Below, one piece after another: positions 1-64,000 of a stretch of 64,000 nucleotides of DNA. A model generated the notes under the pieces. That model was not told where the DNA came from. It worked only from the letters and a program-made list of their open reading frames with translations, and made no database searches. The position numbers were made by a program, and so were the translations under genes. Every line of letters starts with the position of its first letter. Positions within the stretch are counted from its first letter, which is position 1. Origin of the DNA: Halosimplex halophilum (GTDB lineage: Archaea; Halobacteriota; Halobacteria; Halobacteriales; Haloarculaceae); the NCBI RefSeq assembly GCF_004698125.1, contig NZ_ML214297.1, forward strand, positions 2,082,891-2,146,890, written 5' to 3'.

Positions 1-2
1 CC

Positions 3-1409
3 GTCTATCAGGTGGTGGTCCTCCTGGTCGCGCCGGACCTGTGGCCGGTGCTCGGCGGACTGGGCGTTCTCGCGGCCGCGGGGGGACTCGCCTCCGCCTA
101 TCGCTCGATCGGCCGGGCGCTCGACGACCGCGAGCGCGAGCGCCGGCGCCTCCAGACGGCGCTGACCGAGGCCGAGCGCGAGCGCGACGACCTCCGCGAG
201 CGGCTGGACGACGCGAAGGCGGACCTGGCGGACCTCCGGGCCGAGCGCGACGCCCGCCCGGCGACACCGCCGGTGGCGACGCCCGACGGCGGGATCCAGG
301 CGGCCGACGACGGCGGGCCCGTCGACTACGACGGCAGCGTCCGGGCGGTCGAGACGGCGCTGGACGCCTTCGGCGACGGCGACCTGACCCGGCGGCTCGA
401 CGCCGGGGACGACTCGGAAGCGCTCGCCGCGCTCGCGGCGGAGTTCAACGAGATGGCCGCGACCTTCGAGCAGACGTTCGACGCCGCGGCGGGGTTCAGC
501 GACGAGGTCGTCGGCTCCTCCGAGCAGGTGACGACGGCGACCGAGGCCGTCACCGACTCCAGCGAGACGGTCGCCCGCCGGGTCCAGGAGATCGCCGACG
601 TGTTCCACGAGCAACACCAGCAGATCACCCAGATCTCCGACGAGATGTCCGACATGTCCGCGACCATCGAGGAGATCGCCGCCTCCTCCGACGAGGTCAA
701 GGAGATGGCCGACAGGACCGAACGCTCGACCGTCGAGGGCATCGAAGCCGGCCGCTCGGCGCGGGACACCATGGACGAGGCCCAGGACCAGATCGAGGGC
801 GTCGTCGAGACGGTGACCGAACTCGACGAGCGGATGGACGAGGTCGGTCAGATCGTCGACCTCATCGACGACATCGCCGAGCAGACGAACATCCTCGCGC
901 TGAACGCCTCCATCGAGGCCGCCCACGCCTCGGCGGGCGCGAACGACAACGGCTTCGGCGTCGTCGCCGACGAGGTCAAGAGCCTCGCCGAGGAGACCAA
1001 GGACGCCACCAACGAGATCGAGGGGCTCATCGGCGAGATCCAGGACCAGACCGACGAGACCGTCGAGGAGATCACCGAGATGCAGTCGACCGTCGACGAG
1101 GGCAAGGAGACCGTCGGCGAGGGGCTGGACGCCCTGGAGTCGATCCTCGAACACGTCCAAGAGACCGCCTCGGGCGTCACCGAGATATCCGACGCCACCG
1201 ACGACCAGGCCGCCTCCTCCGAGGAGGTCGCCGCCATCGCCGACGAGGCCGCCGAGACCAGCAAGGAGAACGTCGAGGAGGCCGAGCAGGTCGCCGCCAT
1301 CGCCGAGGAGCAGAACCTCGCGCTCTCGGAGATGTACGTCAACGCGAAGATGCTCACGATGCGCGCCGAGCAGCTCTCGGCGCTGTTCGAGCGCTACGAG
1401 ACCGAGTGA
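3..1409 (+). CDS. Methyl-accepting chemotaxis (Htr-type) transducer, 5' partial
   Basis: Signal transducer that passes sensory input to a CheA-CheW complex. The frame is open to the left edge, so the true start lies outside the window; the first GTG, at base 12, need not be the start. The visible part begins with a hydrophobic segment (VLGGLGVLAAAGGLASAY), then a charged coiled coil, a HAMP-like stretch (about residues 110-150, with GDGDLTRRL and FNEMA), and a long helical signalling domain. The signalling hairpin tip is clear: EQTNILALNASIEAAHA, followed by FGVVADEVKSLAEE. Glu/Gln-rich heptads on both sides are likely methylation helices. The protein ends shortly after the signalling domain. 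The sensed ligand cannot be told because the sensor region is missing or minimal. Family assignment is near certain. Confidence 0.93.
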   Translation, partial: VYQVVVLLVAPDLWPVLGGLGVLAAAGGLASAYRSIGRALDDRERERRRLQTALTEAERERDDLRERLDDAKADLADLRAERDARPATPPVATPDGGIQAADDGGPVDYDGSVRAVETALDAFGDGDLTRRLDAGDDSEALAALAAEFNEMAATFEQTFDAAAGFSDEVVGSSEQVTTATEAVTDSSETVARRVQEIADVFHEQHQQITQISDEMSDMSATIEEIAASSDEVKEMADRTERSTVEGIEAGRSARDTMDEAQDQIEGVVETVTELDERMDEVGQIVDLIDDIAEQTNILALNASIEAAHASAGANDNGFGVVADEVKSLAEETKDATNEIEGLIGEIQDQTDETVEEITEMQSTVDEGKETVGEGLDALESILEHVQETASGVTEISDATDDQAASSEEVAAIADEAAETSKENVEEAEQVAAIAEEQNLALSEMYVNAKMLTMRAEQLSALFERYETE

Positions 1410-1485
1410 TCGGCGCCGTCGCGACCCTCGCGTCCATCCTGCCGCTCGCGACGCCTTTAACTCCCGCAGCCGAGCAGTACCGACC

Positions 1486-2577
1486 ATGTCCCACACCGAC
1501 GCGGTCCGCGAGCGGCTCGACGCGTATCTCGCCGACAACGACCTTGAAGCCGTCTGGTTCGCCCGACCCCCTTCCTTCGCGTGGCTGACCGGCGGGAACA
1601 ACGTCGTCGACCGCGCCGCCGATATCGGGGTCGCCGCCGCCGGCTACGACGGCGACGGCCTCACCGTCGTCACCGACAACATCGAGGCGGAGCGACTGGT
1701 CGACGAGGAACTCCCCGACGACGCGACCGTCGAGACCGTCCAGTGGTACGAGGCCGACCTCGCCGAGGCGGTCGCGGCGTTCAGCCCGACGCCGGCGGCC
1801 GCCGACTTCGACGTGCCCGGCTTCGAATCGGTCGACCCGACCGACCTCCGCCAGCCGCTGACCGACGCCGACGTCGAGCGGTTCCGGTCGCTGGGCGCCG
1901 ACGCCGCCGAGGTGGTCGAAAGCGTCGTCCGCGAGGCGAGCGCCGACGACGAGGAACGGGAGGTGGGCGGCCGCCTGCGCGACCGGCTGTTCGCCCGCGG
2001 CATCGACTCCCCGGTCGTCCTCGTCGGGAGCGGCGAGCGCACCCGGGAGTACCGCCACTACACCACCCGCGACAGCGAACTCGGCGACTACGCGCTGGTC
2101 TCGGTCACCGCGGTCCGCGACGGCCTCCACGCCAGCATCACCCGCTCGGTCGCCTTCGACGCGCCCGAGTGGCTCGACGAGCGCACCGAGGCCGCGATGC
2201 GCGTCGAGGCCAGCGCCCTCGCTGCGACCCAGCGCGTCGGCCGCGAGGGCGGGGTCGCCGGCGACGTGTTCGACGCCATCGAAGAGGCCTACGCCGAGGT
2301 GGGCTACGAGGGCGAGTGGCGCAACCACCACCAGGGCGGCGCCGCGGCCTACGCCGGCCGCGAGTGGTTCGGGACGCCCGACTCGGAGGCCCCGGTCCAC
2401 GTCCCGATGACCTACGCCTACAACCCGACGGTCCAGGGCGCCAAGAGCGAGGACACCCACCTCGTCACAGACGAGGGCATCGAACTGCTGACGGGCACCG
2501 GCGACTGGCCGACCGAGACGGTCGAACCGGTCGGCGACGGCCCCGAGATGGAGCGCCACGCCGTCCTCCATCGCTGA
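1486..2577 (+). CDS. M24 (pita-bread fold) peptidase-like protein lacking most metal ligands
   Basis: About 363 residues with the two-domain layout of Xaa-Pro aminopeptidase/creatinase proteins: an N-terminal creatinase-like domain (residues 1-130) and a C-terminal pita-bread domain (about 135-345). Landmarks are LHASITRSVAF where active enzymes have an Asp-containing sDiTR strand, NHHQGGAAAYAGREW where they have HxxGHG, and SEDTHLVTDEGIELLT near the end. Most of the five metal ligands (Asp, Asp, His, Glu, Glu) appear absent; only the last Glu, in SEDT, is plainly kept. It may be a metal-independent hydrolase like creatinase, or non-catalytic. It lies 77 bases after the transducer. The ATG follows a TTTAA-containing stretch about 25-30 bases upstream that could serve as TATA box. 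Confidence 0.8.
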   Translation: MSHTDAVRERLDAYLADNDLEAVWFARPPSFAWLTGGNNVVDRAADIGVAAAGYDGDGLTVVTDNIEAERLVDEELPDDATVETVQWYEADLAEAVAAFSPTPAAADFDVPGFESVDPTDLRQPLTDADVERFRSLGADAAEVVESVVREASADDEEREVGGRLRDRLFARGIDSPVVLVGSGERTREYRHYTTRDSELGDYALVSVTAVRDGLHASITRSVAFDAPEWLDERTEAAMRVEASALAATQRVGREGGVAGDVFDAIEEAYAEVGYEGEWRNHHQGGAAAYAGREWFGTPDSEAPVHVPMTYAYNPTVQGAKSEDTHLVTDEGIELLTGTGDWPTETVEPVGDGPEMERHAVLHR

Positions 2578-2715
2578 GCGGTCGCTACCTGTCTTCTCTC
2601 ACCGCTGAGTCGCGCTCGCCGCCACAGTCGCGCACGCCGCTATCGCCGGTGCTGTCGCTCGCGACCGTCGCGAACGCTGAAAACGAGTCCCCGGTCCGGT
2701 ACGATCCCCCTTCGG

Positions 2716-2886
2716 TCAGTCGTCGTCGGCGGCCGCGCCGGCCGTCGCCGACGCCTCGGCCGTCACGCGGTAGGCGGGCTTTCGCACGATCTCCGTCCGG
2801 TGGCAGCGAGCGCAGACGTACTCCGTCAGCTTCGTCGTCTCGTCGTTGTGGCTCATGCGCTCGCCGCAGTTCGGGCACTCGGGCAT
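2716..2886 (-). CDS. Zinc-ribbon microprotein
   Basis: A 56-residue protein starting at MPECPNCGERM. Two Cys pairs, CPNC and CARC, are about 20 residues apart, a classic four-Cys zinc ribbon; a short Ala/Asp tail follows. A longer frame begins 8 codons upstream, but the TATA box at 2911-2920 sits 25-34 bases before the chosen ATG and would make a leaderless message, so the shorter form is preferred. Such proteins are common in haloarchaea and mostly uncharacterised; nucleic-acid or protein binding is likely but unproven. Confidence 0.75.
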   Translation of the reverse strand: MPECPNCGERMSHNDETTKLTEYVCARCHRTEIVRKPAYRVTAEASATAGAAADDD

Positions 2887-2910
2887 TATATTCCTAATAC
2901 AGTGGTGCAC

Positions 2911-2920
2911 ACTATAAATA
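2911..2920 (-). promoter_or_regulatory. TATA box of the zinc-ribbon gene
   Basis: Minus-strand TATTTATAGT in an AT-rich patch, centred about 29 bases before the ATG at 2886. This spacing predicts transcription starting at or next to the start codon. Confidence 0.6.
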
Positions 2921-3036
2921 GTTACGTTCCCGCGTATCGACAGCGATACCCGCAGCTCTGAGTCAGTGAGGGCGGAGAGAACGGCGAGATCGGGGGGACG
3001 GCGAGGGAGTCAAGAACAGCGAGAACTTCCGGCTCG

Positions 3037-4377
3037 TCAGTGCGAGCCGCTCGGTACGGGGGTCCAGTCGTCGCCCGTGTCGAGGCGGCGCAGGCGGTCC
3101 GCGACGGCGTCGCGCCGGTCGGTCAGGGCGTCGAGCGCCTCGGGGACCAGCTCGCGGGCCGTCGGGATCGTGTCGGCGAGCGCGTCGTGGGCGTCGCGGT
3201 AGCAGGCGGCCGCCCGGGCGGTCCGTCCCTCCTCGCGGTGGTCGTCGCCCGCACGGATCCGCCGGGCCGCGTACTCCCGGCGCGTCTCGACGAGCTGTCC
3301 CGCGACGGTGTCGACGGCGTCCCTGATCCGTTCGGTGTCGCCCTCGAACCGGCGCGTCGACCGCCCCCAGTCGAGCGTGAGCGCGGTCCGGTAGCGTTCG
3401 AGCGCGAACTCCAGCCGGTCGGCGCGCTCGCGGCGGTCGTCCGTCTCGTCGGCGCGCTCGCGGGCCTGCTCGGCCGATTCCACCGGCGCGCGTTCGAGCG
3501 CGGCGACGTTGCGCTCGACGCGGTCGAGCTTCGTCCGGAGCCGCTCGGCGGCCGCCTCGTCGACCGCCGCCAGCGCCTCCTCGTAGTCGCCGTGGGCGCG
3601 GCCGTAGGCGTCGTGAGCGCGCTCGTACTCGCCGTCGCGCCACGCGGCCTCGGCGCGGTCGATCGCGTGTGCCGCTCGCCCCTCCAGCACGGCGAGACGG
3701 GCCTCCCGGATCCGCTCCTCGGCGCGCTCGATGCGCTCGGTCGCGGCGGCGACGCCGTCCCCGTGGAGTTCGCGCTCGGCCCGCCGGGCGGCGTCGGTCT
3801 CGCCCATCGCGTCGCGGACGGCCGCCATCGCGTCGTCGTAGCGCCGCGCCCCGGTCAGCCGGTCGGCCTCGGCGACCGCCGCCCGGGCGTCGTCCAGCCG
3901 CTCCTCGATCGCGATCCACGACAGCGACGCCGCGTCGAGGTACTCGACCATCGGTCCCAGCTCCGAGCGGCTCGGGAAGTACCACTCCACGTCCGCCGTC
4001 GTCGTGACGACGAACTCCCCGGCGAGGACGCCGTCGCTGTGTTCGACGACCTCCACGTCGGCCAGCGGGACGCTCGTCGACCAGTCCCCGCCGTCGCTAT
4101 CGCCGACGAGAAAGCGCAGCCGGGTGTCCGTCGCCAGCGCGAACGCGCGGTACCCCTCCCCCGGCGCCGTCCGCTCGCGCTCGTCGCTGCCGACCTCGCT
4201 CCGGAGTACCCCCTTCTTCCCGTTCGCTCGCACCATCACGGGCCGTTCCCCCTCGTCGAGGTGCGACGCCAGCGGCGCCTCCCGCAGGTACCCGTCCGAC
4301 AGCAGTCCCCCACGCCCCGTCCCCCCGAGAGTCGCCTCGTCGACGCCCTCGGTATCTCCACTGATAATCGGGGCCAT
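3037..4377 (-). CDS. PH-like domain protein with long coiled-coil/TPR-like C-terminus
   Basis: 446 residues with no signal peptide or membrane segment. The N-terminal 150 residues look like a bacterial/archaeal PH-like domain: alternating beta strands, GYRAFALATDTRLRFLVGD, then VPLADVEVVEHSDG and TTTADVEWYFPS, ending in an amphipathic helix. Residues 155-430 are almost entirely charged helix, rich in Ala, Glu and Arg, with repeated AHDAYGRAHGDYEEAL- and AACYRDAHDAL-like TPR motifs. A scaffold role, perhaps at the membrane, is possible, but no function is known to me. It is transcribed away from the small gene at 4542, with which it shares a 164-base promoter region. Confidence 0.7.
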   Translation of the reverse strand: MAPIISGDTEGVDEATLGGTGRGGLLSDGYLREAPLASHLDEGERPVMVRANGKKGVLRSEVGSDERERTAPGEGYRAFALATDTRLRFLVGDSDGGDWSTSVPLADVEVVEHSDGVLAGEFVVTTTADVEWYFPSRSELGPMVEYLDAASLSWIAIEERLDDARAAVAEADRLTGARRYDDAMAAVRDAMGETDAARRAERELHGDGVAAATERIERAEERIREARLAVLEGRAAHAIDRAEAAWRDGEYERAHDAYGRAHGDYEEALAAVDEAAAERLRTKLDRVERNVAALERAPVESAEQARERADETDDRRERADRLEFALERYRTALTLDWGRSTRRFEGDTERIRDAVDTVAGQLVETRREYAARRIRAGDDHREEGRTARAAACYRDAHDALADTIPTARELVPEALDALTDRRDAVADRLRRLDTGDDWTPVPSGSH

Positions 4378-4541
4378 AGTACCGGGTACAGGTCCGGGCG
4401 TAATGAGTGGCTAGGGTCGCGTGCCGAGAAGCGGCCAGGTGTGTACCGGTCTTGAACCGGACGGATCGTCGCTCGGCGGCGTCTGCGGCAGACGGGCGTC
4501 TGACTGAGATTTACGTGGGATCTCACGAAACGGAGCCGTGG

Positions 4542-4751
4542 ATGGCTCGATTCACGATACAGTTGCCCGCGGAACTGGCGGGCGACGGAACGGGTACGGG
4601 CGGCCGGTCGGACGCGGAGGAACGGACGGGCGCGAGCGAACGGACGGGCGCGAACGCGCTGAACTCCCGGGAGGTCCAGTCGGCGGACGGCGAACTCGAC
4701 GCGGCGACCCGCGGGTTCGTCGCCTGGGTCGAGTGCTGGGCCGGGGCGTAG
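4542..4751 (+). CDS. Small hypothetical protein, 69 residues
   Basis: Starts MARFTIQLP. The middle is low in complexity (Gly, Thr, Glu repeats) and the end, ATRGFVAWVECWAGA, is hydrophobic with two Trp. The start is chosen because GAGATTTACG, a plausible TATA box, lies about 30 bases upstream. Its stop codon directly abuts, tail to tail, the stop of the actin-like gene on the other strand, with no base between. Not recognised; moderate confidence that it is a gene. Confidence 0.5.
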   Translation: MARFTIQLPAELAGDGTGTGGRSDAEERTGASERTGANALNSREVQSADGELDAATRGFVAWVECWAGA

Positions 4752-5786
4752 TTACTGGCTGTCGACGAGCCGCCCGGCGATGCGCTGGGCGCCCAGCGAC
4801 GGCGAGATGTCCGGGTGGTCGGCGGCGACGGCGGAGACCTCGCGGTCGAGTTCCTCGCTGACCCGCGCCTCGAATTCCTCGACGATCCCCGGGATGCAGG
4901 CCATGCCGCCGGTGAGGACGATGCGGTTGTCCAGCGCCAGCTGGTAGACCTTCATGTAGTCGTTGGCGAGTTCCGGGAGGAAGGTGTTGCAGAACTCCTC
5001 GACGGCGTCGTCCAGGTACTCGTTGCAGGCGTCCATGACCGAGCGCTCGATGGTGAACTCGTGGGAGCCGCCGCCGGGCTGCTGGATGATGTCCGTGAAC
5101 GGCTCGAAGCTCTCGAAGTCGGCGTGGTCCTCCTTGTACTCGCGGGCGGTCTGGGTGTCGATGTTGACCCGGCCCTGGGTCTCCTCCTCGACGTAGTTGG
5201 CGATCATCCGGTCGACCTCGTTGCCCGTGACCGCGCCGGTCGTGAACGGGGCCAGCTGCTCGCCGCGGCGGTAGCCCGACGCTTCGAGGTTCGTCGACCC
5301 CATGTTGACGGCGACGAAGATCTCCTCGATGGCTTCGAGGTCGTCGCCGCGAGCGGGGATCGAGCCACAGAGCGACTCGGGGTAGCTCTCGACCAGGGCC
5401 TCGCCGATGGAGGAGCTCTCGATCACGTCCTCGAGGTTCGCCAGCCCCTCGGGGTTGTCGATGGTCGGGATGGCGTAGACGACGCCGCTGTTCTCGGGCA
5501 CGTCGTTGGCGTCGATGACCTCCTCGAAGAACGTCTTGGTCAACTCGGCGCGCTCCTCGTCCTCGGGCAGGCCCGAGCGGAGCATGAACTGGACCTCGTC
5601 GGGGTACTCCGTGGCGGCCTCCTCGCCGTAGAGGACCCGTTCCTCGCCCGTGAGGGGGTCCTCGTAGGTCGCCAGACAGGTCAGCGTCCGGATCGTCTCG
5701 ATCTCGCCGTCGTCGTCGGGGTAGGCGATCACCGTGCGGGTACTGCCGAGCTTCACGCCGATGGGCACCGGGTCGTCGTCGCTCAT
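4752..5786 (-). CDS. Actin/MreB/Hsp70-superfamily protein, possible haloarchaeal cytoskeletal actin (salactin/volactin-like)
   Basis: 344 very acidic residues with the actin-fold layout: phosphate-1 loop near residues 9-20 (IGVKLGSTRTVIAY), phosphate-2 loop near 157-172 (FVAVNMGSTNLEASGY), and an adenosine motif near the C-terminus (NRIVLTGGMACIPGIVEEF). The length matches MreB and the haloarchaeal actin homologues salactin and volactin, which act in cell shape and DNA or cytoskeletal dynamics. The metal-coordinating Asp of each phosphate loop is replaced, by Lys12 and Asn161. It has its own leaderless-type promoter with a run of direct repeats upstream. The superfamily is confident; identity with salactin/volactin rests on size, host and fold only. 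Confidence 0.8.
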   Translation of the reverse strand: MSDDDPVPIGVKLGSTRTVIAYPDDDGEIETIRTLTCLATYEDPLTGEERVLYGEEAATEYPDEVQFMLRSGLPEDEERAELTKTFFEEVIDANDVPENSGVVYAIPTIDNPEGLANLEDVIESSSIGEALVESYPESLCGSIPARGDDLEAIEEIFVAVNMGSTNLEASGYRRGEQLAPFTTGAVTGNEVDRMIANYVEEETQGRVNIDTQTAREYKEDHADFESFEPFTDIIQQPGGGSHEFTIERSVMDACNEYLDDAVEEFCNTFLPELANDYMKVYQLALDNRIVLTGGMACIPGIVEEFEARVSEELDREVSAVAADHPDISPSLGAQRIAGRLVDSQ

Positions 5787-5810
5787 GCCCCCGGCTTTAC
5801 CGCCACCCCG

Positions 5811-5820
5811 GATAAATGTA
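5811..5820 (-). promoter_or_regulatory. TATA box of the actin-like gene
   Basis: Minus-strand TACATTTATC, centred about 28 bases before the ATG at 5786, fitting a leaderless haloarchaeal transcript. Confidence 0.55.
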
Positions 5821-5823
5821 CCC

Positions 5824-5892
5824 CGGAAATTATCGTTTCTGCGAACGTCGGCCCCCGCGGAAATTAGGGGCCGGCGGGCCGGAAATTAGGGG
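5824..5892. repeat. Three direct repeats CGGAAATTA(GGGG) upstream of the actin-like gene
   Basis: CGGAAATTA occurs at 5824-5832, 5858-5870 and 5880-5892; the last two copies extend to CGGAAATTAGGGG. Spacings are 34 and 22 bases, the latter close to two helical turns. They lie just upstream of the TATA box in the 314-base gap shared with the divergent RND gene and are AT-rich islands in very GC-rich DNA. A regulator-binding array is likely. The rest of the gap (5893-6027) shows nothing recognisable. Confidence 0.6.
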
Positions 5893-6027
5893 ACAGCGAA
5901 CTCGCCGGCCGAGCCGACCGAACTGGCCGCCGGTATTGGCTGCCCCGCCGCCGTTCGGTCGCCGGTACCGACTGCCCTGCCCCCGCCCGACCCCCCGGCG
6001 GCCGCTTCGATGCCCTTAAGCCGAGTC

Positions 6028-6044
6028 GTTAGTAGGATACTAAC
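6028..6044. promoter_or_regulatory. Perfect inverted repeat, candidate operator of the RND/TrmB operon
   Basis: GTTAGTA-GGA-TACTAAC, seven-base arms around three bases, centred about 65 bases before the RND start. The dyad form suits a dimeric repressor; the TrmB-type regulator encoded at the operon's end is an obvious candidate but this is inference. Confidence 0.5.
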
Positions 6045-6100
6045 AACAGAGTTGTCGTGATGAGAGAATACAGCGCGGAGGACGGGCGGAGGGATCGCTG

Positions 6101-9100
6101 ATGGCCGGGATGGACGACGTGGCGGGCGCCGTCGTCGCCCACCGGCGGCTGGTCGTCGTGGCGCTGCTCGTCGCCGTCGGCGCGGTCGGCGCCGGCGCGG
6201 TTCAGGTCGAGGACTCGGCGTCGCTGTCGCAGTTCGAGACGAGTTCCGAGGAGGCCGAGAAGCTCGAGTACGTGGACTCGAACTTCGGGGCGGGCGGCAA
6301 CACGACGACCGTCCAGGTGATCGTCCGCGAGGACGACGTCCTCGACAGGGAGTCGCTGCTCGACCAGTTGCGCTTCGAGCGCGCGCTCGTCGAGGACGAC
6401 GCGATAAACCGGACCCTCGACGGTTCCCAGCCGCCGACCGGGATCGCGAACGTCGTCGCGACCGCGGCGATCCGGGAGGAGCGGGCCGAGAACCTCTCGG
6501 AGCGCGGCCGGGCGCTGGCAGCCGAACGGGAGCGGCTCGACGAGACGGGCGCGCGGCTGAGCGACGCCCTGAACCGGACGCGGGGGCTTCAGCAGGAGTA
6601 CGTCGAACTCAACCGCTCGCACGCCGCCGGCGAGGTCGACGACGCGACCTACCGCCAGCGGTCGGCGGCCATCGAGCGGAACCTGACGGCCGCCCGGACC
6701 GACGCGACCGCCGGGCTGTCGGCCGAACAGAGCGAGACGTTCGCGAACCTGACCTCGCAGGCGCGGACGCTCCAGTCGCGGCTGGCCGCGCTGAACGCCT
6801 CCTACGCGCAGGGTGAGATCGACGAGTCGACCTACCGGGAGCGCGCCGGGGAGATTGAGGCGGAGTTCGGCGAGGTGTACGGCGGGATCGAGCGCGTGCT
6901 GGCGCCGGACGCCCGCGCGTTGCGGGAGCGGGCCGCGGCGCTGCAGGAAGACCGGGACGCGCTCCGGGAACGCGCCGAGAACGGGTCGACCCCGCCGCTG
7001 GCCGACCAGATCGACCAGCTGGCGTCGATGAACGCCTCGGCGGTCGAGGGGACCGTCGAGCGGGTGCTGAGCGAGGGCGGCGGGAGCCGGGCGTTCGCGC
7101 TGATGCCGACGAGCTACGAGCCCGGATCGACCAGCGCGTCGGCGACGATGGTCGTCGTCACGCAGACCACCGAGTCGGCGGTCGCCCAGGGCTCGGCGAG
7201 CGAGCGCATCCAGGACTCCCAGACGGCGATCCAGAGCCTCGCGCGGGGTGAGCTGAGCGCCGACGCGATGGTGTTCGGCGCGGGCATCATCGCCGACGAG
7301 ACCAACCGGTCGATGCAGGACAGCCTGACGGTCGTCGGGCCGTTCGCGCTCCTGTTCGTCCTCGTCGTGCTGACGATCGCCTACCGCGACCCGCTGGACA
7401 TCCTGCTGGGCGTGTTCGGGCTGGCGCTCACGCTGCTGGTCACCTTCGGCTACATGGGCTGGATGGGGGTCGCCTTCAACCAGCTGTTCGTCGCCATCCC
7501 CGTCCTGCTGATCGGGCTCTCGATCGACTACGCGATCCACGTGTTCATGCGCCACCGCGAGGCGCGCGGCACGGAGGGCGACACCGGCGGCCCCGCGGCG
7601 GTCGCGGGCTCGATGCGGACGGCGCTGGCCGGCGTCGGCACGGCGCTGGTGCTGGTGACCGCGACGACGGTCATCGGCTTCCTCTCGAACCTCACCAGCC
7701 CCGTCGGCCCGATCCGGGAGTTCGGCGTCGTCAGCGCGGTCGGGATCGTCGGCGCGCTCGTCGTCTTCGGCGCGCTGATCCCCGCGGTCAAGGTCGAGAT
7801 CGACGCCGTCCTCGAAGGCCGGGGCGTCGACCGGCGCAAGCGGGCGTTCGGCACCGGCGGCGGCGCGTTCGGCCGCCTGCTCGGAGTCGGGGCGACCGCC
7901 GCCGACCGGGCGCCGTGGGCGGTCATCCTCCTGACGCTGCTGATCAGCGCGGGCGGCGCCTACGGGGCCACGAACGTCGACACCGCCTTCGCCCAGAAGG
8001 ACTTCATCGCGGAGGAACCCCCGGAGTGGATGGACGAGCTGCCGGCGGCGATGCAGCCCGGCGAGTACACGATGCGGGCGACCTTCGAGTACGTCAACGA
8101 GAACTTCCTGCGGGAGGACTCGACCGCGGAGTTCCTCTTCGAGGGCGAGGTGGCGACCGCCGACGCCCTCCAGCGGGTGAACCGGACCGGCGAACTCGCC
8201 GCCGAGAAGGGCGTGACCGTCACGCTCTCCAACGGCGAGGCCGACGTGCGGAGTCCGCTGACGGTGATGGAGTCGGTCGCGGCGACCAACGAGACGTTCA
8301 ACCAGACCCTCGCGGCGAGCGACACCGACGGCGACGGCGTCCCCGACCGCAACGTCGCCGGCGTCTACGACGCGCTCTACGACGCCGCGCCCGACCAGGC
8401 CCGTCAGTACGTCGAGCGCGACGGCGGCGAGTACGAGGCGCTGTTGCTGACGGCGTCGCTGCGCGGCGGCGCCGCGGGGTCGGCGGTCACGACCCAGATG
8501 GACGCCGTCGAGGCGGCGGTCTCCGGCGGCGACGTGACCGTCACCGCGACCGGTCGCCCCATCGTCAACGAGATCGTCCAGTCGGACCTGCTCACCACGG
8601 TCGTCGAGAGCCTGGTCATCACGCTGGTCGTCTCCTTTGTCTTCCTGATGGTCGTCTACCGGCTCGCGGAGGGGTCGGCGACCCTGGGGCTGGTGACGCT
8701 GCTCCCCGTGGTCTTCAACGTCTCGTGGATCCTCGGGACGATGTACCTCCTCGACATCCCCTTCAACGTGCTGACCGGGATGATCACGAGCCTGACCATC
8801 GGGCTCGGGGTGGCCTACAGCATCCACCTGAGCGAGCGGTTCAGCCTCGAACTGGACCGGCAGGGGTCGGCCAGCGAGGCGATGCACACCGCCGTCACCG
8901 GGACCGGCGGCGCGCTGCTGGGGTCGGCGGCGACGACCGTCGGCGGCTTCGGCGTCCTCGTCTTCGCCATCCTCCCGCCGCTCCAGCAGTTCGGCTTCAT
9001 CACCGGGCTCACGATCGTCTACGCGTTCCTCGCGAGCGTGTTCGTCCTGCCGAGCCTGCTGGCGGTCTGGAGCCGCCACCTCGGGCCGGCCGGCGCCTTC

Positions 9101-9967
9101 GACGCGGGCGACGAGGGACCCCGCGGCGACCGGAGCCCCCACGACGGCCGGGGACCGGACGGCGACGCGCCGGCGGCGGACCCGCTGTCCGGGAGCGCGA
9201 ACGGGCAGTCCCCGGCGGCCGACGCTCCGGCCGGATCCGACGACGGCGTCGCGGCGGGCACCGATTCGGCGGCGTCGGCAACCGCCGCCACGGGGACCGC
9301 CGCCGCGGCGACCGCTCCCGCCGCGAGCGCCGGGACGAACGGCGAGGGGGTGCCCTACGCGACCCGTTCCGTGGAACCGACGCGGGTCTCGCCGGGCGGG
9401 ACCGCCCGCGTGACGGTCACGCTGCCGTCGGCCTCGGGCCGGGTCGTCCTCCGCGAGGCGCCGTCGGTCGGGCGTGTCTCGCTCGACCGCGTCTCGCCCG
9501 AGCCCGTCGAGCGGGTCGCCGCCGACGGGCGGGTGTACGTCCTCTGGGAGTTCGACGGCGAGGACGGGCAGCGCGCGGCGGTCGAGTACACGCTCGCGGT
9601 GCCCGGGGGGCTGGCCGAGGGGGACGCAGTCGCCTTCGACGGCGAGTTGCTCCTGCCGGACCACGTCGTCCCGGTGGCCGGGCCGGACGCCGCGGCCGTC
9701 ACGACGGACGTGGCCGGCGCGATCCTGGCCGGCGACGGCGTCGACGAGCGGGACCTCGCCGACGCGGGCCGCCACCTCGCGGCCGGGCGGCTCTCGCCCG
9801 AGGCGTTCGAGCGCGTCTATCACGGCTGGCTGGACGAACACGCGAGCGACCGATGGGACGCGAGCGACGACCCGGGGGACGGATCGACCGCGAACGGCAC
9901 GGACGCGAGCGACTCGCGGGCCGACCCGCGGGCGGACGAGCGACGGACCGGGGGTGACGATGACTGA
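6101..9967 (+). CDS. RND/MMPL-family transporter with extra C-terminal domain
   Basis: 1288 residues. Secondary transporter of the resistance-nodulation-division superfamily, probably exporting lipids or hydrophobic compounds through the cytoplasmic membrane. Two matching halves are visible, each with one N-terminal membrane segment, a large external domain and about five clustered segments. In half 1 the external loop is a long coiled coil (residues 120-330) and the cluster starts near VVGPFALLFVLVVLTIAYRDP, with the signature GLSIDYAIHVFMRHRE. In half 2 the signature is GLGVAYSIHLSERF. After the last segment come an Ala/Gly/Asp-rich linker (about 1005-1090) and a beta-rich domain starting YATRSVEPTRVSPGG, then a helical tail. 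The ATG follows GGAGG. The stop overlaps the regulator's start by 8 bases. Confidence 0.9.
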   Translation: MAGMDDVAGAVVAHRRLVVVALLVAVGAVGAGAVQVEDSASLSQFETSSEEAEKLEYVDSNFGAGGNTTTVQVIVREDDVLDRESLLDQLRFERALVEDDAINRTLDGSQPPTGIANVVATAAIREERAENLSERGRALAAERERLDETGARLSDALNRTRGLQQEYVELNRSHAAGEVDDATYRQRSAAIERNLTAARTDATAGLSAEQSETFANLTSQARTLQSRLAALNASYAQGEIDESTYRERAGEIEAEFGEVYGGIERVLAPDARALRERAAALQEDRDALRERAENGSTPPLADQIDQLASMNASAVEGTVERVLSEGGGSRAFALMPTSYEPGSTSASATMVVVTQTTESAVAQGSASERIQDSQTAIQSLARGELSADAMVFGAGIIADETNRSMQDSLTVVGPFALLFVLVVLTIAYRDPLDILLGVFGLALTLLVTFGYMGWMGVAFNQLFVAIPVLLIGLSIDYAIHVFMRHREARGTEGDTGGPAAVAGSMRTALAGVGTALVLVTATTVIGFLSNLTSPVGPIREFGVVSAVGIVGALVVFGALIPAVKVEIDAVLEGRGVDRRKRAFGTGGGAFGRLLGVGATAADRAPWAVILLTLLISAGGAYGATNVDTAFAQKDFIAEEPPEWMDELPAAMQPGEYTMRATFEYVNENFLREDSTAEFLFEGEVATADALQRVNRTGELAAEKGVTVTLSNGEADVRSPLTVMESVAATNETFNQTLAASDTDGDGVPDRNVAGVYDALYDAAPDQARQYVERDGGEYEALLLTASLRGGAAGSAVTTQMDAVEAAVSGGDVTVTATGRPIVNEIVQSDLLTTVVESLVITLVVSFVFLMVVYRLAEGSATLGLVTLLPVVFNVSWILGTMYLLDIPFNVLTGMITSLTIGLGVAYSIHLSERFSLELDRQGSASEAMHTAVTGTGGALLGSAATTVGGFGVLVFAILPPLQQFGFITGLTIVYAFLASVFVLPSLLAVWSRHLGPAGAFDAGDEGPRGDRSPHDGRGPDGDAPAADPLSGSANGQSPAADAPAGSDDGVAAGTDSAASATAATGTAAAATAPAASAGTNGEGVPYATRSVEPTRVSPGGTARVTVTLPSASGRVVLREAPSVGRVSLDRVSPEPVERVAADGRVYVLWEFDGEDGQRAAVEYTLAVPGGLAEGDAVAFDGELLLPDHVVPVAGPDAAAVTTDVAGAILAGDGVDERDLADAGRHLAAGRLSPEAFERVYHGWLDEHASDRWDASDDPGDGSTANGTDASDSRADPRADERRTGGDDD

Positions 9968-10742
9968 CGACGGCGAGGCGGAGGCCGTCGAGGCGCTCCA
10001 GCGGCTCGGCCTCTCGAAGTACGAGGCGCAGGTGTTCGTCGCCCTCGAACGCCTCGGGACCGGGACCGCCCGCGACGTGGACCGGATGACCGACGTGCCC
10101 CGCTCGCAGGTGTACGGCGCCGCCGAGAACCTGGAGGAGCGGGGCCTCGTCGAACTCCAGCAGTCCAGCCCGATCCAGTACCGCGCGGTCCCCCTGGCGG
10201 AGGCCCGCGAGACGCTCGCCGAGCGCTTCGAGCGCGAGCAGGACCGCGCCTTCGAGTACCTCGAGGAGGTCCGGCGAGGGGCCGACCACGAGGACGAGCA
10301 CCAGGAGGGCGTCTGGACGGTCCACGGCCGCGACAACGTCGCCTCCCGGGTCCGCCAGATCGTCGCCGACGCCGAGGAGACGGTCCTCTACGCCAGCGGG
10401 CCGGGGCTGCTGGACGAGGCGGTCACGGCGGCGCTGCGCGAGCGGGCCGAAGCGGTCGACGTGTGGGTCTGTAGCGCCCGCGTCGACGACCCCGAACTCG
10501 TCGAGGCGTTCGCCGACTCCGCGGTGACGCTCGCGCCGTTCCCGGACGACCCGACCGACGACGCGGCCGGGCGGCTGCTCGCCGTCGACGGGGACACCGT
10601 CCTGCTCAGCGTCCTCGGCGGCGAGGAGCTGCCGGGCGTCCGCGCCGAGACCGCCATCTGGAGTTCCGACACGGGCATCGCGACGGTCCTGCTGGAGCTG
10701 CTGCGCGGGCACATCGTCGACGACACCGAGATAGAACTGTAG
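9960..10742 (+). CDS. TrmB-family transcriptional regulator
   Basis: 260 residues starting at MTDDGEAEAVEAL. An N-terminal winged helix-turn-helix of TrmB type spans residues 10-70 (LGLSKYEAQVFVAL, DVPRSQVYGAAENLEERGLVE), followed by a helix and a C-terminal regulatory domain (GRDNVASRVRQIVADAEETVLYASGP) of the PLD-like/TrmB kind. Its ATG lies inside the end of the RND gene (8-base overlap), so the two are co-translated and the regulator probably controls this operon. Effector unknown. A longer frame starting inside the RND gene is not supported by the protein homology. Confidence 0.87.
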   Translation: MTDDGEAEAVEALQRLGLSKYEAQVFVALERLGTGTARDVDRMTDVPRSQVYGAAENLEERGLVELQQSSPIQYRAVPLAEARETLAERFEREQDRAFEYLEEVRRGADHEDEHQEGVWTVHGRDNVASRVRQIVADAEETVLYASGPGLLDEAVTAALRERAEAVDVWVCSARVDDPELVEAFADSAVTLAPFPDDPTDDAAGRLLAVDGDTVLLSVLGGEELPGVRAETAIWSSDTGIATVLLELLRGHIVDDTEIEL

Positions 10743-10788
10743 CGCCGGTCACCCCCGCGACCGGCCGGTCGGGTCCCGGGACTCTCCG

Positions 10789-11313
10789 TCAGTCCCGCTG
10801 CATGCCGGCGAGCTTCGCGACGTAGACCAGGCTGAGCATGTGGTCGTCCACGTCCAGGTCGTTGCCGTCGTTCGACCCCGTCTCGTCGATGCCGAGGAGG
10901 TAGTCGTTGAGCTGGCCGGCCACGTCCTCGGTGATCCAGTCGATCGACTCGTAGTACGCCAGGGCGTCGGCGGCGCCCTTGTAGCCGGCGTGCATCAGCA
11001 GGAACTCCAGCCACTCGAAGACGACGAACTCGGCGGCGTAGGTGTCGGGCACCCCGCGGAGGTACGGCTTCTCCATGTCCCCCTGGCTGCCGACCAGCGG
11101 GAGCAGCTCGCGGTACAGCCCCGCGCGGAAGGAGTCACCCGCGGACATGCTCGCGTCGCCGACCTCGTCGAGCGGGCCCCACTCCTCGCCGGCGTCGTCG
11201 GGTCGGGGATCGTCGGGCCGGTCGTCGCCCGGCCGCGGGTCGTCGAGGTCGTCGCGCTTGCGCGCCATCTCGCGCAGCTCGTTCAGGTCGTAGTCGCGGG
11301 GGTTGATCGTCAT
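10789..11313 (-). CDS. ArlD/E (FlaD/E)-domain archaellum protein
   Basis: 174 residues from MTINPRDYDLNEL. The first 70 residues are charged and Pro/Asp-rich. The rest carries the archaeal FlaD/E domain: KPYLRGVP, then EFVVFEWLEFLLMHAG and ADALAYYESIDWITEDV. In haloarchaea ArlD/CE proteins link the chemotaxis output protein CheF and the archaellum motor at the cytoplasmic side. A longer frame starts 14 codons earlier with GTG, but the ATG at 11313 lies about 30-35 bases after a GATTTATC box and fits better. It is divergent from parA-cheW. The exact paralogue (D, E or CE) is undetermined. Confidence 0.85.
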   Translation of the reverse strand: MTINPRDYDLNELREMARKRDDLDDPRPGDDRPDDPRPDDAGEEWGPLDEVGDASMSAGDSFRAGLYRELLPLVGSQGDMEKPYLRGVPDTYAAEFVVFEWLEFLLMHAGYKGAADALAYYESIDWITEDVAGQLNDYLLGIDETGSNDGNDLDVDDHMLSLVYVAKLAGMQRD

Positions 11314-11505
11314 CGATACTGGTTCTATCCCGCCCCGTGCTGATAAATCTTGCACACGGTCGGACGCCCGTCAGACGGCGTCTATGGGGCGTTCGGCGCG
11401 CTCGCGGCCGGTCGCGGGCTGGCGATCCGGTCCGGCCGACCGGTCGTTGCCCCCTCCCGGGCCCGCCCGCAGTCGGCCGATTTCAACGTTTGATAGCCCG
11501 GCGCG

Positions 11506-11517
11506 TACCTTTTTAGG
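11506..11517 (+). promoter_or_regulatory. TATA box of the parA-cheW operon
   Basis: TACCTTTTTAGG centred about 31 bases before the GTG at 11543; predicts an almost leaderless transcript. Confidence 0.5.
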
Positions 11518-11542
11518 GCGGTAGCGTCGACTCCGGGACAAC

Positions 11543-12433
11543 GTGGCGAGAAGTACAGCGCGCATCTGCGTGACCAACGCGAAGGGCGGGACCGGCAAGA
11601 CGACCGTCGCGATCAACGTCGCGGGGGCGCTCTCCGAGCGCGGACGGGACGTGCTGTTCGTCGACCTGGACCCGCAGGGCAACGCGACCGAGGGCCTGGG
11701 GTTGCTCGACGAGTACGACGCGGCGCCGCCGACGCTGTTCGACGTGCTGACCGACGGCAGTCAGCGCGACCGGCTGGCCGACCTCGTGGTCGAGCACCCC
11801 GAGATGGACGTGGTCCCGAGCAACATCGACATGCTCCAGGCCGAGCGCGAGCTGACCATCGCGGACCTGGTGGCCCGCGCGACCGAGGGCGAGGCGGACA
11901 TCGACCCGGCGGCGCTGTCGGCGCTGGCGGTCAACGTCACCCCGGACACGGTCTCGGGCGGCCACGCGCTGGACACGCTCGACGACGCGCTCGCCCACGT
12001 CGAGGGCGACTACGACTACGTCGTCGTCGACTCGCCGCCGTTCTACGGCAAGCTCACGGACACCGGCATCTACGCGGCGCGGAACATCCTCGTCCCGGCG
12101 CTGACGGAGGCGACCTCCGAGCGGGCCATCGAGCTGCTCGTCGACCAGATGACCGCCCTGGAGGGCCAGACCGACATCGCGGTGGACACTCTCGGCGTGG
12201 TCGCCAACCGCGTCGAGACCACCGGCGAGGACGAGGCGATGCTGGAGTGGTTCGAGGCGGTCTTCGCCGACGACCCCGTCTGGGAGGTCCGCAAGCGCGT
12301 GGCGCTCCAGCGGGCGTTCTCGGCGGGCGAGTCGATCTTCGCCTACGACCCGTCGGTCGACATGGCCGACGTGTTCCTCTCGATCGCGGCGGATCTAGAC
12401 GAGCGGTTCGGCTACGCGGAGGCAACAGCATGA
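11543..12433 (+). CDS. ParA/MinD-family ATPase
   Basis: 296 residues. P-loop ATPase of the deviant Walker-A type that forms dynamic patterns on DNA or membrane. Seen: NAKGGTGKTTVAIN at residues 10-23, Walker A' VDLDPQGNATEGLG near 41, and VVVDSPPF (Walker B) near 158. There is no obvious C-terminal amphipathic membrane helix, so nucleoid-based positioning is more likely than MinD-type membrane binding. GTG start, close to the TATA box. Its stop overlaps the cheW start by four bases (ATGA), tying the two together. By analogy with bacterial ParC and PpfA it may position chemoreceptor arrays; this is inference. Confidence 0.88.
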   Translation: MARSTARICVTNAKGGTGKTTVAINVAGALSERGRDVLFVDLDPQGNATEGLGLLDEYDAAPPTLFDVLTDGSQRDRLADLVVEHPEMDVVPSNIDMLQAERELTIADLVARATEGEADIDPAALSALAVNVTPDTVSGGHALDTLDDALAHVEGDYDYVVVDSPPFYGKLTDTGIYAARNILVPALTEATSERAIELLVDQMTALEGQTDIAVDTLGVVANRVETTGEDEAMLEWFEAVFADDPVWEVRKRVALQRAFSAGESIFAYDPSVDMADVFLSIAADLDERFGYAEATA

Positions 12434-13536
12434 CCGACGACGAACGCATGGACCGGGCCCGGCGCATCCGCGAGATGCGCGAGGGGTCCCGGCCGGACGA
12501 CGAGGCACAGGACGACACGACCGACGCGGACGCGGCGGAACCCGACGACACACCGGTCGACGGATCCGACGACGCGGCAGCCGACGGAGCGGCGGACGAC
12601 GAGGGCGACGGGGCGGCGGCTGCCGACGCCGGGGAAGCCGAGCCAGCGGCGGGTGCCGTGGCCGACGGACCGGCGGAGGACACCGAACCCGACGACTCAG
12701 CGGCGGACGACCCCGGCGCGGACCCGGCGGACGACCGTCCGACCGAGTCCGCGGCGGACGACGAGCCGTCCGGGTCCGGCGAGGACGACGAGCCGTCCGG
12801 GTCCGGCGAGGACGACGAGCCGTCGGGAACCGCGACGGGATCGTCCGCCGACGAGGCCGCCGAGGCCGTCGCGAACCTGGAGATAAACGAGGAGGCGGTC
12901 GGCGGGAGCGGCGGGTCGGGCGACGAGGGCGACGCCACGATGCACATCCCCGGCGCCGACGTGGGCGACGTGGACGTGGACGTCGAGGAGATGGCCCGCG
13001 AGGCCGGTCTGGAGTCGGCGGAGTCGGAAGCGGGTGACGGCGAGGGCGAGCCCGGGGCGGCCGAGATGGGTATCGGCGCGGCGGGTCGGGCCGCGGCTGC
13101 GGAGGCCGACACCGGCGAGCAGACCCGCGTGCTGGAGTTCGCGCTGGGCGACGAGCAGTACTGCCTCGACATCGAGTACGTCGAGGAGATCGTCAAACGC
13201 GAGACGGTGACCCGGGTCCCGAACACCCCCGACTGCGTCGAGGGCGTCGTCGACCTGCGCGGGCAGATCACGACCATCCTCGACCCGAAGGTGCTGCTGG
13301 ACATCGACCAGGCCGGGAGCAAGGACCTCATCGTCGTCTTCGACCCGGAGGCGTTCGACGACCAGGGCGCCGTCGGCTGGGTCGTCGACGACGTGAACCA
13401 GGTGACGCCGATCACCGACGAGGAGGTCAACGACTCCCCGGTCGACCAGGACCACGTCAACGGCGTCGTCGACCGCGACGGCGAGTTCGTCATCTGGACG
13501 ACGCCCGAACTCGACCTGGACGAAGTGGCCGGGTGA
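12430..13536 (+). CDS. cheW: CheW-domain chemotaxis coupling protein with long acidic linker
   Basis: 368 residues. CheW couples receptors to the CheA kinase. The CheW domain is C-terminal, about residues 233-368 (TRVLEFALGDEQYCLDIEYV, VPNTPDCVEGVVDLRGQI, PKVLLDID). Ahead of it lies a basic helix (residues 1-22: ERMDRARRIREMR) and about 200 residues of disordered Asp/Glu/Ala/Pro sequence, far longer than in a usual 150-residue CheW. Residues near 110-133 are a tandem DDEPSGSGE repeat. The ATG overlaps the parA stop by four bases. The basic N-terminal helix could be a docking peptide for ParA, an inference from the pairing. Confidence 0.88.
   Translation: MTDDERMDRARRIREMREGSRPDDEAQDDTTDADAAEPDDTPVDGSDDAAADGAADDEGDGAAAADAGEAEPAAGAVADGPAEDTEPDDSAADDPGADPADDRPTESAADDEPSGSGEDDEPSGSGEDDEPSGTATGSSADEAAEAVANLEINEEAVGGSGGSGDEGDATMHIPGADVGDVDVDVEEMAREAGLESAESEAGDGEGEPGAAEMGIGAAGRAAAAEADTGEQTRVLEFALGDEQYCLDIEYVEEIVKRETVTRVPNTPDCVEGVVDLRGQITTILDPKVLLDIDQAGSKDLIVVFDPEAFDDQGAVGWVVDDVNQVTPITDEEVNDSPVDQDHVNGVVDRDGEFVIWTTPELDLDEVAG
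12757..12826 (+). repeat. 27-base in-frame tandem repeat in cheW
   Basis: Two perfect copies (12757-12783 and 12784-12810) and a partial third, encoding DDEPSGSGE units in the acidic linker. Likely expands and contracts by slippage without breaking the frame. Confidence 0.8.
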
Positions 13537-13578
13537 GCCGCTAGAACCGACGCCCGAGGGCGGACACGTCGCCGGCTT

Positions 13579-13666
13579 CGATTTTCGACCACCCGTGAAA
13601 ATCGCGGGGAGAAACACCGTCAGAGCTCGCTCTGACGGGCCCCGGGAGCGCGAGCGGTTCCGCACC
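13579..13666. terminator. Hairpin cluster after cheW, related to the dispersed palindromes
   Basis: Three inverted repeats: CGATTTTC...GAAAATCG (13579-13604), a perfect CGTCAGAGC-TC-GCTCTGACG (13618-13637), and an imperfect CCGGGAGCGC/GCGGTTCCG at about 13645-13665. The second and third match, in order, two palindromes of the repeat copy at 26006-26051. Probably folds in RNA and may end the parA-cheW transcript. Confidence 0.6.
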
Positions 13667-13707
13667 GATCCGACACGCCCAAGAGGCCCCCCGGCCCACC
13701 CGCGAGC

Positions 13708-14970
13708 GTGACCGACCGGAGCCGCGACGCCCTGGCGGTGTTCGCGACCGGCGCCCTCCTCGGGGTCGCGATCCTGGGCAACTACGCCGTCAACCGGCCC
13801 GGCACCTTCGGCCTCAACTACCGCGTCTACCACGTCGCCGCCGAGGCCGCGCTGGCCGGCGGGGACCTCTACGCCGTCACGCCGGCCGACAGCGGCTACC
13901 ACTACGTCTACCCGCCCGCCGCCGTCCTCGCCTTCCTCCCCTCGGCGCTCTTCGAGAGCTGGGTCCCCGGTTTCCTCGCCATGACCGCCGTCTCCGTGGC
14001 CGCCAGCGCCGTCGCCGCCCGCCTGCTCGCCGACTACGTCGAGTCGCTGGGCTACGACGTGGGCCGCCTCGAACGGGTCCTCCTGTTTTCGTTCCTGCTC
14101 GCGTCGGCCCACTCGGCGCCCTCGCTGGGCTACGGCCAGGTGAACCACGTCCTCACACTCGCGCTGGTCGCGGGGTTCGTCGGGCTCGCCCGCGACCGGG
14201 AGACGGGAGCGGGCGTCGCGCTCGCGGTCCCGGCGTTCGTGAAGGTCTTCCCCGCCGCGGTCGGCCTCTGGCTGCTCCGCCGGCGCGCCTGGCGCGCCAT
14301 CGGGGCGGCCGTCGGGACCGCAGCGAGCCTGTTCGGCCTCGGGCTGGTCGTCTTCGGCGTCGACACCACCCGGACGTACGTCACCGACGCCCTGCTCCCC
14401 CAGCGCGAGACGGCCGACTTCGTGGGCGGACTGCCGCCGGGCAAGAGCTTCGTGACGCTCCGCCGGCCGCTGTCGGTGCTGTTCCCGAACGCCGACCCGG
14501 TCTGGTACGCCGTCGGCGCGGCCGCGCTGCTGGCGCCCGTCCTCGCCGCGCTGTACTACCGGCCCCGGACCGTCACCGACCGCCACGTCGCCGTCCACGG
14601 GACGCTGGTCGCGATGGTCCTCGCCTTCCCGTCGCTGCTTTTGTACTACGCCTACACCGCGTTCTCGCTCGTGGTGCTCCTCTACGACCTCCCCGCGGGC
14701 CGCGGCCGACAGCTGTTCGTCGCCGGCGCCCTGCTGGCCAACGTCTCGCTGTCCTACGGCAACCTCCGGGAGACCCTCTGGGCGCTCCCGGTCGGTCCCA
14801 CGGCCAGACAGGCAATCCTCGACGCCGCGCTCCCGGTGCTCCGGCTCGGGACGCCGGTGCTGTGGGGCAGCCTGCTCACGCTCGCGGGCTGTCTCGTCTA
14901 CCGCGTCGAATCGGGGGCGCTGTCGGTCCCCGCGCCGCTCCGGGGCGTTCTCGGCGACGGCGACGCCTGA
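13708..14970 (+). CDS. GT87 (DUF2029) integral-membrane glycosyltransferase
   Basis: 420 residues, about 9-11 membrane segments, resembling GT87 polyprenol-phosphate-dependent mannosyltransferases. Near the N-terminus, LNYRVYHVAAEAALAGGDLYA followed by HYVYPPAAVLAFLP is the characteristic first external loop; FVKVFPAAVGLWLL is the typical mid-protein motif. It probably adds a sugar from a lipid-linked donor on the outer face of the membrane, as in N-glycosylation or glycolipid synthesis. GTG start directly at the end of the hairpin region. Alone on its strand; the neighbouring genes on the other strand converge. Confidence 0.82.
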   Translation: MTDRSRDALAVFATGALLGVAILGNYAVNRPGTFGLNYRVYHVAAEAALAGGDLYAVTPADSGYHYVYPPAAVLAFLPSALFESWVPGFLAMTAVSVAASAVAARLLADYVESLGYDVGRLERVLLFSFLLASAHSAPSLGYGQVNHVLTLALVAGFVGLARDRETGAGVALAVPAFVKVFPAAVGLWLLRRRAWRAIGAAVGTAASLFGLGLVVFGVDTTRTYVTDALLPQRETADFVGGLPPGKSFVTLRRPLSVLFPNADPVWYAVGAAALLAPVLAALYYRPRTVTDRHVAVHGTLVAMVLAFPSLLLYYAYTAFSLVVLLYDLPAGRGRQLFVAGALLANVSLSYGNLRETLWALPVGPTARQAILDAALPVLRLGTPVLWGSLLTLAGCLVYRVESGALSVPAPLRGVLGDGDA

Positions 14971-14980
14971 CCGAACTCGT

Positions 14981-15643
14981 TCACGGCCGTTCGCCCCAGG
15001 CCAGTCCCAGGTACCCCAGCCCGAACGCCTCGAAGCCGTGGTCGGCACAGTTCGAGTAGACGGCGTCGCGGGCGGTCGCGACCCGCCGCTCCAGACTCTC
15101 CACGGGGGAGACGCGGCCGTCGCCCGGGGCCGCCAGGCGCACGAACGCCCGGAACCCGAGGTTGAGCGGCGCCGCCACCCGCCGCTCGGAGCGGCCGGCG
15201 TTCAGCAGGGCGATCCGCCCGCCCGGATCCAGCATCCCGACCCACCGCTCGACGGCCGGGCGCGGGTCGGCGAACATCCCGACGACGAACGTCGCGAGGA
15301 CGGCGTCGACGGGACCGTCGACCGGCGGCCGGCGGGCGTCGGCCTGCAGCAGGTGGACGTTGTCCCAGCCCGCGCGGTCGATCCGCTCGCCGGCCCTCCG
15401 CAACATCCCCCGGGTCACGTCGATCCCGACGACCCGACCCTCCGGGCCGACCCGCTCGCGCAACTGGGCGAAGTTCGCGCCGGTGCCACAGCCCATCTCG
15501 ACGACGGTATCGCCCGGGTCGAGGTCGAGCCGGTCGGCCGCGCGGTCGCGCCAGGAGTCGACGCCCGGCGCGGTCGCCAGCCAGTCGTAGGCGGTCGCCC
15601 ACCGGCCGTAGAACGCCTGGGTCGCCCGAGTGTCGTCGGCCAT
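14981..15643 (-). CDS. Class I SAM-dependent methyltransferase
   Basis: 220 residues. Motif I VVEMGCGTGANFAQL (about residues 47-61), motif II GRVVGIDVTRGMLRRA, and a later motif VDAVLATFVVGMF, as in the UbiE/Methyltransf_11 group. The start MADDTRATQAFYGRWA overlaps the stop of the upstream ThiR-like gene by one base (TAATG), so they form an operon. Substrate unknown; a small molecule, lipid or quinone is typical for this shape. Confidence 0.85.
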   Translation of the reverse strand: MADDTRATQAFYGRWATAYDWLATAPGVDSWRDRAADRLDLDPGDTVVEMGCGTGANFAQLRERVGPEGRVVGIDVTRGMLRRAGERIDRAGWDNVHLLQADARRPPVDGPVDAVLATFVVGMFADPRPAVERWVGMLDPGGRIALLNAGRSERRVAAPLNLGFRAFVRLAAPGDGRVSPVESLERRVATARDAVYSNCADHGFEAFGLGYLGLAWGERP

Positions 15644-16539
15644 TACAGCTCTCTGACCGCGCGGGCGGCGGCCGGCGCCTCCGCGGCCAGCACGTAGACG
15701 ATCGGTTCGACGCCGAACCCGCCGGTCTGGTAGAGCACGTCGGCGTCGGGCGACTCCGCCAGCGCGTCGGCGACGGCGTCGGTCGGGTCCCGCTCGGCGT
15801 CGAACTCGACGGCGGTGTAGCCCGCCGCCTCCAGCGCCTCGACGATCGCCGGGTCGTAGCGGACGTTCAGCGCCGCGCGGGCGTCGCTGCCGCCCGCCCG
15901 CGCCGCGAGCAGCACGCTCGCGACGTGCTCGCTGACGCCGAACTCCGGGTCCGCCGGGATCGCCGTCGTCCCTTCCAGGTCGAGGATCCGACCCGGCACC
16001 GCGGCCACGTCCTCGATGCCGTCGGCGTCGGGGAGGCACTCGACGAGGTTGGAGCCGACCGCCGGCACCAGTTCGGGGAAGTCGTCGGTGTTCTCCAGGA
16101 TGCGGACGCCCCGCCGGAGCGACGCGAGCACCTGCTCGGCCGCGCGGACGGTGCTGTCGGGGTCGTGGATGGCGAAGCGGTCGTCCCCGTACTCGGCGAG
16201 GCCGGGCATCTCCTCCTCGTGGAGCTGGGCGAGCAGGTCGCCCCGCTCCAGCCGGCGGACGAACACCTCCGCCTCGACGAGCGCCTGGACCGGGCTCATC
16301 TCGCCGCTGGCCAGCCCCTCGGCGAGGCGCTCGACCAGCTCGTCCATGCGCCGGTCGGCCAGCAGGCGCTCGTTGCGCTCGACCTCGCCGTGGACGTACT
16401 TCGAGACGGCGCTCTGGCTGATCCCCAGCAGCTCCGCGACCTCGCTCTGGGTCAGGTCCCGCTCGCGCAGCGCCTCGGCGAGCATCGACCTGAACGTCGG
16501 CAGGAACTCGTCGACGACGACCTCCTCGACGAACTTCAT
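15643..16539 (-). CDS. thiR: HTH-ThiN transcriptional regulator, ThiR-like
   Basis: 298 residues. Helix-turn-helix at residues 20-55 (MLAEALRERDLTQSEVAELL, GISQSAVSKYVHG) fused to a ThiN (thiamine-phosphate synthase-like) domain at about 115-298 (VGSNLVECLPDA, ALNVRYDPAIVEALEAAGY, YQTGGFGVEPIVYVLA). In archaea a fusion of this shape is the thiamine repressor ThiR, whose ThiN domain binds thiamine phosphate; a stand-alone ThiN or the ThiDN fusion is the synthase. No thiamine synthesis gene is adjacent in this window. One-base overlap with the following methyltransferase. Confidence 0.82.
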   Translation of the reverse strand: MKFVEEVVVDEFLPTFRSMLAEALRERDLTQSEVAELLGISQSAVSKYVHGEVERNERLLADRRMDELVERLAEGLASGEMSPVQALVEAEVFVRRLERGDLLAQLHEEEMPGLAEYGDDRFAIHDPDSTVRAAEQVLASLRRGVRILENTDDFPELVPAVGSNLVECLPDADGIEDVAAVPGRILDLEGTTAIPADPEFGVSEHVASVLLAARAGGSDARAALNVRYDPAIVEALEAAGYTAVEFDAERDPTDAVADALAESPDADVLYQTGGFGVEPIVYVLAAEAPAAARAVREL

Positions 16540-16569
16540 CGGCCGGTCACCGCCGTTCTCGGTAGCATG

Positions 16570-17157
16570 TCACTGATCCCCGCCGAACTCCCTGTCGCCC
16601 TGGATCTTCGAGGCCTGTGGCCCGGACTGGTCCTGGTACTTCGAGCCGCGTTCCTCGCCGTAGGGCCGTTCGGCGGCCGTTTTCAGCTCCGTGAAGGTGA
16701 GCTGTGAGATGCGCATCCCCGGCGTCAGCGCGACGGGCGCGGTCCCGAGATTCGAGAGTTCGAGCGTGATCTGGCCCTTGTAGCCGGGGTCGCACAGGCC
16801 GGCGGTCGCGTGGACGACGATGGCGAGCCGGCCCAGCGAGGACCGCCCCTCGACGTGGGCGATGAGGTCGTCGGGGATCTCGACGCGCTCGCGGGTCGTC
16901 CCGAGCACGAAGTCGCCGGGGTGGAGGATGTACTCGCCGTCCTCGGGGACCTCGACGCGGTCGGTGTAGTCCTCCGTCTCCTGCTCGCTGTTGGGATGGA
17001 TACAGGGGATGTTGGCGTGCTGGAACTCCAGGAACTCCCGACCCAGCCGCAGGTCGACGCTGGCGGGCTGGATCTGGATGTCCGGGTCGTCGAGCGGTTC
17101 GACGACGAGATCCCCCGCCTCCAGGCGTCGCAGAATATCGGCGTCCGACAGTATCAT
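16570..17157 (-). CDS. dcd: dCTP deaminase
   Basis: 195 residues from [15 protein letters not shown]. Converts dCTP to dUTP (or dUMP in bifunctional forms), feeding dTTP synthesis. Hallmarks: [31 protein letters not shown] with the phosphate-binding Ser/Arg, and the catalytic-Glu strand GQITLELSN. The end, [15 protein letters not shown], is the usual C-terminal lid. The longer open frame to 17292 is rejected because the family starts with M-I-L-S-D. It stands 30 bases before the ThiR-like gene on the same strand. Confidence 0.93.
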
Positions 17158-17288
17158 ACAGGTGTCTCTCCCCGCTGGCGTGAAAATCTCACGGTTGTCG
17201 CCGGGCCGGATCCCATCGAGGTGACGACGAACGCGGCCGGCGTCGTCGCCACGGGCTGGTCCTCGGTGGGCGAGCGGGACAGTGCCGG

Positions 17289-18788
17289 TCACCGCTCGAC
17301 GGGCTCGTAGACGAACCGCTCGACCCGGGCGGGCGTCGCCTCGGCCGGCCCCTCGTCGGCGACGGCGTAGGGGCCGACCACGACGCCGGTGAACCCGCCC
17401 GCGACCTCCGTCGCGAGGTACTTCGGGCGCGCCTCGGCGACCGGTTCGCCGTCGACGCGGAACTCGTAGGACTCGGCGGCGGCGTCGACACCGAGCGTCA
17501 CCCGCTCGCCGACCGGTTCGCGCGCGAGCACGTCGGTCGCGTCCCCGACGGTGACCCTGACCAGGGCCGTCCGGTCGTCGCCGTCACAGACGACGCCCAG
17601 TTCGTAGTGGTGCTCCTCGTCCATGACGAGCGCCAGCCCCGCCTCCTCGCCGGGGTCGGGGTCGAATACGATGTCGGCGCGGACCCGGCAGTCGAAGTGC
17701 GTCTGCCGGCGCGCGAGGAAGGTGGTCCCCTTCTCGTCGAGCGTCTCGGGGCCGCCCCGGAGGACGAGGCCGTCGCCGGTGAACGCGTAGCGGTCGCGGT
17801 CGGGCGTCCGCCGGTAGCAGAACTCGACGGGCCGTCCCTCCGCGAAGTCGGTGTCGGTGTGCTCGACGGGGTTCGGGTCGGCGTTCGCAGGGTCGGCGTC
17901 TCCCGGTAGCGCGGCCGCGTCGATCTCCGCCGGGACCTCCGCACCGTCGACGACCGGCCAGCCGTCCGCCCAGGCGACGGGCGCGAGGAACGTCTCGCGG
18001 CCGAGGTGGTGCCAGCCGGGGAAGCCGCCGCGGGGGCGGATCCCCAGGCAGACCAGCCACCAGTTGCCGTCGGCGTCGGTCACGAGGTCGGCGTGGCCCG
18101 TCGCGTGTACGTCGCGGTAGAAGTCGTCGCGGTGGGTGAGGACCGGGTTCTCGGGGTGGGGCTCGAACGGCCCCGTCGGGTCGTCGCTCCGGCCGACCGT
18201 CACCGAGTGGCCGGTGTGGGTGCCGCCCTCGGCGGCGACGAGGTAGTAGGTCCCCGCCCGCTCGTAGATGTGGGGCGCCTCGGCGTGGGGGTCCTCGTGG
18301 CCGGTCCAGACGGTGCGCCGTTCGCCCAGTTCGCCCGTCTCCGGGTCGATCTCGGCCTGCTCGATCCCGCGGTCGGTGTCGGTCGTGAAGTAGGTGAAGT
18401 AGGCGGTGTCGCCGTCCCAGAAGAGGTCAGGGTCGATGCCGGGCGCGTCGACGTACACGGGGTCGGACCACTCCCCCGCCGGGTCGTCGGCGGTGACGAG
18501 GAAGTGGCCCTCGCCGCTGGTGTTCGTCGACGTGAGGTAGAATGTGCCGTCGTGGTGGCGCAGGGTGGGCGCGAAGATCCCGCCCGAGGCCCGCGCATCG
18601 CGGGTATCCAGTTGCGACTCGCGCGCGAGCGCGTGTCCGATCGGTGCCCAGTCGACCAGGTTCTCGCTCCGGTAGAGCGGCAGCCCCGGGAAGTACCCGA
18701 AGGAGCTCGTCGCCAGGTAGAACGTCTCGCCGACCCGGCAGACCGAGGGGTCGGGGTGGAAGCCGGGCAGGACGGGGTTGGTCGGCAT
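17289..18788 (-). CDS. Glycoside hydrolase family 43 (beta-xylosidase/arabinofuranosidase-like)
   Basis: 499 residues. A five-bladed propeller domain (about 1-300) carries the family's three acids: Asp13 in GFHPDPSV, an Asp in [11 protein letters not shown], and Glu in [14 protein letters not shown]-terminal beta-sandwich (about 315-495; [16 protein letters not shown] to [14 protein letters not shown]) is of the GH43 XynB type. No signal peptide, so it should act inside the cell on imported oligosaccharides from plant or algal xylan/arabinan. No sugar transporter or other glycosidase lies beside it here. Family confident; substrate undetermined. Confidence 0.9.
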
Positions 18789-18896
18789 ACCACAGCGCTC
18801 GGCGGGCCGGGTGGTAACTCCTGCGGACCCTCGTACCGCCCGGGGAGTCGGTGCGGGATAGAAAGGCAGTTACGCGCCCCCTGCCTCGGGGAGACC

Positions 18897-19235
18897 ATGA
18901 AGCAGGCCATCGTCGCCCGCGCCGACCTCGGGATGGGCGAGGGGAAACTCGCCGCGCAGGTCGCCCACGCCTCGCTCATGGCCTACGAGGACGCCGACCG
19001 GGGGGCCGCCAGCGAGTGGAAGGGGAGCGGCCAGAAGAAGGTCGTCCTCCGGGCCGACGGCGAGTCCCAGCTGTTCGAACTCGCGGACAAAGCCGAGCGC
19101 GAGGGGCTGCCCCACGCCGTCGTCCGCGACGCCGGCCACACGCAACTCGAACCGGGCACCGCCAGCGCCCTGGCCGTCGGCCCCGCCCGCGACGACCTCG
19201 TCGACAAGGTGACCGGGGACCTCTCGCTGTACTGA
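18897..19235 (+). CDS. pth2: Peptidyl-tRNA hydrolase, archaeal Pth2 type
   Basis: 112 residues. Releases tRNA from prematurely dropped peptidyl-tRNA. Pth2 features: [26 protein letters not shown] (conserved Lys and Gln-x-x-H), [16 protein letters not shown], and [21 protein letters not shown]. Length is normal for the family. Followed two bases later by a strong hairpin. In many archaea pth2 neighbours translation or truD genes; here it precedes the proteasome operon. Confidence 0.95.
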
Positions 19236-19236
19236 A

Positions 19237-19260
19237 ACCACGCGACCACGGTCGCGTGGT
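19237..19260 (+). terminator. Hairpin after pth2
   Basis: Perfect 11-base stem ACCACGCGACC / GGTCGCGTGGT with a two-base loop, starting two bases after the stop codon. No T-run follows directly. Likely an RNA 3' end or stability structure separating pth2 from the psmA promoter. Confidence 0.6.
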
Positions 19261-19289
19261 CGGTCGTCCGACTCGCACAACCGGCAAGT

Positions 19290-19299
19290 GTTTTTATAC
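19290..19299 (+). promoter_or_regulatory. TATA box of the proteasome operon
   Basis: GTTTTTATAC about 50 bases before the psmA ATG, predicting a short leader of roughly 20-25 bases. Confidence 0.55.
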
Positions 19300-19345
19300 G
19301 ACTATCCCTAACCCCAGGTTAGTCACGACGACTCAGTGACGCACT

Positions 19346-20092
19346 ATGCAGGATCAGAACCAGCAGGCGTACGACCGCGGGACCTCGATCTTCTCGCCGG
19401 ACGGACGCCTCTATCAGGTCGAGTACGCTCGGGAGGCGATCAAGCGCGGCACCGCCAGCGTCGGGGTTCGGACCGCCGACGGCGTGGTGCTCGCCGCGGA
19501 CCGCCAGGTTCGCTCGCCGCTCGTCGAGCAGGAGAGCATCGAGAAACTCCACCGCGTCGACGACCACATCGCGGTCGCGAGCGCGGGCCACGTCGCCGAC
19601 GCGCGCCAGCTCGTCGACTTCGCGCGCGAGCAGGCGCAGGTCAACCGCCTGCGCTACGACGAACCGATCGGCGTGGAGGCGCTGGCCAAGGAGGTCACCG
19701 ACTACATCCAGCAGTACACCCAGAGCGGCGGCGTCCGCCCGTTCGGCGTGGCGCTGGCCATCGGCGGCGTCGACCCCGACGGTACGCCGAAGCTCTTCGA
19801 GACGGACCCCTCCGGGACCCCCTACGAGTGGCAGGCGACCGCCATCGGCGGGAACCGCGAGCGGCTCATGGGCTTTCTCGAAGACGAGTACCGCGACGGC
19901 ATGGACCTCGACGCCGGGGTCGCTCTCGCGCTGGAGGCGATCGGCGAGGGCGATGAGGACGGCGCGGTCGACGCCGGGGCGGTCGAGGTGACCGTGGTCG
20001 ACACCGAGACCCATCGCGTCCGCTCGCTGGCGCCGGACGAGATCGAGTCACACCTCGCCGACCTGGACCTCGGAGGTGCGACCGATGAGTAG
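19346..20092 (+). CDS. psmA: Proteasome alpha subunit
   Basis: 248 residues. Forms the outer, gate-controlling rings of the 20S proteasome. Typical N-terminal gate and signature YDRGTSIFSPDGRLYQVEYAREAIKRGT, then VGVRTADGVVLAADRQVRSPL. The C-terminus is acidic with a final helix; no clear HbYX-type feature is expected in the core subunit. Overlaps psmB by eight bases, so the subunits are translated together. Confidence 0.97.
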   Translation: MQDQNQQAYDRGTSIFSPDGRLYQVEYAREAIKRGTASVGVRTADGVVLAADRQVRSPLVEQESIEKLHRVDDHIAVASAGHVADARQLVDFAREQAQVNRLRYDEPIGVEALAKEVTDYIQQYTQSGGVRPFGVALAIGGVDPDGTPKLFETDPSGTPYEWQATAIGGNRERLMGFLEDEYRDGMDLDAGVALALEAIGEGDEDGAVDAGAVEVTVVDTETHRVRSLAPDEIESHLADLDLGGATDE

Positions 20093-20840
20093 ATTCACCG
20101 ACCCGCTGACCGGCGACGACGCGGTCGGCGACCCGACTGCGCCGGAACTCACTGACGGGTTCGGCGGCGGCGACCACTCCGGCGGAGCGAGCGGAGCCGG
20201 CAACGCCCGGACCCGCGACGAGGACGCGGTCAACAAGACGGGGACGACCACCGTCGGCATCGCCACCGAGGACGGGGTCGTCGTCGCGACGGACATGCGC
20301 GCCTCGCTGGGCGGGCGGTTCGTCTCGAACAAGTCCGTCCAGAAGGTCGAGCAGATCCACCCGACGGCCGCGCTGACGCTCGTCGGCTCCGTCGGCGGCG
20401 CCCAATCGTTCATCCGGACGCTCCGCTCGGAGGCAGACCTCTACGAGGTGCGCAAGGGCGAGCCGATGAGCGTTCACGCGCTGGCGACGATGGCGGGCAA
20501 CTTCGCCCGCGGCGGCCCGTTCTTCGCGATCAATCCGGTCCTCGGCGGCGTCGACGACGAGGGCAGCCACGTCTACTCCATCGACCCCGCCGGCGGAGTC
20601 ATGGCCGACGACTACACCGTCACGGGTTCGGGAATGCAGCTCGCCTACGGGGCCATCGAGGGCGCGTACGACCGCGAGATGAGCCTGGCCGACGCGCGGG
20701 ACCTGGCGGTGCGGGCCGTCGAGGCCGCCAGCGAGCGCGACACGGGCTCGGGCAACGGCGTCTACGTCGCCGAGGTCACCGCCGAGGGCGTCGACATCGA
20801 GGGGTTCGACGACACCGCCGCGGCGCTCGAGGAGCGGTAA
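20085..20840 (+). CDS. psmB: Proteasome beta subunit precursor
   Basis: 251 residues. Catalytic subunit of the 20S proteasome, made as a precursor. A 53-residue acidic/Gly-rich propeptide ends at Gly53 in NKTG-TTTVG; self-cleavage exposes Thr54 as the N-terminal nucleophile. Also seen: the catalytic Asp in VATDMRASLG (Thr1 + 16), Lys in RFVSNKSVQKV (Thr1 + 32/33 region), and the SGMQLAYGAIEGAYD segment. ATG at 20085 is inside the end of psmA. A start three codons earlier (20076) is possible but would lengthen the overlap. Confidence 0.96.
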   Translation: MSRFTDPLTGDDAVGDPTAPELTDGFGGGDHSGGASGAGNARTRDEDAVNKTGTTTVGIATEDGVVVATDMRASLGGRFVSNKSVQKVEQIHPTAALTLVGSVGGAQSFIRTLRSEADLYEVRKGEPMSVHALATMAGNFARGGPFFAINPVLGGVDDEGSHVYSIDPAGGVMADDYTVTGSGMQLAYGAIEGAYDREMSLADARDLAVRAVEAASERDTGSGNGVYVAEVTAEGVDIEGFDDTAAALEER

Positions 20841-20972
20841 CCGGGGACAGGGACGCGGCCGCGACGGTTCCGCGGTCCGCCGACTCCGCGCCCGACCCTC
20901 TTGCGACCCGGAGGTTCTGTGACGGCCCGGCCCGCGACCCACCCGTTTCGGAGGCGCGCGAGCGGCGACCGT

Positions 20973-21245
20973 TCAGTTGTTGAGGAAGTAGACCTGTTTG
21001 CGGGCGTCGTGGAAGCTGTAGCGCGAGCCCACGAGGCCGGACTCTTCGAGACGGTTCAGCGCGTAGCGGACGGTCCGGTCGGGCAGCAGCGACTCCTCGG
21101 CCAGCTGGCCCTGCGACAGCGGCGCGTCCGTCTCCAGTACCTTCGCCACCAGCTTCGCGCTCGGGGGGAGCTCGCGGAGCCGCTCGCGGAACTCCGCCTC
21201 ACCCAGCGCCTCCTCCGCTGCGGACTCGTCTATCGTCGTGCTCAT
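20973..21245 (-). CDS. Small winged-helix (MarR/ArsR-like) regulator
   Basis: 90 residues. A single winged-helix domain spans about 28-85: LPPSAKLVAKVLETDAPLSQ, then LLPDRTVRYALNRLEESGLV as the recognition helix, and a wing SRYSFHDARKQVYFLN. The family is abundant in haloarchaea and mostly unassigned. CTTTTACC, 25-32 bases upstream, is a reasonable TATA box and supports this start. It converges with psmB. Confidence 0.82.
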   Translation of the reverse strand: MSTTIDESAAEEALGEAEFRERLRELPPSAKLVAKVLETDAPLSQGQLAEESLLPDRTVRYALNRLEESGLVGSRYSFHDARKQVYFLNN

Positions 21246-21449
21246 GTCTCCCCGTCTCGCGAGGGTACTGGTAAAAGTTGGCTATATGGGTGACCATACA
21301 GTCCAAACCATATAAGGAGACCTATTATTTCTGCCCGTTCGTCGAACGCGTCGCCGGCAGGCGACGGTCTCGGCCGGATTCGCCGCGGACAAAGCGGACG
21401 CGGTCGCCCCGGGCCACACGTTTTCGTCGCTGTGGACCGACGGTCCGGT

Positions 21450-21860
21450 ATGGCGTCGATCCCGGAGTCGTACCACGAACTGTTCGACAAGGAGACGTAC
21501 GCCCACTTCGCGACGCTGACGCCGGAGGGGTTCCCACACGTCACGCCCGTCTGGGTCGACTACGACCCCGAGGACGACCGGGTCCTGGTCAACACGGCGC
21601 GAAGCCGTCGGAAAGAGCGCAACGTGCGCGAGGACCCCCGGGTCGGCGTGAGCATGGTCGACCCCGACGACGCGTACCGCTACCTGTCGGTGATCGGCGA
21701 GGTGACGGCGCTGACCGAGGACGGCGCCGAGGCCCACATCGACGAACTCGCGGCCCGGTACCTGGGCGTGGACACCTACCCCAGCTACGACGACGACCCC
21801 GGCCCCCGGGTGATCGTCGAGATCAGACCCGACGAGGTGTTCGCGTCGGACGTCTCGTAG
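21450..21860 (+). CDS. Pyridoxamine 5'-phosphate oxidase-like (PPOX/FDOR) protein
   Basis: 136 residues, a split beta-barrel flavin/F420-binding fold: AHFATLTPEGFPHVTPVWVDYD, LVNTARSRRKERNVREDPRVGVSMVDPD, and YLSVIGEVTALTEDGAEAHID. This shape matches the F420-dependent PPOX class common in haloarchaea (quinone or other reductases, or F420-binding proteins without a known substrate). ATG chosen at the start of the family alignment. The 204-base gap before it contains AT-rich boxes on both strands. Confidence 0.85.
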   Translation: MASIPESYHELFDKETYAHFATLTPEGFPHVTPVWVDYDPEDDRVLVNTARSRRKERNVREDPRVGVSMVDPDDAYRYLSVIGEVTALTEDGAEAHIDELAARYLGVDTYPSYDDDPGPRVIVEIRPDEVFASDVS

Positions 21861-21966
21861 CGACCCCGGCGGTGAGCGACCGGCGGTCGGTGGCGCGGCC
21901 GACGGCGCGTCCGCCCGCGAGGTTTTCAGTACTCTTTTGGCCCCTGCGGAGGGAAATCCCGGTATC

Positions 21967-22677
21967 GTGAAGGGTCAGGAGTGGTACCAGCAGGAAACTG
22001 TCGTCGAGTCCTACGAGGACAAACGCTTCTCCCGCGGCGGGGGTCGGCTCACCGACCGGCTGGAGAAGGAGGCGGTCGGCGAGGCGCTCGCGCCCGTCGA
22101 GGACAGGAAGATACTCGAGATCGCCTGCGGCACCGGCCGGTTCTCGGTGATGCTCGCCCAGCAGGGGGCGGACGTGGTCGGACTCGACATCTCGGCGCCG
22201 ATGCTCGGCGAGGGCCGCCGGAAGGCCCGCCAGGCCGGCGTCGACGACCACCTGGAGTTCCTGCGCGGGGACGCCGCCCGCCTCCCGTTCCCGGACGACC
22301 ACTTCGACTCCGTGTTCGCCATCCGCTTTTTCCACCTCGTCGACGAGCCCGAGCGGTACCTCCGCGAGCTGGCCCGCGTCTCCAGCGACCAGGTCGTCTT
22401 CGAGACGTACAACCGCTTCTCCGGCCGGTCGCTGTACAACTGGGCGCTCCCGATGGGGTCGCGGCTCTACTCCCGCCGGGAGGTCGACGGGATGCTCGCG
22501 GCCGCCGACCTGCGGCTGACCGACGAGACCCACGAGTTCGTCGTCCCGTTCGGCCTCTACCGCAAGCTCCCCGGCGGCGTCGCGAAGGCCTTCCGCAGCG
22601 TCGAGGAGGGGCTCGACCGCACGCCGCTTGGCGACAGCCTCGCCTCGATCTCCTACTGGGACGCCACCGTCGAGTAG
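21967..22677 (+). CDS. Class I SAM-dependent methyltransferase
   Basis: About 236 residues from a GTG (VKGQEWYQQETVVESYEDKRF). Motif I ILEIACGTGRFSVMLAQQG, motif II VVGLDISAPMLGEGRRKA, post-motif FDSVFAIRFFHLVDEP. It resembles UbiE/Coq5-like enzymes with a C-terminal RKLPGGVAKAFRSVEEGL segment. The start is uncertain: an upstream start at 21937 is open but reads through non-family sequence. It precedes a glycosyltransferase by 81 bases, so both may modify the same surface lipid or glycan (weak inference). Confidence 0.83.
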   Translation: MKGQEWYQQETVVESYEDKRFSRGGGRLTDRLEKEAVGEALAPVEDRKILEIACGTGRFSVMLAQQGADVVGLDISAPMLGEGRRKARQAGVDDHLEFLRGDAARLPFPDDHFDSVFAIRFFHLVDEPERYLRELARVSSDQVVFETYNRFSGRSLYNWALPMGSRLYSRREVDGMLAAADLRLTDETHEFVVPFGLYRKLPGGVAKAFRSVEEGLDRTPLGDSLASISYWDATVE

Positions 22678-22727
22678 CGCGTCCGGGCACCGTGGTTCGC
22701 CGTCGCAGGGCCCGCTCGTCCCACGAC

Positions 22728-22735
22728 TTTTATAC
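22728..22735 (+). promoter_or_regulatory. TATA box of the GT2 gene at 22759
   Basis: TTTTATAC about 28 bases before the ATG; a leaderless transcript is expected. Confidence 0.55.
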
Positions 22736-22758
22736 GCGTCGAGTCTGCTACGGACTGT

Positions 22759-23661
22759 ATGCAGCTCTCGGTGGTGGTTCCGACGCTCGACGGCCGGGAG
22801 CAACTCGCCCGGACGCTCGACGCGCTGGCCGCGCACGTCCCCGCGGCCGAGGTGGTGGTCGTCAACGGGCCGTCGACCGACGGGACGACCGGGATGGTCC
22901 GCGAGCGCGACGACGTGGACGTGCTCGTCGAGGTCGCCGACCGCACCGTCACCGCCGCGCGCAACGCCGGCATCGAGCAGACCACCGGCGACGCCGTCGC
23001 GCTGGTCGACCAGGGGCTGGCCGTCACCGACGAGTGGCACGACGCGCTCGTCGCCGGCCTCGACGAGGCCGACGTGGTCTCCGGCCCGGTCCACGAGCGG
23101 CTGCGCGGCGGGATGACCACCGAGGAGGTCGAGTCCGACGCGCTCGCCGGCCGCGAGGTCACCTACTTCAACGGCGGCAACGTCGCCTTCTCGCGGGCGG
23201 CCCTGGACGCGCTGGACGGCTTCGACGAGTACCTCGAGATCGGCAGCGCCCGCGACGGCGCCCACCGGCTCGCGAACCTCGACTACGCCGTCACCTGGCA
23301 GTCCGGGATGGGCGTCGCCCGCGAGGTCGGCGCCGACGGCGGCGGGCCGACCAGCGACCCCGGCTGGAAGTACCGCTCGCTTTCCTACCGCCTCGTCAAG
23401 AACTACGGCGTCCGCCCGCGCGTGGCCGCGCGGATGGTCGCCCACGCCGGCCGCGACGCCCTCGACTCGCTGCGGGACGTGGCCCGCGGCGACGGCACGC
23501 CCTCGAACTGGCTCACCACCGGCCGGGACGTGCTCTCCGGGCTCGCCGTCGGCGCCAAGGACGGCGCCTGGGCGCGCCTGCTCGACCGCTCCCCCCGCCG
23601 TAACCCCTACGGCCGCTCGGCCCGCTCGGAGCGGGCCGTCGCCGTCTACGACCGCCGCTGA
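22759..23661 (+). CDS. Family 2 glycosyltransferase
   Basis: 300 residues, cytosolic GT-A fold. MQLSVVVPTLDGREQLARTL is the first nucleotide-binding strand; VVVNGPSTDGT contains the first acidic motif; DAVALVDQGLAVTDEWHDAL stands where the usual DxD (metal-binding) lies and reads as VDQG, a weak version; YFNGGNVAFSRAAL and DGFDEYLEIGSARDGAHRLANL are the acceptor region. No membrane segments. It probably transfers a sugar to a lipid-linked or protein-linked glycan. Followed by a 670-base gene-free stretch containing a long repeat. Confidence 0.87.
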   Translation: MQLSVVVPTLDGREQLARTLDALAAHVPAAEVVVVNGPSTDGTTGMVRERDDVDVLVEVADRTVTAARNAGIEQTTGDAVALVDQGLAVTDEWHDALVAGLDEADVVSGPVHERLRGGMTTEEVESDALAGREVTYFNGGNVAFSRAALDALDGFDEYLEIGSARDGAHRLANLDYAVTWQSGMGVAREVGADGGGPTSDPGWKYRSLSYRLVKNYGVRPRVAARMVAHAGRDALDSLRDVARGDGTPSNWLTTGRDVLSGLAVGAKDGAWARLLDRSPRRNPYGRSARSERAVAVYDRR

Positions 23662-23733
23662 CCGATCCCCCGTCGAACGCCGGAGAGCGAGACCCGTCGA
23701 ACCACTCGACAGCCACGCGTGACGAATCCGTGT

Positions 23734-24290
23734 GAGCAGCGGGTGCGGTGCGAGCAGCGGGTGCGGTGCGGTCGGCGCGCGCTGGAGCGCGCTCTCGTGC
23801 GCGCGACCGTAGCCGCGCGAGGTCTTCGTGAACTGTGAACGAAGGCTCGTCGGAGCGTGCTCCGACGGTGGATGAGCGACCGCGGGGAGTGAATCGGCTG
23901 GGGAGGTTCGTGGCCCGTTGCGGTGCTGTGCGGGGCGGTCGCGGCGCGGTCGCGGCGCGGTCGCGGCGCGGTCGCTGTCCTGATGGAGTGAACGGGCGAG
24001 GCGTGCTCGCGTTTATATAGTCGCCTGAGCGGGCACTATCCGCGCGGTGCGAGGCGCGTGGCGCCTCGAAGCGAACGGCTGTGGCGTGAGCGGGCGGTGC
24101 GGAGAGCGCGGATATCCCGCCTCAGCGACCGCGAGCGCACCGAGGGCTTTCATCGCTTGCTGTCCCAGGTAGTCGATTCAGAGCAAGCGCGCCGAGGGCG
24201 TTCAGCGCACACCGTCGAGTGCGGTGACGACTCCAGCTAGCGAGCGCGCCGAAGGCGTTCATCGCCTGCCGTCTCCTGCGGGGGACACGA
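23734..24290 (+). repeat. Long dispersed intergenic repeat, copy A
   Basis: Fills most of the gene-free gap 23662-24333. In order: an 18-base tandem (GAGCAGCGGGTGCGGTGC twice); GTCGGCGCGCGCT; CGAGGTCTTCGTGAACTGTG; a perfect hairpin at 23848-23867; a core GAATCGGCTGGGGAGG; four 11-base units of GCGGTCGCGGC; AGTCGCCTGAGCG; then three degenerate units of the form GAGCGC(A/G)CCGAGGGCTTTCATCG ending near 24290. The same blocks in the same order occur reversed at 37036-37600 and partly at 25750-26081. Small open frames inside shift between copies, so it is most likely non-coding. GTTTATATAG at 24011-24020 is a possible internal TATA box seen only in this copy. Confidence 0.8.
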
Positions 24291-24333
24291 CCGACGCTCA
24301 GCAAGTCAGCTCCGGGACAATCACCCAAACTCC

Positions 24334-25155
24334 CTATCCGTCGCCGGCGGGTGCGAGCGCGTCGAAGACGCGGCCGGGGTTGTTCGAGAAGACCTTGGTC
24401 ATGGCGTCCTCGGGCACGTCGAGGGTCAGCACTTCCATGACGGCGACGTTGGGGTGGGCGGCGGGCGAGCCGCTGCCGAAGCAGACGCGGTCGGGGTGTT
24501 CCATGATCGCCCGCTCCAGCGGGTCGCGGTAGCGGACGAAGCTCGTGTCCAGGTACAGCGACGAGGCGGCGTCCAGCAGGTCGATGCTGCGCTCCATCAG
24601 CTCCCGGTCGAGCGGGTGGCCGCCGAAGTGCGCGAGCACGACCGGGAAGTCGTACTCAAGCAGCGTCGCCTCGACGGCCTCCGGGGGGAATCCGCGGCCG
24701 CCGTGGACGACGGTCGGCAGCCCCACCTCGTCGAGTTGCGCCAGCACCTCCTCGTCGGGGAGGCCGTCGCGGGCGGGGTGGAGCTTGAACCCGACGAAGC
24801 GGTCGTCGTAGGCGTACTGCTCGACGTCCCCGGGGGAGGTGTGGTGGTCCCCCCGGCGGGCGGTGAGGTTCCGCAGTTTCGCGGCGGTCGTGTCGGCGGG
24901 GTCGCGGGCGCCGTTGATGCGGGCGACCGCGACGAACGGCCGGCCGACGCTCATCCGCGCGACGGCGTTGTTCGCCGGCAGGTAGTTGCCCTCGCGTGCG
25001 CTCGGGAACACGAGCGACCGCACGACGCCGGCCTGGTGCATCTCCCGCTCCAGCCGCTCGGGGTCGCCCAGCCCCTCCCGCTGGCGCCGGTCCTCGTCCG
25101 GCTCCAGCCGCGCGTGCACGTCGACCACCCGGAACCCGTGCTCCAGCTCCAGCAT
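24334..25155 (-). CDS. Amidohydrolase-family (metal-dependent TIM-barrel) protein
   Basis: 273 residues similar to the amidohydrolase-2 family. Elements: VVDVHARLEPD (the usual HxH reads HAR, so the second His is absent), VGFKLHPARDGLPDEEVL, GLPTVVHGGRG, PVVLAHFGGHPLD and RVCFGSGSPAAHPN, where active enzymes have the FGSDxP Asp. Loss of the second N-terminal His and of the terminal Asp suggests a changed metal site. ATTTTAACC-like TATA sequence (GTTTTAACC) stands about 25 bases upstream of the ATG. Substrate unknown. Confidence 0.8.
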   Translation of the reverse strand: MLELEHGFRVVDVHARLEPDEDRRQREGLGDPERLEREMHQAGVVRSLVFPSAREGNYLPANNAVARMSVGRPFVAVARINGARDPADTTAAKLRNLTARRGDHHTSPGDVEQYAYDDRFVGFKLHPARDGLPDEEVLAQLDEVGLPTVVHGGRGFPPEAVEATLLEYDFPVVLAHFGGHPLDRELMERSIDLLDAASSLYLDTSFVRYRDPLERAIMEHPDRVCFGSGSPAAHPNVAVMEVLTLDVPEDAMTKVFSNNPGRVFDALAPAGDG

Positions 25156-25244
25156 TCACCCTACCATGTGTGGACGTGGTTAAAACGGTTGTCGGAGCGA
25201 GCGAGGCGGTGGTCGGATCGGTGTTCGGACCGGTCCTGGTCGCG

Positions 25245-25673
25245 TCACCCGGTGAGCCGTCTGGAGAGCCGTCCGAGAGCGAATCCGGCCGTCCCCGCGA
25301 GACACGCGTAGACGCCGGCGAGAAGCAGGTAGCCCCCGACGATGACCCACATATGGCCCGCGAATATCCCCGGGCGGGAGTGCGGAACGACGTACGCGGT
25401 GACGAGGACGAACTCGACCCCGATACAGCTCGCCAGCCCGAATCCGGAGTAGCTGACGACCAGACCGACCGAGACCGCTACGAGCCCTTCGACGGGGAAC
25501 GACCCAGGGACCACGACGAGCGGGATTCGCAGTCCCGACCGGAACGTGGGTGAGACGGTCGCGCTCCGCACCAGCCAGATGGCGACCGCCGCGCAGATCG
25601 TGGCGTTCCAGAGCTGGCGGCTGTGTCGCTCGTCGGTCTCGAACACCCAGGACGGGAGGATCCGGCCGGACAC
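25245..25673 (-). CDS. Hypothetical four-helix membrane protein
   Basis: 142 residues from a GTG. Four hydrophobic segments: WNATICAAVAIWLVRSA, LVAVSVGLVVSYSGFGLA, GVEFVLVTAYVV and MWVIVGGYLLLAGVYACLAG. No family recognised. The start lacks a clear TATA box, but the membrane pattern supports a real gene. It lies between the amidohydrolase (same strand, 90 bases downstream) and repeat copy B. Possibly haloarchaea-specific. Confidence 0.55.
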   Translation of the reverse strand: MSGRILPSWVFETDERHSRQLWNATICAAVAIWLVRSATVSPTFRSGLRIPLVVVPGSFPVEGLVAVSVGLVVSYSGFGLASCIGVEFVLVTAYVVPHSRPGIFAGHMWVIVGGYLLLAGVYACLAGTAGFALGRLSRRLTG

Positions 25674-25749
25674 GGACGGTGTGATTCCACCCGTTCGTTG
25701 TAGTTCTTCTGTGCATCACGACCGGGAACACTCGGTCGCGGTGACCGCC

Positions 25750-26081
25750 ACTGCAGCCGACAGCGAGCGGCGAACACCCTCGACGCGCTCGTGGTCGCTG
25801 AGCGACATACTCTCGCTCCGCTCGGGTAGAGGTCGCTCAGGCGACTCCCGGCGCGAGCGCGCCTCGCCCGTTCACTCCGCCAGGACCGCAACAGCGCCGC
25901 GACCGCCCCGCACAGCACCGCAACGGGCCACGAGCCTCCCCAGCCGATTCGCTCCTAGCGTCGCTCATCCCTCGCGCGCTGTCGTCGCGGCACGGAGGCC
26001 GCCAACGTCAGAGCAAGCTCTGACGGCCCATCGGAATCGCAAGCGATTCCGGGACGACAGCGCGCGCCGACCGCACTGCCC
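25750..26081 (-). repeat. Long dispersed intergenic repeat, copy B
   Basis: Lies in the 577-base gap between the membrane gene and the thermosome gene, reversed relative to copy A. Shared blocks: GGTGCGGTCGGCGCGCGC-like end (26060-26081), hairpin pair at 26006-26025 (CGTCAGAGC-AA-GCTCTGACG) and 26032-26051 (GGAATCGC-AA-GCGATTCC), core GAATCGGCTGGGGAGGCTCG (minus strand, near 25930-25952), GGAGTGAACGGGCGAGGCG, AGTCGCCTGAGCG, and one CGAGCGCGTCGAGGGTGTTC unit. It lacks the GTCTTCGTGAACTGTG block, which is replaced by the second hairpin. The rest of the gap, 26082-26200, is featureless apart from the thermosome promoter. Confidence 0.75.
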
Positions 26082-26200
26082 CCGGCCTCCCCGCCCGAAT
26101 CCGGTGGTGTCGCCCCGGCCACACTCATCGTATATAAACGCTTCCCGGGCGGGCGAGTGGTGACTCCTCACACACCGCTGGCGGTGGTTGTGGGGTTGGC

Positions 26201-26220
26201 TTGGAAAATTTTATATAGAA
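26201..26220 (+). promoter_or_regulatory. Thermosome promoter
   Basis: TTGGAAAATTTTATATAGAA: a strong AT-rich box with TTTTATATA at 26209-26217, about 34-42 bases before the ATG, leaving a leader of about 10 bases. The sequence just upstream of the TATA box would hold the TFB recognition element; haloarchaeal heat-shock cct promoters have this general form. Confidence 0.65.
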
Positions 26221-26250
26221 CCGCTAACGATGAATAGATGAAACTCAACC

Positions 26251-27828
26251 ATGTCATCTGGCCAGCGACGCATGGGTGGACAGCCGATGTTCATCCTCAA
26301 CGAGGACAGTGAACGCACGCAAGGAAAAGACGCCCAGAGCTCCAACATCACGGCCGGGAAGGCCGTCAGCGAGTCCGTCCGGACCACACTCGGTCCGCGC
26401 GGTATGGACAAGATGCTCGTCTCGGACAGCGGCGACGTCGTCATCACCAACGACGGCGCGACCATCCTGGACGAGATGGACATCGAGCACCCGGCCGCCC
26501 AGATGATCTCCGAGGTCGCCGAGACCCAGGAGAGCGAGGTCGGCGACGGCACGACCACGGCGGCGGTGCTCGCCGGCGAACTGCTCAGCCAGGCCGAGGA
26601 CCTGCTCGACGACGACGTACACCCGACGACCATCGTCGAGGGGTACTACGAGGCCCTCTCGATGGCCCACGAGGCCGTCGACGAGATCAAGCTCGACGAG
26701 GAGCTCGACGACGACCTGCTGGAGACGGTCGCCAAGTCCAGCATGACCGGCAAGGGCACCGGCGACGTCTCCGCCGAACGGCTCGCCGAAGTCGTCGTCG
26801 ACGCCGTCCGCCGCGTCGAGAGCGACGGCGGCGTCGTCCGCGACAACATCTCCGTCTACACGCAGACGGGTTCGTCCTCGTCGGCCACCCGTCTGGTCGA
26901 CGGCGTCCTCGTCGACGAGGAGCCGGTCCACGACAACATGCCGCGCAGCTTCGAGGACCCGCAGATCGCCTTCGTCAACGACGACATCGAGGTCCGCGAG
27001 GCCTCCATCGACGCCGAGTACAACGTCTCCAGCGTCGACGACCTCAACACCGCCATCGAGGCCGAGGAGAACGAACTCCGCGGCTACGCCGAGCACGTCC
27101 TCGACCTCGGCGTCGACGTGCTGTTCGTCGACGGCGACGTGGCCGACCAGGTCGCCGCCATCCTCGCCAAGAACGGCGTCGCCGCCTTCGAGGTCGGCGA
27201 CGACGAGGGCGAGGAGCTCGCCCACGCGACCGGCCTCTCGCGGGCCGCCGGCGTCCAGGAGCTGGAGGCCGACGACCTGGGCTCGGCCGGCTCCATCGGC
27301 GTCGAGAAGTTCGGCGACGAGTACGTCACCTTCGTCGAGGACGGCGCGGCCGGCCAGTCGGTCACCGTCTTCGCCCGCGGGGGCACCGAGCACGTCACCG
27401 ACGAACTCGAGCGCGTCCTCGGCGACGCGCTGGACGTGGTGACCGCCGCGCTCGACCAGGGCGGCGTCGTCCCCGGCGCCGGCGCCACCGAGATCGCCGT
27501 CGCCGACCACATCCGCAGCGAGGCCGCCAGCGTCGAGGGCCGCAAGCAGCTGGCCGTCGAGGCCTTCGCCGACGCCGTCGACGTGCTCCCGCGCACGCTC
27601 GCGGAGAACACCGGCATGGACCCCATCGACGCCTTGGTCGACCTCCGCGCCGAGTACGAGAGCGAGGGCATCGCCGGCATCATCTCCGAGGGCCAGACCG
27701 GCGTCATCGACGACCCCGTCGAGCTGGGCGTCCTCGACCCCGTCGCCGTCAAGCACGAGGCCGTCGAGTCCGCCGCCGAGGCCGCGACGATGATCGTCCG
27801 CATCGACGACGTCATCTCCGCGAGCTAG
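26251..27828 (+). CDS. Thermosome (group II chaperonin) subunit, Cct3-like
   Basis: 525 residues. ATP-driven protein-folding ring subunit. Motifs: [43 protein letters not shown] (ATP-binding), and [15 protein letters not shown], all canonical. The C-terminus ends [11 protein letters not shown] with no Gly-Gly-Met tail; in Haloferax the third chaperonin subunit (Cct3, also about 524 residues) likewise lacks the tail, while Cct1 and Cct2 have it, so this is probably a Cct3-like subunit. Strong promoter upstream. ATG chosen because the nearby ATG at 26238 is in another frame. Confidence 0.95.
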
Positions 27829-27986
27829 GGCCGACCACGGGACGCTCGCCGTCCGGCTCCCGAATCCGCGAATTCTTTCGCCGCCCGATCCCGCCGGACA
27901 GCGGCGCAGCCGCCCGCCGTTCCCGTCCGCCCCCGGGACCACCGGCGCCACCTTCAACGGGCTGAGACTCGAACGCCGACCCAGTC

Positions 27987-29333
27987 GTGTCCGGAGCACA
28001 ACTCGGGCTGAAAGAGAGCGTGTCGATGGCGCTGGGCGGGATGATCGGCGGCGGGATCTACGCCGTCCTCGGCGTCGTCACCGGCATCACCGGCCCGGCC
28101 ACCTGGGCGGCGTTCGCGCTGGCGGGCCTGGTCGCCGGCTGCGCGGGCTACTCCTACAACGCCCTCAACGACATCGACGACGACAACCAGGGCGGGTCGG
28201 TCTCGTTCGTCCAGTCGTTCGTCGGCAACTCGACGCTGGCGGGGATGGTCGGCTGGACGCTCCTGTTCGGTTACGTCGGGTCGATGGCGATGTACGCCTT
28301 CGCCTTCGGCGAGTTCACGGTCGCGCTCCGGGGGGTGCCCGACTCGGTCGCGGCGGTCCCGCTGCGACCGGTCGTCTCCGTGCTCGCCGTCGCCGGGTTC
28401 GTCGGGCTGAACCTGCTGGGCGCACAGGCGACCGGCAGCGCCGAGAACGTCCTCGTCGCGGCGAAGGTGGGCGTCCTCGTCGCGTTCGGCGTCGGCGGCG
28501 TCGCCTACGTCGCCACCGGGGCGAGCGGCGCGGCGCTCTCGCTCGGCCTCTCCCGGCTCACCTCCTTCGGCCCGGTCGTCGCCGCGGCGGTCTCGTTCGT
28601 CGCCTTCCAGGGGTGGCAGCTACTCTTTTACGACCAGGAGCGCATCGAGGACCCGGTCGAGACGATCAGGAAGGCGGTGTACGTCTCCGTCCCGGTCGCG
28701 GTGGCCGTCTACGCGCTGGTCGCGGTCGTCACCATCGCGCTGGCGCCCGAGGCGCTGCGCTCGCATCCCCACACCGCGCTGGTCGACGCCGCCGGCGCGA
28801 TCGCCGAGCCGCTGGGCCTGCGCCGGGCGGGGATGCTCGCCATCTCGCTGTCGGCGCTGTTCTCGACCGGGTCGGCCATCAACGCGACGCTATTCTCGAC
28901 GGGCCACTTCGCGAAGGGGATGCTCTCCGACGACCTGCTGCCCGACCGGATCGGCGACTCGGCGGCCGAGGGGATCCCGACCCGGACGCTCCTGCTCCTG
29001 GGCGTCGTCACGGCGGCGTTCGCGGCGGTCGGGAGCCTCGGCGGGATCACCTCCTTCGCCTCGGTCGCCTTCCTCGTCGTCTTCGGGTCGATGAGCTACC
29101 TCGCGCTCCGGGAGCGGGACCGCGACCGGGTCAACCCCGTCCCGCCCGCGGTCGGGCTGGTCGGCACCGCCGCGTTCCTGCCGCTGCTGTTCTGGCACCT
29201 CTTCACGAACCAGCGCCACACCTTCTACGTCGTGGTCGTCCTCGCGGTCGTCGCCGTCACCGTCGAGTTGCTCTACTTCGAACGGGACGCCATCGAGGAG
29301 GAGGTCGAGTCGGTCGGCCCCGACTTCGTCTGA
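27987..29333 (+). CDS. APC-superfamily amino acid permease
   Basis: 448 residues, about 12 membrane segments. The first-helix motif LGLKESVSMALGGMIGGGIYAVLG with the broken-helix Gly-rich substrate site is diagnostic; VAFQGWQLLFYDQERIEDP matches helix 6-7. Probably a cation- or exchange-driven amino acid transporter; substrate unknown. GTG start. It lacks the C-terminal universal-stress-protein domain found on some haloarchaeal APC permeases. Confidence 0.88.
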   Translation: MSGAQLGLKESVSMALGGMIGGGIYAVLGVVTGITGPATWAAFALAGLVAGCAGYSYNALNDIDDDNQGGSVSFVQSFVGNSTLAGMVGWTLLFGYVGSMAMYAFAFGEFTVALRGVPDSVAAVPLRPVVSVLAVAGFVGLNLLGAQATGSAENVLVAAKVGVLVAFGVGGVAYVATGASGAALSLGLSRLTSFGPVVAAAVSFVAFQGWQLLFYDQERIEDPVETIRKAVYVSVPVAVAVYALVAVVTIALAPEALRSHPHTALVDAAGAIAEPLGLRRAGMLAISLSALFSTGSAINATLFSTGHFAKGMLSDDLLPDRIGDSAAEGIPTRTLLLLGVVTAAFAAVGSLGGITSFASVAFLVVFGSMSYLALRERDRDRVNPVPPAVGLVGTAAFLPLLFWHLFTNQRHTFYVVVVLAVVAVTVELLYFERDAIEEEVESVGPDFV

Positions 29334-29450
29334 CCGCCGGGCACTCCCCGGGCCGGGTCGACGCGGCGGCGCCCGCGAGCGGGCCACCTAAGAGTGGGTT
29401 GCGAACGCCGGACACCGACCCAAGTGGCGCCGCTCCGAGTGGGGGCGTGT

Positions 29451-30107
29451 ATGTCCGACGACAAACCCCACGCCGGCGGAAGCATCGAACCCGGAGACAC
29501 CTCGCAGCGAGTGGGCGTGACGACCCTCGAGGAGCGGGGCCTCGACGTGGACGAACTGATCGACAAGCTGAAAGCCGCCGCGGGCGCCGAGTTCACGACC
29601 TACTACTACTACACCAACCTCCGGATGCACCTCGCCGGCCACGAGGACTACAAGGAGATCACCGAGGACGCCCGCCTGGAGGACCGCGCGCACTTCGAAC
29701 TCGTCGCGCCGCGGATCTACGAGCTCGGCGGCGCCCTGCCCAACGACATCCGCGAGTTCGCGAACGGCGCGTCCTGTCCCGACGCCGAACTCCCGGTCCC
29801 CTACGAGGGCGACATCCCCGACACCGAGGACCTGACTGCCGAGGACACCCTCGAAGTCCTGCTGGAGGCCGAGCGGTGCGCGATCCGCACGTGGAACGAG
29901 ATCTGTGACATGACCGAGGGCAAGGACCGCCGGACCTTCGACATGGCCCAGCGGATCCTCCAGGAGGAGATCGAACACGAGGCGTGGTTCGTCGAGCTCC
30001 TCTCGATGGAGCGCGACGGCGAGATCAACCCCGCCGGCCACTTCGTCCGGGGCGAGCCGGGCGAGGCGCCCTACTCGACGAACCGCCGGATCAACGACAG
30101 CGCCTGA
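29451..30107 (+). CDS. Ferritin-superfamily DPSL (Dps-like thioferritin) protein
   Basis: 218 residues. Four-helix diiron protein that oxidises iron with peroxide and protects DNA. Iron-ligand motifs: [16 protein letters not shown] (Glu), EDRAHFELV (Glu/His), [16 protein letters not shown] (Glu) and [15 protein letters not shown] (Glu-x-x-His). The two Cys near the third helix and one in NGASCPD suggest the thioferritin subtype (DPSL), which keeps a Cys pair beside the iron site. The N-terminus has a 30-residue extension. ATG start; the ferredoxin gene follows 80 bases later on the same strand. Confidence 0.88.
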
Positions 30108-30187
30108 GCGACCGACGGTCCACGGCGGTCCCACTGCCCCTCCACGGCGGCCGCCACCCTCAACGGTGTGCGGGCCCAACCGTGCCC

Positions 30188-30547
30188 GTGACCACCTATT
30201 CGGTCGAGATCGAGGTGCCGGACGAACACGACATCGAGGGCGTCGACCCCGGCGGGAGCGTCACCGTCGAGGTCGACGAGTCGGAGTACGTCCTGGCGGC
30301 CGCCCGCGACCAGGGGGTCTGGCTGCCTGCCTTCTGCCAGCAGGGGTGGTGTACGACCTGCGCGGCCGAGGTGCTGGACGGCGACCTGGACCACAGCGAC
30401 GCGAAGCGGTACTACGCCGTCGACGCACAGGCGGGGTTCGCGCTCACCTGCGTCGCGACGCCCCGCTCGGACCTGCGGCTGCGCGCCTGCGCGGAGATCG
30501 CGATGAAGGAACACCGCGAGGCCAACGGGCTGCAGCCGACGCCGTAG
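30188..30547 (+). CDS. Plant-type [2Fe-2S] ferredoxin
   Basis: About 119 residues. Cluster ligands in CQQGWCTTC (C-x4-C-x2-C) plus the distal C in FALTCVATP. Preceding VDESEYVLAAARDQGVWLPAF is the classic beta-grasp. Start is GTG at 30188 or the GTG two codons earlier at 30182; neither has a decisive signal. A one-electron carrier; its position after the DPSL gene suggests a role in redox or iron handling, which is inference. Confidence 0.85.
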   Translation: MTTYSVEIEVPDEHDIEGVDPGGSVTVEVDESEYVLAAARDQGVWLPAFCQQGWCTTCAAEVLDGDLDHSDAKRYYAVDAQAGFALTCVATPRSDLRLRACAEIAMKEHREANGLQPTP

Positions 30548-30569
30548 GTCGGCCCCCGGAGCCGCCGGT

Positions 30570-31109
30570 TCAGCCGTCCTCTTCGGCTTCCCACCGCTCG
30601 GACACGTCGTCCTTGGCGACGGTCTGGAGGCGCTGGACGCCGCTGAACTCGTCGATCACGTCGGCGACCACGTCGGGGACGCGGTCGGTCCAGGTGTCGT
30701 CGGCGAGCATCCGCGCGCGGATGTCGCTGCCCTCCAGGCGCTCGCGGTCGAACATCGGCGACTGGCGCACCTCGATGCCCCGCTCCTCGAACAGCTGGAC
30801 GACGAGGGGATTGTTCGAGTAGGCCACGTCGAAGCTCGGCGACATGCTCTGGATGTGGCTGACCCAGACGGCGTTGCGGTCGATGTCCTCGATGGGGACG
30901 ACGTAGGTCGGCACGTCCACGTCCTGGACGGCCTTGCTCACCATCATCACGCGCTCGCCCGCGGTGAAGGGGTTGCGGACCGTGTGGGAGGCGTCCGCGC
31001 TGCCGATACCGAGGACGAGTTCGTCCACTTCGTCGACGATGTGCTCGACCATCGCCCGGTGGCCGTTGTGAAACGGCTGGAAGCGCCCGATGTAGAACCC
31101 GCGCGTCAT
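30570..31109 (-). CDS. nadM: Nicotinamide-nucleotide adenylyltransferase, archaeal type
   Basis: 179 residues starting MTRGFYIGRFQPFHNGHRAM. Joins NMN (or nicotinate mononucleotide) and ATP to form NAD+. The HxGH-type motif (FHNGH) and the C-terminal EGSDIRARML, in the place of the ISTxxR motif, are seen. Length typical. The open frame extends far upstream, but homology begins at this ATG. It converges with the ferredoxin gene and is divergent from lonB. Confidence 0.94.
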   Translation of the reverse strand: MTRGFYIGRFQPFHNGHRAMVEHIVDEVDELVLGIGSADASHTVRNPFTAGERVMMVSKAVQDVDVPTYVVPIEDIDRNAVWVSHIQSMSPSFDVAYSNNPLVVQLFEERGIEVRQSPMFDRERLEGSDIRARMLADDTWTDRVPDVVADVIDEFSGVQRLQTVAKDDVSERWEAEEDG

Positions 31110-31457
31110 ACCCCACGGTGTGCGGAGCGGCCACATTAACCCCCGTGTCTCGCCGGCCGACCCGCGCGTGCCGACCCCGCCCGGACGACGCCGGCCGACG
31201 AGCCCGACCGACGGCGAGCAGTACTGGTCGGCCGACCGGCGGCATCGACGGACGAGCGCCGCTGACCGGCCGGCGCTCACCCGTCGTGTGCCACATCTAG
31301 ACACACCCTGATTTTTTGAGTCCGACCGGTAGGCGGCGTGTACCCCGAAGTCGCCGATACCGCTCACGTCCGGCGGTTTGAGGGCGTTATCGGGACGCGT
31401 CAGGGGAGAAAGTATATCAATAAACAGCCCTTGGCTTCTGATGTCAGAATCGTTTAT
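31110..31457. other. Intergenic region between nadM and lonB (348 bases)
   Basis: Divergent promoter region. Contains an isolated T-run TGATTTTTTGAG at 31309-31320 and, nearer lonB, AAAGTATATCAATAAACAG at 31409-31427, a likely lonB TATA box giving a leader of about 20 bases. No gene or repeat copy seen. Confidence 0.5.
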
Positions 31458-33620
31458 ATGAGTGAGAATATCGACACCGACGATCCGTCCGCCGAGGAGG
31501 CGGACGAGACCGAGGAGGTCGGCGTGGCCGACGAGGCGCCGGACTCCGCCCCCGACGAGCGAGGGGAGGAGCCGGGGTCGCCGGGCGACGCCGAGGGCGG
31601 CGACGAGCCTGCCGCCGACGAGTCCGGGAGCGGCGGGACGGTCCAGGTCGAGGACGACGAGGCCGGGGACGACGACCTCGGCAGCGCCGTCGAGATCGAC
31701 GCCGACGAGGCCGTCGTCGAGAACGCCGACGAGGACCTGCTCGGGGGACTCGACGTCGAGACCACCGCCGACATCGAGGTGCCCGACCGGCTGGTCGACC
31801 AGGTCATCGGACAGGACCACGCCCGCGACGTGGTGCTGAAGGCGGCCAAGCAGCGCCGCCACGTGATGATGATCGGCTCGCCCGGGACGGGCAAGTCGAT
31901 GCTGGCGAAGGCGATGAGCCAGCTGCTCCCCAAGGAGGAGCTGCAGGACGTGCTCGTCTACCACAACCCCGACGACGGCAACGAGCCTAAGATCCGCACC
32001 GTGCCGGCGGGGAAGGGCGAACAGATCGTCGACGCGCACAAGGAGGAGGCGCGCAAGCGCAACCAGATGCGGTCGTTCCTGATGTGGATCATCATCGCGA
32101 TCATCATCGGGTACGCGCTGCTCATCCAGGGCTCCGTCCTGCTGGGCATCCTCGCGGCCGGCGTCGTCTATCTCGCCTTCCGCTACGGCTCGCGGGGCAA
32201 CGACGCGATGATCCCGAACCTGCTGGTCAACAACGCCAACCAGCAGACCGCCCCCTTCGAGGACGCCACCGGCGCCCACGCCGGTGCGCTGCTGGGCGAC
32301 GTGCGCCACGACCCGTTCCAGTCCGGCGGCATGGAGACGCCCAGCCACGACCGCGTCGAGGCCGGCGCCATCCACAAGGCCAACAAGGGCGTGCTGTTCG
32401 TCGACGAGATCAACACGCTCGACATCCGCAGCCAGCAGAAGCTGATGACGGCCATCCAGGAGGGCGAGTTCTCCATCACGGGCCAGTCCGAGCGCTCCTC
32501 GGGCGCGATGGTCCAGACCGAACCCGTCCCGACCGACTTCATCATGGTCGCGGCCGGCAACCTCGACGCCATGGAGAACATGCACCCCGCCCTGCGCTCG
32601 CGCATCAAGGGCTACGGGTACGAGGTGTACATGGACGACACCATCGAGGACGACGCCGAGATGCGCCGGAAGTACGCCCGCTTCGTCGCCCAGGAGGTCG
32701 AGAAGGACGGCCGCCTGCCCCACTTCGACGAGGAGGCCGTCGAGGAGGTCATCCTCGAGGCCCGTCGCCGCTCGGGCCGCAAGGGCCACCTCTCGCTGAA
32801 GCTGCGCGACCTCGGTGGGCTGGTCCGCGTCGCGGGCGACATCGCCCGCGCCGAGGACAAGGAGTTCACCGAGCGCGAGGACGTGCTCCAGGCCAAGCGC
32901 CGCTCCCGCTCGATCGAACAGCAGCTCGCGGACAACTACATCGAACGGCGCAAGGACTACGAGCTGACCGTCAACGAGGGCGACGTGGTCGGCCGCGTCA
33001 ACGGCCTCGCGGTCATGGGCGAGGACAGCGGGATCGTCCTCCCGGTCATGGCCGAGGTCACGCCCTCGCAGGGCCCGGGCGAAGTGATCGCCACGGGGCA
33101 GCTCCAGGAGATGGCCGAGGAGGCGGTCCAGAACGTCTCGGCCATCATCAAGAAGTTCAGCGACGAGGACATCTCCGAGAAGGACGTCCACATCCAGTTC
33201 GTGCAGGCCGGCGAGGGCGGCGTCGACGGCGACTCCGCCTCGATCACCGTCGCCACGGCGGTCATCTCCGCGCTGGAGGACGTGCCCGTCGAGCAGAACC
33301 TCGCGATGACCGGCTCGCTGTCCGTCCGGGGCGACGTGCTCCCGGTCGGCGGCGTCACCCACAAGATCGAGGCCGCCGCGAAGTCCGGCCTCGACACGGT
33401 CATCATCCCGAAGGCCAACGAGCAGGACGTGATGATCGAGGACGAGTTCAAAGACGAGATCGAGATCGTCCCCGTCCAGCACATCTCCGAGGTGCTGGAG
33501 GTCGCGCTGGCCGGCGAGCCCGAGAAGGACTCGCTGGTCGACCGCCTCAAGTCCATCACGGGCAAGGCGCTCGAACAGCGCGAGGTCGGCCAGACCGGCG
33601 GCTCGCCGAGCCCGCAGTAA
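31458..33620 (+). CDS. lonB: Membrane-anchored ATP-dependent Lon protease (LonB)
   Basis: 720 residues. Degrades misfolded and regulatory proteins, and in haloarchaea controls carotenoid and lipid synthesis enzymes. An acidic N-terminal tail of about 95 residues is followed by the AAA+ domain: Walker A GSPGTGKS (Lys146), two membrane helices inserted between Walker A and B (about residues 208-242), and Walker B VLFVDEIN (Asp316-Glu317). The protease domain has catalytic Ser593 (DGDSAS) and Lys636 (GGVTHK), 43 residues apart as in bacterial Lon. An earlier open stretch from 31338 is rejected in favour of ATG MSENIDTDD. Confidence 0.96.
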   Translation: MSENIDTDDPSAEEADETEEVGVADEAPDSAPDERGEEPGSPGDAEGGDEPAADESGSGGTVQVEDDEAGDDDLGSAVEIDADEAVVENADEDLLGGLDVETTADIEVPDRLVDQVIGQDHARDVVLKAAKQRRHVMMIGSPGTGKSMLAKAMSQLLPKEELQDVLVYHNPDDGNEPKIRTVPAGKGEQIVDAHKEEARKRNQMRSFLMWIIIAIIIGYALLIQGSVLLGILAAGVVYLAFRYGSRGNDAMIPNLLVNNANQQTAPFEDATGAHAGALLGDVRHDPFQSGGMETPSHDRVEAGAIHKANKGVLFVDEINTLDIRSQQKLMTAIQEGEFSITGQSERSSGAMVQTEPVPTDFIMVAAGNLDAMENMHPALRSRIKGYGYEVYMDDTIEDDAEMRRKYARFVAQEVEKDGRLPHFDEEAVEEVILEARRRSGRKGHLSLKLRDLGGLVRVAGDIARAEDKEFTEREDVLQAKRRSRSIEQQLADNYIERRKDYELTVNEGDVVGRVNGLAVMGEDSGIVLPVMAEVTPSQGPGEVIATGQLQEMAEEAVQNVSAIIKKFSDEDISEKDVHIQFVQAGEGGVDGDSASITVATAVISALEDVPVEQNLAMTGSLSVRGDVLPVGGVTHKIEAAAKSGLDTVIIPKANEQDVMIEDEFKDEIEIVPVQHISEVLEVALAGEPEKDSLVDRLKSITGKALEQREVGQTGGSPSPQ

Positions 33621-33707
33621 CCGCCCCTCGGCGACTCGACGGACCGCTGGAACCGCGAACCCGCTTTCTTCGAAACGACTTTCGACCGCCGAGTCCCAAC
33701 TCCGTGT

Positions 33708-34739
33708 GTGAGTCCCCCGCTCGCCGTCGCGCAGACCCTGCCCGCCCCCGAGACGGATCTGGCGGGGTTCGCCTGGCTCGTCGCCGCCGTCCTCGCGGGC
33801 TTTCTGATCCTCGCGCGGCTCTCGCAGGGGGTCGTCGACGGCGACGGGGACGACGGGGCGAGCAGTGACCACAGGGAGGATGCGACTCCCGAGCGGCCGC
33901 GTCCGGCGGGACGGTCAGGGTTCGACGGCCGCGACCCGGTCGCGACCGGACGGAACGCGGCAGGCGAACCCGACGACGGGGACGCCCAGGGTTCGTCGCC
34001 GGTCGCACACCCGCTGGCGCCCGACGGGGCGCTGGAACCGAACGGGGACGCGGACCGTCCCGGCACCGTCGAGGACGACCGGGCGAGGGAGCCGCTCGAA
34101 CCAGCGGTCGCGCACGACGCCCGGGAGGACCCGGCGATGTCGCCCGGACTCCTGCTTTTGAACGTGGCGCTCACGCAGGGGCTGTTCGGCGCGATCCTCG
34201 CTGGCGGCGCCTGGTACTTCGGCGTCCCGCTCGACGTGCTGGGGGTCAGCGGCGACCCCCTCTCGACGGGGCTCCCGGCGGTGGCGGTCGGCGTGGGCTT
34301 CGGTCTCGTCCTCTGGGTCGGCAACGAGCTCGCCTCGGGGCTGGCGGCGGCCTCGGGCGCCGACTACGACGAGGGGCTACGGGAGTTGCTCGCACCGGAG
34401 GGCGTCCGCGGCTGGGGACTGCTGCTGGGGGCGACGCTGCCGACCATCGCGGTCGTCGAGGAATTTATCTTTCGCGCGGCGGTCGTCGGCGCGGTGACGC
34501 CCGCGCTGGACGCCTCGCCGTGGCTGCTGGCGGTCGTCTCGTCGGCCGCGTTCGCGCTCGGCCACGGCGCCCAGGGCCGCGTGGGCGTCCTCGTCACCGG
34601 CGGCCTCGGCTTCGCGCTCGCGGCCGGGTTCGTCCTGACCGAGAGTCTCCTGATGGTGGTCGTCGCCCACTACCTCGTCAACGCCCTGGAGTTTCTCGTC
34701 CACGAGGGACTCGGCCTGCCCGACCCCGTCTGGTCGTGA
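33708..34739 (+). CDS. CPBP-family intramembrane metalloprotease
   Basis: 343 residues, about eight membrane segments. After one N-terminal segment and a disordered acidic loop of about 90 residues, the CPBP (CAAX prenyl protease 2/bacteriocin-processing) domain shows EEFIFRAAVVG (motif 1, Glu-Glu-x-x-x-Arg), FALGHGAQG (motif 2 His) and HYLVNALEFLVHE (motif 3 His/Asn). GTG start. It follows lonB by 87 bases on the same strand. Substrates unknown. Confidence 0.87.
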   Translation: MSPPLAVAQTLPAPETDLAGFAWLVAAVLAGFLILARLSQGVVDGDGDDGASSDHREDATPERPRPAGRSGFDGRDPVATGRNAAGEPDDGDAQGSSPVAHPLAPDGALEPNGDADRPGTVEDDRAREPLEPAVAHDAREDPAMSPGLLLLNVALTQGLFGAILAGGAWYFGVPLDVLGVSGDPLSTGLPAVAVGVGFGLVLWVGNELASGLAAASGADYDEGLRELLAPEGVRGWGLLLGATLPTIAVVEEFIFRAAVVGAVTPALDASPWLLAVVSSAAFALGHGAQGRVGVLVTGGLGFALAAGFVLTESLLMVVVAHYLVNALEFLVHEGLGLPDPVWS

Positions 34740-34782
34740 GCGGTGCGGTGGCGTTTTCTGACAGCCGTTCGATCGGTCGCGC

Positions 34783-35181
34783 ATGAACGTCGACGACGCG
34801 TTCGTCCGTCGCGCGACCCTCGCGGGCTGGGCGCTGCTCGCGGTCGGCTGGTTCGCGGTGGCCGTGACCGACTCGACCGGCGACCTCGCGTTCGCGCCGG
34901 CCGACCTCGCGGTCGGACTGGCGCTCGTCCTCGGGGGCGTCGGCGCGGTGGCCGTCGCCGGGACGGACGCGCAGGCGCGTCTGCTCGCCGGGGGCCTGCT
35001 CGTCGCCGGCGGGACCGCGCTCGTGGCCTCGACGGTCGTTTCCGGGCGGGTGCCTGCCGGCGCCGGGTGGTCGCCGGTCACCGCGGAGACGCTCTCGCTG
35101 CTGTCGGACCTCGCCATCCTCGCGGCGATGCTGCTGGTCCTCGCGAACTGGAGCGACGACGCGGACGGGGCCGCGGCCTGA
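34783..35181 (+). CDS. Hypothetical four-helix membrane protein
   Basis: 132 residues with about four hydrophobic segments (LAGWALLAVGWFAVAV, LAVGLALVLGGVGAVAV, LLAGGLLVAGGTALVAS, LSLLSDLAILAAMLLVLA). No function recognised. Follows the CPBP gene by 43 bases on the same strand and abuts, tail to tail, the MGMT-like gene. Confidence 0.7.
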   Translation: MNVDDAFVRRATLAGWALLAVGWFAVAVTDSTGDLAFAPADLAVGLALVLGGVGAVAVAGTDAQARLLAGGLLVAGGTALVASTVVSGRVPAGAGWSPVTAETLSLLSDLAILAAMLLVLANWSDDADGAAA

Positions 35182-35643
35182 CTACAGCCCTTCCAGCGAA
35201 CGCAGTCGCTGCTCGACCTCCGCGGGGGCGGCGCTGGGGCCGTCGCGGACGCGGTGGTCCGGGATCAGCAGCGGCGCGGGGTTGTCGGCCAGCGCGCTCC
35301 GTGCGGTGCGCACGTCCTCCTCGTCGTCCGGGTCGCCGTCGGGCGTCATCCGGACGAGCTGGGCGACGCTCACCTGCTCGCCGTAGGGGACCTCCCGGAC
35401 GGCCTCCAGCACCCCGCGCCGGTCGGTCGGGACCGTCAGCGCGACGGTCACGTCGGCGAAGTCGTCCTCGGCGCCCGTGAGGTACTCCTCGATCCGGTCG
35501 AGCAGCTCGTGGTCGGCCGCCGCCTCGTCGTCGGGCTCCGCGGGAAAGCTCACGGAGAGCACCCGCCCCTGTGCCGCCCCGAACTGGACGTGTCGGTCGA
35601 GATACGACGACTCGCGCGCGTAGATCCCCGCGTCCTCGTTCAT
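35182..35643 (-). CDS. MGMT-like (alkyltransferase-like) protein with Asp in place of the acceptor Cys
   Basis: 153 residues. C-terminal half matches the O6-alkylguanine-DNA alkyltransferase domain: VLEAVREVPYGEQVSVAQLV (the IPYGET region) and NPAPLLIPDHRVRDG, where true enzymes read NPxxxxIPCHRV. Asp129 replaces the alkyl-accepting Cys, so it cannot accept alkyl groups. Alkyltransferase-like (ATL) proteins, usually with Trp here, bind O6-alkylguanine and hand it to nucleotide excision repair; a similar role is inferred. The N-terminal 70 residues keep strands of the first domain. Confidence 0.85.
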   Translation of the reverse strand: MNEDAGIYARESSYLDRHVQFGAAQGRVLSVSFPAEPDDEAAADHELLDRIEEYLTGAEDDFADVTVALTVPTDRRGVLEAVREVPYGEQVSVAQLVRMTPDGDPDDEEDVRTARSALADNPAPLLIPDHRVRDGPSAAPAEVEQRLRSLEGL

Positions 35644-35739
35644 ACTGGTCCGTCCGTCCGGTCGGAACTTGAAGATTTGTTCCGCGCGTGCCGGGCCGGC
35701 TCGAACCGGCGGCGCCGGGCGGCTCCGGACCGGTGTCCG

Positions 35740-36378
35740 CTATCCGGGCAGGTCGGCGTCGGCGTCGACGGTCCGGTCGGGTTCGGGCGGCAGTTCCCAG
35801 TCGGTCGCCAGTTCGAGCAGCTGGACGAGCATGTTGGCGGTGGCGCCCCAGACGGTGAACCCGTCGACGCGGAAGAAGTGCAGCCGGATCTCGCCGTAGT
35901 GGGGGTGGTCGCGGCGCTCGCTCTCGTAGTTGTCGGGGTCGACGAGCCCGGCGACGGGGAGGACCGCCACCTCCGCGACCTCCTCGTCGCTGGGCCGGTA
36001 CTCCCGGTCGGCGATGCGCGCGACGAACGGCCGGACGAGGTAGTCGGTGATCGTCCGGATGTCGTCGAGGCGGCCGACGACCTCGACCTCCTCGGAACGC
36101 AGGCCGATCTCCTCGCCGGCCTCGCGGAGCGCGGTCGCGAGCAGGTCCGTGTCCTCCGGTTCGCGGCCGCCGCCGGGGAAGCTCATCTGGCCCGGGTGGT
36201 CGCTGAGGTGGTCGGCGCGCTTCGTGAACAGGACGTGGTCGGCGCCGTCGCGGGCGACGACCGGCGCCAGGACCGCCGCCTCGCGCTCTTCGCCGGTGAG
36301 GCGGTCGCTCCCCTCCGCTCGCGACCCCTCGGCCGTCAGCTCGACCGGGTCGCGCTCCCGCAGCCGCGACAGGTCCAT
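35740..36378 (-). CDS. Nudix hydrolase, CoA diphosphatase-like
   Basis: 212 residues. Nudix box GGGREPEDTDLLATALREAGEEIGL (GX5EX7REUXEEXGU form) and the CoA-pyrophosphatase-type lead-in LFTKRADHLSDHPGQMSFPGG. This matches the NUDT7/YeaB group that splits CoA and acyl-CoA into phosphopantetheine and 3',5'-ADP. ATG at MDLSRLRERD; the extra upstream frame is not family sequence. CoA specificity is inferred from the signature only. Confidence 0.88.
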   Translation of the reverse strand: MDLSRLRERDPVELTAEGSRAEGSDRLTGEEREAAVLAPVVARDGADHVLFTKRADHLSDHPGQMSFPGGGREPEDTDLLATALREAGEEIGLRSEEVEVVGRLDDIRTITDYLVRPFVARIADREYRPSDEEVAEVAVLPVAGLVDPDNYESERRDHPHYGEIRLHFFRVDGFTVWGATANMLVQLLELATDWELPPEPDRTVDADADLPG

Positions 36379-36459
36379 ACCCGGCCGAACGGTCCGGGCG
36401 GTCTTAACTGACGGGTTACCCTCGAAGGAACGACAGCGGACGGCGGCCCGGGCGAGCAC

Positions 36460-36918
36460 TCACACGTCGTCGAGTCGCTCGCGCAGCTCGGCGGTGTCGA
36501 CGGCGGCCCACGTCTCCAGGTCGTAGCAGACCTCGACGAGTTCGTCGGCGCGGTCGGCCTCGCCCGCCTTGGCGACCTCGACCGCCTGGGCGTCGAGGCG
36601 GTCCCGGGCGGCGGCCGCGGCGGTCTCGCGGTCGACCGACCGCGCCTCCACGTCCATGATGTGCGGGAGGTCCTCCGCGCCCTCGGGCAGCGTCGGGAAG
36701 GCGGTCGGGCCGGCGACGAGCAGCGTCGCGTCGTCGCGCTCGACGGGGACGAGGTGGTAGCTCTCGACGGCGGCGTCGACGGCCGCGGCGACCGCGTCGG
36801 CGTCGGGCTCCTCGCCGCGCTTGTAGGCCAGCTCTTCCAGCGCGCGGTGGAGTTCCGCCCGGGTCAACCCCCCGAACAGGTCGACCACGCCCGCCAGTTC
36901 GTCGGCGACGAGACTCAT
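36460..36918 (-). CDS. Conserved-looking hypothetical protein, 152 residues
   Basis: Starts MSLVADELAGVVDLFGGL. Mainly helical; contains a TRAELHRALEELAYKRGEEP segment that could be a winged-helix-like region, then VESYHLVPVERDDATLLVAGPTAFPTLPEGAEDLPHIMD and a helical end. No catalytic motif seen. A haloarchaea-type uncharacterised protein; 81 bases before the Nudix gene on the same strand. Confidence 0.7.
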   Translation of the reverse strand: MSLVADELAGVVDLFGGLTRAELHRALEELAYKRGEEPDADAVAAAVDAAVESYHLVPVERDDATLLVAGPTAFPTLPEGAEDLPHIMDVEARSVDRETAAAAARDRLDAQAVEVAKAGEADRADELVEVCYDLETWAAVDTAELRERLDDV

Positions 36919-37035
36919 ACCCGGGGTCACGACGCCGCCCCATTTCAGCGTTCGCCTCCTCGTCGCGTGTGTTCGAACGGGTGTGTCGAGGGGGCGGTTC
37001 CGGCCGATCTGTCGTGGGAAGTGGGGACGGCTGTG

Positions 37036-37600
37036 CCCGTACTCGTCTCGGCCGTACTCGTCTCGACCGCACTCGACGGTGAGCGGTGAACGCCCTCGGT
37101 CCGCTCGCTAGCTGGAGTCGGTACCGCAGGGGACGCGACCGCAACTGACAGCAGGCGATGAAAGCCCTCGGCCCGCTCGCGGTCGCTGTCTCCGAAAATC
37201 GAAGATTTTCGGGATCTCGCAGGAGCGGAGCTCCTGCGGACCTCGCGAATCTCCGATTCGCTCAGTGACGAGAGAGCGGAGCTCTCTCGAACCAAGCGAC
37301 ATATCCGCGCTCTCCGCACTGCCCGCGCGGATAGGGGTCGCTCAGGCGACTATCGGCGCGAGCGCGCCTCGCCCTTTCAGTCCACCAGGAACCGCAACCA
37401 CACAGCGACCGCACCACGACCGCACAGCACCGCAGACGGCCACGAGCCTCCCCAGCCGATTCGCGACTCGCGAGTCGCGAATCCACCGTTGGAGCAAGCT
37501 CGACGAGCCTTCGTTCACACAGTTCACGAAGACCTCGTGCGGCTACGGTCGCGCGCATGAACGCACGCTCTAGCGCGCGCCGACCGCACCGCGGCAGTCC
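37036..37600 (-). repeat. Long dispersed intergenic repeat, copy C
   Basis: Fills most of the 725-base gap 36919-37643, reversed relative to copy A. On the minus strand it reads, in the same order as copy A: GTCGGCGCGCGCTAGAGCG, CGAGGTCTTCGTGAACTGTG, a diverged hairpin, a perfect palindrome at 37458-37483, core GAATCGGCTGGGGAGGCTCG, CGGTCGCTG-type 11-base units, AGTCGCCTGAGCG, GCGGAGAGCGCGGATATG, then GAGCGGGCCGAGGGCTTTCA and CGAGCGGACCGAGGGCGTTCA units around the shared GACTCCAGCTAGCGAGCG. Between the two last sections lies a four-hairpin cluster (37192-37289) absent from copy A. No credible coding frame. Confidence 0.8.
37192..37289. repeat. Cluster of four perfect hairpins inside repeat copy C
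   Basis: CCGAAAATC-GAA-GATTTTCGG (37192-37212), CGCAGGAG-CGGAG-CTCCTGCG (37218-37238), GCGAATC-TCC-GATTCGC (37245-37261) and CGAGAGAG-CGGAG-CTCTCTCG (37269-37289). The second and fourth have unrelated stems but the same five-base loop CGGAG. They are an insertion relative to copy A. Confidence 0.8.
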
Positions 37601-37643
37601 CCCTGCACTCAGCGCCGGCCCTCACCCGACCAGTCGCGACTGT

Positions 37644-39260
37644 TCACGCCGAGTCGCTCGAACCGTCGTCGGTGGCACCGCCTCCGCCGGAGGCGTCGTC
37701 CGACCCGCTCGCCGGCTGCCCGTGACCGCCGCCGCCGGGGGTCTCGACGGTGACGGTCGTGCCCGCCGACACCTCGCGGGTGACCTTCGCCGGGACGCGC
37801 TCGCCGTCGATGCGGTTGATCCCGGGCTCGCCGTCCGCGCCGCCGGCGATGCCTTGGGGGGCGTGCCGGCGGCGCTCGGTCAGCAGCGAGACGGTCGCGT
37901 CGGTCTCGACCCGCACCGAGCGGACGAGCCCGTCGCCGCCGCGGTACTGCCCGTCGCCGCCGCTGCCCTCGCGGAGCGCGTAGCGCTCGACCCGGAGCGG
38001 GTAGGCCGCTTCGAGCGCCTCGACGGGGGTGTTCAGCGTGTTCGTCATCCCGACCTGGACGCCCGAGAGGCCGTCGCCGTCCGGGTTGGCGCCCGCGCCG
38101 CCCCCGACGGTCTCGTAGTAGGCGAAGTCGGCGTCGCCGACGACGAGGTTGTTCATCGTCCCCTGCCCGCCCGCGGGGACGCGGTCGGGCGCCGCCTCCG
38201 CCAGCGCCGCGAAGACCACGTCGGTCACCCGCTGGCTCGTCTCCACGTTCCCGCCGACCACCGCCGCCGGCGGCTCGGGGTTCAACAGCGATCCCTCCGG
38301 CGCCTCGACCGTAACCGGATCGTAACAGCCCTGATTCGGCGGTATCTCCGGATCCGTAATACACCTGATCACGAAGTATACTGCGCTCTTGGCGACGGTG
38401 AGGGGCGCGTTGACGTTGCCGGCGACCTGGTCGGCGGTGCCGGCGAAGTCCACGTCGACGGTCGCGCCGTCGACGGTGACCGTCACCTCGACGGGGATGT
38501 CGTCGTCGGTGACACCGTCGCCCTCCATGGCGTCGGTCGCGCGGTAGGTGCCGTCGGGCAGCTCGCGGAGTTCCGCTTCGACGCGCTCGCGGGAGTAGTC
38601 GATCACGGCGTCGAAGGCGGCGAGCAGGCGGTCGCCGTGGTCGGCGAGGAGGTCGGCGATCCGCTCCTCGGCGCGCTCGTTGGCGGCGATCTGGGCTCTG
38701 AGATCCGCGCGGCGTTCCTCCGGGTTGCGGACGTTGGCGAGCAGGACCGACTCGACTTCCTCGCGGATCTCGCCGCCCTCGACCAGCCGAACCGGCGGGA
38801 TGCGGAGCCCCTCCTGGTGGATGTCCCGCGCGCCGGCCGGCATACTCCCCGGCGCCATCCCGCCCACGTCGGCGTGGTGGGCCCGCGAGACCGCGTAGCC
38901 GAGTATCTCGGGGTCCTCTGAGTCGGGATCCCGTTCGGGCGCGATCGGCGAGACCAGCGTCACGTCGGGGAGGTGCGTCCCCCCCTCGAAGGGGTCGTTC
39001 AGCGCGAACACATCCCCCGGTCGGGGGTCGCGGTCGAGGACGGCGTCGACCGCCTCGGGCATCGCGCCGAGGTGGACCGGGATGTGTTCGGCCTGGGCTA
39101 TCATGCGTCCGTCGGCGTCGAAGACCGCCGTCGAGCAGTCCCGCCGCTCCGTGATGTTCGGCGAGTAGGCGCCCCTGATGAGGACCCGTCCCATCTCCTC
39201 GGCGACGCTCTCCAGCTGGTTCCGCAGTATCTCCAGTTCGACCGGGTCGAGGTCTACCAT
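37644..39260 (-). CDS. hyuB: Hydantoinase B/oxoprolinase family subunit
   Basis: 538 residues. Partner of HyuA in ATP-dependent opening of hydantoin or 5-oxoproline rings. Signatures: [79 protein letters not shown] and GGGGHGQP near the end. The C-terminal 25 residues are a Gly/Asp/Ser tail. The ATG overlaps the stop of a 26-codon micro-ORF that links it to hyuA. A patch at about 38318-38390 is richer in AT than the rest. Substrate cannot be told from sequence. Confidence 0.92.
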
Positions 39261-39334
39261 TCGTCGCCTCCTCCTTCGGTGTCGTATCGGTCGGCGGCGT
39301 GTCGGTTGGTCGGTGAGGTCTCGGTCACGGTCAT
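39254..39334 (-). CDS. Micro-ORF (26 codons) bridging hyuA and hyuB
   Basis: Begins MTVTETSPTNRHAAD and ends GGGDEW. Its ATG overlaps the hyuA stop as ATGA, and its stop overlaps the hyuB start region (ATGGTAG), so ribosomes could pass from hyuA through it into hyuB. It may be a real microprotein or only a coupling device. Without it hyuB would start 70 bases after hyuA with no other link. Confidence 0.4.
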   Translation of the reverse strand: MTVTETSPTNRHAADRYDTEGGGDEW

Positions 39335-41346
39335 TCCTCGCTCGCCTCCAGCACGAGCGTTCCCTGTTCGTCGGCGCGCGCGGTCCACTGCGGCGGGAGG
39401 ACGACCGTGCTCTCGCCGCCGGCGAAGATCGCTGGGCCCTCCACGGTCACGTCGACCGGGACGCGGGCGCGGTCGTAGACCGGCGCGCGGTAGAACCCCG
39501 ACTCGAAGAAGGCGTCGCGCTTGCCGAGCAGGGGGTCGCCCTCGGGCTCGTACGCCAGGTCCGGCGGCTCGCCCGGGACCGTCGCCGTCACCCGGCAGGT
39601 CACCAGGTCGACCGGCTCGTCCATGCGGTAGCCGCGGGCGCGCTCGTGTGCGTCGTGGAACCGCTCGCGGACCGTCGCCGCGTCGAACGGCTCGGGCGCG
39701 TCCACCGCGAGTTCGAAGCTCTGGCCCGCGTAGCGACACTCGGCCTCCCGCTCGACCGTCGCGGCTTCGGGCTCGCTGGCGTTCCCGAGAGCGTCCGCCG
39801 CCAGGTCGTCGAACACCGACTCGACCGCCTCGGGGTCGGCGTCGGCGAGGCCGGTCCGGTAGGTCCGCGTCGCGTCGTGGCGCTCGTCGGCAGATAACAG
39901 GCCCAGCGCCGAGAGGACGCCGTTGCCGGGCGGGACCAGGACCGTCTCGATACCCAGACGGTCGGCCAGCGTCGCGGCGTGCATCGGCCCGGCGCCGCCG
40001 AACGCCGCGAGCGCGAACTCCCGGGGGTCGTGGCCGCGCTCGACGGTAACTCCCCTGATCGCGCGGGCCATCGTCGCGTTCGCCACGCGGTAGACCCCCT
40101 GGGCGGCGTCGATCACGGTGTCGAGTCCCGCCTCGTCGGCCAGGTCCTCCATGACTTCCTCCGCGCGGTCGGCGTCGAGGTCGAGCCCCTCGCCCAGCGT
40201 CGTGTCGGCGCCGAGATACCCCAGTACCACGGCCGCGTCGGTGACCGTCGGCTCGTCGCCGCCCTTCCCGTAGCAGGCCGGGCCGGGTTCGGCGCCCGCG
40301 GACTGTGGACCGACGCGGAGCGCACCCCCCTCGTCGACGCGGGCGATAGACCCGCCGCCGGCGCCGACGGTGTGCACGTCGACCATCGGGACGCCGACGG
40401 GGTGGTCGCCGATCTCCGCGTCGGTCGTCCGTTCGGCACGGCCGTCGCGGACGAGGCTCACGTCGGAGGACGTGCCGCCCATGTCGAAGGTGACGAGCCC
40501 GGCGTCCCCGCCCCGCTCGAAGCGCCCGGCGCCGACGACGCCCGCCGCCGGCCCCGACAGCAGCGTCGTGACCGCCCGCTCCCGGACCGTCCCGGCGTCG
40601 GCGATCCCGCCGTTCGAGCCCATCACGCGCACCGGCGGCAGACCGAGGTCCGCGGCCCGCTCGTCGAGCCGCGCGAGGTAGTCGTCGACGACCGGGGTCA
40701 CGTAGGCGTCGGCGACGGTCGTCGCCGTCCGCTCGTACTCGCGGAACTCCGCGAGCACCTCGTGGCTGGCCGAGACCGGAACCGGGAGTTCCTCGCGGAG
40801 GACCTCCGCCGCCCGCCGCTCGTTGTCGGGATGGGCGTAGGCGTGGAGGAACGCGACCGCCACGCTCTCGCAGTCCCCGTCGAGGGCGTCCGCTACCGCC
40901 CGAATTTCCGCCGGGTCGACGGGCCGCTCGATCCCCTCCGTGGTCGCCCGCTCGTCGACCTCGAAGCGGCGCTCGGCCGGGACGAGCGGCGCGGGTCTCT
41001 CCGCCGAGAGGTCGTACAGGGCCGGGCGGTCCTGGCGCCCGATCGCGACGGCGTCGGCGAACCCCTCGGTCGTCACGAGCGCCGTCTCGGCGCCCGCCCC
41101 TTCGAGCACGGCGTTGACGGCGGCGGTAGTGGCGTGGCGGAACTCGACGACTGCGCCCGGGTCGACGCCGGCGGCGTCGCAGGCCGCCTCGATCCCGGCG
41201 ACGACCCCGCGGGACTGGTCGTCGGTGGTCGGGACCTTCGCGGTCGTCAGCTCGCCGTCGACCACCAGCGCTACGTCGGTGAAGGTGCCGCCCACGTCGA
41301 CGCCCAGGCGGGCGTCGCGGTCGTCGTCGGCGTCGGCTGCGTCCAT
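39331..41346 (-). CDS. hyuA: Hydantoinase A/oxoprolinase family subunit
   Basis: 671 residues. ATP-binding subunit. LGVDVGGTFTDVALVVDG is the N-terminal phosphate motif; FRHATTAAVNAVLEG, SNGGIADAG, TLLSGPAAGVVGAG, VTFDMGGTSSDVSLV (second phosphate motif), SIARVDEGGALRVGPQSAGAEPGPACYGKGG, and AFGGAGPMHA are all characteristic. Starts at the ATG of MDAADADDD; the frame continues upstream without family sequence. Together with hyuB it should form a two-subunit enzyme acting on a cyclic imide or lactam. Confidence 0.93.
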   Translation of the reverse strand: MDAADADDDRDARLGVDVGGTFTDVALVVDGELTTAKVPTTDDQSRGVVAGIEAACDAAGVDPGAVVEFRHATTAAVNAVLEGAGAETALVTTEGFADAVAIGRQDRPALYDLSAERPAPLVPAERRFEVDERATTEGIERPVDPAEIRAVADALDGDCESVAVAFLHAYAHPDNERRAAEVLREELPVPVSASHEVLAEFREYERTATTVADAYVTPVVDDYLARLDERAADLGLPPVRVMGSNGGIADAGTVRERAVTTLLSGPAAGVVGAGRFERGGDAGLVTFDMGGTSSDVSLVRDGRAERTTDAEIGDHPVGVPMVDVHTVGAGGGSIARVDEGGALRVGPQSAGAEPGPACYGKGGDEPTVTDAAVVLGYLGADTTLGEGLDLDADRAEEVMEDLADEAGLDTVIDAAQGVYRVANATMARAIRGVTVERGHDPREFALAAFGGAGPMHAATLADRLGIETVLVPPGNGVLSALGLLSADERHDATRTYRTGLADADPEAVESVFDDLAADALGNASEPEAATVEREAECRYAGQSFELAVDAPEPFDAATVRERFHDAHERARGYRMDEPVDLVTCRVTATVPGEPPDLAYEPEGDPLLGKRDAFFESGFYRAPVYDRARVPVDVTVEGPAIFAGGESTVVLPPQWTARADEQGTLVLEASEE

Positions 41347-41531
41347 ACCGGACCCTGCGGCGGCGCGCCGATAAGCCTGCCCCGTCGCCGCGGCGCGTGG
41401 ACGCGCGTCCATCGGGCGGTGGCGGCCGACCAGCATCCCCGGCCATGGAATCGGACCCGCTCCCCGGGATCGAACCCGCCCCCGGAACTGCCGTGCGTAG
41501 GTTTTTGCGGGTCGAATCCTCAGTGGCGAGC

Positions 41532-42524
41532 GTGCATCGACGTACCGTCGTCGTCGCGCTGGTGGTCGTCCTCGCGGGCTGTAACGCCTTCGGCGGTCCC
41601 GCGGACGACACCGCGGATCCCGACACGCCGACGCTGACGCCCGCCGAGGTCCCGACCGCGGAGTCGCTGCGGACGGCCACGCCGACGCCGACGGAGTGTC
41701 TCGCCCCGCGGGTGGCGGCCGACGACCGGACCCCGCCGCCGACCCCCGAAAGCCCCGTTTCCCTCCCGACGACGGACGGGACGGTCGCCGGCACCGACCT
41801 CGTGGCCAGCCACGGCGCCGCGCTGGACAACTACAGTTTCGCCCTCCGGATGGACGGCACGCGGGTACGGGCCACGCCCGGCGCCGGCGCGTTCGCCTAC
41901 GAGGGGGTGACGCTCGGCTTCCAGTCGGTCCACGTGTTCGCCGTCGCCGGCACCGTCTACCGGCTCCGCCAGGTCGAGGACGGCGTCGCCGTCGACCGCC
42001 AACCGTACGACCCCGACTCGCCGCAGTCGACCTGGTACCGCGACGCCCTGACCGGCGTGAACTGGCTCGACGACCGGATCGGCTCGTACAACTACACGCG
42101 GGTCGGCACGCGCACCTGGAACGGCACCGAGGTACGCGTCTTCGAGGAGGCCCGCGACATCGAGATCCTCGTGGGGTCGGGCGAGGCGCTGACCGTCGAG
42201 TCGACCGTCCTGGTCGACCGCCGCGGCGTCGTCCGTCACGTCCGCCAGGAGCGGACACTCCAGCGCGACACCATCGACGGGATCGTCAACACCACCGAGA
42301 TCGAGACGTTCACCGTCGACCGCGTCGGCGGCGTCACCGTCCGCCGCCCCGATGCGTTCTGCGTCCCCGGCCCCGAGGTCGTCACCGCAACCACCCCGGA
42401 CGCGAACGCGACCGTCGGGACCGCCCAGTCGCCGAACGCCACGGCCGCACCCGGTACGGCGACCACCCCCGGGACCGAACCGACGGCGACCGACGCCGAA
42501 CCCACCAGCTCCCCGACGGGGTAA
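41532..42524 (+). CDS. Secreted lipoprotein, haloarchaeal, unknown function
   Basis: 330 residues from a GTG. Signal peptide and lipobox: HRRTVVVALVVVLAGC, with the Cys (about residue 17) as the expected lipid anchor. A Thr/Pro-rich linker follows, then a beta-rich domain (DNYSFALRMDGTRVRATPG to VVRHVRQERTLQRDTIDG), resembling haloarchaeal lipoproteins of LolA/outer-membrane-like shape. The tail is Thr/Pro/Ala-rich with NAT and NST-like sites, typical of glycosylated stalks. The GTG lies about 28 bases after GTAGGTTTTTGC, a TATA-like box; GTG at 41523 is an alternative. Confidence 0.8.
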   Translation: MHRRTVVVALVVVLAGCNAFGGPADDTADPDTPTLTPAEVPTAESLRTATPTPTECLAPRVAADDRTPPPTPESPVSLPTTDGTVAGTDLVASHGAALDNYSFALRMDGTRVRATPGAGAFAYEGVTLGFQSVHVFAVAGTVYRLRQVEDGVAVDRQPYDPDSPQSTWYRDALTGVNWLDDRIGSYNYTRVGTRTWNGTEVRVFEEARDIEILVGSGEALTVESTVLVDRRGVVRHVRQERTLQRDTIDGIVNTTEIETFTVDRVGGVTVRRPDAFCVPGPEVVTATTPDANATVGTAQSPNATAAPGTATTPGTEPTATDAEPTSSPTG

Positions 42525-42539
42525 GGCCCCGGCCGCCGC

Positions 42540-43412
42540 TCACAGCCCCAGGAACGACTCGGCGTTCTCCCAGAGGAGTTTCCGCTGGACCGCCGCCGGG
42601 AAGTCGCAGTGCTCGGCGAACCCCTCGAGCCACTCGCCGGGCCGGATCATCGGGTAGTCCGTCCCGAACATCACCCTGTCCTGCAGCACGGTCCGGGCGT
42701 ACTGGAGCACCTGGTCGTCGATGTACGCCGGCCGCCACCCCGACAGGTCCATGTAGACGTTGCCCTTCTGCTGACAGACCGCGAGTTGCTCCTTCTCCCA
42801 CGGGAACGCGGGGTGGGCGATCAGGATCTGCAGGTCGGGGTACCGCGCCGCCACGTCGTCGACCAGCATCGGGTTCCCGTACTCGATCCGCAGGCCCCGA
42901 CCGCCGGGCGCGCCCGCGCCGAGAGTCGTGTTGCCGCCGTGGAAGACCACCGGCACGCCCAGCTCCTCGATAGTCGCCCACAGCTCGTCGTGGGCGGGGT
43001 CGCTCGGGTCGAACCCCTGGGCGATCTGCTGGAACTTGAACCCCGACAGGTCCAGGTCCTCGATACAGCGGCGCGCCTCCGACACACAGTCGTCCTTGCG
43101 CGGGTCGACGCTCCCGAACCCGACGAAGAAGTCGGGGTAGTCGTCGCGCACCTCCGCGACGTGCTCGTTCGGGACCGGCGGGTTGCCCGTGTTGGTCTCG
43201 GCGTCCCACCCGAGCAGGACCGCCCGCCCGACCCCCGCCTCGCGGTACTCCTCGACCATCTCGGCGTAGCTCCACGTCTCCAGGTCGGTCCCGAACCGCT
43301 CGGCGGCGTCCCGCATGAGCTGTCCGCCCGCGTCCTCCAGGAACACCGATGTCGGCTGGTGGGCGTGCGTGTCGACGGCGCGAGCCTCCCCGTCGAGAAC
43401 GTCGATCGGCAT
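42540..43412 (-). CDS. Amidohydrolase (amidohydrolase-2 family, decarboxylase-like)
   Basis: 290 residues. VDTHAHQP carries the N-terminal HxH metal motif; GFKFQQIAQGFDPSDPAHD, GVPVVFHGGNTT, LQILIAHPAFPWEKE (conserved His) and RVMFGTDYPMIRP (conserved Asp) follow. This is the intact form of the fold that appears altered in the gene at 24334. Members include decarboxylases of aromatic acids and lactonases; substrate unknown here. Converges with the lipoprotein gene, 15 bases apart. Confidence 0.88.
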   Translation of the reverse strand: MPIDVLDGEARAVDTHAHQPTSVFLEDAGGQLMRDAAERFGTDLETWSYAEMVEEYREAGVGRAVLLGWDAETNTGNPPVPNEHVAEVRDDYPDFFVGFGSVDPRKDDCVSEARRCIEDLDLSGFKFQQIAQGFDPSDPAHDELWATIEELGVPVVFHGGNTTLGAGAPGGRGLRIEYGNPMLVDDVAARYPDLQILIAHPAFPWEKEQLAVCQQKGNVYMDLSGWRPAYIDDQVLQYARTVLQDRVMFGTDYPMIRPGEWLEGFAEHCDFPAAVQRKLLWENAESFLGL

Positions 43413-43492
43413 GCGAGTCCTTCGCACGCCACAGGTATAGGTCGGTCGCCCGGACCGAGTCGGTCGCGGCGGTGACCGGTCCGCGCAGGCGC

Positions 43493-44818
43493 TCACTCCT
43501 CGGCGGGTTCGGACACTCGCGCGTCGGGCGGGCCGGGCGGGTCGACGACGGTCGTCTCCGGGATCGGCTCCTCGGGGTCCGGCGGGCGGGTGAGCAGTCG
43601 CTGGAGGAGCGTCTCGTCGTCGGGGTCCGGTTTGTCGATCACCTCGTAGTCGACGCGGACGCCCCCGTCGTCGGCCGCGGTGAGCCGGAAGTAGTTGAGC
43701 CGGTACGACGAGTAGTACACAGGTGGGAGCAGGCCGACGGGGGGATCGACGCGATGGAGGCGCTTGAGCCAGGTGCCGGTGTTGATCACGAGCCGACCGT
43801 CCATCGCGGTCGTCGACGGCCGGTGGGTGTGACCGTAGACGTACACGGCGACGGCGGGGTCGGTCCGAAAGACCTCCCTCGCCCGGTCGAGGTACTTCTC
43901 GACGGGGTCCTCGCCGTCGCCCTCGCGGACGAGCCCGAACCGCCGGAGCGTCTTCCGAACGTCCCTGAAGAAGACGTACAGCGGGACGGCGACCGCGGCG
44001 AGCAGACCGACGAGCACCAGGTTGGCCGCGAGGACGATGTCGACCAGATACCCGACCGGGCCGAACAGCGCGAGCGCGTCCTGCACGAGGGTCATGGGGA
44101 GCGACCAGATCCCGGTCGCGTCGAGGGCGACGACCCCGACGTACCACAGCGCCGCGTTGAACAGGAGCAGGAACGGGAGGACAACGAACCGCAGCCAGGC
44201 GCTCATCTCCCGGTAGAAGTAGTTGGAGACGAGCCAGTCAGGGATCTGGGTCATCGGCGTCACCGCCTGGATGTCCCTGAGCCAGTTGTACTTGCCCCGG
44301 TCCGAGAGCCGCCCGGCGCGGCTCGTGATCTGTCGGTTCACGAAGTAGCCCGGCGGGTTCGCGTAGGGGTTCCCGAAGTCGGGGATCCGGTTGTTCGGGT
44401 CCTCCTGCATCCCGTGTTCGACGTGGACGACGGAATCGCCGAGGTCGCGGGTGATCGACACCGACTGGTCGAGCGTCACGTTGTACTCGGCGAGGCGCTC
44501 GACGTACTCGTCGTGGGCGGCGAGTTCGTAGTCGTGGTTGCCCGGGATGAGCGTGATCGGGATCCGCTCGCCGGTCGCCCGCAGCTGTGCGAACAGGTCC
44601 GGATAGTCGGCGACCAGCGCGTCGAGCTTCGCCGGTCCGTCGACCTCCGTGAACTCCCACAGCCCGAACGCGTCGCCGTTGATCAGCAGCTCCGCGTCCT
44701 CGTCGCCCCGCTCCAGCTCCCGGAGAAAGCCGATCAGCTCCTCGCGGAAGTCGACGTGGCGCAACTGCTCGTCGCCGCCGATGTGGAGGTCGCTGACGAG
44801 GTAGTACGCGTCGGTCAC
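43493..44818 (-). CDS. Membrane-associated calcineurin-like metallophosphoesterase
   Basis: 441 residues from a GTG. Metal-binding motifs in order: LVSDLHIGGDE (DxH), INGDAFGLWE (GD), PGNHDYEL (GNHD), HVEHGMQED and VYGHTHRPS (GHxH). Between the fourth and fifth are about four membrane helices (near residues 215-315: LRFVVLPFLLLFNAALWYVG, IVLAANLVLVGLLAAVAVPL), so the catalytic domain is split by a membrane insert. Substrate unknown; members cut phosphomonoesters or diesters of nucleotides or lipids. Start chosen because family sequence begins at VTDAYYLVSDLH. Confidence 0.85.
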   Translation of the reverse strand: MTDAYYLVSDLHIGGDEQLRHVDFREELIGFLRELERGDEDAELLINGDAFGLWEFTEVDGPAKLDALVADYPDLFAQLRATGERIPITLIPGNHDYELAAHDEYVERLAEYNVTLDQSVSITRDLGDSVVHVEHGMQEDPNNRIPDFGNPYANPPGYFVNRQITSRAGRLSDRGKYNWLRDIQAVTPMTQIPDWLVSNYFYREMSAWLRFVVLPFLLLFNAALWYVGVVALDATGIWSLPMTLVQDALALFGPVGYLVDIVLAANLVLVGLLAAVAVPLYVFFRDVRKTLRRFGLVREGDGEDPVEKYLDRAREVFRTDPAVAVYVYGHTHRPSTTAMDGRLVINTGTWLKRLHRVDPPVGLLPPVYYSSYRLNYFRLTAADDGGVRVDYEVIDKPDPDDETLLQRLLTRPPDPEEPIPETTVVDPPGPPDARVSEPAEE

Positions 44819-45217
44819 TCGCCCGCGCCCCTCCGCTCGGCCGCCGAACGAACGCCGTCTCCGACGGCTGCGCCCGCCCACCGCCGGACCACCGCGGAAC
44901 TCGCCGGTGGCGACCGTCCCCGCCTCATCTCGTTTCCGGGAGAGGGCCGGCGCCGGCAAGTCGGTTGTTCCCACCTGGAAGCGGGTCCGTGGCCAGCCCC
45001 GCGACCAGCGGCCGAGACGGACCATCGGCCGGTCCGAATTCGGCGCGCCGCGACCCCCGCCTGCCGCCGACCGGACCCGCCGACGGTCGAGTAAGCTCCC
45101 TCGTTCCACGGTAGACCTATTCAACTGTCCGCAACACTGTGTGTGACAGTATCAATATCAACACAACATCACGAATACGGTTATGCCGTGCGTCGACGTA
45201 GGCTCGACCGAGAGACG
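44819..45217. other. Intergenic region before the HdeD-like gene (399 bases)
   Basis: Divergent gap. The first 280 bases are GC-rich with nothing recognisable. From 45118 an AT-richer patch follows (CCTATTCAACTG, GACAGTATCAATATCAACAC), with a small dyad CTGT-GTGTG-ACAG at 45136-45148, then GGTTATGCC about 35 bases before the HdeD-like ATG as a possible TATA box. Confidence 0.4.
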
Positions 45218-45811
45218 ATGAGCACAGACAGTTCCTCGGCGGTCTCGGCGGACGTACGGCGGAGCTGGCGCTACCTGATGGGCGCCGGTCTCCTGATCAC
45301 CCTCCTCGGGCTGCTCGCGATCGCCGCGCCGTTCGTCACCGGCGTGGCGATCTCGATCCTGCTCGGTGCGCTGCTCGTCGTCGGCGGGCTCGGACACGCC
45401 GTCAACGCGTTTTCGGCCGAGGGAGCCACCGGGACGGTCTGGCAGGTCGCGCTCGCGGCCCTCTACGCGGCCGCGGGGATCTCGTTGCTGGTCAATCCGG
45501 TCCTCGGCCTGGCGACGGTGACGATCCTGCTCATCGCCTACTTCGCGATCGAGGGCGTCATCGAGGTCGCGATGGGGCTCGGGACGCGGTCCGACCCCAG
45601 CTGGCCCTGGTACGTCGTGAGCGGGACCGTCTCGGTGCTGCTGGCGGCCCTGCTCTGGGCGGGGTTCCCGAGCACGGCCGCGTGGGCGGTCGGACTGCTC
45701 ACGGGGATCCACCTGCTGTCGACCGGACTCCTGCTGACGTACGTCGGCTACGCGGGCCGCCGGAGTGGCGTCGCGAGCGGCCGGTCGGCGGGCGAGCCCC
45801 GGAGCGGGTGA
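45218..45811 (+). CDS. HdeD-family (DUF308) membrane protein
   Basis: 197 residues, six membrane segments arranged as three pairs (YLMGAGLLITLLGLLAIAAP, GVAISILLGALLVVGG, VALAALYAAAGISLLVNP, ATVTILLIAYFAIEGVIEV, YVVSGTVSVLLAALLWAG, WAVGLLTGIHLLSTGLLLTYVG), the HdeD layout. In enterobacteria HdeD is linked to acid stress; the archaeal role is unknown. ATG at MSTDSS; a start 25 codons earlier is open but unlikely. Confidence 0.85.
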   Translation: MSTDSSSAVSADVRRSWRYLMGAGLLITLLGLLAIAAPFVTGVAISILLGALLVVGGLGHAVNAFSAEGATGTVWQVALAALYAAAGISLLVNPVLGLATVTILLIAYFAIEGVIEVAMGLGTRSDPSWPWYVVSGTVSVLLAALLWAGFPSTAAWAVGLLTGIHLLSTGLLLTYVGYAGRRSGVASGRSAGEPRSG

Positions 45812-45919
45812 ACGGACACCCGGGCGGACCGCCACGGCCGACCGCGGCGGTCGAGCGCCGGCCCGTCCGGTGGCAGTTTCAGGGCGGCCGCTTTCGCCGG
45901 TCGGGCCGCAAGTCCGCCC

Positions 45920-46912
45920 GTGAGTCACTCCGACCACTCCGTCGAGGCGTCGACGACGAGCCCCCTCCCGGAGGGGATCGTCCACTCGTCGGCGAACCGC
46001 TGGCTCCTGCTCGACGCGAACCGGTGGCTCGTCGCCGGCCTGTTCGTCGCCGTCGCGTTCGCCGCGTTCCTCGTCTCGGGCCTGAGCGGCCTCGTCGACC
46101 CCGGCTCCGACGACCCGGCGACGCTGCTGTTGAGCGTCCTGATCTCCGGCAACCTGACGCTCGTCCCGATCACTATCACGATCAACCAGCTCGTCCTCTC
46201 CCGGGAGTTCGGCAAACCCCACGAGCTCCGCGGCCGCGACGAGGGCATCAGACAGCTCCGCGACGACCTCAAGACCCAGGCCGACATCGGGCTGATCCCG
46301 CCCCAGCCGTCGGCGTTCGTCCGGACGCTCGTCGAGACGCTCCGGGCGGGCGCCGACGCCGTCGCCGAGGCGGCCGCCGACACGGGCGACCCGGACCTGG
46401 CGCGACGCGGCGACCTCCTCCGCGACGAGGTCGTCGAGAGCACCGAGGGCGTCCTGCGGGAGGTCGACGCGTCGGAGTTCGGCTCCTACGACCTGCTGGC
46501 GGCGCTGATGCGCGTCAACAGCGCCTGGCTCGTCGAGACCGTCCAGTACCTCGAACACGACTGCGGCGAGGGGGCGCCGGACGAGCCGTTCGACCGGCTC
46601 CAGGAGACGCTGCGGCTGTTCAACGTCACCCGCCAGTACGCGAAGACGCTGTACGGGCAAAAGGAGATCGCGACCCTCTCGCGGCTGCTGCTGTACGTCG
46701 GCTTCGTCGCCGTGCTCGCCGCTTCGCTGGTGATGCTCGGGTACGCGGGTCCGGTCGAGGAGTCGCTGTCGGACGTGGAGACGGCCCTCGGGTTCGCCCT
46801 CCTCGGCGCCCTCGTGTTCAGCCCGCTGGCCTTCCTGCTGTCGTACATGCTCCGGCTGTCGACGCTGATGAGCTACCCGCCGCTGCGCAACTCCTTCATC
46901 ACCGACGGGTGA
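45920..46912 (+). CDS. Hypothetical membrane protein with soluble helical middle
   Basis: 330 residues from a GTG. Two membrane segments near the N-terminus (WLVAGLFVAVAFAAFLVSG, LLLSVLISGNLTLVPITITINQLVLS), a soluble helical region (about 95-235) rich in charge, and two C-terminal segments (LLLYVGFVAVLAASLVMLGYAG, ALGFALLGALVFSPLAFLLSYML). Family not recognised. TINQLVLSREFG followed by a cytoplasmic helical region hints at a channel or sensor, but that is speculation. Confidence 0.7.
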   Translation: MSHSDHSVEASTTSPLPEGIVHSSANRWLLLDANRWLVAGLFVAVAFAAFLVSGLSGLVDPGSDDPATLLLSVLISGNLTLVPITITINQLVLSREFGKPHELRGRDEGIRQLRDDLKTQADIGLIPPQPSAFVRTLVETLRAGADAVAEAAADTGDPDLARRGDLLRDEVVESTEGVLREVDASEFGSYDLLAALMRVNSAWLVETVQYLEHDCGEGAPDEPFDRLQETLRLFNVTRQYAKTLYGQKEIATLSRLLLYVGFVAVLAASLVMLGYAGPVEESLSDVETALGFALLGALVFSPLAFLLSYMLRLSTLMSYPPLRNSFITDG

Positions 46913-47068
46913 GCGGCGACCCGCGGCCTGCGGACCTGCGGCCCGGAGACCTGCGGCGTGGGCCCGCAGTCGCGGAGCCCACACGGTCGACCGCCGGGGA
47001 TCGAACTGTGTGGGTACCGCCTCTATGATGTGAGTCCCGCTAGAGCAACTATCGGCTCCCCCTCCGCC

Positions 47069-48646
47069 ATGACACAGCCACGCCCGGTCGTCGGCACCCC
47101 CGACGAGTACGACACGGACGACCCGGACCGGGTCCCCTGGGTCCTCGGGACCCACCTCCACCCCGGGGTCGGCCCGCTCGACCGCGCCCCCGAGGGGTCG
47201 CGCGTCTGCATGATCGAGGCCCGCGGGTTCGCCCGGCGCAAGCCCTACCACCACCACAAGCTCACGCTCGTCTTCGCCGCGATGCGCCACTTCCGGGACG
47301 GACTCCGCGAGGCCGGCTACGAGGTCGAGTACGTGCGGGCCGAGACGTTCCGCGAGGGCCTGGCGACGTACTTCGACCGCCACCCCGACGACACGCTCGT
47401 CGCGATGCGCTCGCCGAGCCACCGCAGCGGCGACCGCTTCCGCGACCTCGTCGAGGCCGCCGGCGGCGACCTCGAACTGGTCACCAACGAGCTGTTCTGC
47501 TCGACCCCCGAGGCCTTCGACGAGTGGACCGACGGCGAGGGCGAGAGCGACCAGTTCCGTCACGAGGACTTCTACCGGTGGATGCGCCGCGAGAGCGGCG
47601 TCCTGATGGCGGACGGCGAGCCCGTCGGCGGCGAGTGGAACTTCGACGAGGACAACCGCGAGTTCCCGCCGGACGACTGGGAGGCGCCGCCGGTCTACGA
47701 GCCCGAACGCGACGACCTCACGCGCGAAGTCGCCGCGTGGGTCGCCGACGAGTTCGACACCTGGGGGTCGACCGAGGGCTTCGCCTGGCCGGTCACCCGG
47801 GCGGACGCGCTGGCCGCCCTCGATCAGTTCGTCGCCGAACGGCTCCCCGAGTTCGGCCCCTACCAGGACGCGATGCGGGCCGACGACCCGGCGATGGCCC
47901 ACGCCCTGCTCTCGCCGGCGGTCAACGTCGGGCTCGTCCACCCCTGGGAAGCGGTCACCGCCATCGAGGACGCCTACGAGTCCCGCGAGGACGTGCCGCT
48001 CAACTCCGCGGAGGGGGCGGTCCGCCAGTTCCTCGGCTGGCGGGAGTTCGTGCGCCACGTCTACGAGCGGACGATGCCCGACCTCGCCGAGGCGAACCGG
48101 CTGGGCGCCGACCGGTCGCTGCCCGACCTGTTCTGGAGCGGCGACACCGACATGGCCTGCGTCGGCGGCAGCGTCGGCGACGTACGCGAGCGCGGCTACT
48201 CGCATCACATCCAGCGGCTGATGGTGCTCTCGAACTTCGCGACGCTGTGGGGGGTCGACCCCGCCGCCCTCAACGAGTGGTTCCACGCGGCCTACGTCGA
48301 CGCCTACCACTGGGTGACCACGCCCAACGTCGTCGAGATGGGGGCCTACGGCTCGGGCGTCTTCGCCACCAAGCCGTACGTCGCCTCCGCCAACTACGTC
48401 GACCGGATGAGCGACTACTGCGAGGGCTGCGCCTACGACCCCGACCGGACCACCGGGAGGGGCGCCTGCCCGCTGAACGCGCTGTACTGGGACTTCCTCG
48501 CGCGCAACGAGGACGAGCTGCGGAGCAACCACCGCATGGGCCTCGTCTACGGCCACGTCGACGACAAGCGCGAGGACTGCGAGATGGACGAGGTCTACCA
48601 GCGCGTCAGCGAACTCCGCACGATGGAAGGAGAGGGCGACCTGTAG
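47069..48646 (+). CDS. Iron-sulfur cryptochrome/photolyase (FeS-BCP, PhrB-like)
   Basis: 525 residues. Photolyase-related flavoprotein that repairs (6-4) photoproducts with light. Cys364, Cys451, Cys454 and Cys467 match the [4Fe-4S] ligands of Agrobacterium PhrB (350, 438, 441, 454) in spacing. FAD-region motifs: LPEFGPYQDAM, HALLSPAVNVGLVHP, VRQFLGWREFVRHVYE, SHHIQRLMVLSNFATLWG. The N-terminal domain (PWVLGTHLHPGVGPL) is the antenna-binding Rossmann domain. ATG at MTQPRPVV; a longer open frame upstream is not family sequence. Fits a strongly sunlit habitat. Confidence 0.93.
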   Translation: MTQPRPVVGTPDEYDTDDPDRVPWVLGTHLHPGVGPLDRAPEGSRVCMIEARGFARRKPYHHHKLTLVFAAMRHFRDGLREAGYEVEYVRAETFREGLATYFDRHPDDTLVAMRSPSHRSGDRFRDLVEAAGGDLELVTNELFCSTPEAFDEWTDGEGESDQFRHEDFYRWMRRESGVLMADGEPVGGEWNFDEDNREFPPDDWEAPPVYEPERDDLTREVAAWVADEFDTWGSTEGFAWPVTRADALAALDQFVAERLPEFGPYQDAMRADDPAMAHALLSPAVNVGLVHPWEAVTAIEDAYESREDVPLNSAEGAVRQFLGWREFVRHVYERTMPDLAEANRLGADRSLPDLFWSGDTDMACVGGSVGDVRERGYSHHIQRLMVLSNFATLWGVDPAALNEWFHAAYVDAYHWVTTPNVVEMGAYGSGVFATKPYVASANYVDRMSDYCEGCAYDPDRTTGRGACPLNALYWDFLARNEDELRSNHRMGLVYGHVDDKREDCEMDEVYQRVSELRTMEGEGDL

Positions 48647-48647
48647 C

Positions 48648-49301
48648 TCACCCGTCGGCCGGGGGGTCCTCGCCCCCGCCGAGCCGGTCCCGGAGGAAGC
48701 CGGTGAACCCGCCGACGTAGTCGCTGCCCCACAGCGCGACGACCAGTCCGCCGACCCCGTTGAATATCATGTCGGTCACGATGTCGTCGACCCCGTAGAC
48801 GACCAGCGGCGCGTCGGCACCGAGAGCGCCCGCGAGCTGTTCGGACGCGAACTCCAGCAGCTCCCAGACCACGCCGGCCGCGAGCACGAAGACGACGACG
48901 AACGCCGCCCGGAAGGCAGGCGGCGCGTCGACCTCGCCGGAGTGTTCCTCGACCGCCCGGAACGACGCGTACCCGATCCCCGCGATGATCGTCCCCGAGA
49001 CGGTGTGGGTGATCTCGTCGTACCACTGGTACTGCTCGTACAGCCCCGCGAACCCGAGGGCGTTGAGGAAGACGGCGACGGCGATCCACAGCACCAGCCC
49101 CGGGTCCATCGCGTAGCCGTACTCCCGGCGGATCAGCGCCGGGAGGAACGTGGCCGCCAGCGCGGCCGCGCCGTTGACGGCCGTCCCCCAGCTGCCCGTC
49201 GCAACCCCGTAGGCCGCCAGCGCCGCCAGCGCCGCCTGCAACCCACGCGTCAGCAGCCGCTCCTGACCGTCCGAGAGTCCGACAGCCTCGCCGAGCGTCA
49301 T
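48648..49301 (-). CDS. YjdF/DUF2238-like membrane protein
   Basis: 217 residues with about six membrane segments. The polar motifs inside the membrane, YDEITHTVSGTIIAGIGY, WELLEFASE and VDDIVTDMIFNGVGGLVVA, resemble the YjdF (DUF2238) family, which has conserved Asp/His/Glu in these positions, suggesting metal binding or catalysis in the membrane. Its ATG overlaps the stop of the upstream gene as ATGA. Ends one base after the photolyase stop on the other strand. Confidence 0.72.
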   Translation of the reverse strand: MTLGEAVGLSDGQERLLTRGLQAALAALAAYGVATGSWGTAVNGAAALAATFLPALIRREYGYAMDPGLVLWIAVAVFLNALGFAGLYEQYQWYDEITHTVSGTIIAGIGYASFRAVEEHSGEVDAPPAFRAAFVVVFVLAAGVVWELLEFASEQLAGALGADAPLVVYGVDDIVTDMIFNGVGGLVVALWGSDYVGGFTGFLRDRLGGGEDPPADG

Positions 49302-49888
49302 GGTGCCCCCGTCCGACGCGGCGGGTCCCCGCGGGGTCCCGCGCGTTCGAACCGGCCGGCGTACCACAGGAACGCACCGGCGGCGGCGGCCGCGACGGCG
49401 GTCGCGGCGACGAAGTCCCACTGCAGTTCGGCCTTCGAGGGGATGTAGGCCGTCCCGAGCCACACGTCCGAGTAGAACTGCGCGACGCTCCAGACCGCCT
49501 GGGCGGCCATGGTCGTCAGCGCGACCGAGACGGCCGCGAACCGCCGGCTCAGGTCGACGCTCGTGAACGCGACCAGGTCGACGACCGCGAGCGTCGCGAA
49601 CGCCGCGACCGCGAGATATCCAGCGAGTTCGGACGGGAGGCCGACCCACGGGCCGGCGACCGCGGCGACAGCCGTCAGCGCCAGCGGCCACGGGACCGTG
49701 GCCGTCGGGTCGCGGGCGGCTACCGCGGGCGCCGCGACCGGCACCGCGAGCGCGAGGGCGAGCAGCGCCCACGCGAGGTCGCCAGCGAGCGCGCTCGCGA
49801 CCGCCACCGCGACCAGCGCGCCCGCCAGCAGCCACGCGAGCGCGGCGTTCGCTCGCTCACCCTGGCGGAGCGAACGGAGTCGTGTCAT
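49298..49888 (-). CDS. Hypothetical multi-helix membrane protein
   Basis: 196 residues with about six hydrophobic segments, starting MTRLRSLRQGERANAALAWLL and ending in a basic tail. No family recognised. Overlaps the YjdF-like gene by four bases, so the pair are co-translated and probably work together. Confidence 0.68.
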   Translation of the reverse strand: MTRLRSLRQGERANAALAWLLAGALVAVAVASALAGDLAWALLALALAVPVAAPAVAARDPTATVPWPLALTAVAAVAGPWVGLPSELAGYLAVAAFATLAVVDLVAFTSVDLSRRFAAVSVALTTMAAQAVWSVAQFYSDVWLGTAYIPSKAELQWDFVAATAVAAAAAGAFLWYAGRFERAGPRGDPPRRTGAP

Positions 49889-49977
49889 GCGGGCTGTTGG
49901 CGGTCGGGGGGCAAAAGCCGGCGGCCGGAACCTGCCGGGTCGAGCGCGACGGTTCGACGTTTCGGACGGGCGTCCGG

Positions 49978-50481
49978 CTACCGGTTCAGCGCGACGACGA
50001 GCAGCGTCGCGGCGATCAGGAGGACGAACACCGTGGTGACGGGCTGGCCGGTCGGGCCGACCGCGAAGAGGACGAGGCCGAAGGCCGCGGTGACGAGGCC
50101 GACGACGGCGCCGACCATCGCGTGGAGGTTCTCGGCGCGGACTGTGTCGGCCTCGGCGCCGAGCTGGCGGCCCAGCGAGACGGCGTTGGTGGCGGCGTCC
50201 CAGGCGACGACGGCGGCGACCGTCCCGAACAGGACCGCGGCCGCGGGCGCCTCCGACAGCGCCGCGAGCGCGACGCCGACGAACGCGACGGCCCCGCCGG
50301 CGTCGACGGCGCGGTGGTTCGCCCGCCGAACTCCCGCGAGCAACACGGCCGTCCCGAGCGCCGCCACGGCCGCGCCCGCGGCGCTCGCGACCAGCGCCAT
50401 CGCCGCCGCCGTCGCGCCCGCGACGCCCGAGACGACCAGCGAGTGCCGGCCCGGGCGGCGGGTGACCTCCGTCCCGCTCAT
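49978..50481 (-). CDS. Hypothetical membrane protein at the end of the DUF58 operon
   Basis: 167 residues, about five membrane segments (SLVVSGVAGATAAAMALVAS, AVAALGTAVLLAGV, GAVAFVGVALAALSE, LFGTVAAVVAWDAATNAVSL, VFVLLIAATLLVVAL). ATG overlaps the DUF58 stop (ATGA). It contains AENLHAMVGAVVGLVTAA, a polar helix that may contact partners. Haloarchaea-specific in appearance. Confidence 0.72.
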   Translation of the reverse strand: MSGTEVTRRPGRHSLVVSGVAGATAAAMALVASAAGAAVAALGTAVLLAGVRRANHRAVDAGGAVAFVGVALAALSEAPAAAVLFGTVAAVVAWDAATNAVSLGRQLGAEADTVRAENLHAMVGAVVGLVTAAFGLVLFAVGPTGQPVTTVFVLLIAATLLVVALNR

Positions 50482-52034
50482 CCGGACCACCGCCTGCGCG
50501 CGCGTTCGAGCGCCTCGGCCAGCCGCTCGTCGCCGCCCCAGTCGACGACCCGCACGTCGCTGCCCCGCAGGTCGTTCAGCCGGTTCGACCGGTCGACGGC
50601 CGCCAGCCGCCGCCCCGGCGTGTCCGACGCCGTCGGGTCCGGGCTGAGCACGGTGACGGCGTGGCCCCGGGCGTGCAGCGAGCGGGCGATCACCGCGCTC
50701 GTGTCGTCGGGCATCGGCGAGACGAACACGACCTGGGCGTCGTCGTCGAGCCGCTGGGACAGCCGGCGCAGCCGGAGCCGGACGTACACCCGCCCGTCGG
50801 GCGGCAGCGGCGACAGCGCCGGGTGGGTCGACAGCAGCTCCCGGGCGCGGGCGCGGTGGGTCGGCCCCGACCCCGGCGACAGCCAGACGCTCTCGGCCGA
50901 AAACGCCGCGATCCCGACGCGGTCGCCCGTGTCCAGCAGCGAGTTGAACACCCGCCGGGCGGCGTCGATGCCGCGGTCGACCGCGTGGGGCCCGTCGTCG
51001 CCGGTCTGGAGGTACGCCTCCGGCCGCAGGTCGAGGACGACGACCACCGTCGCCATGCGCTCCTCGCGGAACTCCATGGTCGTCAGCGTCCGGTCGCGGG
51101 CGTAGGTGTTCCAGTCGATCCGCGAGAGGGGGTCGCCGTGCTGGTACTCCCGCAGCGACGCGAACTCCGTGCCCTCGCCGGAGGAGTCCGTCGGGACCCG
51201 ACCCGTGTACGGCGAGGTGAGCCCCCGCAGCGGGACCGTGTCCGTCGCGTCGACCGGCGCCAGGCAGGTGATCGCCGCCCGTTCCGTCTCGACGTCGAGC
51301 TCGCGCTCGCGGCTGCCGCTGGCGTTGCGCGCGAGCACGGTCAGCCCCTCGAAGCGGTAGGCGCCCCGCCGCGCGAGCACCTCGTAGGAGAACGTCATCC
51401 GCGAGCCAGGCCGGAGCGCGGTCGCCGCCCGCGCCGGCCCGTCGGTGACCGCCAGCGCCTCCGGCACCTGCTCGACGACCCGCAGGTCCGGCAGGACCGC
51501 CTCGCCGACGTTCTCGACGACGACCGTCACCTCCACACGGTCGCCCGGCTCGGGCTCGTCCTCGGAGAGGCGCCGCTCGACGGCCAGCGCCGGCTCGGGC
51601 GCCTCCGTCGTGTTCGCGTACGCGAGGTAGCCGACGCCGGCGACGGCCGCGAGCATGAGCGGCCGCGAGCGGACGAGCGCGCCCAGCCCGGCCGAGCAGA
51701 AGACCAGCGCCGCGAACCCCACCCAGTGGTTCGTCGAGCGGACCCGCGAGGAGCGGACCGACACCGCCGAGGGCCCCGGCGTCTCCGCGTCCGCGCCCGC
51801 CGCTCCCCCGGCTGTCGCCGCGGCCGCCGTTCCCGTCTCCGCCCCCGCTCCGTCCCTTCCGCCCGCTCCCGCCGACGGCGACTCGGTCCCGTCGCCAGCG
51901 TCGACCGACGGCTCGCCGGCCTCGTCCATCACCGCACGGCCGCCGTCCGGCCGCTCCGGGGCCGCCCGCTCGGGGTCCCAGTCCTCCGGATCCGGCCGCT
52001 CGCCGTCCGGCCGTCCGGGCTCGTCCTCACTCAT
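50478..52034 (-). CDS. DUF58 (VWA-like) domain protein, membrane-anchored
   Basis: 518 residues. An acidic disordered N-terminus (1-100) precedes two close membrane segments (WVGFAALVFCSAGLGALV, LMLAAVAGVGYLAYA), a beta-sandwich (VERRLSEDEPEPGDRVEVTV), then DUF58: FASLREYQHGDPLSRIDWNTYARDRTLTTMEF is the diagnostic block, followed by a VWA-like fold (VVVVLDLRPEA, GDRVGIAAFSAE). In bacteria DUF58 proteins pair with MoxR ATPases and transglutaminase-like proteins. Overlaps both neighbours. Confidence 0.9.
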   Translation of the reverse strand: MSEDEPGRPDGERPDPEDWDPERAAPERPDGGRAVMDEAGEPSVDAGDGTESPSAGAGGRDGAGAETGTAAAATAGGAAGADAETPGPSAVSVRSSRVRSTNHWVGFAALVFCSAGLGALVRSRPLMLAAVAGVGYLAYANTTEAPEPALAVERRLSEDEPEPGDRVEVTVVVENVGEAVLPDLRVVEQVPEALAVTDGPARAATALRPGSRMTFSYEVLARRGAYRFEGLTVLARNASGSRERELDVETERAAITCLAPVDATDTVPLRGLTSPYTGRVPTDSSGEGTEFASLREYQHGDPLSRIDWNTYARDRTLTTMEFREERMATVVVVLDLRPEAYLQTGDDGPHAVDRGIDAARRVFNSLLDTGDRVGIAAFSAESVWLSPGSGPTHRARARELLSTHPALSPLPPDGRVYVRLRLRRLSQRLDDDAQVVFVSPMPDDTSAVIARSLHARGHAVTVLSPDPTASDTPGRRLAAVDRSNRLNDLRGSDVRVVDWGGDERLAEALERARRRWSG

Positions 52035-52623
52035 CGTCGTCCCCCGTTCGCTCGCCGGCGTCCCGCCGGTCGTCGGACTCCAGCAGCCGCTCGATGGCGT
52101 CGACCGCCCGGACGGCGCGGCGCTTGAACGGCGACTCCCGGTCGAGCAGCTCGCGCAGGCGGTCGGTCGTCGGCGCCTCCGGTACCCGGCCGGTGAAGAA
52201 GGCGGCCGCGAACGGGTCGTCCGTCCAGGTCCCCTCGTCGAGCGCCCGCCGGGCCTCCTCCGGCGAGCAGCGCTCGCGCCGGCGGATCGTCTCCGCGGCC
52301 ACGTCGCCGATCTCGTCGCTGATGCGGCGGCGCTCGGACTCGTTGAACCGCGTCAGCCGCAGCCGGCCGAGCCGCCGGTCCAGGTCGTCGCCCGGCGTCG
52401 GCAGGTCGACGGCCAGCTCCGCGTCCGGCGTCTCCGCGTAGTCGAGGTCGGTGTGGCGCCGGCGCTGGACCTGCGCCACCGCCCCCAGGAGGAGGACCAG
52501 CCCGACGACCAGGACGAACGGGTCGCCGGTCGGCAGCGGCGTCGTGATCTGTGGGACGGCGAGCGCGGCGAGCCCGACGACCCCCAGGATCACCCCCAGC
52601 GTCGCCGTGACGCTCCGGCTCAT
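52027..52623 (-). CDS. Membrane protein of the DUF4129-DUF58 operon
   Basis: 198 residues. Two N-terminal membrane segments (TLGVILGVVGLAALAVPQIT, FVLVVGLVLLLGAVAQVQ) and a cytoplasmic helical part (RLTRFNESERRRISDEIGDVAAETIRR). Found between the DUF4129 and DUF58 genes, overlapping each (4 and 8 bases). No independent function known. Confidence 0.8.
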   Translation of the reverse strand: MSRSVTATLGVILGVVGLAALAVPQITTPLPTGDPFVLVVGLVLLLGAVAQVQRRRHTDLDYAETPDAELAVDLPTPGDDLDRRLGRLRLTRFNESERRRISDEIGDVAAETIRRRERCSPEEARRALDEGTWTDDPFAAAFFTGRVPEAPTTDRLRELLDRESPFKRRAVRAVDAIERLLESDDRRDAGERTGDDDE

Positions 52624-53636
52624 CCGCCGTCGCCCCTCCCGCCGGCGTCCGCGTCACCGCCGGCGTCCGCGTCGGCGTAGGTCGCCTCGATCCGCCGCAG
52701 CGTCTCGACGGCCGCCCGCTCGCGATCGGCGGTCGGTTCCGCCCCTCCGTAGCGCACCTCCTCGAAGATGTCGGTGAGCCGGGCCACGTCCGCCGGGTCC
52801 ATCCCCGCGGCCGTCGCGGCCGTCGCGAACTCCGCGGGCGTGCTCGACTCCGGCCGGTCGACCGCGAGGTGCTCGGTCATCGCCGCCCACGCCCGGTAGA
52901 CCTCGTTCTCGAACTCGTCGGTCTCCTCGATGCGGTCGGCCGCCCGCCCCGCGGCCGCGCCGACCGCCCGCACGTCCGCCGACGGTTCCGGCTCGGGGTC
53001 CTCGTCCTCGCCGCCGGACTCGTACTCCTCGCGCTGGTCGTGGTTGCCGGTCAGCACCAGCGCGGCGACGGCGACCAGCGTGGCGACCACGAGCACCAGC
53101 AGCGCGGCCGTCGAGAACGACGGCGCCGCGACCGTGCTCTGGCCGCCGAACAGCCCGCCGCCCTCCTGTGCGGGCCGCCCGCCGTCGGCCAGCGAGAGCA
53201 GCCCCGGGTCCGTCCGGCAGGTCGTGAAGAGCAGGTAGAGGAAGAAGCCGGGGTAGCCGACCACGAAGACGGCGGCCAGCCCCGTCGCCGCGTCGTCGAG
53301 CCAGCGCCCGACGGAGAACACCCCGAAGACCCCGAACAGCAACAGCAGCTGGACGAGCGGCTGTTTGAGCCACGGCTGGCAGAGCTGGAACGGCGTCCCC
53401 TCCTCGAAGTCGAAGTCGAGGTCCAGCGGCGAGTTCGACCGGCTCCTGCTGTCGCCGGTCGACTCCTCGGCGGGGGTGCGGTCGCCGCCCAGCTCGTCGA
53501 CCGGGCCGGTGTAGCCGGCGCCGGCCGACGGGTCCGGGTTCGTCGTCGAGTCCAGCGTCGCCGCGGCGAAGGCGATCACCGCGACGCACAGGACCGCGAG
53601 GGCGACCGTCCGGGGACTCAGACGTGACGGATCCAC
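52620..53636 (-). CDS. DUF4129-domain membrane protein
   Basis: 338 residues. A signal-anchor (RTVALAVLCVAVIAFAAATL), an outside loop of about 80 residues, membrane segments near 95-150 and 185-205, and a C-terminal DUF4129 domain (about 225-320: NEVYRAWAAMTEHLAVDRPE, SSTPAEFATAATAAGMDPADVARLTDIFEEVRYGG). DUF4129 is usually the tail of transglutaminase-like TgpA proteins; here it stands alone. First gene of the four-gene operon. Confidence 0.87.
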   Translation of the reverse strand: MDPSRLSPRTVALAVLCVAVIAFAAATLDSTTNPDPSAGAGYTGPVDELGGDRTPAEESTGDSRSRSNSPLDLDFDFEEGTPFQLCQPWLKQPLVQLLLLFGVFGVFSVGRWLDDAATGLAAVFVVGYPGFFLYLLFTTCRTDPGLLSLADGGRPAQEGGGLFGGQSTVAAPSFSTAALLVLVVATLVAVAALVLTGNHDQREEYESGGEDEDPEPEPSADVRAVGAAAGRAADRIEETDEFENEVYRAWAAMTEHLAVDRPESSTPAEFATAATAAGMDPADVARLTDIFEEVRYGGAEPTADRERAAVETLRRIEATYADADAGGDADAGGRGDGG

Positions 53637-53792
53637 ACCCGCTCTAGTGGATTCCGACCCTTAGGGGTACCGGGCGCGGCGACCGGTGACGGCCGGTTCG
53701 ACGAGCGCCGGCCCCGACCCGCCGGCGTCGGCCGCGGTCCGACGGGTCGCGCCCGCCGACCCGCCGTCGTCCGCCGCGGCCCAGCGGTCCGC

Positions 53793-54641
53793 TCAGCGGT
53801 TCGTCGACGGTTTGGGCGGCATGTGTCGCTTGTGTCGCGTCGCCGCGCACCACTCCTGCAGCCGGGTCACGACCGAGCGGTCGATCCCCAGGCGGTCGGC
53901 GACCGCCCGCGGCTCCCGCCCCTCGTCGACGTGCAGGCGCAGCGCCCGGTCGACCGTCTCGGCGTCGACGTCGAGTCGCTCCGTGTCGGTCGCGTCGCCC
54001 GGCGGCGCGCGGTCCTCGCCGTCGAGCACGTCGACCGGCAGGTCCATCGCCCCGGCGAGCGCGCGCACCTCCGTCCGGTAGAGGTCGCCGAACAGGAGGC
54101 AGTCGACGCCGGTCTCGCCGTACTTCGTCGCCGACCCGAGCAGCCGGGCCGTGCGGTCGACCGGCCCCACGACGAGCGCCCCCCGGCGGTTGGCGAAGTA
54201 GTAGGCCGTCGCCGTCCGGAAGCGCTCGACGGCGTTGTCCGCCGCGACCAGGTCGTCGGCGGGGCCGCCCGCCGCGCCGACCGTCTCCTGGAAGGCCGCG
54301 AGCACGGGCTGCAGCTGCAGCCGCCGGTGGTCGATCCCCAGCATCTCCGCGACCGTCTCGGCGGTCCGGGCGGTCGCCTCGTCGGTCAGCCCCGCCGGCA
54401 TCGCGAGCCCGAGCACGTCGTCGGCGCCGACCGCGTCGACGGCCAGCGCCGCCGCCGTCGCGGTTGCGACCCCGCCGTCCAGCGGCACGACCAGCCCCTC
54501 GGCGTCGGCGTCGGCGACCAGGTCGACGAGAAACTCCGGCAGCAGCTCCTGGAGCCGCCTGAGCGCGACGGCCGTCGTCGCCAGCCCGGTCTCGTCGCGG
54601 GGCAGGTCCAGCACGCGCGGGTGCCTGGCCGCGTCACTCAC
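53793..54641 (-). CDS. NAD+ synthase (NadE)-like protein with altered ATP loop
   Basis: 282 residues with the NadE layout: an early helix, GLVVPLDGGVATATAAALA where NadE has GLSGGIDSAVVAALA, KYGETGVDCLLFGDLYRTEVRALA (in place of KYGDGGVDLxPIxDLxKTxV), and the C-terminal helices DRALRLHVDEGREP to HKRHMPP with the conserved KR. The SGGxDS phosphate motif reads DGGVAT, missing both Ser and the Asp, so ATP binding is doubtful. It may be a regulatory or inactive paralogue of NadE. It sits upstream of the DUF4129 operon on the same strand. Confidence 0.8.
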   Translation of the reverse strand: MSDAARHPRVLDLPRDETGLATTAVALRRLQELLPEFLVDLVADADAEGLVVPLDGGVATATAAALAVDAVGADDVLGLAMPAGLTDEATARTAETVAEMLGIDHRRLQLQPVLAAFQETVGAAGGPADDLVAADNAVERFRTATAYYFANRRGALVVGPVDRTARLLGSATKYGETGVDCLLFGDLYRTEVRALAGAMDLPVDVLDGEDRAPPGDATDTERLDVDAETVDRALRLHVDEGREPRAVADRLGIDRSVVTRLQEWCAATRHKRHMPPKPSTNR

Positions 54642-54890
54642 GGCGTACCACCGCCGGCGTCGGTCGGTTCGCGTCGTTCGCGTGGCGTCGGTCGGTCACA
54701 CTCGATCCGCGCCGCCGACCGCCCTTAGCGGTTACCTACATACCTATTATGGAACCCCTGCACCCCTGATACTCCTTATACACGGTCCACCGCACGCTGG
54801 TCGCCTGGGTGGGAGCGTTGGGCTGGTTCCCGGCGGGATAGCGTGTCCCTACCGCCGGTTGGTCTCCACGGGGAGCGACCGCTTCGACGC

Positions 54891-55898
54891 TCAGTCCCGC
54901 CGGAGGACGACCTCGGTGGTGAACTCGACCGACCGCAGCTCGTCGAGGCTGTCGACGTCGAGTTCCCGCTCGGTGTAGCTCGCCTTCTCCGAGCGGAGGA
55001 CGCCGGTGCGGCCGTCGGCGACGAAGACCGGCTCGAAGCCGGCCGCGTCGAGCGTCTCGAGGAACTCCTCGTACTCGCCGGTCTCCCGCAGGTACCAGGG
55101 GTGGATCTCCAGGAAGAGCACCCCGAGGTCCCCGCGGTCGAGCAGCTCCGACATCCCCCGGACTACCTCGTACTCGTAGCCCTGCACGTCCATCCGGACT
55201 GCGTCGACGGCGTCGAGGGCCACCCCCCGGTCGCGGAGCAGGTCGTCGAGCCGCCGGACGGGCACCTCGACCTCGTCGACGAAGTGGTCCATCCCCATCG
55301 TGTCGCCGACGGTGCCCCAGTTGCTGTGCGTGGAGACGTGCATCGTCGTCCGCGTCGACGACGACCCGACGGCGCACCGGTGACACGACACCGACCCCTC
55401 GAACCCGTTGAGCGCGACGTTCTCCTCCAGGAGCGCGACGTTGTCCGGGAGCGGCTCGACGGCGATCACCTCGCCGTCGCGCCGGCTCAGCGCCGGGTAC
55501 TGGAGGGCGAAGTAGCCGATGTTCGCGCCCACGTCGACCACCGTCAGCGGCCCGCGGTCGTCCTCGAGTCGAGCGAGCTCCCGCCGGTAGGCCTCCGTCG
55601 CCAGCGGCTCCCTGACGCCGTCGCGCAGCAGCTCGCGGGACAGCCCCTCGTCGAGGGCGTCCACCCGCATCCGGAAGTCCAGCACGTCGAGTTCGAGGTA
55701 GCGCTCCTCGTCGTTGTCCCGGAGACGGGTGCGGAACCGGTCGGTCCCCCCGAGCAGGTCGGTGACGTACAGCGACGCCAGGCGGTACCGCGAGAGCGCG
55801 GCCAGGCCGCGGGCCACCCGCAGCCGCGACCTGACGTACGGCAGCGCCGCACGCGGGTTCGACAGGGCCGTTCGTAGCTTGGAGACCACCCGCTGCAT
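54891..55898 (-). CDS. FkbM-family SAM-dependent methyltransferase
   Basis: 335 residues. Motif I LTVVDVGANIGYFALQYPAL (about 118-137), GEVIAVEPLPDNVALLEENVALNG, and VRMDVQGYEYEVVRGM with LGVLFLEIHPWYL are the FkbM signature. These enzymes O-methylate sugars, lipids or polyketides, often in glycan clusters. Transcribed divergently from the PP-loop gene at 56122, with AT-rich promoter sequence (GTATATATGG) between them. Confidence 0.9.
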   Translation of the reverse strand: MQRVVSKLRTALSNPRAALPYVRSRLRVARGLAALSRYRLASLYVTDLLGGTDRFRTRLRDNDEERYLELDVLDFRMRVDALDEGLSRELLRDGVREPLATEAYRRELARLEDDRGPLTVVDVGANIGYFALQYPALSRRDGEVIAVEPLPDNVALLEENVALNGFEGSVSCHRCAVGSSSTRTTMHVSTHSNWGTVGDTMGMDHFVDEVEVPVRRLDDLLRDRGVALDAVDAVRMDVQGYEYEVVRGMSELLDRGDLGVLFLEIHPWYLRETGEYEEFLETLDAAGFEPVFVADGRTGVLRSEKASYTERELDVDSLDELRSVEFTTEVVLRRD

Positions 55899-56053
55899 CT
55901 GTGGTCGTGTCCACCGCGCAGGTCCGTATGAGTATATATGGCTTACACCCGCTCTATACGACTACGTTCTCCGTTCAGCAAACCGTACCGGCCGGTGCGG
56001 ACGGGTAGCGCCGAACTTACTATTTCGCCACACCGTCGAAGGGTACGACGAGC

Positions 56054-56125
56054 ATGTACGCGAATCAGTCGGTCAGGCGGCCCCGTGGCGCCGGCGGCGA
56101 GCCGGGCCGGCGGGGACGCCGATGA
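56054..56125 (+). CDS. Upstream micro-ORF (23 codons) of the PP-loop gene
   Basis: Starts MYANQSVRRPRGAGG, followed by a basic end. Its stop overlaps the next ATG as ATGA. TTACTATTTCG at 56018-56028, about 26-36 bases before its ATG, could be the promoter TATA box, making this the first ORF of the message. It is strongly basic, unlike the acidic haloarchaeal proteome, so a coupling or attenuation role is as likely as a functional peptide. Confidence 0.35.
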   Translation: MYANQSVRRPRGAGGEPGRRGRR

Positions 56126-57432
56126 CCGTCGTCGTCGGGGAACCGACCGTCGAGGGGTCGACTATCGAGTGCGAGGTCACGCCGTCGCGGGACCTCCGGC
56201 GGTTCTTCGCCGGCGACACCGTCCGCGTCGACTACGACGCCGACGTCTCCGACGTGCCGCCCGCGATCGCCGCCATCCCGGCGCTGGCCCACGTCGCGCC
56301 GGTCGCCTGGGCCAGCGGTGCCGACGTGGCGGCGCCGGCGGTCGACGGGGCGTTCCTCGACGCCCTCGACGAGGTGGGTGAGACGCTCGCGCGGATGTAC
56401 CCCGAGTTCGTCGACCCCGGGGAGATCCGGCCGGACGAGGTCGTCCCGACCGCCGACCAGAACCCGGCCGAGGCGTTCGACGACAGCGGCCTGCTGTTCA
56501 CCGGCGGGGTCGACTCCGTCGCCAGCTACGTCCGCCACCGCGAGGCGGAGCCGACGCTGATCGGCGTCCAGGGGTGGGTCGTCGGTCCCGACGAGGACGA
56601 CCGCTGGCGCGGGTTCCGCGAGCACGTCGAACCGTTCGCCGACCGCCGGGGCCTGGACTGTCGCTACGTCAGGTCCAACGCCCTCTCGGTGCTCGACACG
56701 CCGATGTTGCAGGCCCACTACAAGCGCTACGTCGACGGCGCCTGGTACAGCTCGGTCGGCCACGGCCTGGGGCTGCTCGGCCTGTGCGCGCCGCTGGCCC
56801 ACGCCCTCGGCCTCGGGACGGTCCACATCGCGGCCAGCCACACGGCGGCGTTCGACGAGCCGTGGGGCTCGCACCCGGCGATCGACGACCGCGTCCGCTG
56901 GGGCCACTGCCGCGGGAACCACGACGGGTTCGGGCTCACCCGCCAGGAGAAGGTCGAGCGCATCGCCGGCTACGTCGCGGAGACGGGCGAGCGGTTCCCG
57001 CTGCGGACCTGCATCCACGACGACGCCGGCGGGAACTGCAACGACTGCGAGAAGTGCTACCGGACGATCGCCGGGCTCGTCCTCGCGGGGCTCGACCCCA
57101 ACGAGTTCGGCTACGAGGCCGACGAGCGGACGTTCGACGAGATCCGCGCGGCCTTCGAGCGTCGGGCGTTCGTGATGGACGAGCACACCCGCTTCCACTG
57201 GGAGGACATCCAGGCTCACGTCGACATCGACCGGACGTTCCCCGTCGACGGCGCGACCGAGTTCTTCCGGTGGCTGGCGGGCGTCGACGTGGCCGCGGTC
57301 GCCAGCGAGGCGGGCCCGCGGCGCAGCGAGCGGCTGGCCCGGACCGTCGCGCGGCACCTCCCGTATCCCGTCTACGCGTCGCTGTACCCGGTCTACCGGA
57401 ACCTCTCGCGGCTCGCGCCCGGCGGCTCGTAG
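56122..57432 (+). CDS. PP-loop ATPase with QueC-like zinc site, unknown substrate
   Basis: 436 residues. A non-homologous N-terminal part (1-120) precedes the ATP-pyrophosphatase loop TGGVDS (residues 127-132, in LLFTGGVDSVASYVRH) and strands LIGVQGWVVG and CRYVRSNALSV. Cys297, Cys306, Cys309 and Cys312 (RTCIHDDAGGNCNDCEKCYRT) repeat the 9-3-3 spacing of the QueC/ExsB zinc site. QueC makes the nitrile of the archaeosine/queuosine precursor; this protein is longer and diverged, so it may activate another carboxylate or sugar. Its divergent FkbM neighbour suggests glycan or lipid tailoring (inference). Confidence 0.8.
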   Translation: MTVVVGEPTVEGSTIECEVTPSRDLRRFFAGDTVRVDYDADVSDVPPAIAAIPALAHVAPVAWASGADVAAPAVDGAFLDALDEVGETLARMYPEFVDPGEIRPDEVVPTADQNPAEAFDDSGLLFTGGVDSVASYVRHREAEPTLIGVQGWVVGPDEDDRWRGFREHVEPFADRRGLDCRYVRSNALSVLDTPMLQAHYKRYVDGAWYSSVGHGLGLLGLCAPLAHALGLGTVHIAASHTAAFDEPWGSHPAIDDRVRWGHCRGNHDGFGLTRQEKVERIAGYVAETGERFPLRTCIHDDAGGNCNDCEKCYRTIAGLVLAGLDPNEFGYEADERTFDEIRAAFERRAFVMDEHTRFHWEDIQAHVDIDRTFPVDGATEFFRWLAGVDVAAVASEAGPRRSERLARTVARHLPYPVYASLYPVYRNLSRLAPGGS

Positions 57433-57581
57433 CTCGCCGCCCGTCCCGCGGCGAGAGACCCGCGTTCGTCCGCGTCGTCGCTCCGGCGGTAGCGCGTCGA
57501 GGGGGCGACCGGCCGACCGCGTGGCGTGTGCCGGCCGGGGCGTTTTGCCGGCCGGTCCCCTACGACGCCCGATCCAGACGG

Positions 57582-58622
57582 ATGAGCCAGTCATCGCCGT
57601 CCGCGCGGCCGGCCCGGGAGCTCCGCGCCCTCCTCGAGGAGGGCGAGGCGATCACCGTCGTCTGTCACAACAACCCGGACCCGGACTGTCTCGCGAGCGC
57701 GCTCGCGCTCGGGCGACTCGCGGCCGCGGCCGGCATCGACGAGCGACGCATCTGCTACAGCGGCGAGATCTCCCACCAGCAGAACCGCGCGCTCGTCACC
57801 CTGCTCGATATCGACCTGAAGCGGTTCGACCCCGAGCGAGTCCGGGACCGGCCTGCGGGGTCGCTGCTCGCGTTCGTCGACCACTCGGTCCCCGGCCGCA
57901 ACAACCGGGTCCCCCCGGGGACGCCGGTCGACATCGTCGTCGACCACCACCCCGCCGAGGAGATCGACGCCCGCTTCGTCGACCACCGCGAGGCGGTCGG
58001 CGCCACCGCCACCATCTTCACCGAGTACGTCCGCGAGCTGGACGCCGAGCCCGACGAGGCGCTCGCGACGGGGCTGCTGTTCGCCATCCGCCGGGAGACC
58101 CTGGAGTTCCTCCGCGGGACGACCCGCGCCGAGTACGAGGCCGCCGGCTACCTCCACGAGCGGGCCGACACCGACCTGCTCCGCCAGCTGGCCAGCCCGT
58201 CGGTCACCGGCGCCACGCTCGACGCCATCGCCACCGCCATCGAGAACCGCCGGACCCGCGGCGCGGTGCTCATCTCCAACGTCGGCCGGACGACCGAGCG
58301 GGACGCCCTCCCGCAGGCCGCCGACTACCTCCGGACGCTGGAGGGCGTCGAGACCGCCATCGTCTTCGGCATCGTCGGCCGGTCGATCCACCTCAGCGGG
58401 CGGACCGTCGACTCGCGCGTCCACCTCGGCGACGCGCTCGACGACGCCTTCGGCGACGTAGGCACCGCCGGCGGCCACCGCGACATGGCCGGCGGCGAGA
58501 TCCCGCTCGGCGTCTTCGCCGACTACACCGACGACGACGAGCACCTGCTCGCCATGGTCGAACAGGTCGTCAGCGACCGCCTCGTCGCGGAACTCCGGCT
58601 GTCCGACGACTCGTCGGGGTGA
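57582..58622 (+). CDS. DHH-family phosphoesterase (RecJ/NrnA-like)
   Basis: 346 residues. DHH domain with the metal motifs VVCHNNPDPDCLASALAL (DxD), SLLAFVDHSVPG, and IVVDHHPAEE (the DHH motif); DHHA1 domain ends in GTAGGHRDMAGGEIP (GGGH type). Matches the archaeal single-domain nuclease/phosphoesterase group that degrades short oligonucleotides or cyclic-dinucleotide products. No N-terminal TrkA-type domain. Exact substrate undetermined. Confidence 0.9.
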   Translation: MSQSSPSARPARELRALLEEGEAITVVCHNNPDPDCLASALALGRLAAAAGIDERRICYSGEISHQQNRALVTLLDIDLKRFDPERVRDRPAGSLLAFVDHSVPGRNNRVPPGTPVDIVVDHHPAEEIDARFVDHREAVGATATIFTEYVRELDAEPDEALATGLLFAIRRETLEFLRGTTRAEYEAAGYLHERADTDLLRQLASPSVTGATLDAIATAIENRRTRGAVLISNVGRTTERDALPQAADYLRTLEGVETAIVFGIVGRSIHLSGRTVDSRVHLGDALDDAFGDVGTAGGHRDMAGGEIPLGVFADYTDDDEHLLAMVEQVVSDRLVAELRLSDDSSG

Positions 58623-58661
58623 GCGGGCGGCTCGCTGCCGGTCGACCCTCCCGCCCGCCGC

Positions 58662-59264
58662 TCAGACGGTCGTGTACCGGTCCTCGGCCCACGGGTTCGC
58701 CGTGTTCGAGTAGCCGCGTTTCTCCCAGTAGCCCCGCTGGGGCTCGGTGAGGAAGGTGACGCCGTCGACCCACTTGGCGCCCTTGTAGGCGTACTTGTGC
58801 GGGGTGACCACCCGCAGGGGGCCGCCGTGGTCCGACGGGAGCGGGTCGCCGTCGAACTCGCGGACGAACAGCACCTCGCGGCGCATGCACTCCTCCAGGG
58901 GCAGGTTCGTCGAGTAGCCGTCCATCGCGCCGAACATGACGTGGACGGCGTCGTCGTCGACGCCCGCACGCTCGGCGATCTCGGGGAACGGGACGCCCAC
59001 AAACTCGTTGTCGAAGCGGCTCCAGCCCGTCACGCAGTGGAAGTCCTGGCGCTGGGTCTCGGTGGGCAGGTCCCGGAACTCCGCCCAGGAGTAGGTCAGC
59101 TCCTCGTCGACGGCGCCCCGGACGGTGAACTCCCAGTCGTCGGGGTCGAAGTCGGGAGTCTGGTTCAGCGAGAGGACGGGGAACCGCTCGGTCTCGCGCT
59201 GGCCCGGCGGGAGCCGCTCGCCGTCGAACTCCTCGTGGATGTCGGTCACGTCTCTGACGCCCAT
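58662..59264 (-). CDS. Molybdopterin-dependent oxidoreductase (sulfite oxidase/MsrP fold)
   Basis: 200 residues. Compact SUOX-fold protein: FPVLSLNQTPDFDPDDWEFTVRG, TYSWAEFRDLP, and the molybdenum ligand Cys in RQDFHCVTGWSRFDN (about residue 77); GGPLRVVTPHKYAYKGAKWVDGVTF is the cofactor-binding strand. No Tat signal seen, so it should be cytoplasmic, unlike periplasmic MsrP. Substrate unknown (a sulfoxide or similar oxo-compound is typical). Confidence 0.9.
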   Translation of the reverse strand: MGVRDVTDIHEEFDGERLPPGQRETERFPVLSLNQTPDFDPDDWEFTVRGAVDEELTYSWAEFRDLPTETQRQDFHCVTGWSRFDNEFVGVPFPEIAERAGVDDDAVHVMFGAMDGYSTNLPLEECMRREVLFVREFDGDPLPSDHGGPLRVVTPHKYAYKGAKWVDGVTFLTEPQRGYWEKRGYSNTANPWAEDRYTTV

Positions 59265-59388
59265 GGGCCCCCTTGGGCGAGCCGACCCGTAAGCGACCGG
59301 TCTGAGAGTGCCGCCCGCCGCCCGCGGCGCCTGCGCGGGCCGGCCGACGATTTATCGGTCCGCCGGCGGTACACTTCGGCGACCATCG

Positions 59389-59652
59389 ATGCCGGTCATC
59401 AGACTCGAAGCCGACTCGCCCGAGCGCACGCAGATCGGCGAGGGGCTCGTGAAGTTCGCCGTCCAGGCCGGTCGGCTGGAGACCGGCCGCGCGGAGGGGC
59501 GGTACTTCCTCCGCCACGACGACGGCTGCGCCGTCGACGGCCGCCGGATCGCCCCCGGCGACCCGTTCGCCTTCGACACCGAGTCCGGCGAGATCCGCTG
59601 TCTCGACCACGTCGACGAGGCCGCCGCGGCCGCCCGCGCCGAGCGCGAGTGA
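59389..59652 (+). CDS. Small hypothetical protein, 87 residues
   Basis: Starts MPVIRLEADSPERTQIGEGL. Mixed alpha/beta, with a pattern (KFAVQAGRLETGRAEGRYFLR) but no recognised domain. Gene-like composition and a TTTATCG box about 35-40 bases upstream support it. Unassigned in function. Confidence 0.65.
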   Translation: MPVIRLEADSPERTQIGEGLVKFAVQAGRLETGRAEGRYFLRHDDGCAVDGRRIAPGDPFAFDTESGEIRCLDHVDEAAAAARAERE

Positions 59653-59692
59653 GCGGCGCGCGGCACCGACGACAGCCGGGGGAACCGGCCGG

Positions 59693-60088
59693 TCAGTCGA
59701 GGGCGGCGACGACGGCCTCGACCACGTCCAGCGCTCGCTCGACCTCCTCGGGTGATTCGACGAACGCGAGCGTCCGCGGTGGCCGCACCGCTTTCGGCCG
59801 GACGCGCAGGCCCGCGTCCCGCGCCGCCGCGGCCGCCTCGTCGGGCGCCGCGCGGAACTCGATACGCGCCCGGTCGGGGTGGACGGACACCTCCGCGAGT
59901 CGCCGCGACCCGGCGGCCACCGCGTAGGCGACCGTCCCGTCGGCCGTCGGTGCCGGATCGGCCCGCTCGTCGACGACCGACGGACTGTCCGCGCCCGCGG
60001 GACTGTCCGCACCTGCGGAGCCCTCCGCGCTCGCGAGCGCGTCCGCGAGTCGCCGGGCGAGGTCCCGTCCGTCCGGAGCGTCCGACAT
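59693..60088 (-). CDS. Hypothetical protein, 131 residues
   Basis: N-terminal third is Ala/Asp/Ser-rich and disordered; the rest (GTVAYAVAAGSRRLAEVSVHPDRARIEF to ERALDVVEAVVAALD) is a small alpha/beta unit. No motif recognised. Converges with the small gene at 59389. Confidence 0.6.
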   Translation of the reverse strand: MSDAPDGRDLARRLADALASAEGSAGADSPAGADSPSVVDERADPAPTADGTVAYAVAAGSRRLAEVSVHPDRARIEFRAAPDEAAAAARDAGLRVRPKAVRPPRTLAFVESPEEVERALDVVEAVVAALD

Positions 60089-60252
60089 ATCCGCGTCTCC
60101 GTCCGGCGGCCGGAAAACGATCCCGCTCGGCTAGCACGCCGACTGACTGCGCGATACGGGCCGAGTACGTGCGGGATGGCGCCGTCTGGAGCCGGTTACG
60201 TTCGTTTGCCGTCGGCCGGTTCTTTCCGGGCGCCGGGCGAAGGACCGAGACC

Positions 60253-60321
60253 ATGATCGACGACCTGCGGACGGCCGACGCGGCGGAGCAACGGCGGTCG
60301 CGAACCGGGAGGAGTCGATGA
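60253..60321 (+). CDS. Upstream micro-ORF (22 codons) of the flavoprotein gene
   Basis: Starts MIDDLRTADAAEQ and ends basic. Its stop overlaps the ATG of the flavoprotein at 60318 as ATGA. GGACCGAGACC precedes its own ATG. It may couple translation or be translated by chance; see the micro-ORF finding. Confidence 0.3.
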   Translation: MIDDLRTADAAEQRRSRTGRSR

Positions 60322-61751
60322 GCGAGCGGTTCGTCGTCGTCGGGGGCGACGCCGCGGGGCTGAGCGCGGCCGCGAAGGCCCGTCGCGCCGACCCCGACCG
60401 GGAGGTGGTCGTCCTCGAACGGGGGGCGTGGGTCTCGTTCGGCGCCTGCGGCATCCCCTACTACGTGAAAGGGGAGATCCCCGAGCTGGAGGACCTCCTG
60501 GTGACCAGCCCCGAGAAACTCGTCGGCAAGTACGGGATCGACCTCCGGCGCCACCACGAGGTCACCGCCGTCGACCCCGAAGCGGGTCGGGTGACCGTCG
60601 ACGGGGGCGGCGAGCGCTACGAGCTGGCCTACGACGACCTGCTGCTGGCGACGGGCGGTCACGGGGCGACGCCGGACGCCCCCGGCGGGGACCTCGACGG
60701 CGTGTTCACCGTCCGGAGCCTCGACGAGGGGCGGGCGCTCCGGGAGTACCTGACGCCGGGCGCCGGGACGCGGCCGGGCGTCCCGACGCCGCCGACCGAC
60801 CGGTTCCACGAACACCTCGGCGAGGTCGAGGCCGTCGCCGTCGTCGGCGCGAACAAGATCGGCCTCGAACTCGTCGAGGCGTTCGACGCGCGCGGGCTGG
60901 CGGTCCACGTCGTCGACGACGGCGCCCACGTCTTCGAGCGGGGGCCGCTGACGCTGCCGCCGTTCGGCCCCGCCGCCGCGGGGATCGTCGAGGAGCGGCT
61001 CCGCGAGCGCGGCGTCGAGCTCCACCTCGACAGCCGCGTCGAGCGGTTCGTCGGCGCGGACGGCGCGGTGACCGCGGTCGAGACCGGCGACGAGCGGATC
61101 CCCGTCGACGCCGTGCTCGTCGACGAGGGCGTCGAACCGAACGCGGAGCTGGCCGCCGGGGCCGGGATCGAACTGGGCGCGACCGGGGCTATCGCGACCG
61201 ACGCCTACGGTCGGACGAGCGCGCCGGACGTCTACGCCGCCGGCGACTGCGCGGAGAAACACCACCACCTGCTCGACGAGCCGGTCCACCTGCCGCTCGG
61301 ACTGGCGGCCAACCGCGGGGGGCGGGCGGTCGGCGCCACCGTCGCCGGGACGCCCACCCGCGTCGGCCCCGTCGTCGGGACGGTGGTGATGAAGGTGTTC
61401 GACCTGGAGGTGGCCTGCTCGGGCGTCCTCGACGCCGAGACGGCCCGCGAGGCCGGCTTCGACCCCGTCACGGAGACGGTCACGACCATCTCGCGGGCCC
61501 ACTACTACCCCGGCGGGTCGCGCATCGTCGTCGAGATGGCCGCCGGCGCCGACGACGGCCGGCTGCTCGGCGCCGGCCTCGTCGGCGAGGAGGGGTGTGC
61601 CCACCGGGTCAACGCCGTCGCGACGGCGCTGCACACCGACCTCACCGTCGGGGAGCTCGCGGACCTGGACTTCGGCTACTCGCCGCCGTTCGGCCCGGTC
61701 TGGGACCCAGTGCTCACCGCGGCGAAGGCCGTCGACGGCGACCTGGGGTGA
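60318..61751 (+). CDS. FAD-dependent NADH oxidase/CoA-disulfide reductase-like protein
   Basis: 477 residues. Two nucleotide-binding Rossmann motifs: VVVGGDAAGLSAAAKARR (FAD) and VAVVGANKIGLELVEAF (NAD(P)H, with the usual Gly pattern partly changed to ANKIG). Redox Cys in SFGACGIPYYVKGEI (about residue 44), matching the active-site Cys of CoA-disulfide reductase; VYAAGDCAEKHHHLLDEP is the second FAD motif. C-terminal dimer domain from 340. Probably reduces CoA disulfide or a polysulfide. GGGAGGAG precedes the ATG. Confidence 0.9.
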   Translation: MSERFVVVGGDAAGLSAAAKARRADPDREVVVLERGAWVSFGACGIPYYVKGEIPELEDLLVTSPEKLVGKYGIDLRRHHEVTAVDPEAGRVTVDGGGERYELAYDDLLLATGGHGATPDAPGGDLDGVFTVRSLDEGRALREYLTPGAGTRPGVPTPPTDRFHEHLGEVEAVAVVGANKIGLELVEAFDARGLAVHVVDDGAHVFERGPLTLPPFGPAAAGIVEERLRERGVELHLDSRVERFVGADGAVTAVETGDERIPVDAVLVDEGVEPNAELAAGAGIELGATGAIATDAYGRTSAPDVYAAGDCAEKHHHLLDEPVHLPLGLAANRGGRAVGATVAGTPTRVGPVVGTVVMKVFDLEVACSGVLDAETAREAGFDPVTETVTTISRAHYYPGGSRIVVEMAAGADDGRLLGAGLVGEEGCAHRVNAVATALHTDLTVGELADLDFGYSPPFGPVWDPVLTAAKAVDGDLG

Positions 61752-61853
61752 GGCCCGCCGAGTTACAGGGTGGGAAGCGAACGCCCGCCCGTTTGCCGGA
61801 GCCGAGGAGCGATCGCCGGAACGTATTCCTCCCGAGCGCCCGAAGCCCCGACG

Positions 61854-62297
61854 ATGACCCTTCCAATCGATCCGGCGGCGATCGACCCGGACGACATCGG
61901 AGAGGCACAGGCCACGCTAGAGATGGACCACGACGAGGCCGTCGCACACGTCCGCGAGGTGTTCACCGACGCCGGGATGGGGGTCCCCGTCGAGTTCTCG
62001 CCGTCGGAGCTGCTCAACGAGAAGGTCGACGCGGACCGGGACCCCTACCACGTGCTGGGCGCCTGCAACCCGGCGATCGCCGACAGAGCGCTCGACGCGA
62101 CGGACGGCAAGCTCGGCGCACTGATGCCCTGCAACGTCGTCGTCTGGGAGGAAGAGCCGGGCGTCCAGCGCGTCTACCACGTCTCGATCATGCGCATCGC
62201 TCGGCTCGTCGGGATGGCCCCCGACGACGAGGAGATGGCGGACATCGTGGCCGAGACCGGCGCGATCGTCGACGAGGCCTTCGAGAACCTCGGGTGA
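61854..62297 (+). CDS. DUF302 protein
   Basis: 147 residues. DHDEAVAHVREVFTDAGMGVPVEF, YHVLGACNPAIADRALDATD and LGALMPCNVVVWEEEPG are the DUF302 core. The function of the family is unsettled; in haloarchaea members sit near thiol or sulfur genes, and here it follows a CoA-disulfide-reductase-like gene by 102 bases. The conserved Cys pair lies in GACNP and MPCNV. Confidence 0.9.
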   Translation: MTLPIDPAAIDPDDIGEAQATLEMDHDEAVAHVREVFTDAGMGVPVEFSPSELLNEKVDADRDPYHVLGACNPAIADRALDATDGKLGALMPCNVVVWEEEPGVQRVYHVSIMRIARLVGMAPDDEEMADIVAETGAIVDEAFENLG

Positions 62298-62400
62298 CCG
62301 CGACGGCCCGTCCGCGGCGACGGCCACCGCGCCGACCGGGGACACCGACCGCTCCGTGTCCCGCTGGTTTCGCGGAGTTGCCGAACCTGAAGCCGTGAGA

Positions 62401-62412
62401 ACATTTTTATGT
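62401..62412 (+). promoter_or_regulatory. TATA box of the membrane glycosyltransferase gene
   Basis: ACATTTTTATGT, centred about 32 bases before the ATG at 62439. Confidence 0.5.
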
Positions 62413-62438
62413 GAGCGGCGTGCGACCGTCGAGATACG

Positions 62439-63830
62439 ATGCGTCCCCGAAACGCCTTCCCCTCCGATAGCCCCAGCCTCGGCCGTCTTCGCCGGGCGGT
62501 CCGCCGCCTCGGCGCCGTGGCCGGGAGTCTCCGTCCGCGTTCCGCCCGCGAGGCGGCCGACGCGGCGGCGTACGTCGCTCTCGTCGCCGCCGTCGTCGTC
62601 GCCGGCTACCTCCAGGGCGGCATGACCGTCGTCGTCGCGGTCCCGACCGTCCTCGGGATCGGGCTGGGCAGTATCGCCGTCCTCCAGGCCGTGATGGCCT
62701 GTCTGTCCGTCTCGGGCATGTTCGGCTGCTCGGCGCTGGCCCTGTTCGGCCAGCGCGCCGTCGAGTGCGACGACCGCCGCCCGGCGACCGGCCCGACCGT
62801 CACGGCCGTCGTCCCCGTCCACCGCGACGCCGCCGTCCTCGACCGCAGCGTCGAGAGCCTGCTCGCCGGCCGCTACGAGGACCTGCGGGTAGTCGTCGTC
62901 GCCGAGCCCGACGACGACGCGTCGATCGAGCGCGCCCGCGAGTACGCCGCCCGCGAGGAACGGGTCGACCTGCTGGTCAACACCCGCTACCCCGGCAGCA
63001 AGGCCGGCGCCATCAACTACGCCGCCGAGGCGACCGACTCGGAGTACCTGGCGGTCTTCGACGCCGACGAGCGGGTCGACCCCCGATTCGTCTCGACGGC
63101 CGTCGCCCGGCTGGACGACTGCGACGTGGTGCAGGGCCGGACCGTCCCCGAGCCCGACGGCCTCGTCGAGACGGTCGCCTACTACGAGTCGGTCGTGCTG
63201 GGCGACCTGAGCAAGCGGCTGCTGACGCTGGTGACCGACTTCACGATGGCCGCCAGCCGGACCGTCGTGATGCGCCGGTCGGCCTTCGAGGCCGTCGGCG
63301 GCTACGACCCCGCGATGCTCACCGAGGACTACGCCTTCGCCTTCGACTGCTACGAGGCCGGCCTCGACGTCGAGGAGGTGCTCTCGCAGGCCTCGACCAT
63401 CGAGGGCGCCCACTCCGTCGCCGACTGGTGGGGCCAGCGCAAGCGCTGGATGACCGGCTACGCCCAGACGCTCCACGACCTCGTGGCCGAGTGTCGCTCC
63501 CCGCGCAACTACCGGACGCTGCTCGCCCCGCTGCTCTGTGCGGGCTCGGTGCTGGGCAACGTCTTCATGCTCTCGCTGGTCTCGAAGGCGGCCGTCCTCG
63601 TCGTCAGCGGCGCGGCGACCTGGCTCGCGCTGCCGGTCGCGACGCTGGCCGGCGCCGCGCTCGCGCTGCGGGTCAGCGACGCCCGCCGCGACCGGGTCGA
63701 CGACGTGGGTCTCGCGTGGCTCGCGACGCCGCTCGTCCTCCCGCTGTACAGCCTCGTCGGCATCCGCGCCGCCGTCGCCTACCTGTTCACCTGGGACGGC
63801 GAGTGGTACAGCGTCGCCAAGGGCGTCTGA
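62439..63830 (+). CDS. Membrane family 2 glycosyltransferase (processive type)
   Basis: 463 residues. One or two N-terminal membrane segments, a cytoplasmic GT-A domain (about 105-330) with VTAVVPVHRDAAVLDRSVESL, VVVVAEPDDDAS, the DxD-type FDADERVD, the later LTEDYAFAFDCYEAGL (catalytic Asp) and QRKRWMTG (the QxxRW motif of processive synthases), then three or four C-terminal membrane segments. Resembles cellulose/hyaluronan synthase-like enzymes and probably makes or extends an exported polysaccharide. No partner gene in view. Confidence 0.9.
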   Translation: MRPRNAFPSDSPSLGRLRRAVRRLGAVAGSLRPRSAREAADAAAYVALVAAVVVAGYLQGGMTVVVAVPTVLGIGLGSIAVLQAVMACLSVSGMFGCSALALFGQRAVECDDRRPATGPTVTAVVPVHRDAAVLDRSVESLLAGRYEDLRVVVVAEPDDDASIERAREYAAREERVDLLVNTRYPGSKAGAINYAAEATDSEYLAVFDADERVDPRFVSTAVARLDDCDVVQGRTVPEPDGLVETVAYYESVVLGDLSKRLLTLVTDFTMAASRTVVMRRSAFEAVGGYDPAMLTEDYAFAFDCYEAGLDVEEVLSQASTIEGAHSVADWWGQRKRWMTGYAQTLHDLVAECRSPRNYRTLLAPLLCAGSVLGNVFMLSLVSKAAVLVVSGAATWLALPVATLAGAALALRVSDARRDRVDDVGLAWLATPLVLPLYSLVGIRAAVAYLFTWDGEWYSVAKGV

Positions 63831-63917
63831 CCGCCCGGACGGCGGCCGACCACGGCCGAACCGGCCACCGCTCCACCGGCGGCTGCGAGTCGCCGGTCGA
63901 CACCCGCGGTCCGGCGG

Positions 63918-64000
63918 CTATGCCACGTCGTCGAACCCCCACTCGTCGGCCCGCTCGGCGGCCTCCTCGCGGGCCTGCTCGCGGATCGCCTCGATCTTCT
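63918..64000 (-). CDS. C-terminus of an unidentified gene (partial)
   Basis: On the minus strand the last 26 codons read KIEAIREQAREEAAERADEWGF and end in DDVA and TAG. A helical, charged end; the rest lies outside the window. Not identifiable. Confidence 0.6.
   Translation of the reverse strand, partial: KIEAIREQAREEAAERADEWGFDDVA

Follow-up and report, generated by a model that had tools for sequence, protein, structure and literature searches.

What does a QueC-like PP-loop protein do when its gene lies beside that of an FkbM-type methyltransferase? The gene was found in the window, that is, the whole 64,000-nucleotide stretch of Halosimplex halophilum DNA analysed here. The closest relative found for this haloarchaeal DNA is Halosimplex pelagicum. 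The features are collected in Table 1. The first-pass annotation had noticed a P-loop and a site of four cysteines, and both are present in the translated protein of 436 residues: translation of 56122-57432(+) gives LFTGGVDS at residues 125–132, and Cys-297, Cys-306, Cys-309 and Cys-312. The start codon is correctly placed at the ATG at 56122, because alignments with orthologues, among them that of H. pelagicum (86% identity), begin there. Among 18 divergent homologues from archaea, bacteria and phages, with 18–51% identity to the window protein, Phe-126, Gly-129, Asp-131, Arg-274 and the four cysteines do not vary. The dN/dS ratio of the gene against H. pelagicum is 0.37, which indicates purifying selection; two neighbouring genes gave 0.19 and 0.31. 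With these invariant residues and this selection, the P-loop and the cysteines are more than a chance resemblance.

Table 1. Features of the QueC-like gene and its divergent neighbour (window coordinates)
Feature	Position	Strand	Basis or remark
QueC-like PP-loop protein, 436 aa	56122..57432	+	translation, homologue alignment, fold model
N-terminal domain, residues 1–118, not in QueC	56122..56475	+	aligns with QatC N-terminal extension in full-length fold comparison
FTGGVDS pyrophosphate-binding P-loop, residues 126–132	56497..56517	+	translation, family alignment
WGSHP motif, residues 248–252	56863..56877	+	approximate position of QueC YPDC / QatC STRTTHP; equivalence partly by eye
Four-cysteine site C297-C306-C309-C312, presumed zinc	57010..57057	+	translation, family alignment
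FkbM-type methyltransferase, divergent neighbour, association not conserved	54891..55898	-	PF05050 E 3.6e-23, TIGR01444 E 5e-30

As had been proposed, the protein is a diverged relative and not the true QueC: comparison within the genome revealed a separate, canonical QueC on another contig (243 bits). The cysteines of the window protein are indeed spaced 9-3-3, which had been taken for exactly the QueC spacing. The genome's own QueC, however, has a spacing of 8-3-3 (C186/194/197/200), as have the other haloarchaeal QueCs aligned, and the first gap varies among the homologues of the window protein. The substrate motifs of QueC, YxQxHxxE, VPxRN and YPDC (PMC13329287), were found neither in the family alignment nor in its profile alignment to haloarchaeal QueC. 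Searches against Pfam, NCBIfam and PADLOC left the window protein without any match.

Homologues are present in 41 of 145 Halobacteria genomes. More distant members were detected on bacterial plasmids (Priestia, Pseudobutyrivibrio, Gloeothece, Nostoc and Gemmobacter) and on nine viral contigs (IMG/VR). A tblastn search of a phage genome collection revealed no homologue, and a planctomycete sample gave weak partial matches only. A scan of whole genomes with one protein returned two loci, of which that in Singulisphaera (L004) was a wrong-frame artefact. Literature searches found no paper describing this branch of the QueC superfamily, and nothing relevant on DUF6395 or on QueC together with pyruvyl transferase.

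In haloarchaea, most family genes lie in a conserved locus for surface polysaccharide. An AlkP-type phosphodiesterase, a 12-TM protein and TAT-exported proteins were each found at 13 of 21 haloarchaeal loci, a polysaccharide deacetylase at 11, and a Gfo/Idh/MocA oxidoreductase and DUF362 at nine each. None of them occurred in 20 control regions of equal size from other parts of genomes belonging to the same order, the majority of which lie on the same contigs as the loci. One annotated locus also contains a flippase and DUF6541, and some loci contain ATP-grasp, GNAT and polysaccharide deacetylase genes.

On bacterial plasmids, the homologue has a polysaccharide pyruvyl transferase gene no more than three genes away in Priestia (as the next gene), Pseudobutyrivibrio, two Gloeothece species and Gemmobacter, and none was found within 8 kb of the Nostoc copy. 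The Priestia locus also encodes UDP-glucose dehydrogenase and GalU. One glycan locus on the Priestia megaterium plasmid (L082:9983-12596 and 18585-19901) holds the family gene in two tandem copies, together with the gene of a similarly built DUF6395 protein. A related plasmid (L083) carries spore coat genes nearby. The pyruvyl transferase was considered as a universal partner and rejected, as a home-made profile did not find it in the haloarchaeal loci; thus no single substrate-making neighbour is common to the whole family.

On the nine viral contigs (L123:3703-4989, L124:5719-6996 and L125-L131), the homologue adjoins tail-fibre, baseplate or endolysin genes. It also adjoins a flippase on L130 and an O-antigen ligase-like gene on L127 and L128. 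Such a position in a phage genome is typical of lysogenic-conversion genes, and the arrangement looks like lysogenic conversion.

The window copy itself is a diverged paralogue outside the main polysaccharide locus, still under purifying selection. In the tree, it groups with the H. pelagicum protein and one copy from genome G116, apart from the main-locus copies. A paralogue with 52% identity is encoded in the same genome, about 33 kb before the start of the window. None of the conserved marker genes of the glycan locus was found in the part of the window from 46.5 to 64 kb; the neighbours scanned are FkbM, NAD synthase, DHH, DUF58, DUF7269 and DUF4129. The DUF58, DUF7269 and DUF4129 genes form a cluster (49978-53636) on the same strand as the NAD synthase gene and downstream of it, and this cluster is common to H. 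pelagicum. An ATP-grasp gene (L003:3073-4302) that was not found in the window is present in the corresponding region of H. pelagicum; a gene of this kind adjoins the paralogue at the glycan locus (L042). H. pelagicum further has the paralogue as a tandem pair (L088 and L089, within L153), with an ATP-grasp gene a few kb away.

Matches to PF05050 and TIGR01444 confirm that the neighbour is an FkbM methyltransferase, from which a surface-glycan role had been deduced. In H. pelagicum, the FkbM gene is a remnant that retains residues 1–84 and 312–335 only (L003:9513-9848) and adjoins an intact QueC-like orthologue. No FkbM gene was found at the 20 other haloarchaeal loci of the family. As it is not conserved, FkbM was rejected as a functional partner, and the deduction based on it therefore fails. 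The glycan role stands via the rest of the family: it is favoured by the neighbourhoods of the homologues, although the window copy lies outside the conserved locus, and the role of this copy in particular is one that we infer.

The architecture of the protein was approached by structure prediction. The AlphaFold2 model of the window protein has a mean pLDDT of 89. Its best match in the PDB is QatC (Z 14.9, rmsd 4.8, 296 residues, model 1–388 on QatC 4–453; VIA-align), followed by QueC (Z 12.4, 188 residues), which covers the core only (model 119–368). Other fold matches are Cap9 (Z 10.6), the nitrile synthetase ArtA (Z 9.7), LarE, TtuA and TilS. Foldseek with the model gave no match at E < 0.001, and a sequence search of the PDB gave chance-level matches only, with QatC at E 0.98. 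Profile comparison related the core to QueC (P 3e-6) and gave weak support for residues 37–149 against QatC (hhalign P 2.9e-4). The N-terminal 120 residues had been called unrelated, which is correct with respect to QueC; however, the full-length fold comparison places them on the N-terminal extension of QatC, with weak profile support. When the N-terminal domain was folded and searched alone, non-significant RNase H-like matches (Z 5.7) were obtained and QatC was not among them, so that its kinship with QatC, which comes from the full-length comparison, is moderate. According to the model, the protein would be built like QatC, with an N-terminal extension, a QueC core and C-terminal helices. 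Within the QueC superfamily, the family forms a QatC-shaped branch that had gone unrecognised and is related to DUF6395.

Because the homologues lie among surface-sugar genes in archaea, bacteria and phages, the enzyme is likely to attach a group to a surface glycan at the expense of ATP, and not to synthesise the modified tRNA base. On balance, we favour a zinc-bearing, ATP-dependent PP-loop ligase which tailors a surface glycan and whose substrate is not 7-carboxy-7-deazaguanine (CDG). A stand-alone ligase of this kind (N-type ATP pyrophosphatase) would bind ATP via the FTGGVDS loop and, judging by homology, activate the carboxylate of an acid substrate. Acid activation by such a loop is established PP-loop chemistry. 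Ammonia or an amine could then attack the activated carboxylate and form an amide, so the reaction would probably be an amidation or another amide ligation. The most likely substrates would come from a surface polysaccharide, namely its sugar acids, its pyruvylated sugars or intermediates of the glycan, with uronic acid or a pyruvyl ketal as candidate acids. Zinc binding and ATP-dependent activity of the window protein are presumed by analogy, and the four-Cys zinc site is probably structural, as in QueC.

CDG is an unlikely substrate, although salvage is conceivable: neither QueC nor QueE was found in two genomes (G020, 98% complete, and G045, 97% complete and on one contig) whose usual glycan locus includes the family gene. 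Genomes with the family gene have QueC more often than expected (39/41 versus 69/104, p 2e-4), which perhaps reflects lineage only. Tentatively, this widespread branch may be independent of 7-deazaguanine altogether and modify glycans in a new ATP-dependent step that forms an amide (or converts an amide to a nitrile), by which temperate phages might alter the receptor glycan of their host.

A glycan-related PP-loop enzyme with another chemistry, namely transfer of an amino acid or thiol or N-acylation of an amino sugar, is the best of the alternatives and nevertheless unlikely. LarE, TtuA and TilS among the fold neighbours would agree with it, as would the ATP-grasp, GNAT and deacetylase genes at some loci. 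However, the four-Cys site follows QueC and presumably is of the QueC type, whereas LarE and TtuA have a 4Fe-4S pattern, and nothing specific speaks for sulfur transfer.

The closest fold, QatC with both of its extensions, and the distant homologues in phages may suggest protein conjugation as by QatC or Cap9, in which a 7-deazaguanine or another acid is attached to a partner protein at its N-terminal glycine, possibly in antiviral defence. We regard this as improbable. No qatA, qatB or qatD gene was found among the scanned window neighbours or at the sampled homologous loci, and the QatC models PADLOC PDLC02214 and NF041925 did not match the window protein at E 0.1, whereas a real QatC scores 640 bits against PADLOC. 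Further, the signature residues of QatC are missing, two carriers are without QueC and QueE, and the conserved neighbours are glycan genes.

Still less probable is a synthetase that converts an amide or carboxylate to a nitrile on a glycan or small molecule. QueC makes its nitrile by two ATP steps, and by analogy with QueC and with ArtA such a product is possible. Yet ArtA is no better a match than many other PP-loop enzymes, and the substrate motifs of QueC are missing. The nitrile-forming step offered by the first-pass annotation is unsupported, and the context gives no reason to expect it.

A second 7-cyano-7-deazaguanine (preQ0) synthase for archaeosine, which Halobacteria use, would account for the shared P-loop and Cys motif and is highly improbable, as the genome already has a canonical QueC, YxQxHxxE, VPxRN and YPDC are missing, and family genes are present in two genomes without QueE. 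Archaeosine loci had been named as the place where homologues would speak against a new function; none was in such a locus among all loci examined.

QueC-like proteins are not restricted to preQ0 synthesis: they catalyse protein deazaguanylation in CBASS and a further reaction in Qat. A QatC-shaped branch in polysaccharide loci and phages, also in genomes without QueC and QueE, suggests that the scaffold serves glycan chemistry as well. The family can thereby serve for comparison in the search for the substrate of QatC, and the haloarchaeal locus is a tractable archaeal locus in which the glycan ligase reading can be tested.

Among known systems, the window protein shares with QueC the PP-loop core, the SGGxDS-type loop and the C(x)8CxxCxxC site, represented by FTGGVDS and C297/306/309/312. 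It differs by additional N- and C-terminal parts and stays below the PF06508 threshold (no match to PF06508 or TIGR00364 at E 0.1), and its family is not located in preQ0 loci.

With QatC of the qatABCD anti-phage system (PDB 9y01/9y02; PMC13279940), it has in common the three-part architecture, the P-loop and the four-Cys site, and the window copy has HP at a roughly equivalent active-site loop. However, identity is only 17%, the family context is glycan and not defence, and the QatC motifs D63, D75/R80, WxR, STRT and RRA are missing. Where QatC has the STRT loop with its Thr pair, the window family has WGS[HR]P (equivalence by eye), and the Thr pair is absent.

DUF6395 (PF19932) resembles the family through the Priestia protein, which has an N-terminal part, an SGGVDS loop and a four-Cys site, is encoded in the same plasmid glycan locus and matches the window-family profile in two stretches. 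It is nevertheless a separate, weakly similar family. PHROG 1550 (‘QueC-like’, moron class) is matched weakly by the phage homologues at the Cys site and has the same ‘moron’ setting; the window protein did not match it at E 0.1.

The N-sugar amidotransferases of the WbpG group (cluster 5), finally, are QueC-superfamily enzymes in surface polysaccharide synthesis (PMC13329287). Their Cys pattern, CxxC(x)6CxC, sets them apart by the description given there, and they provide a precedent for the glycan role proposed here.
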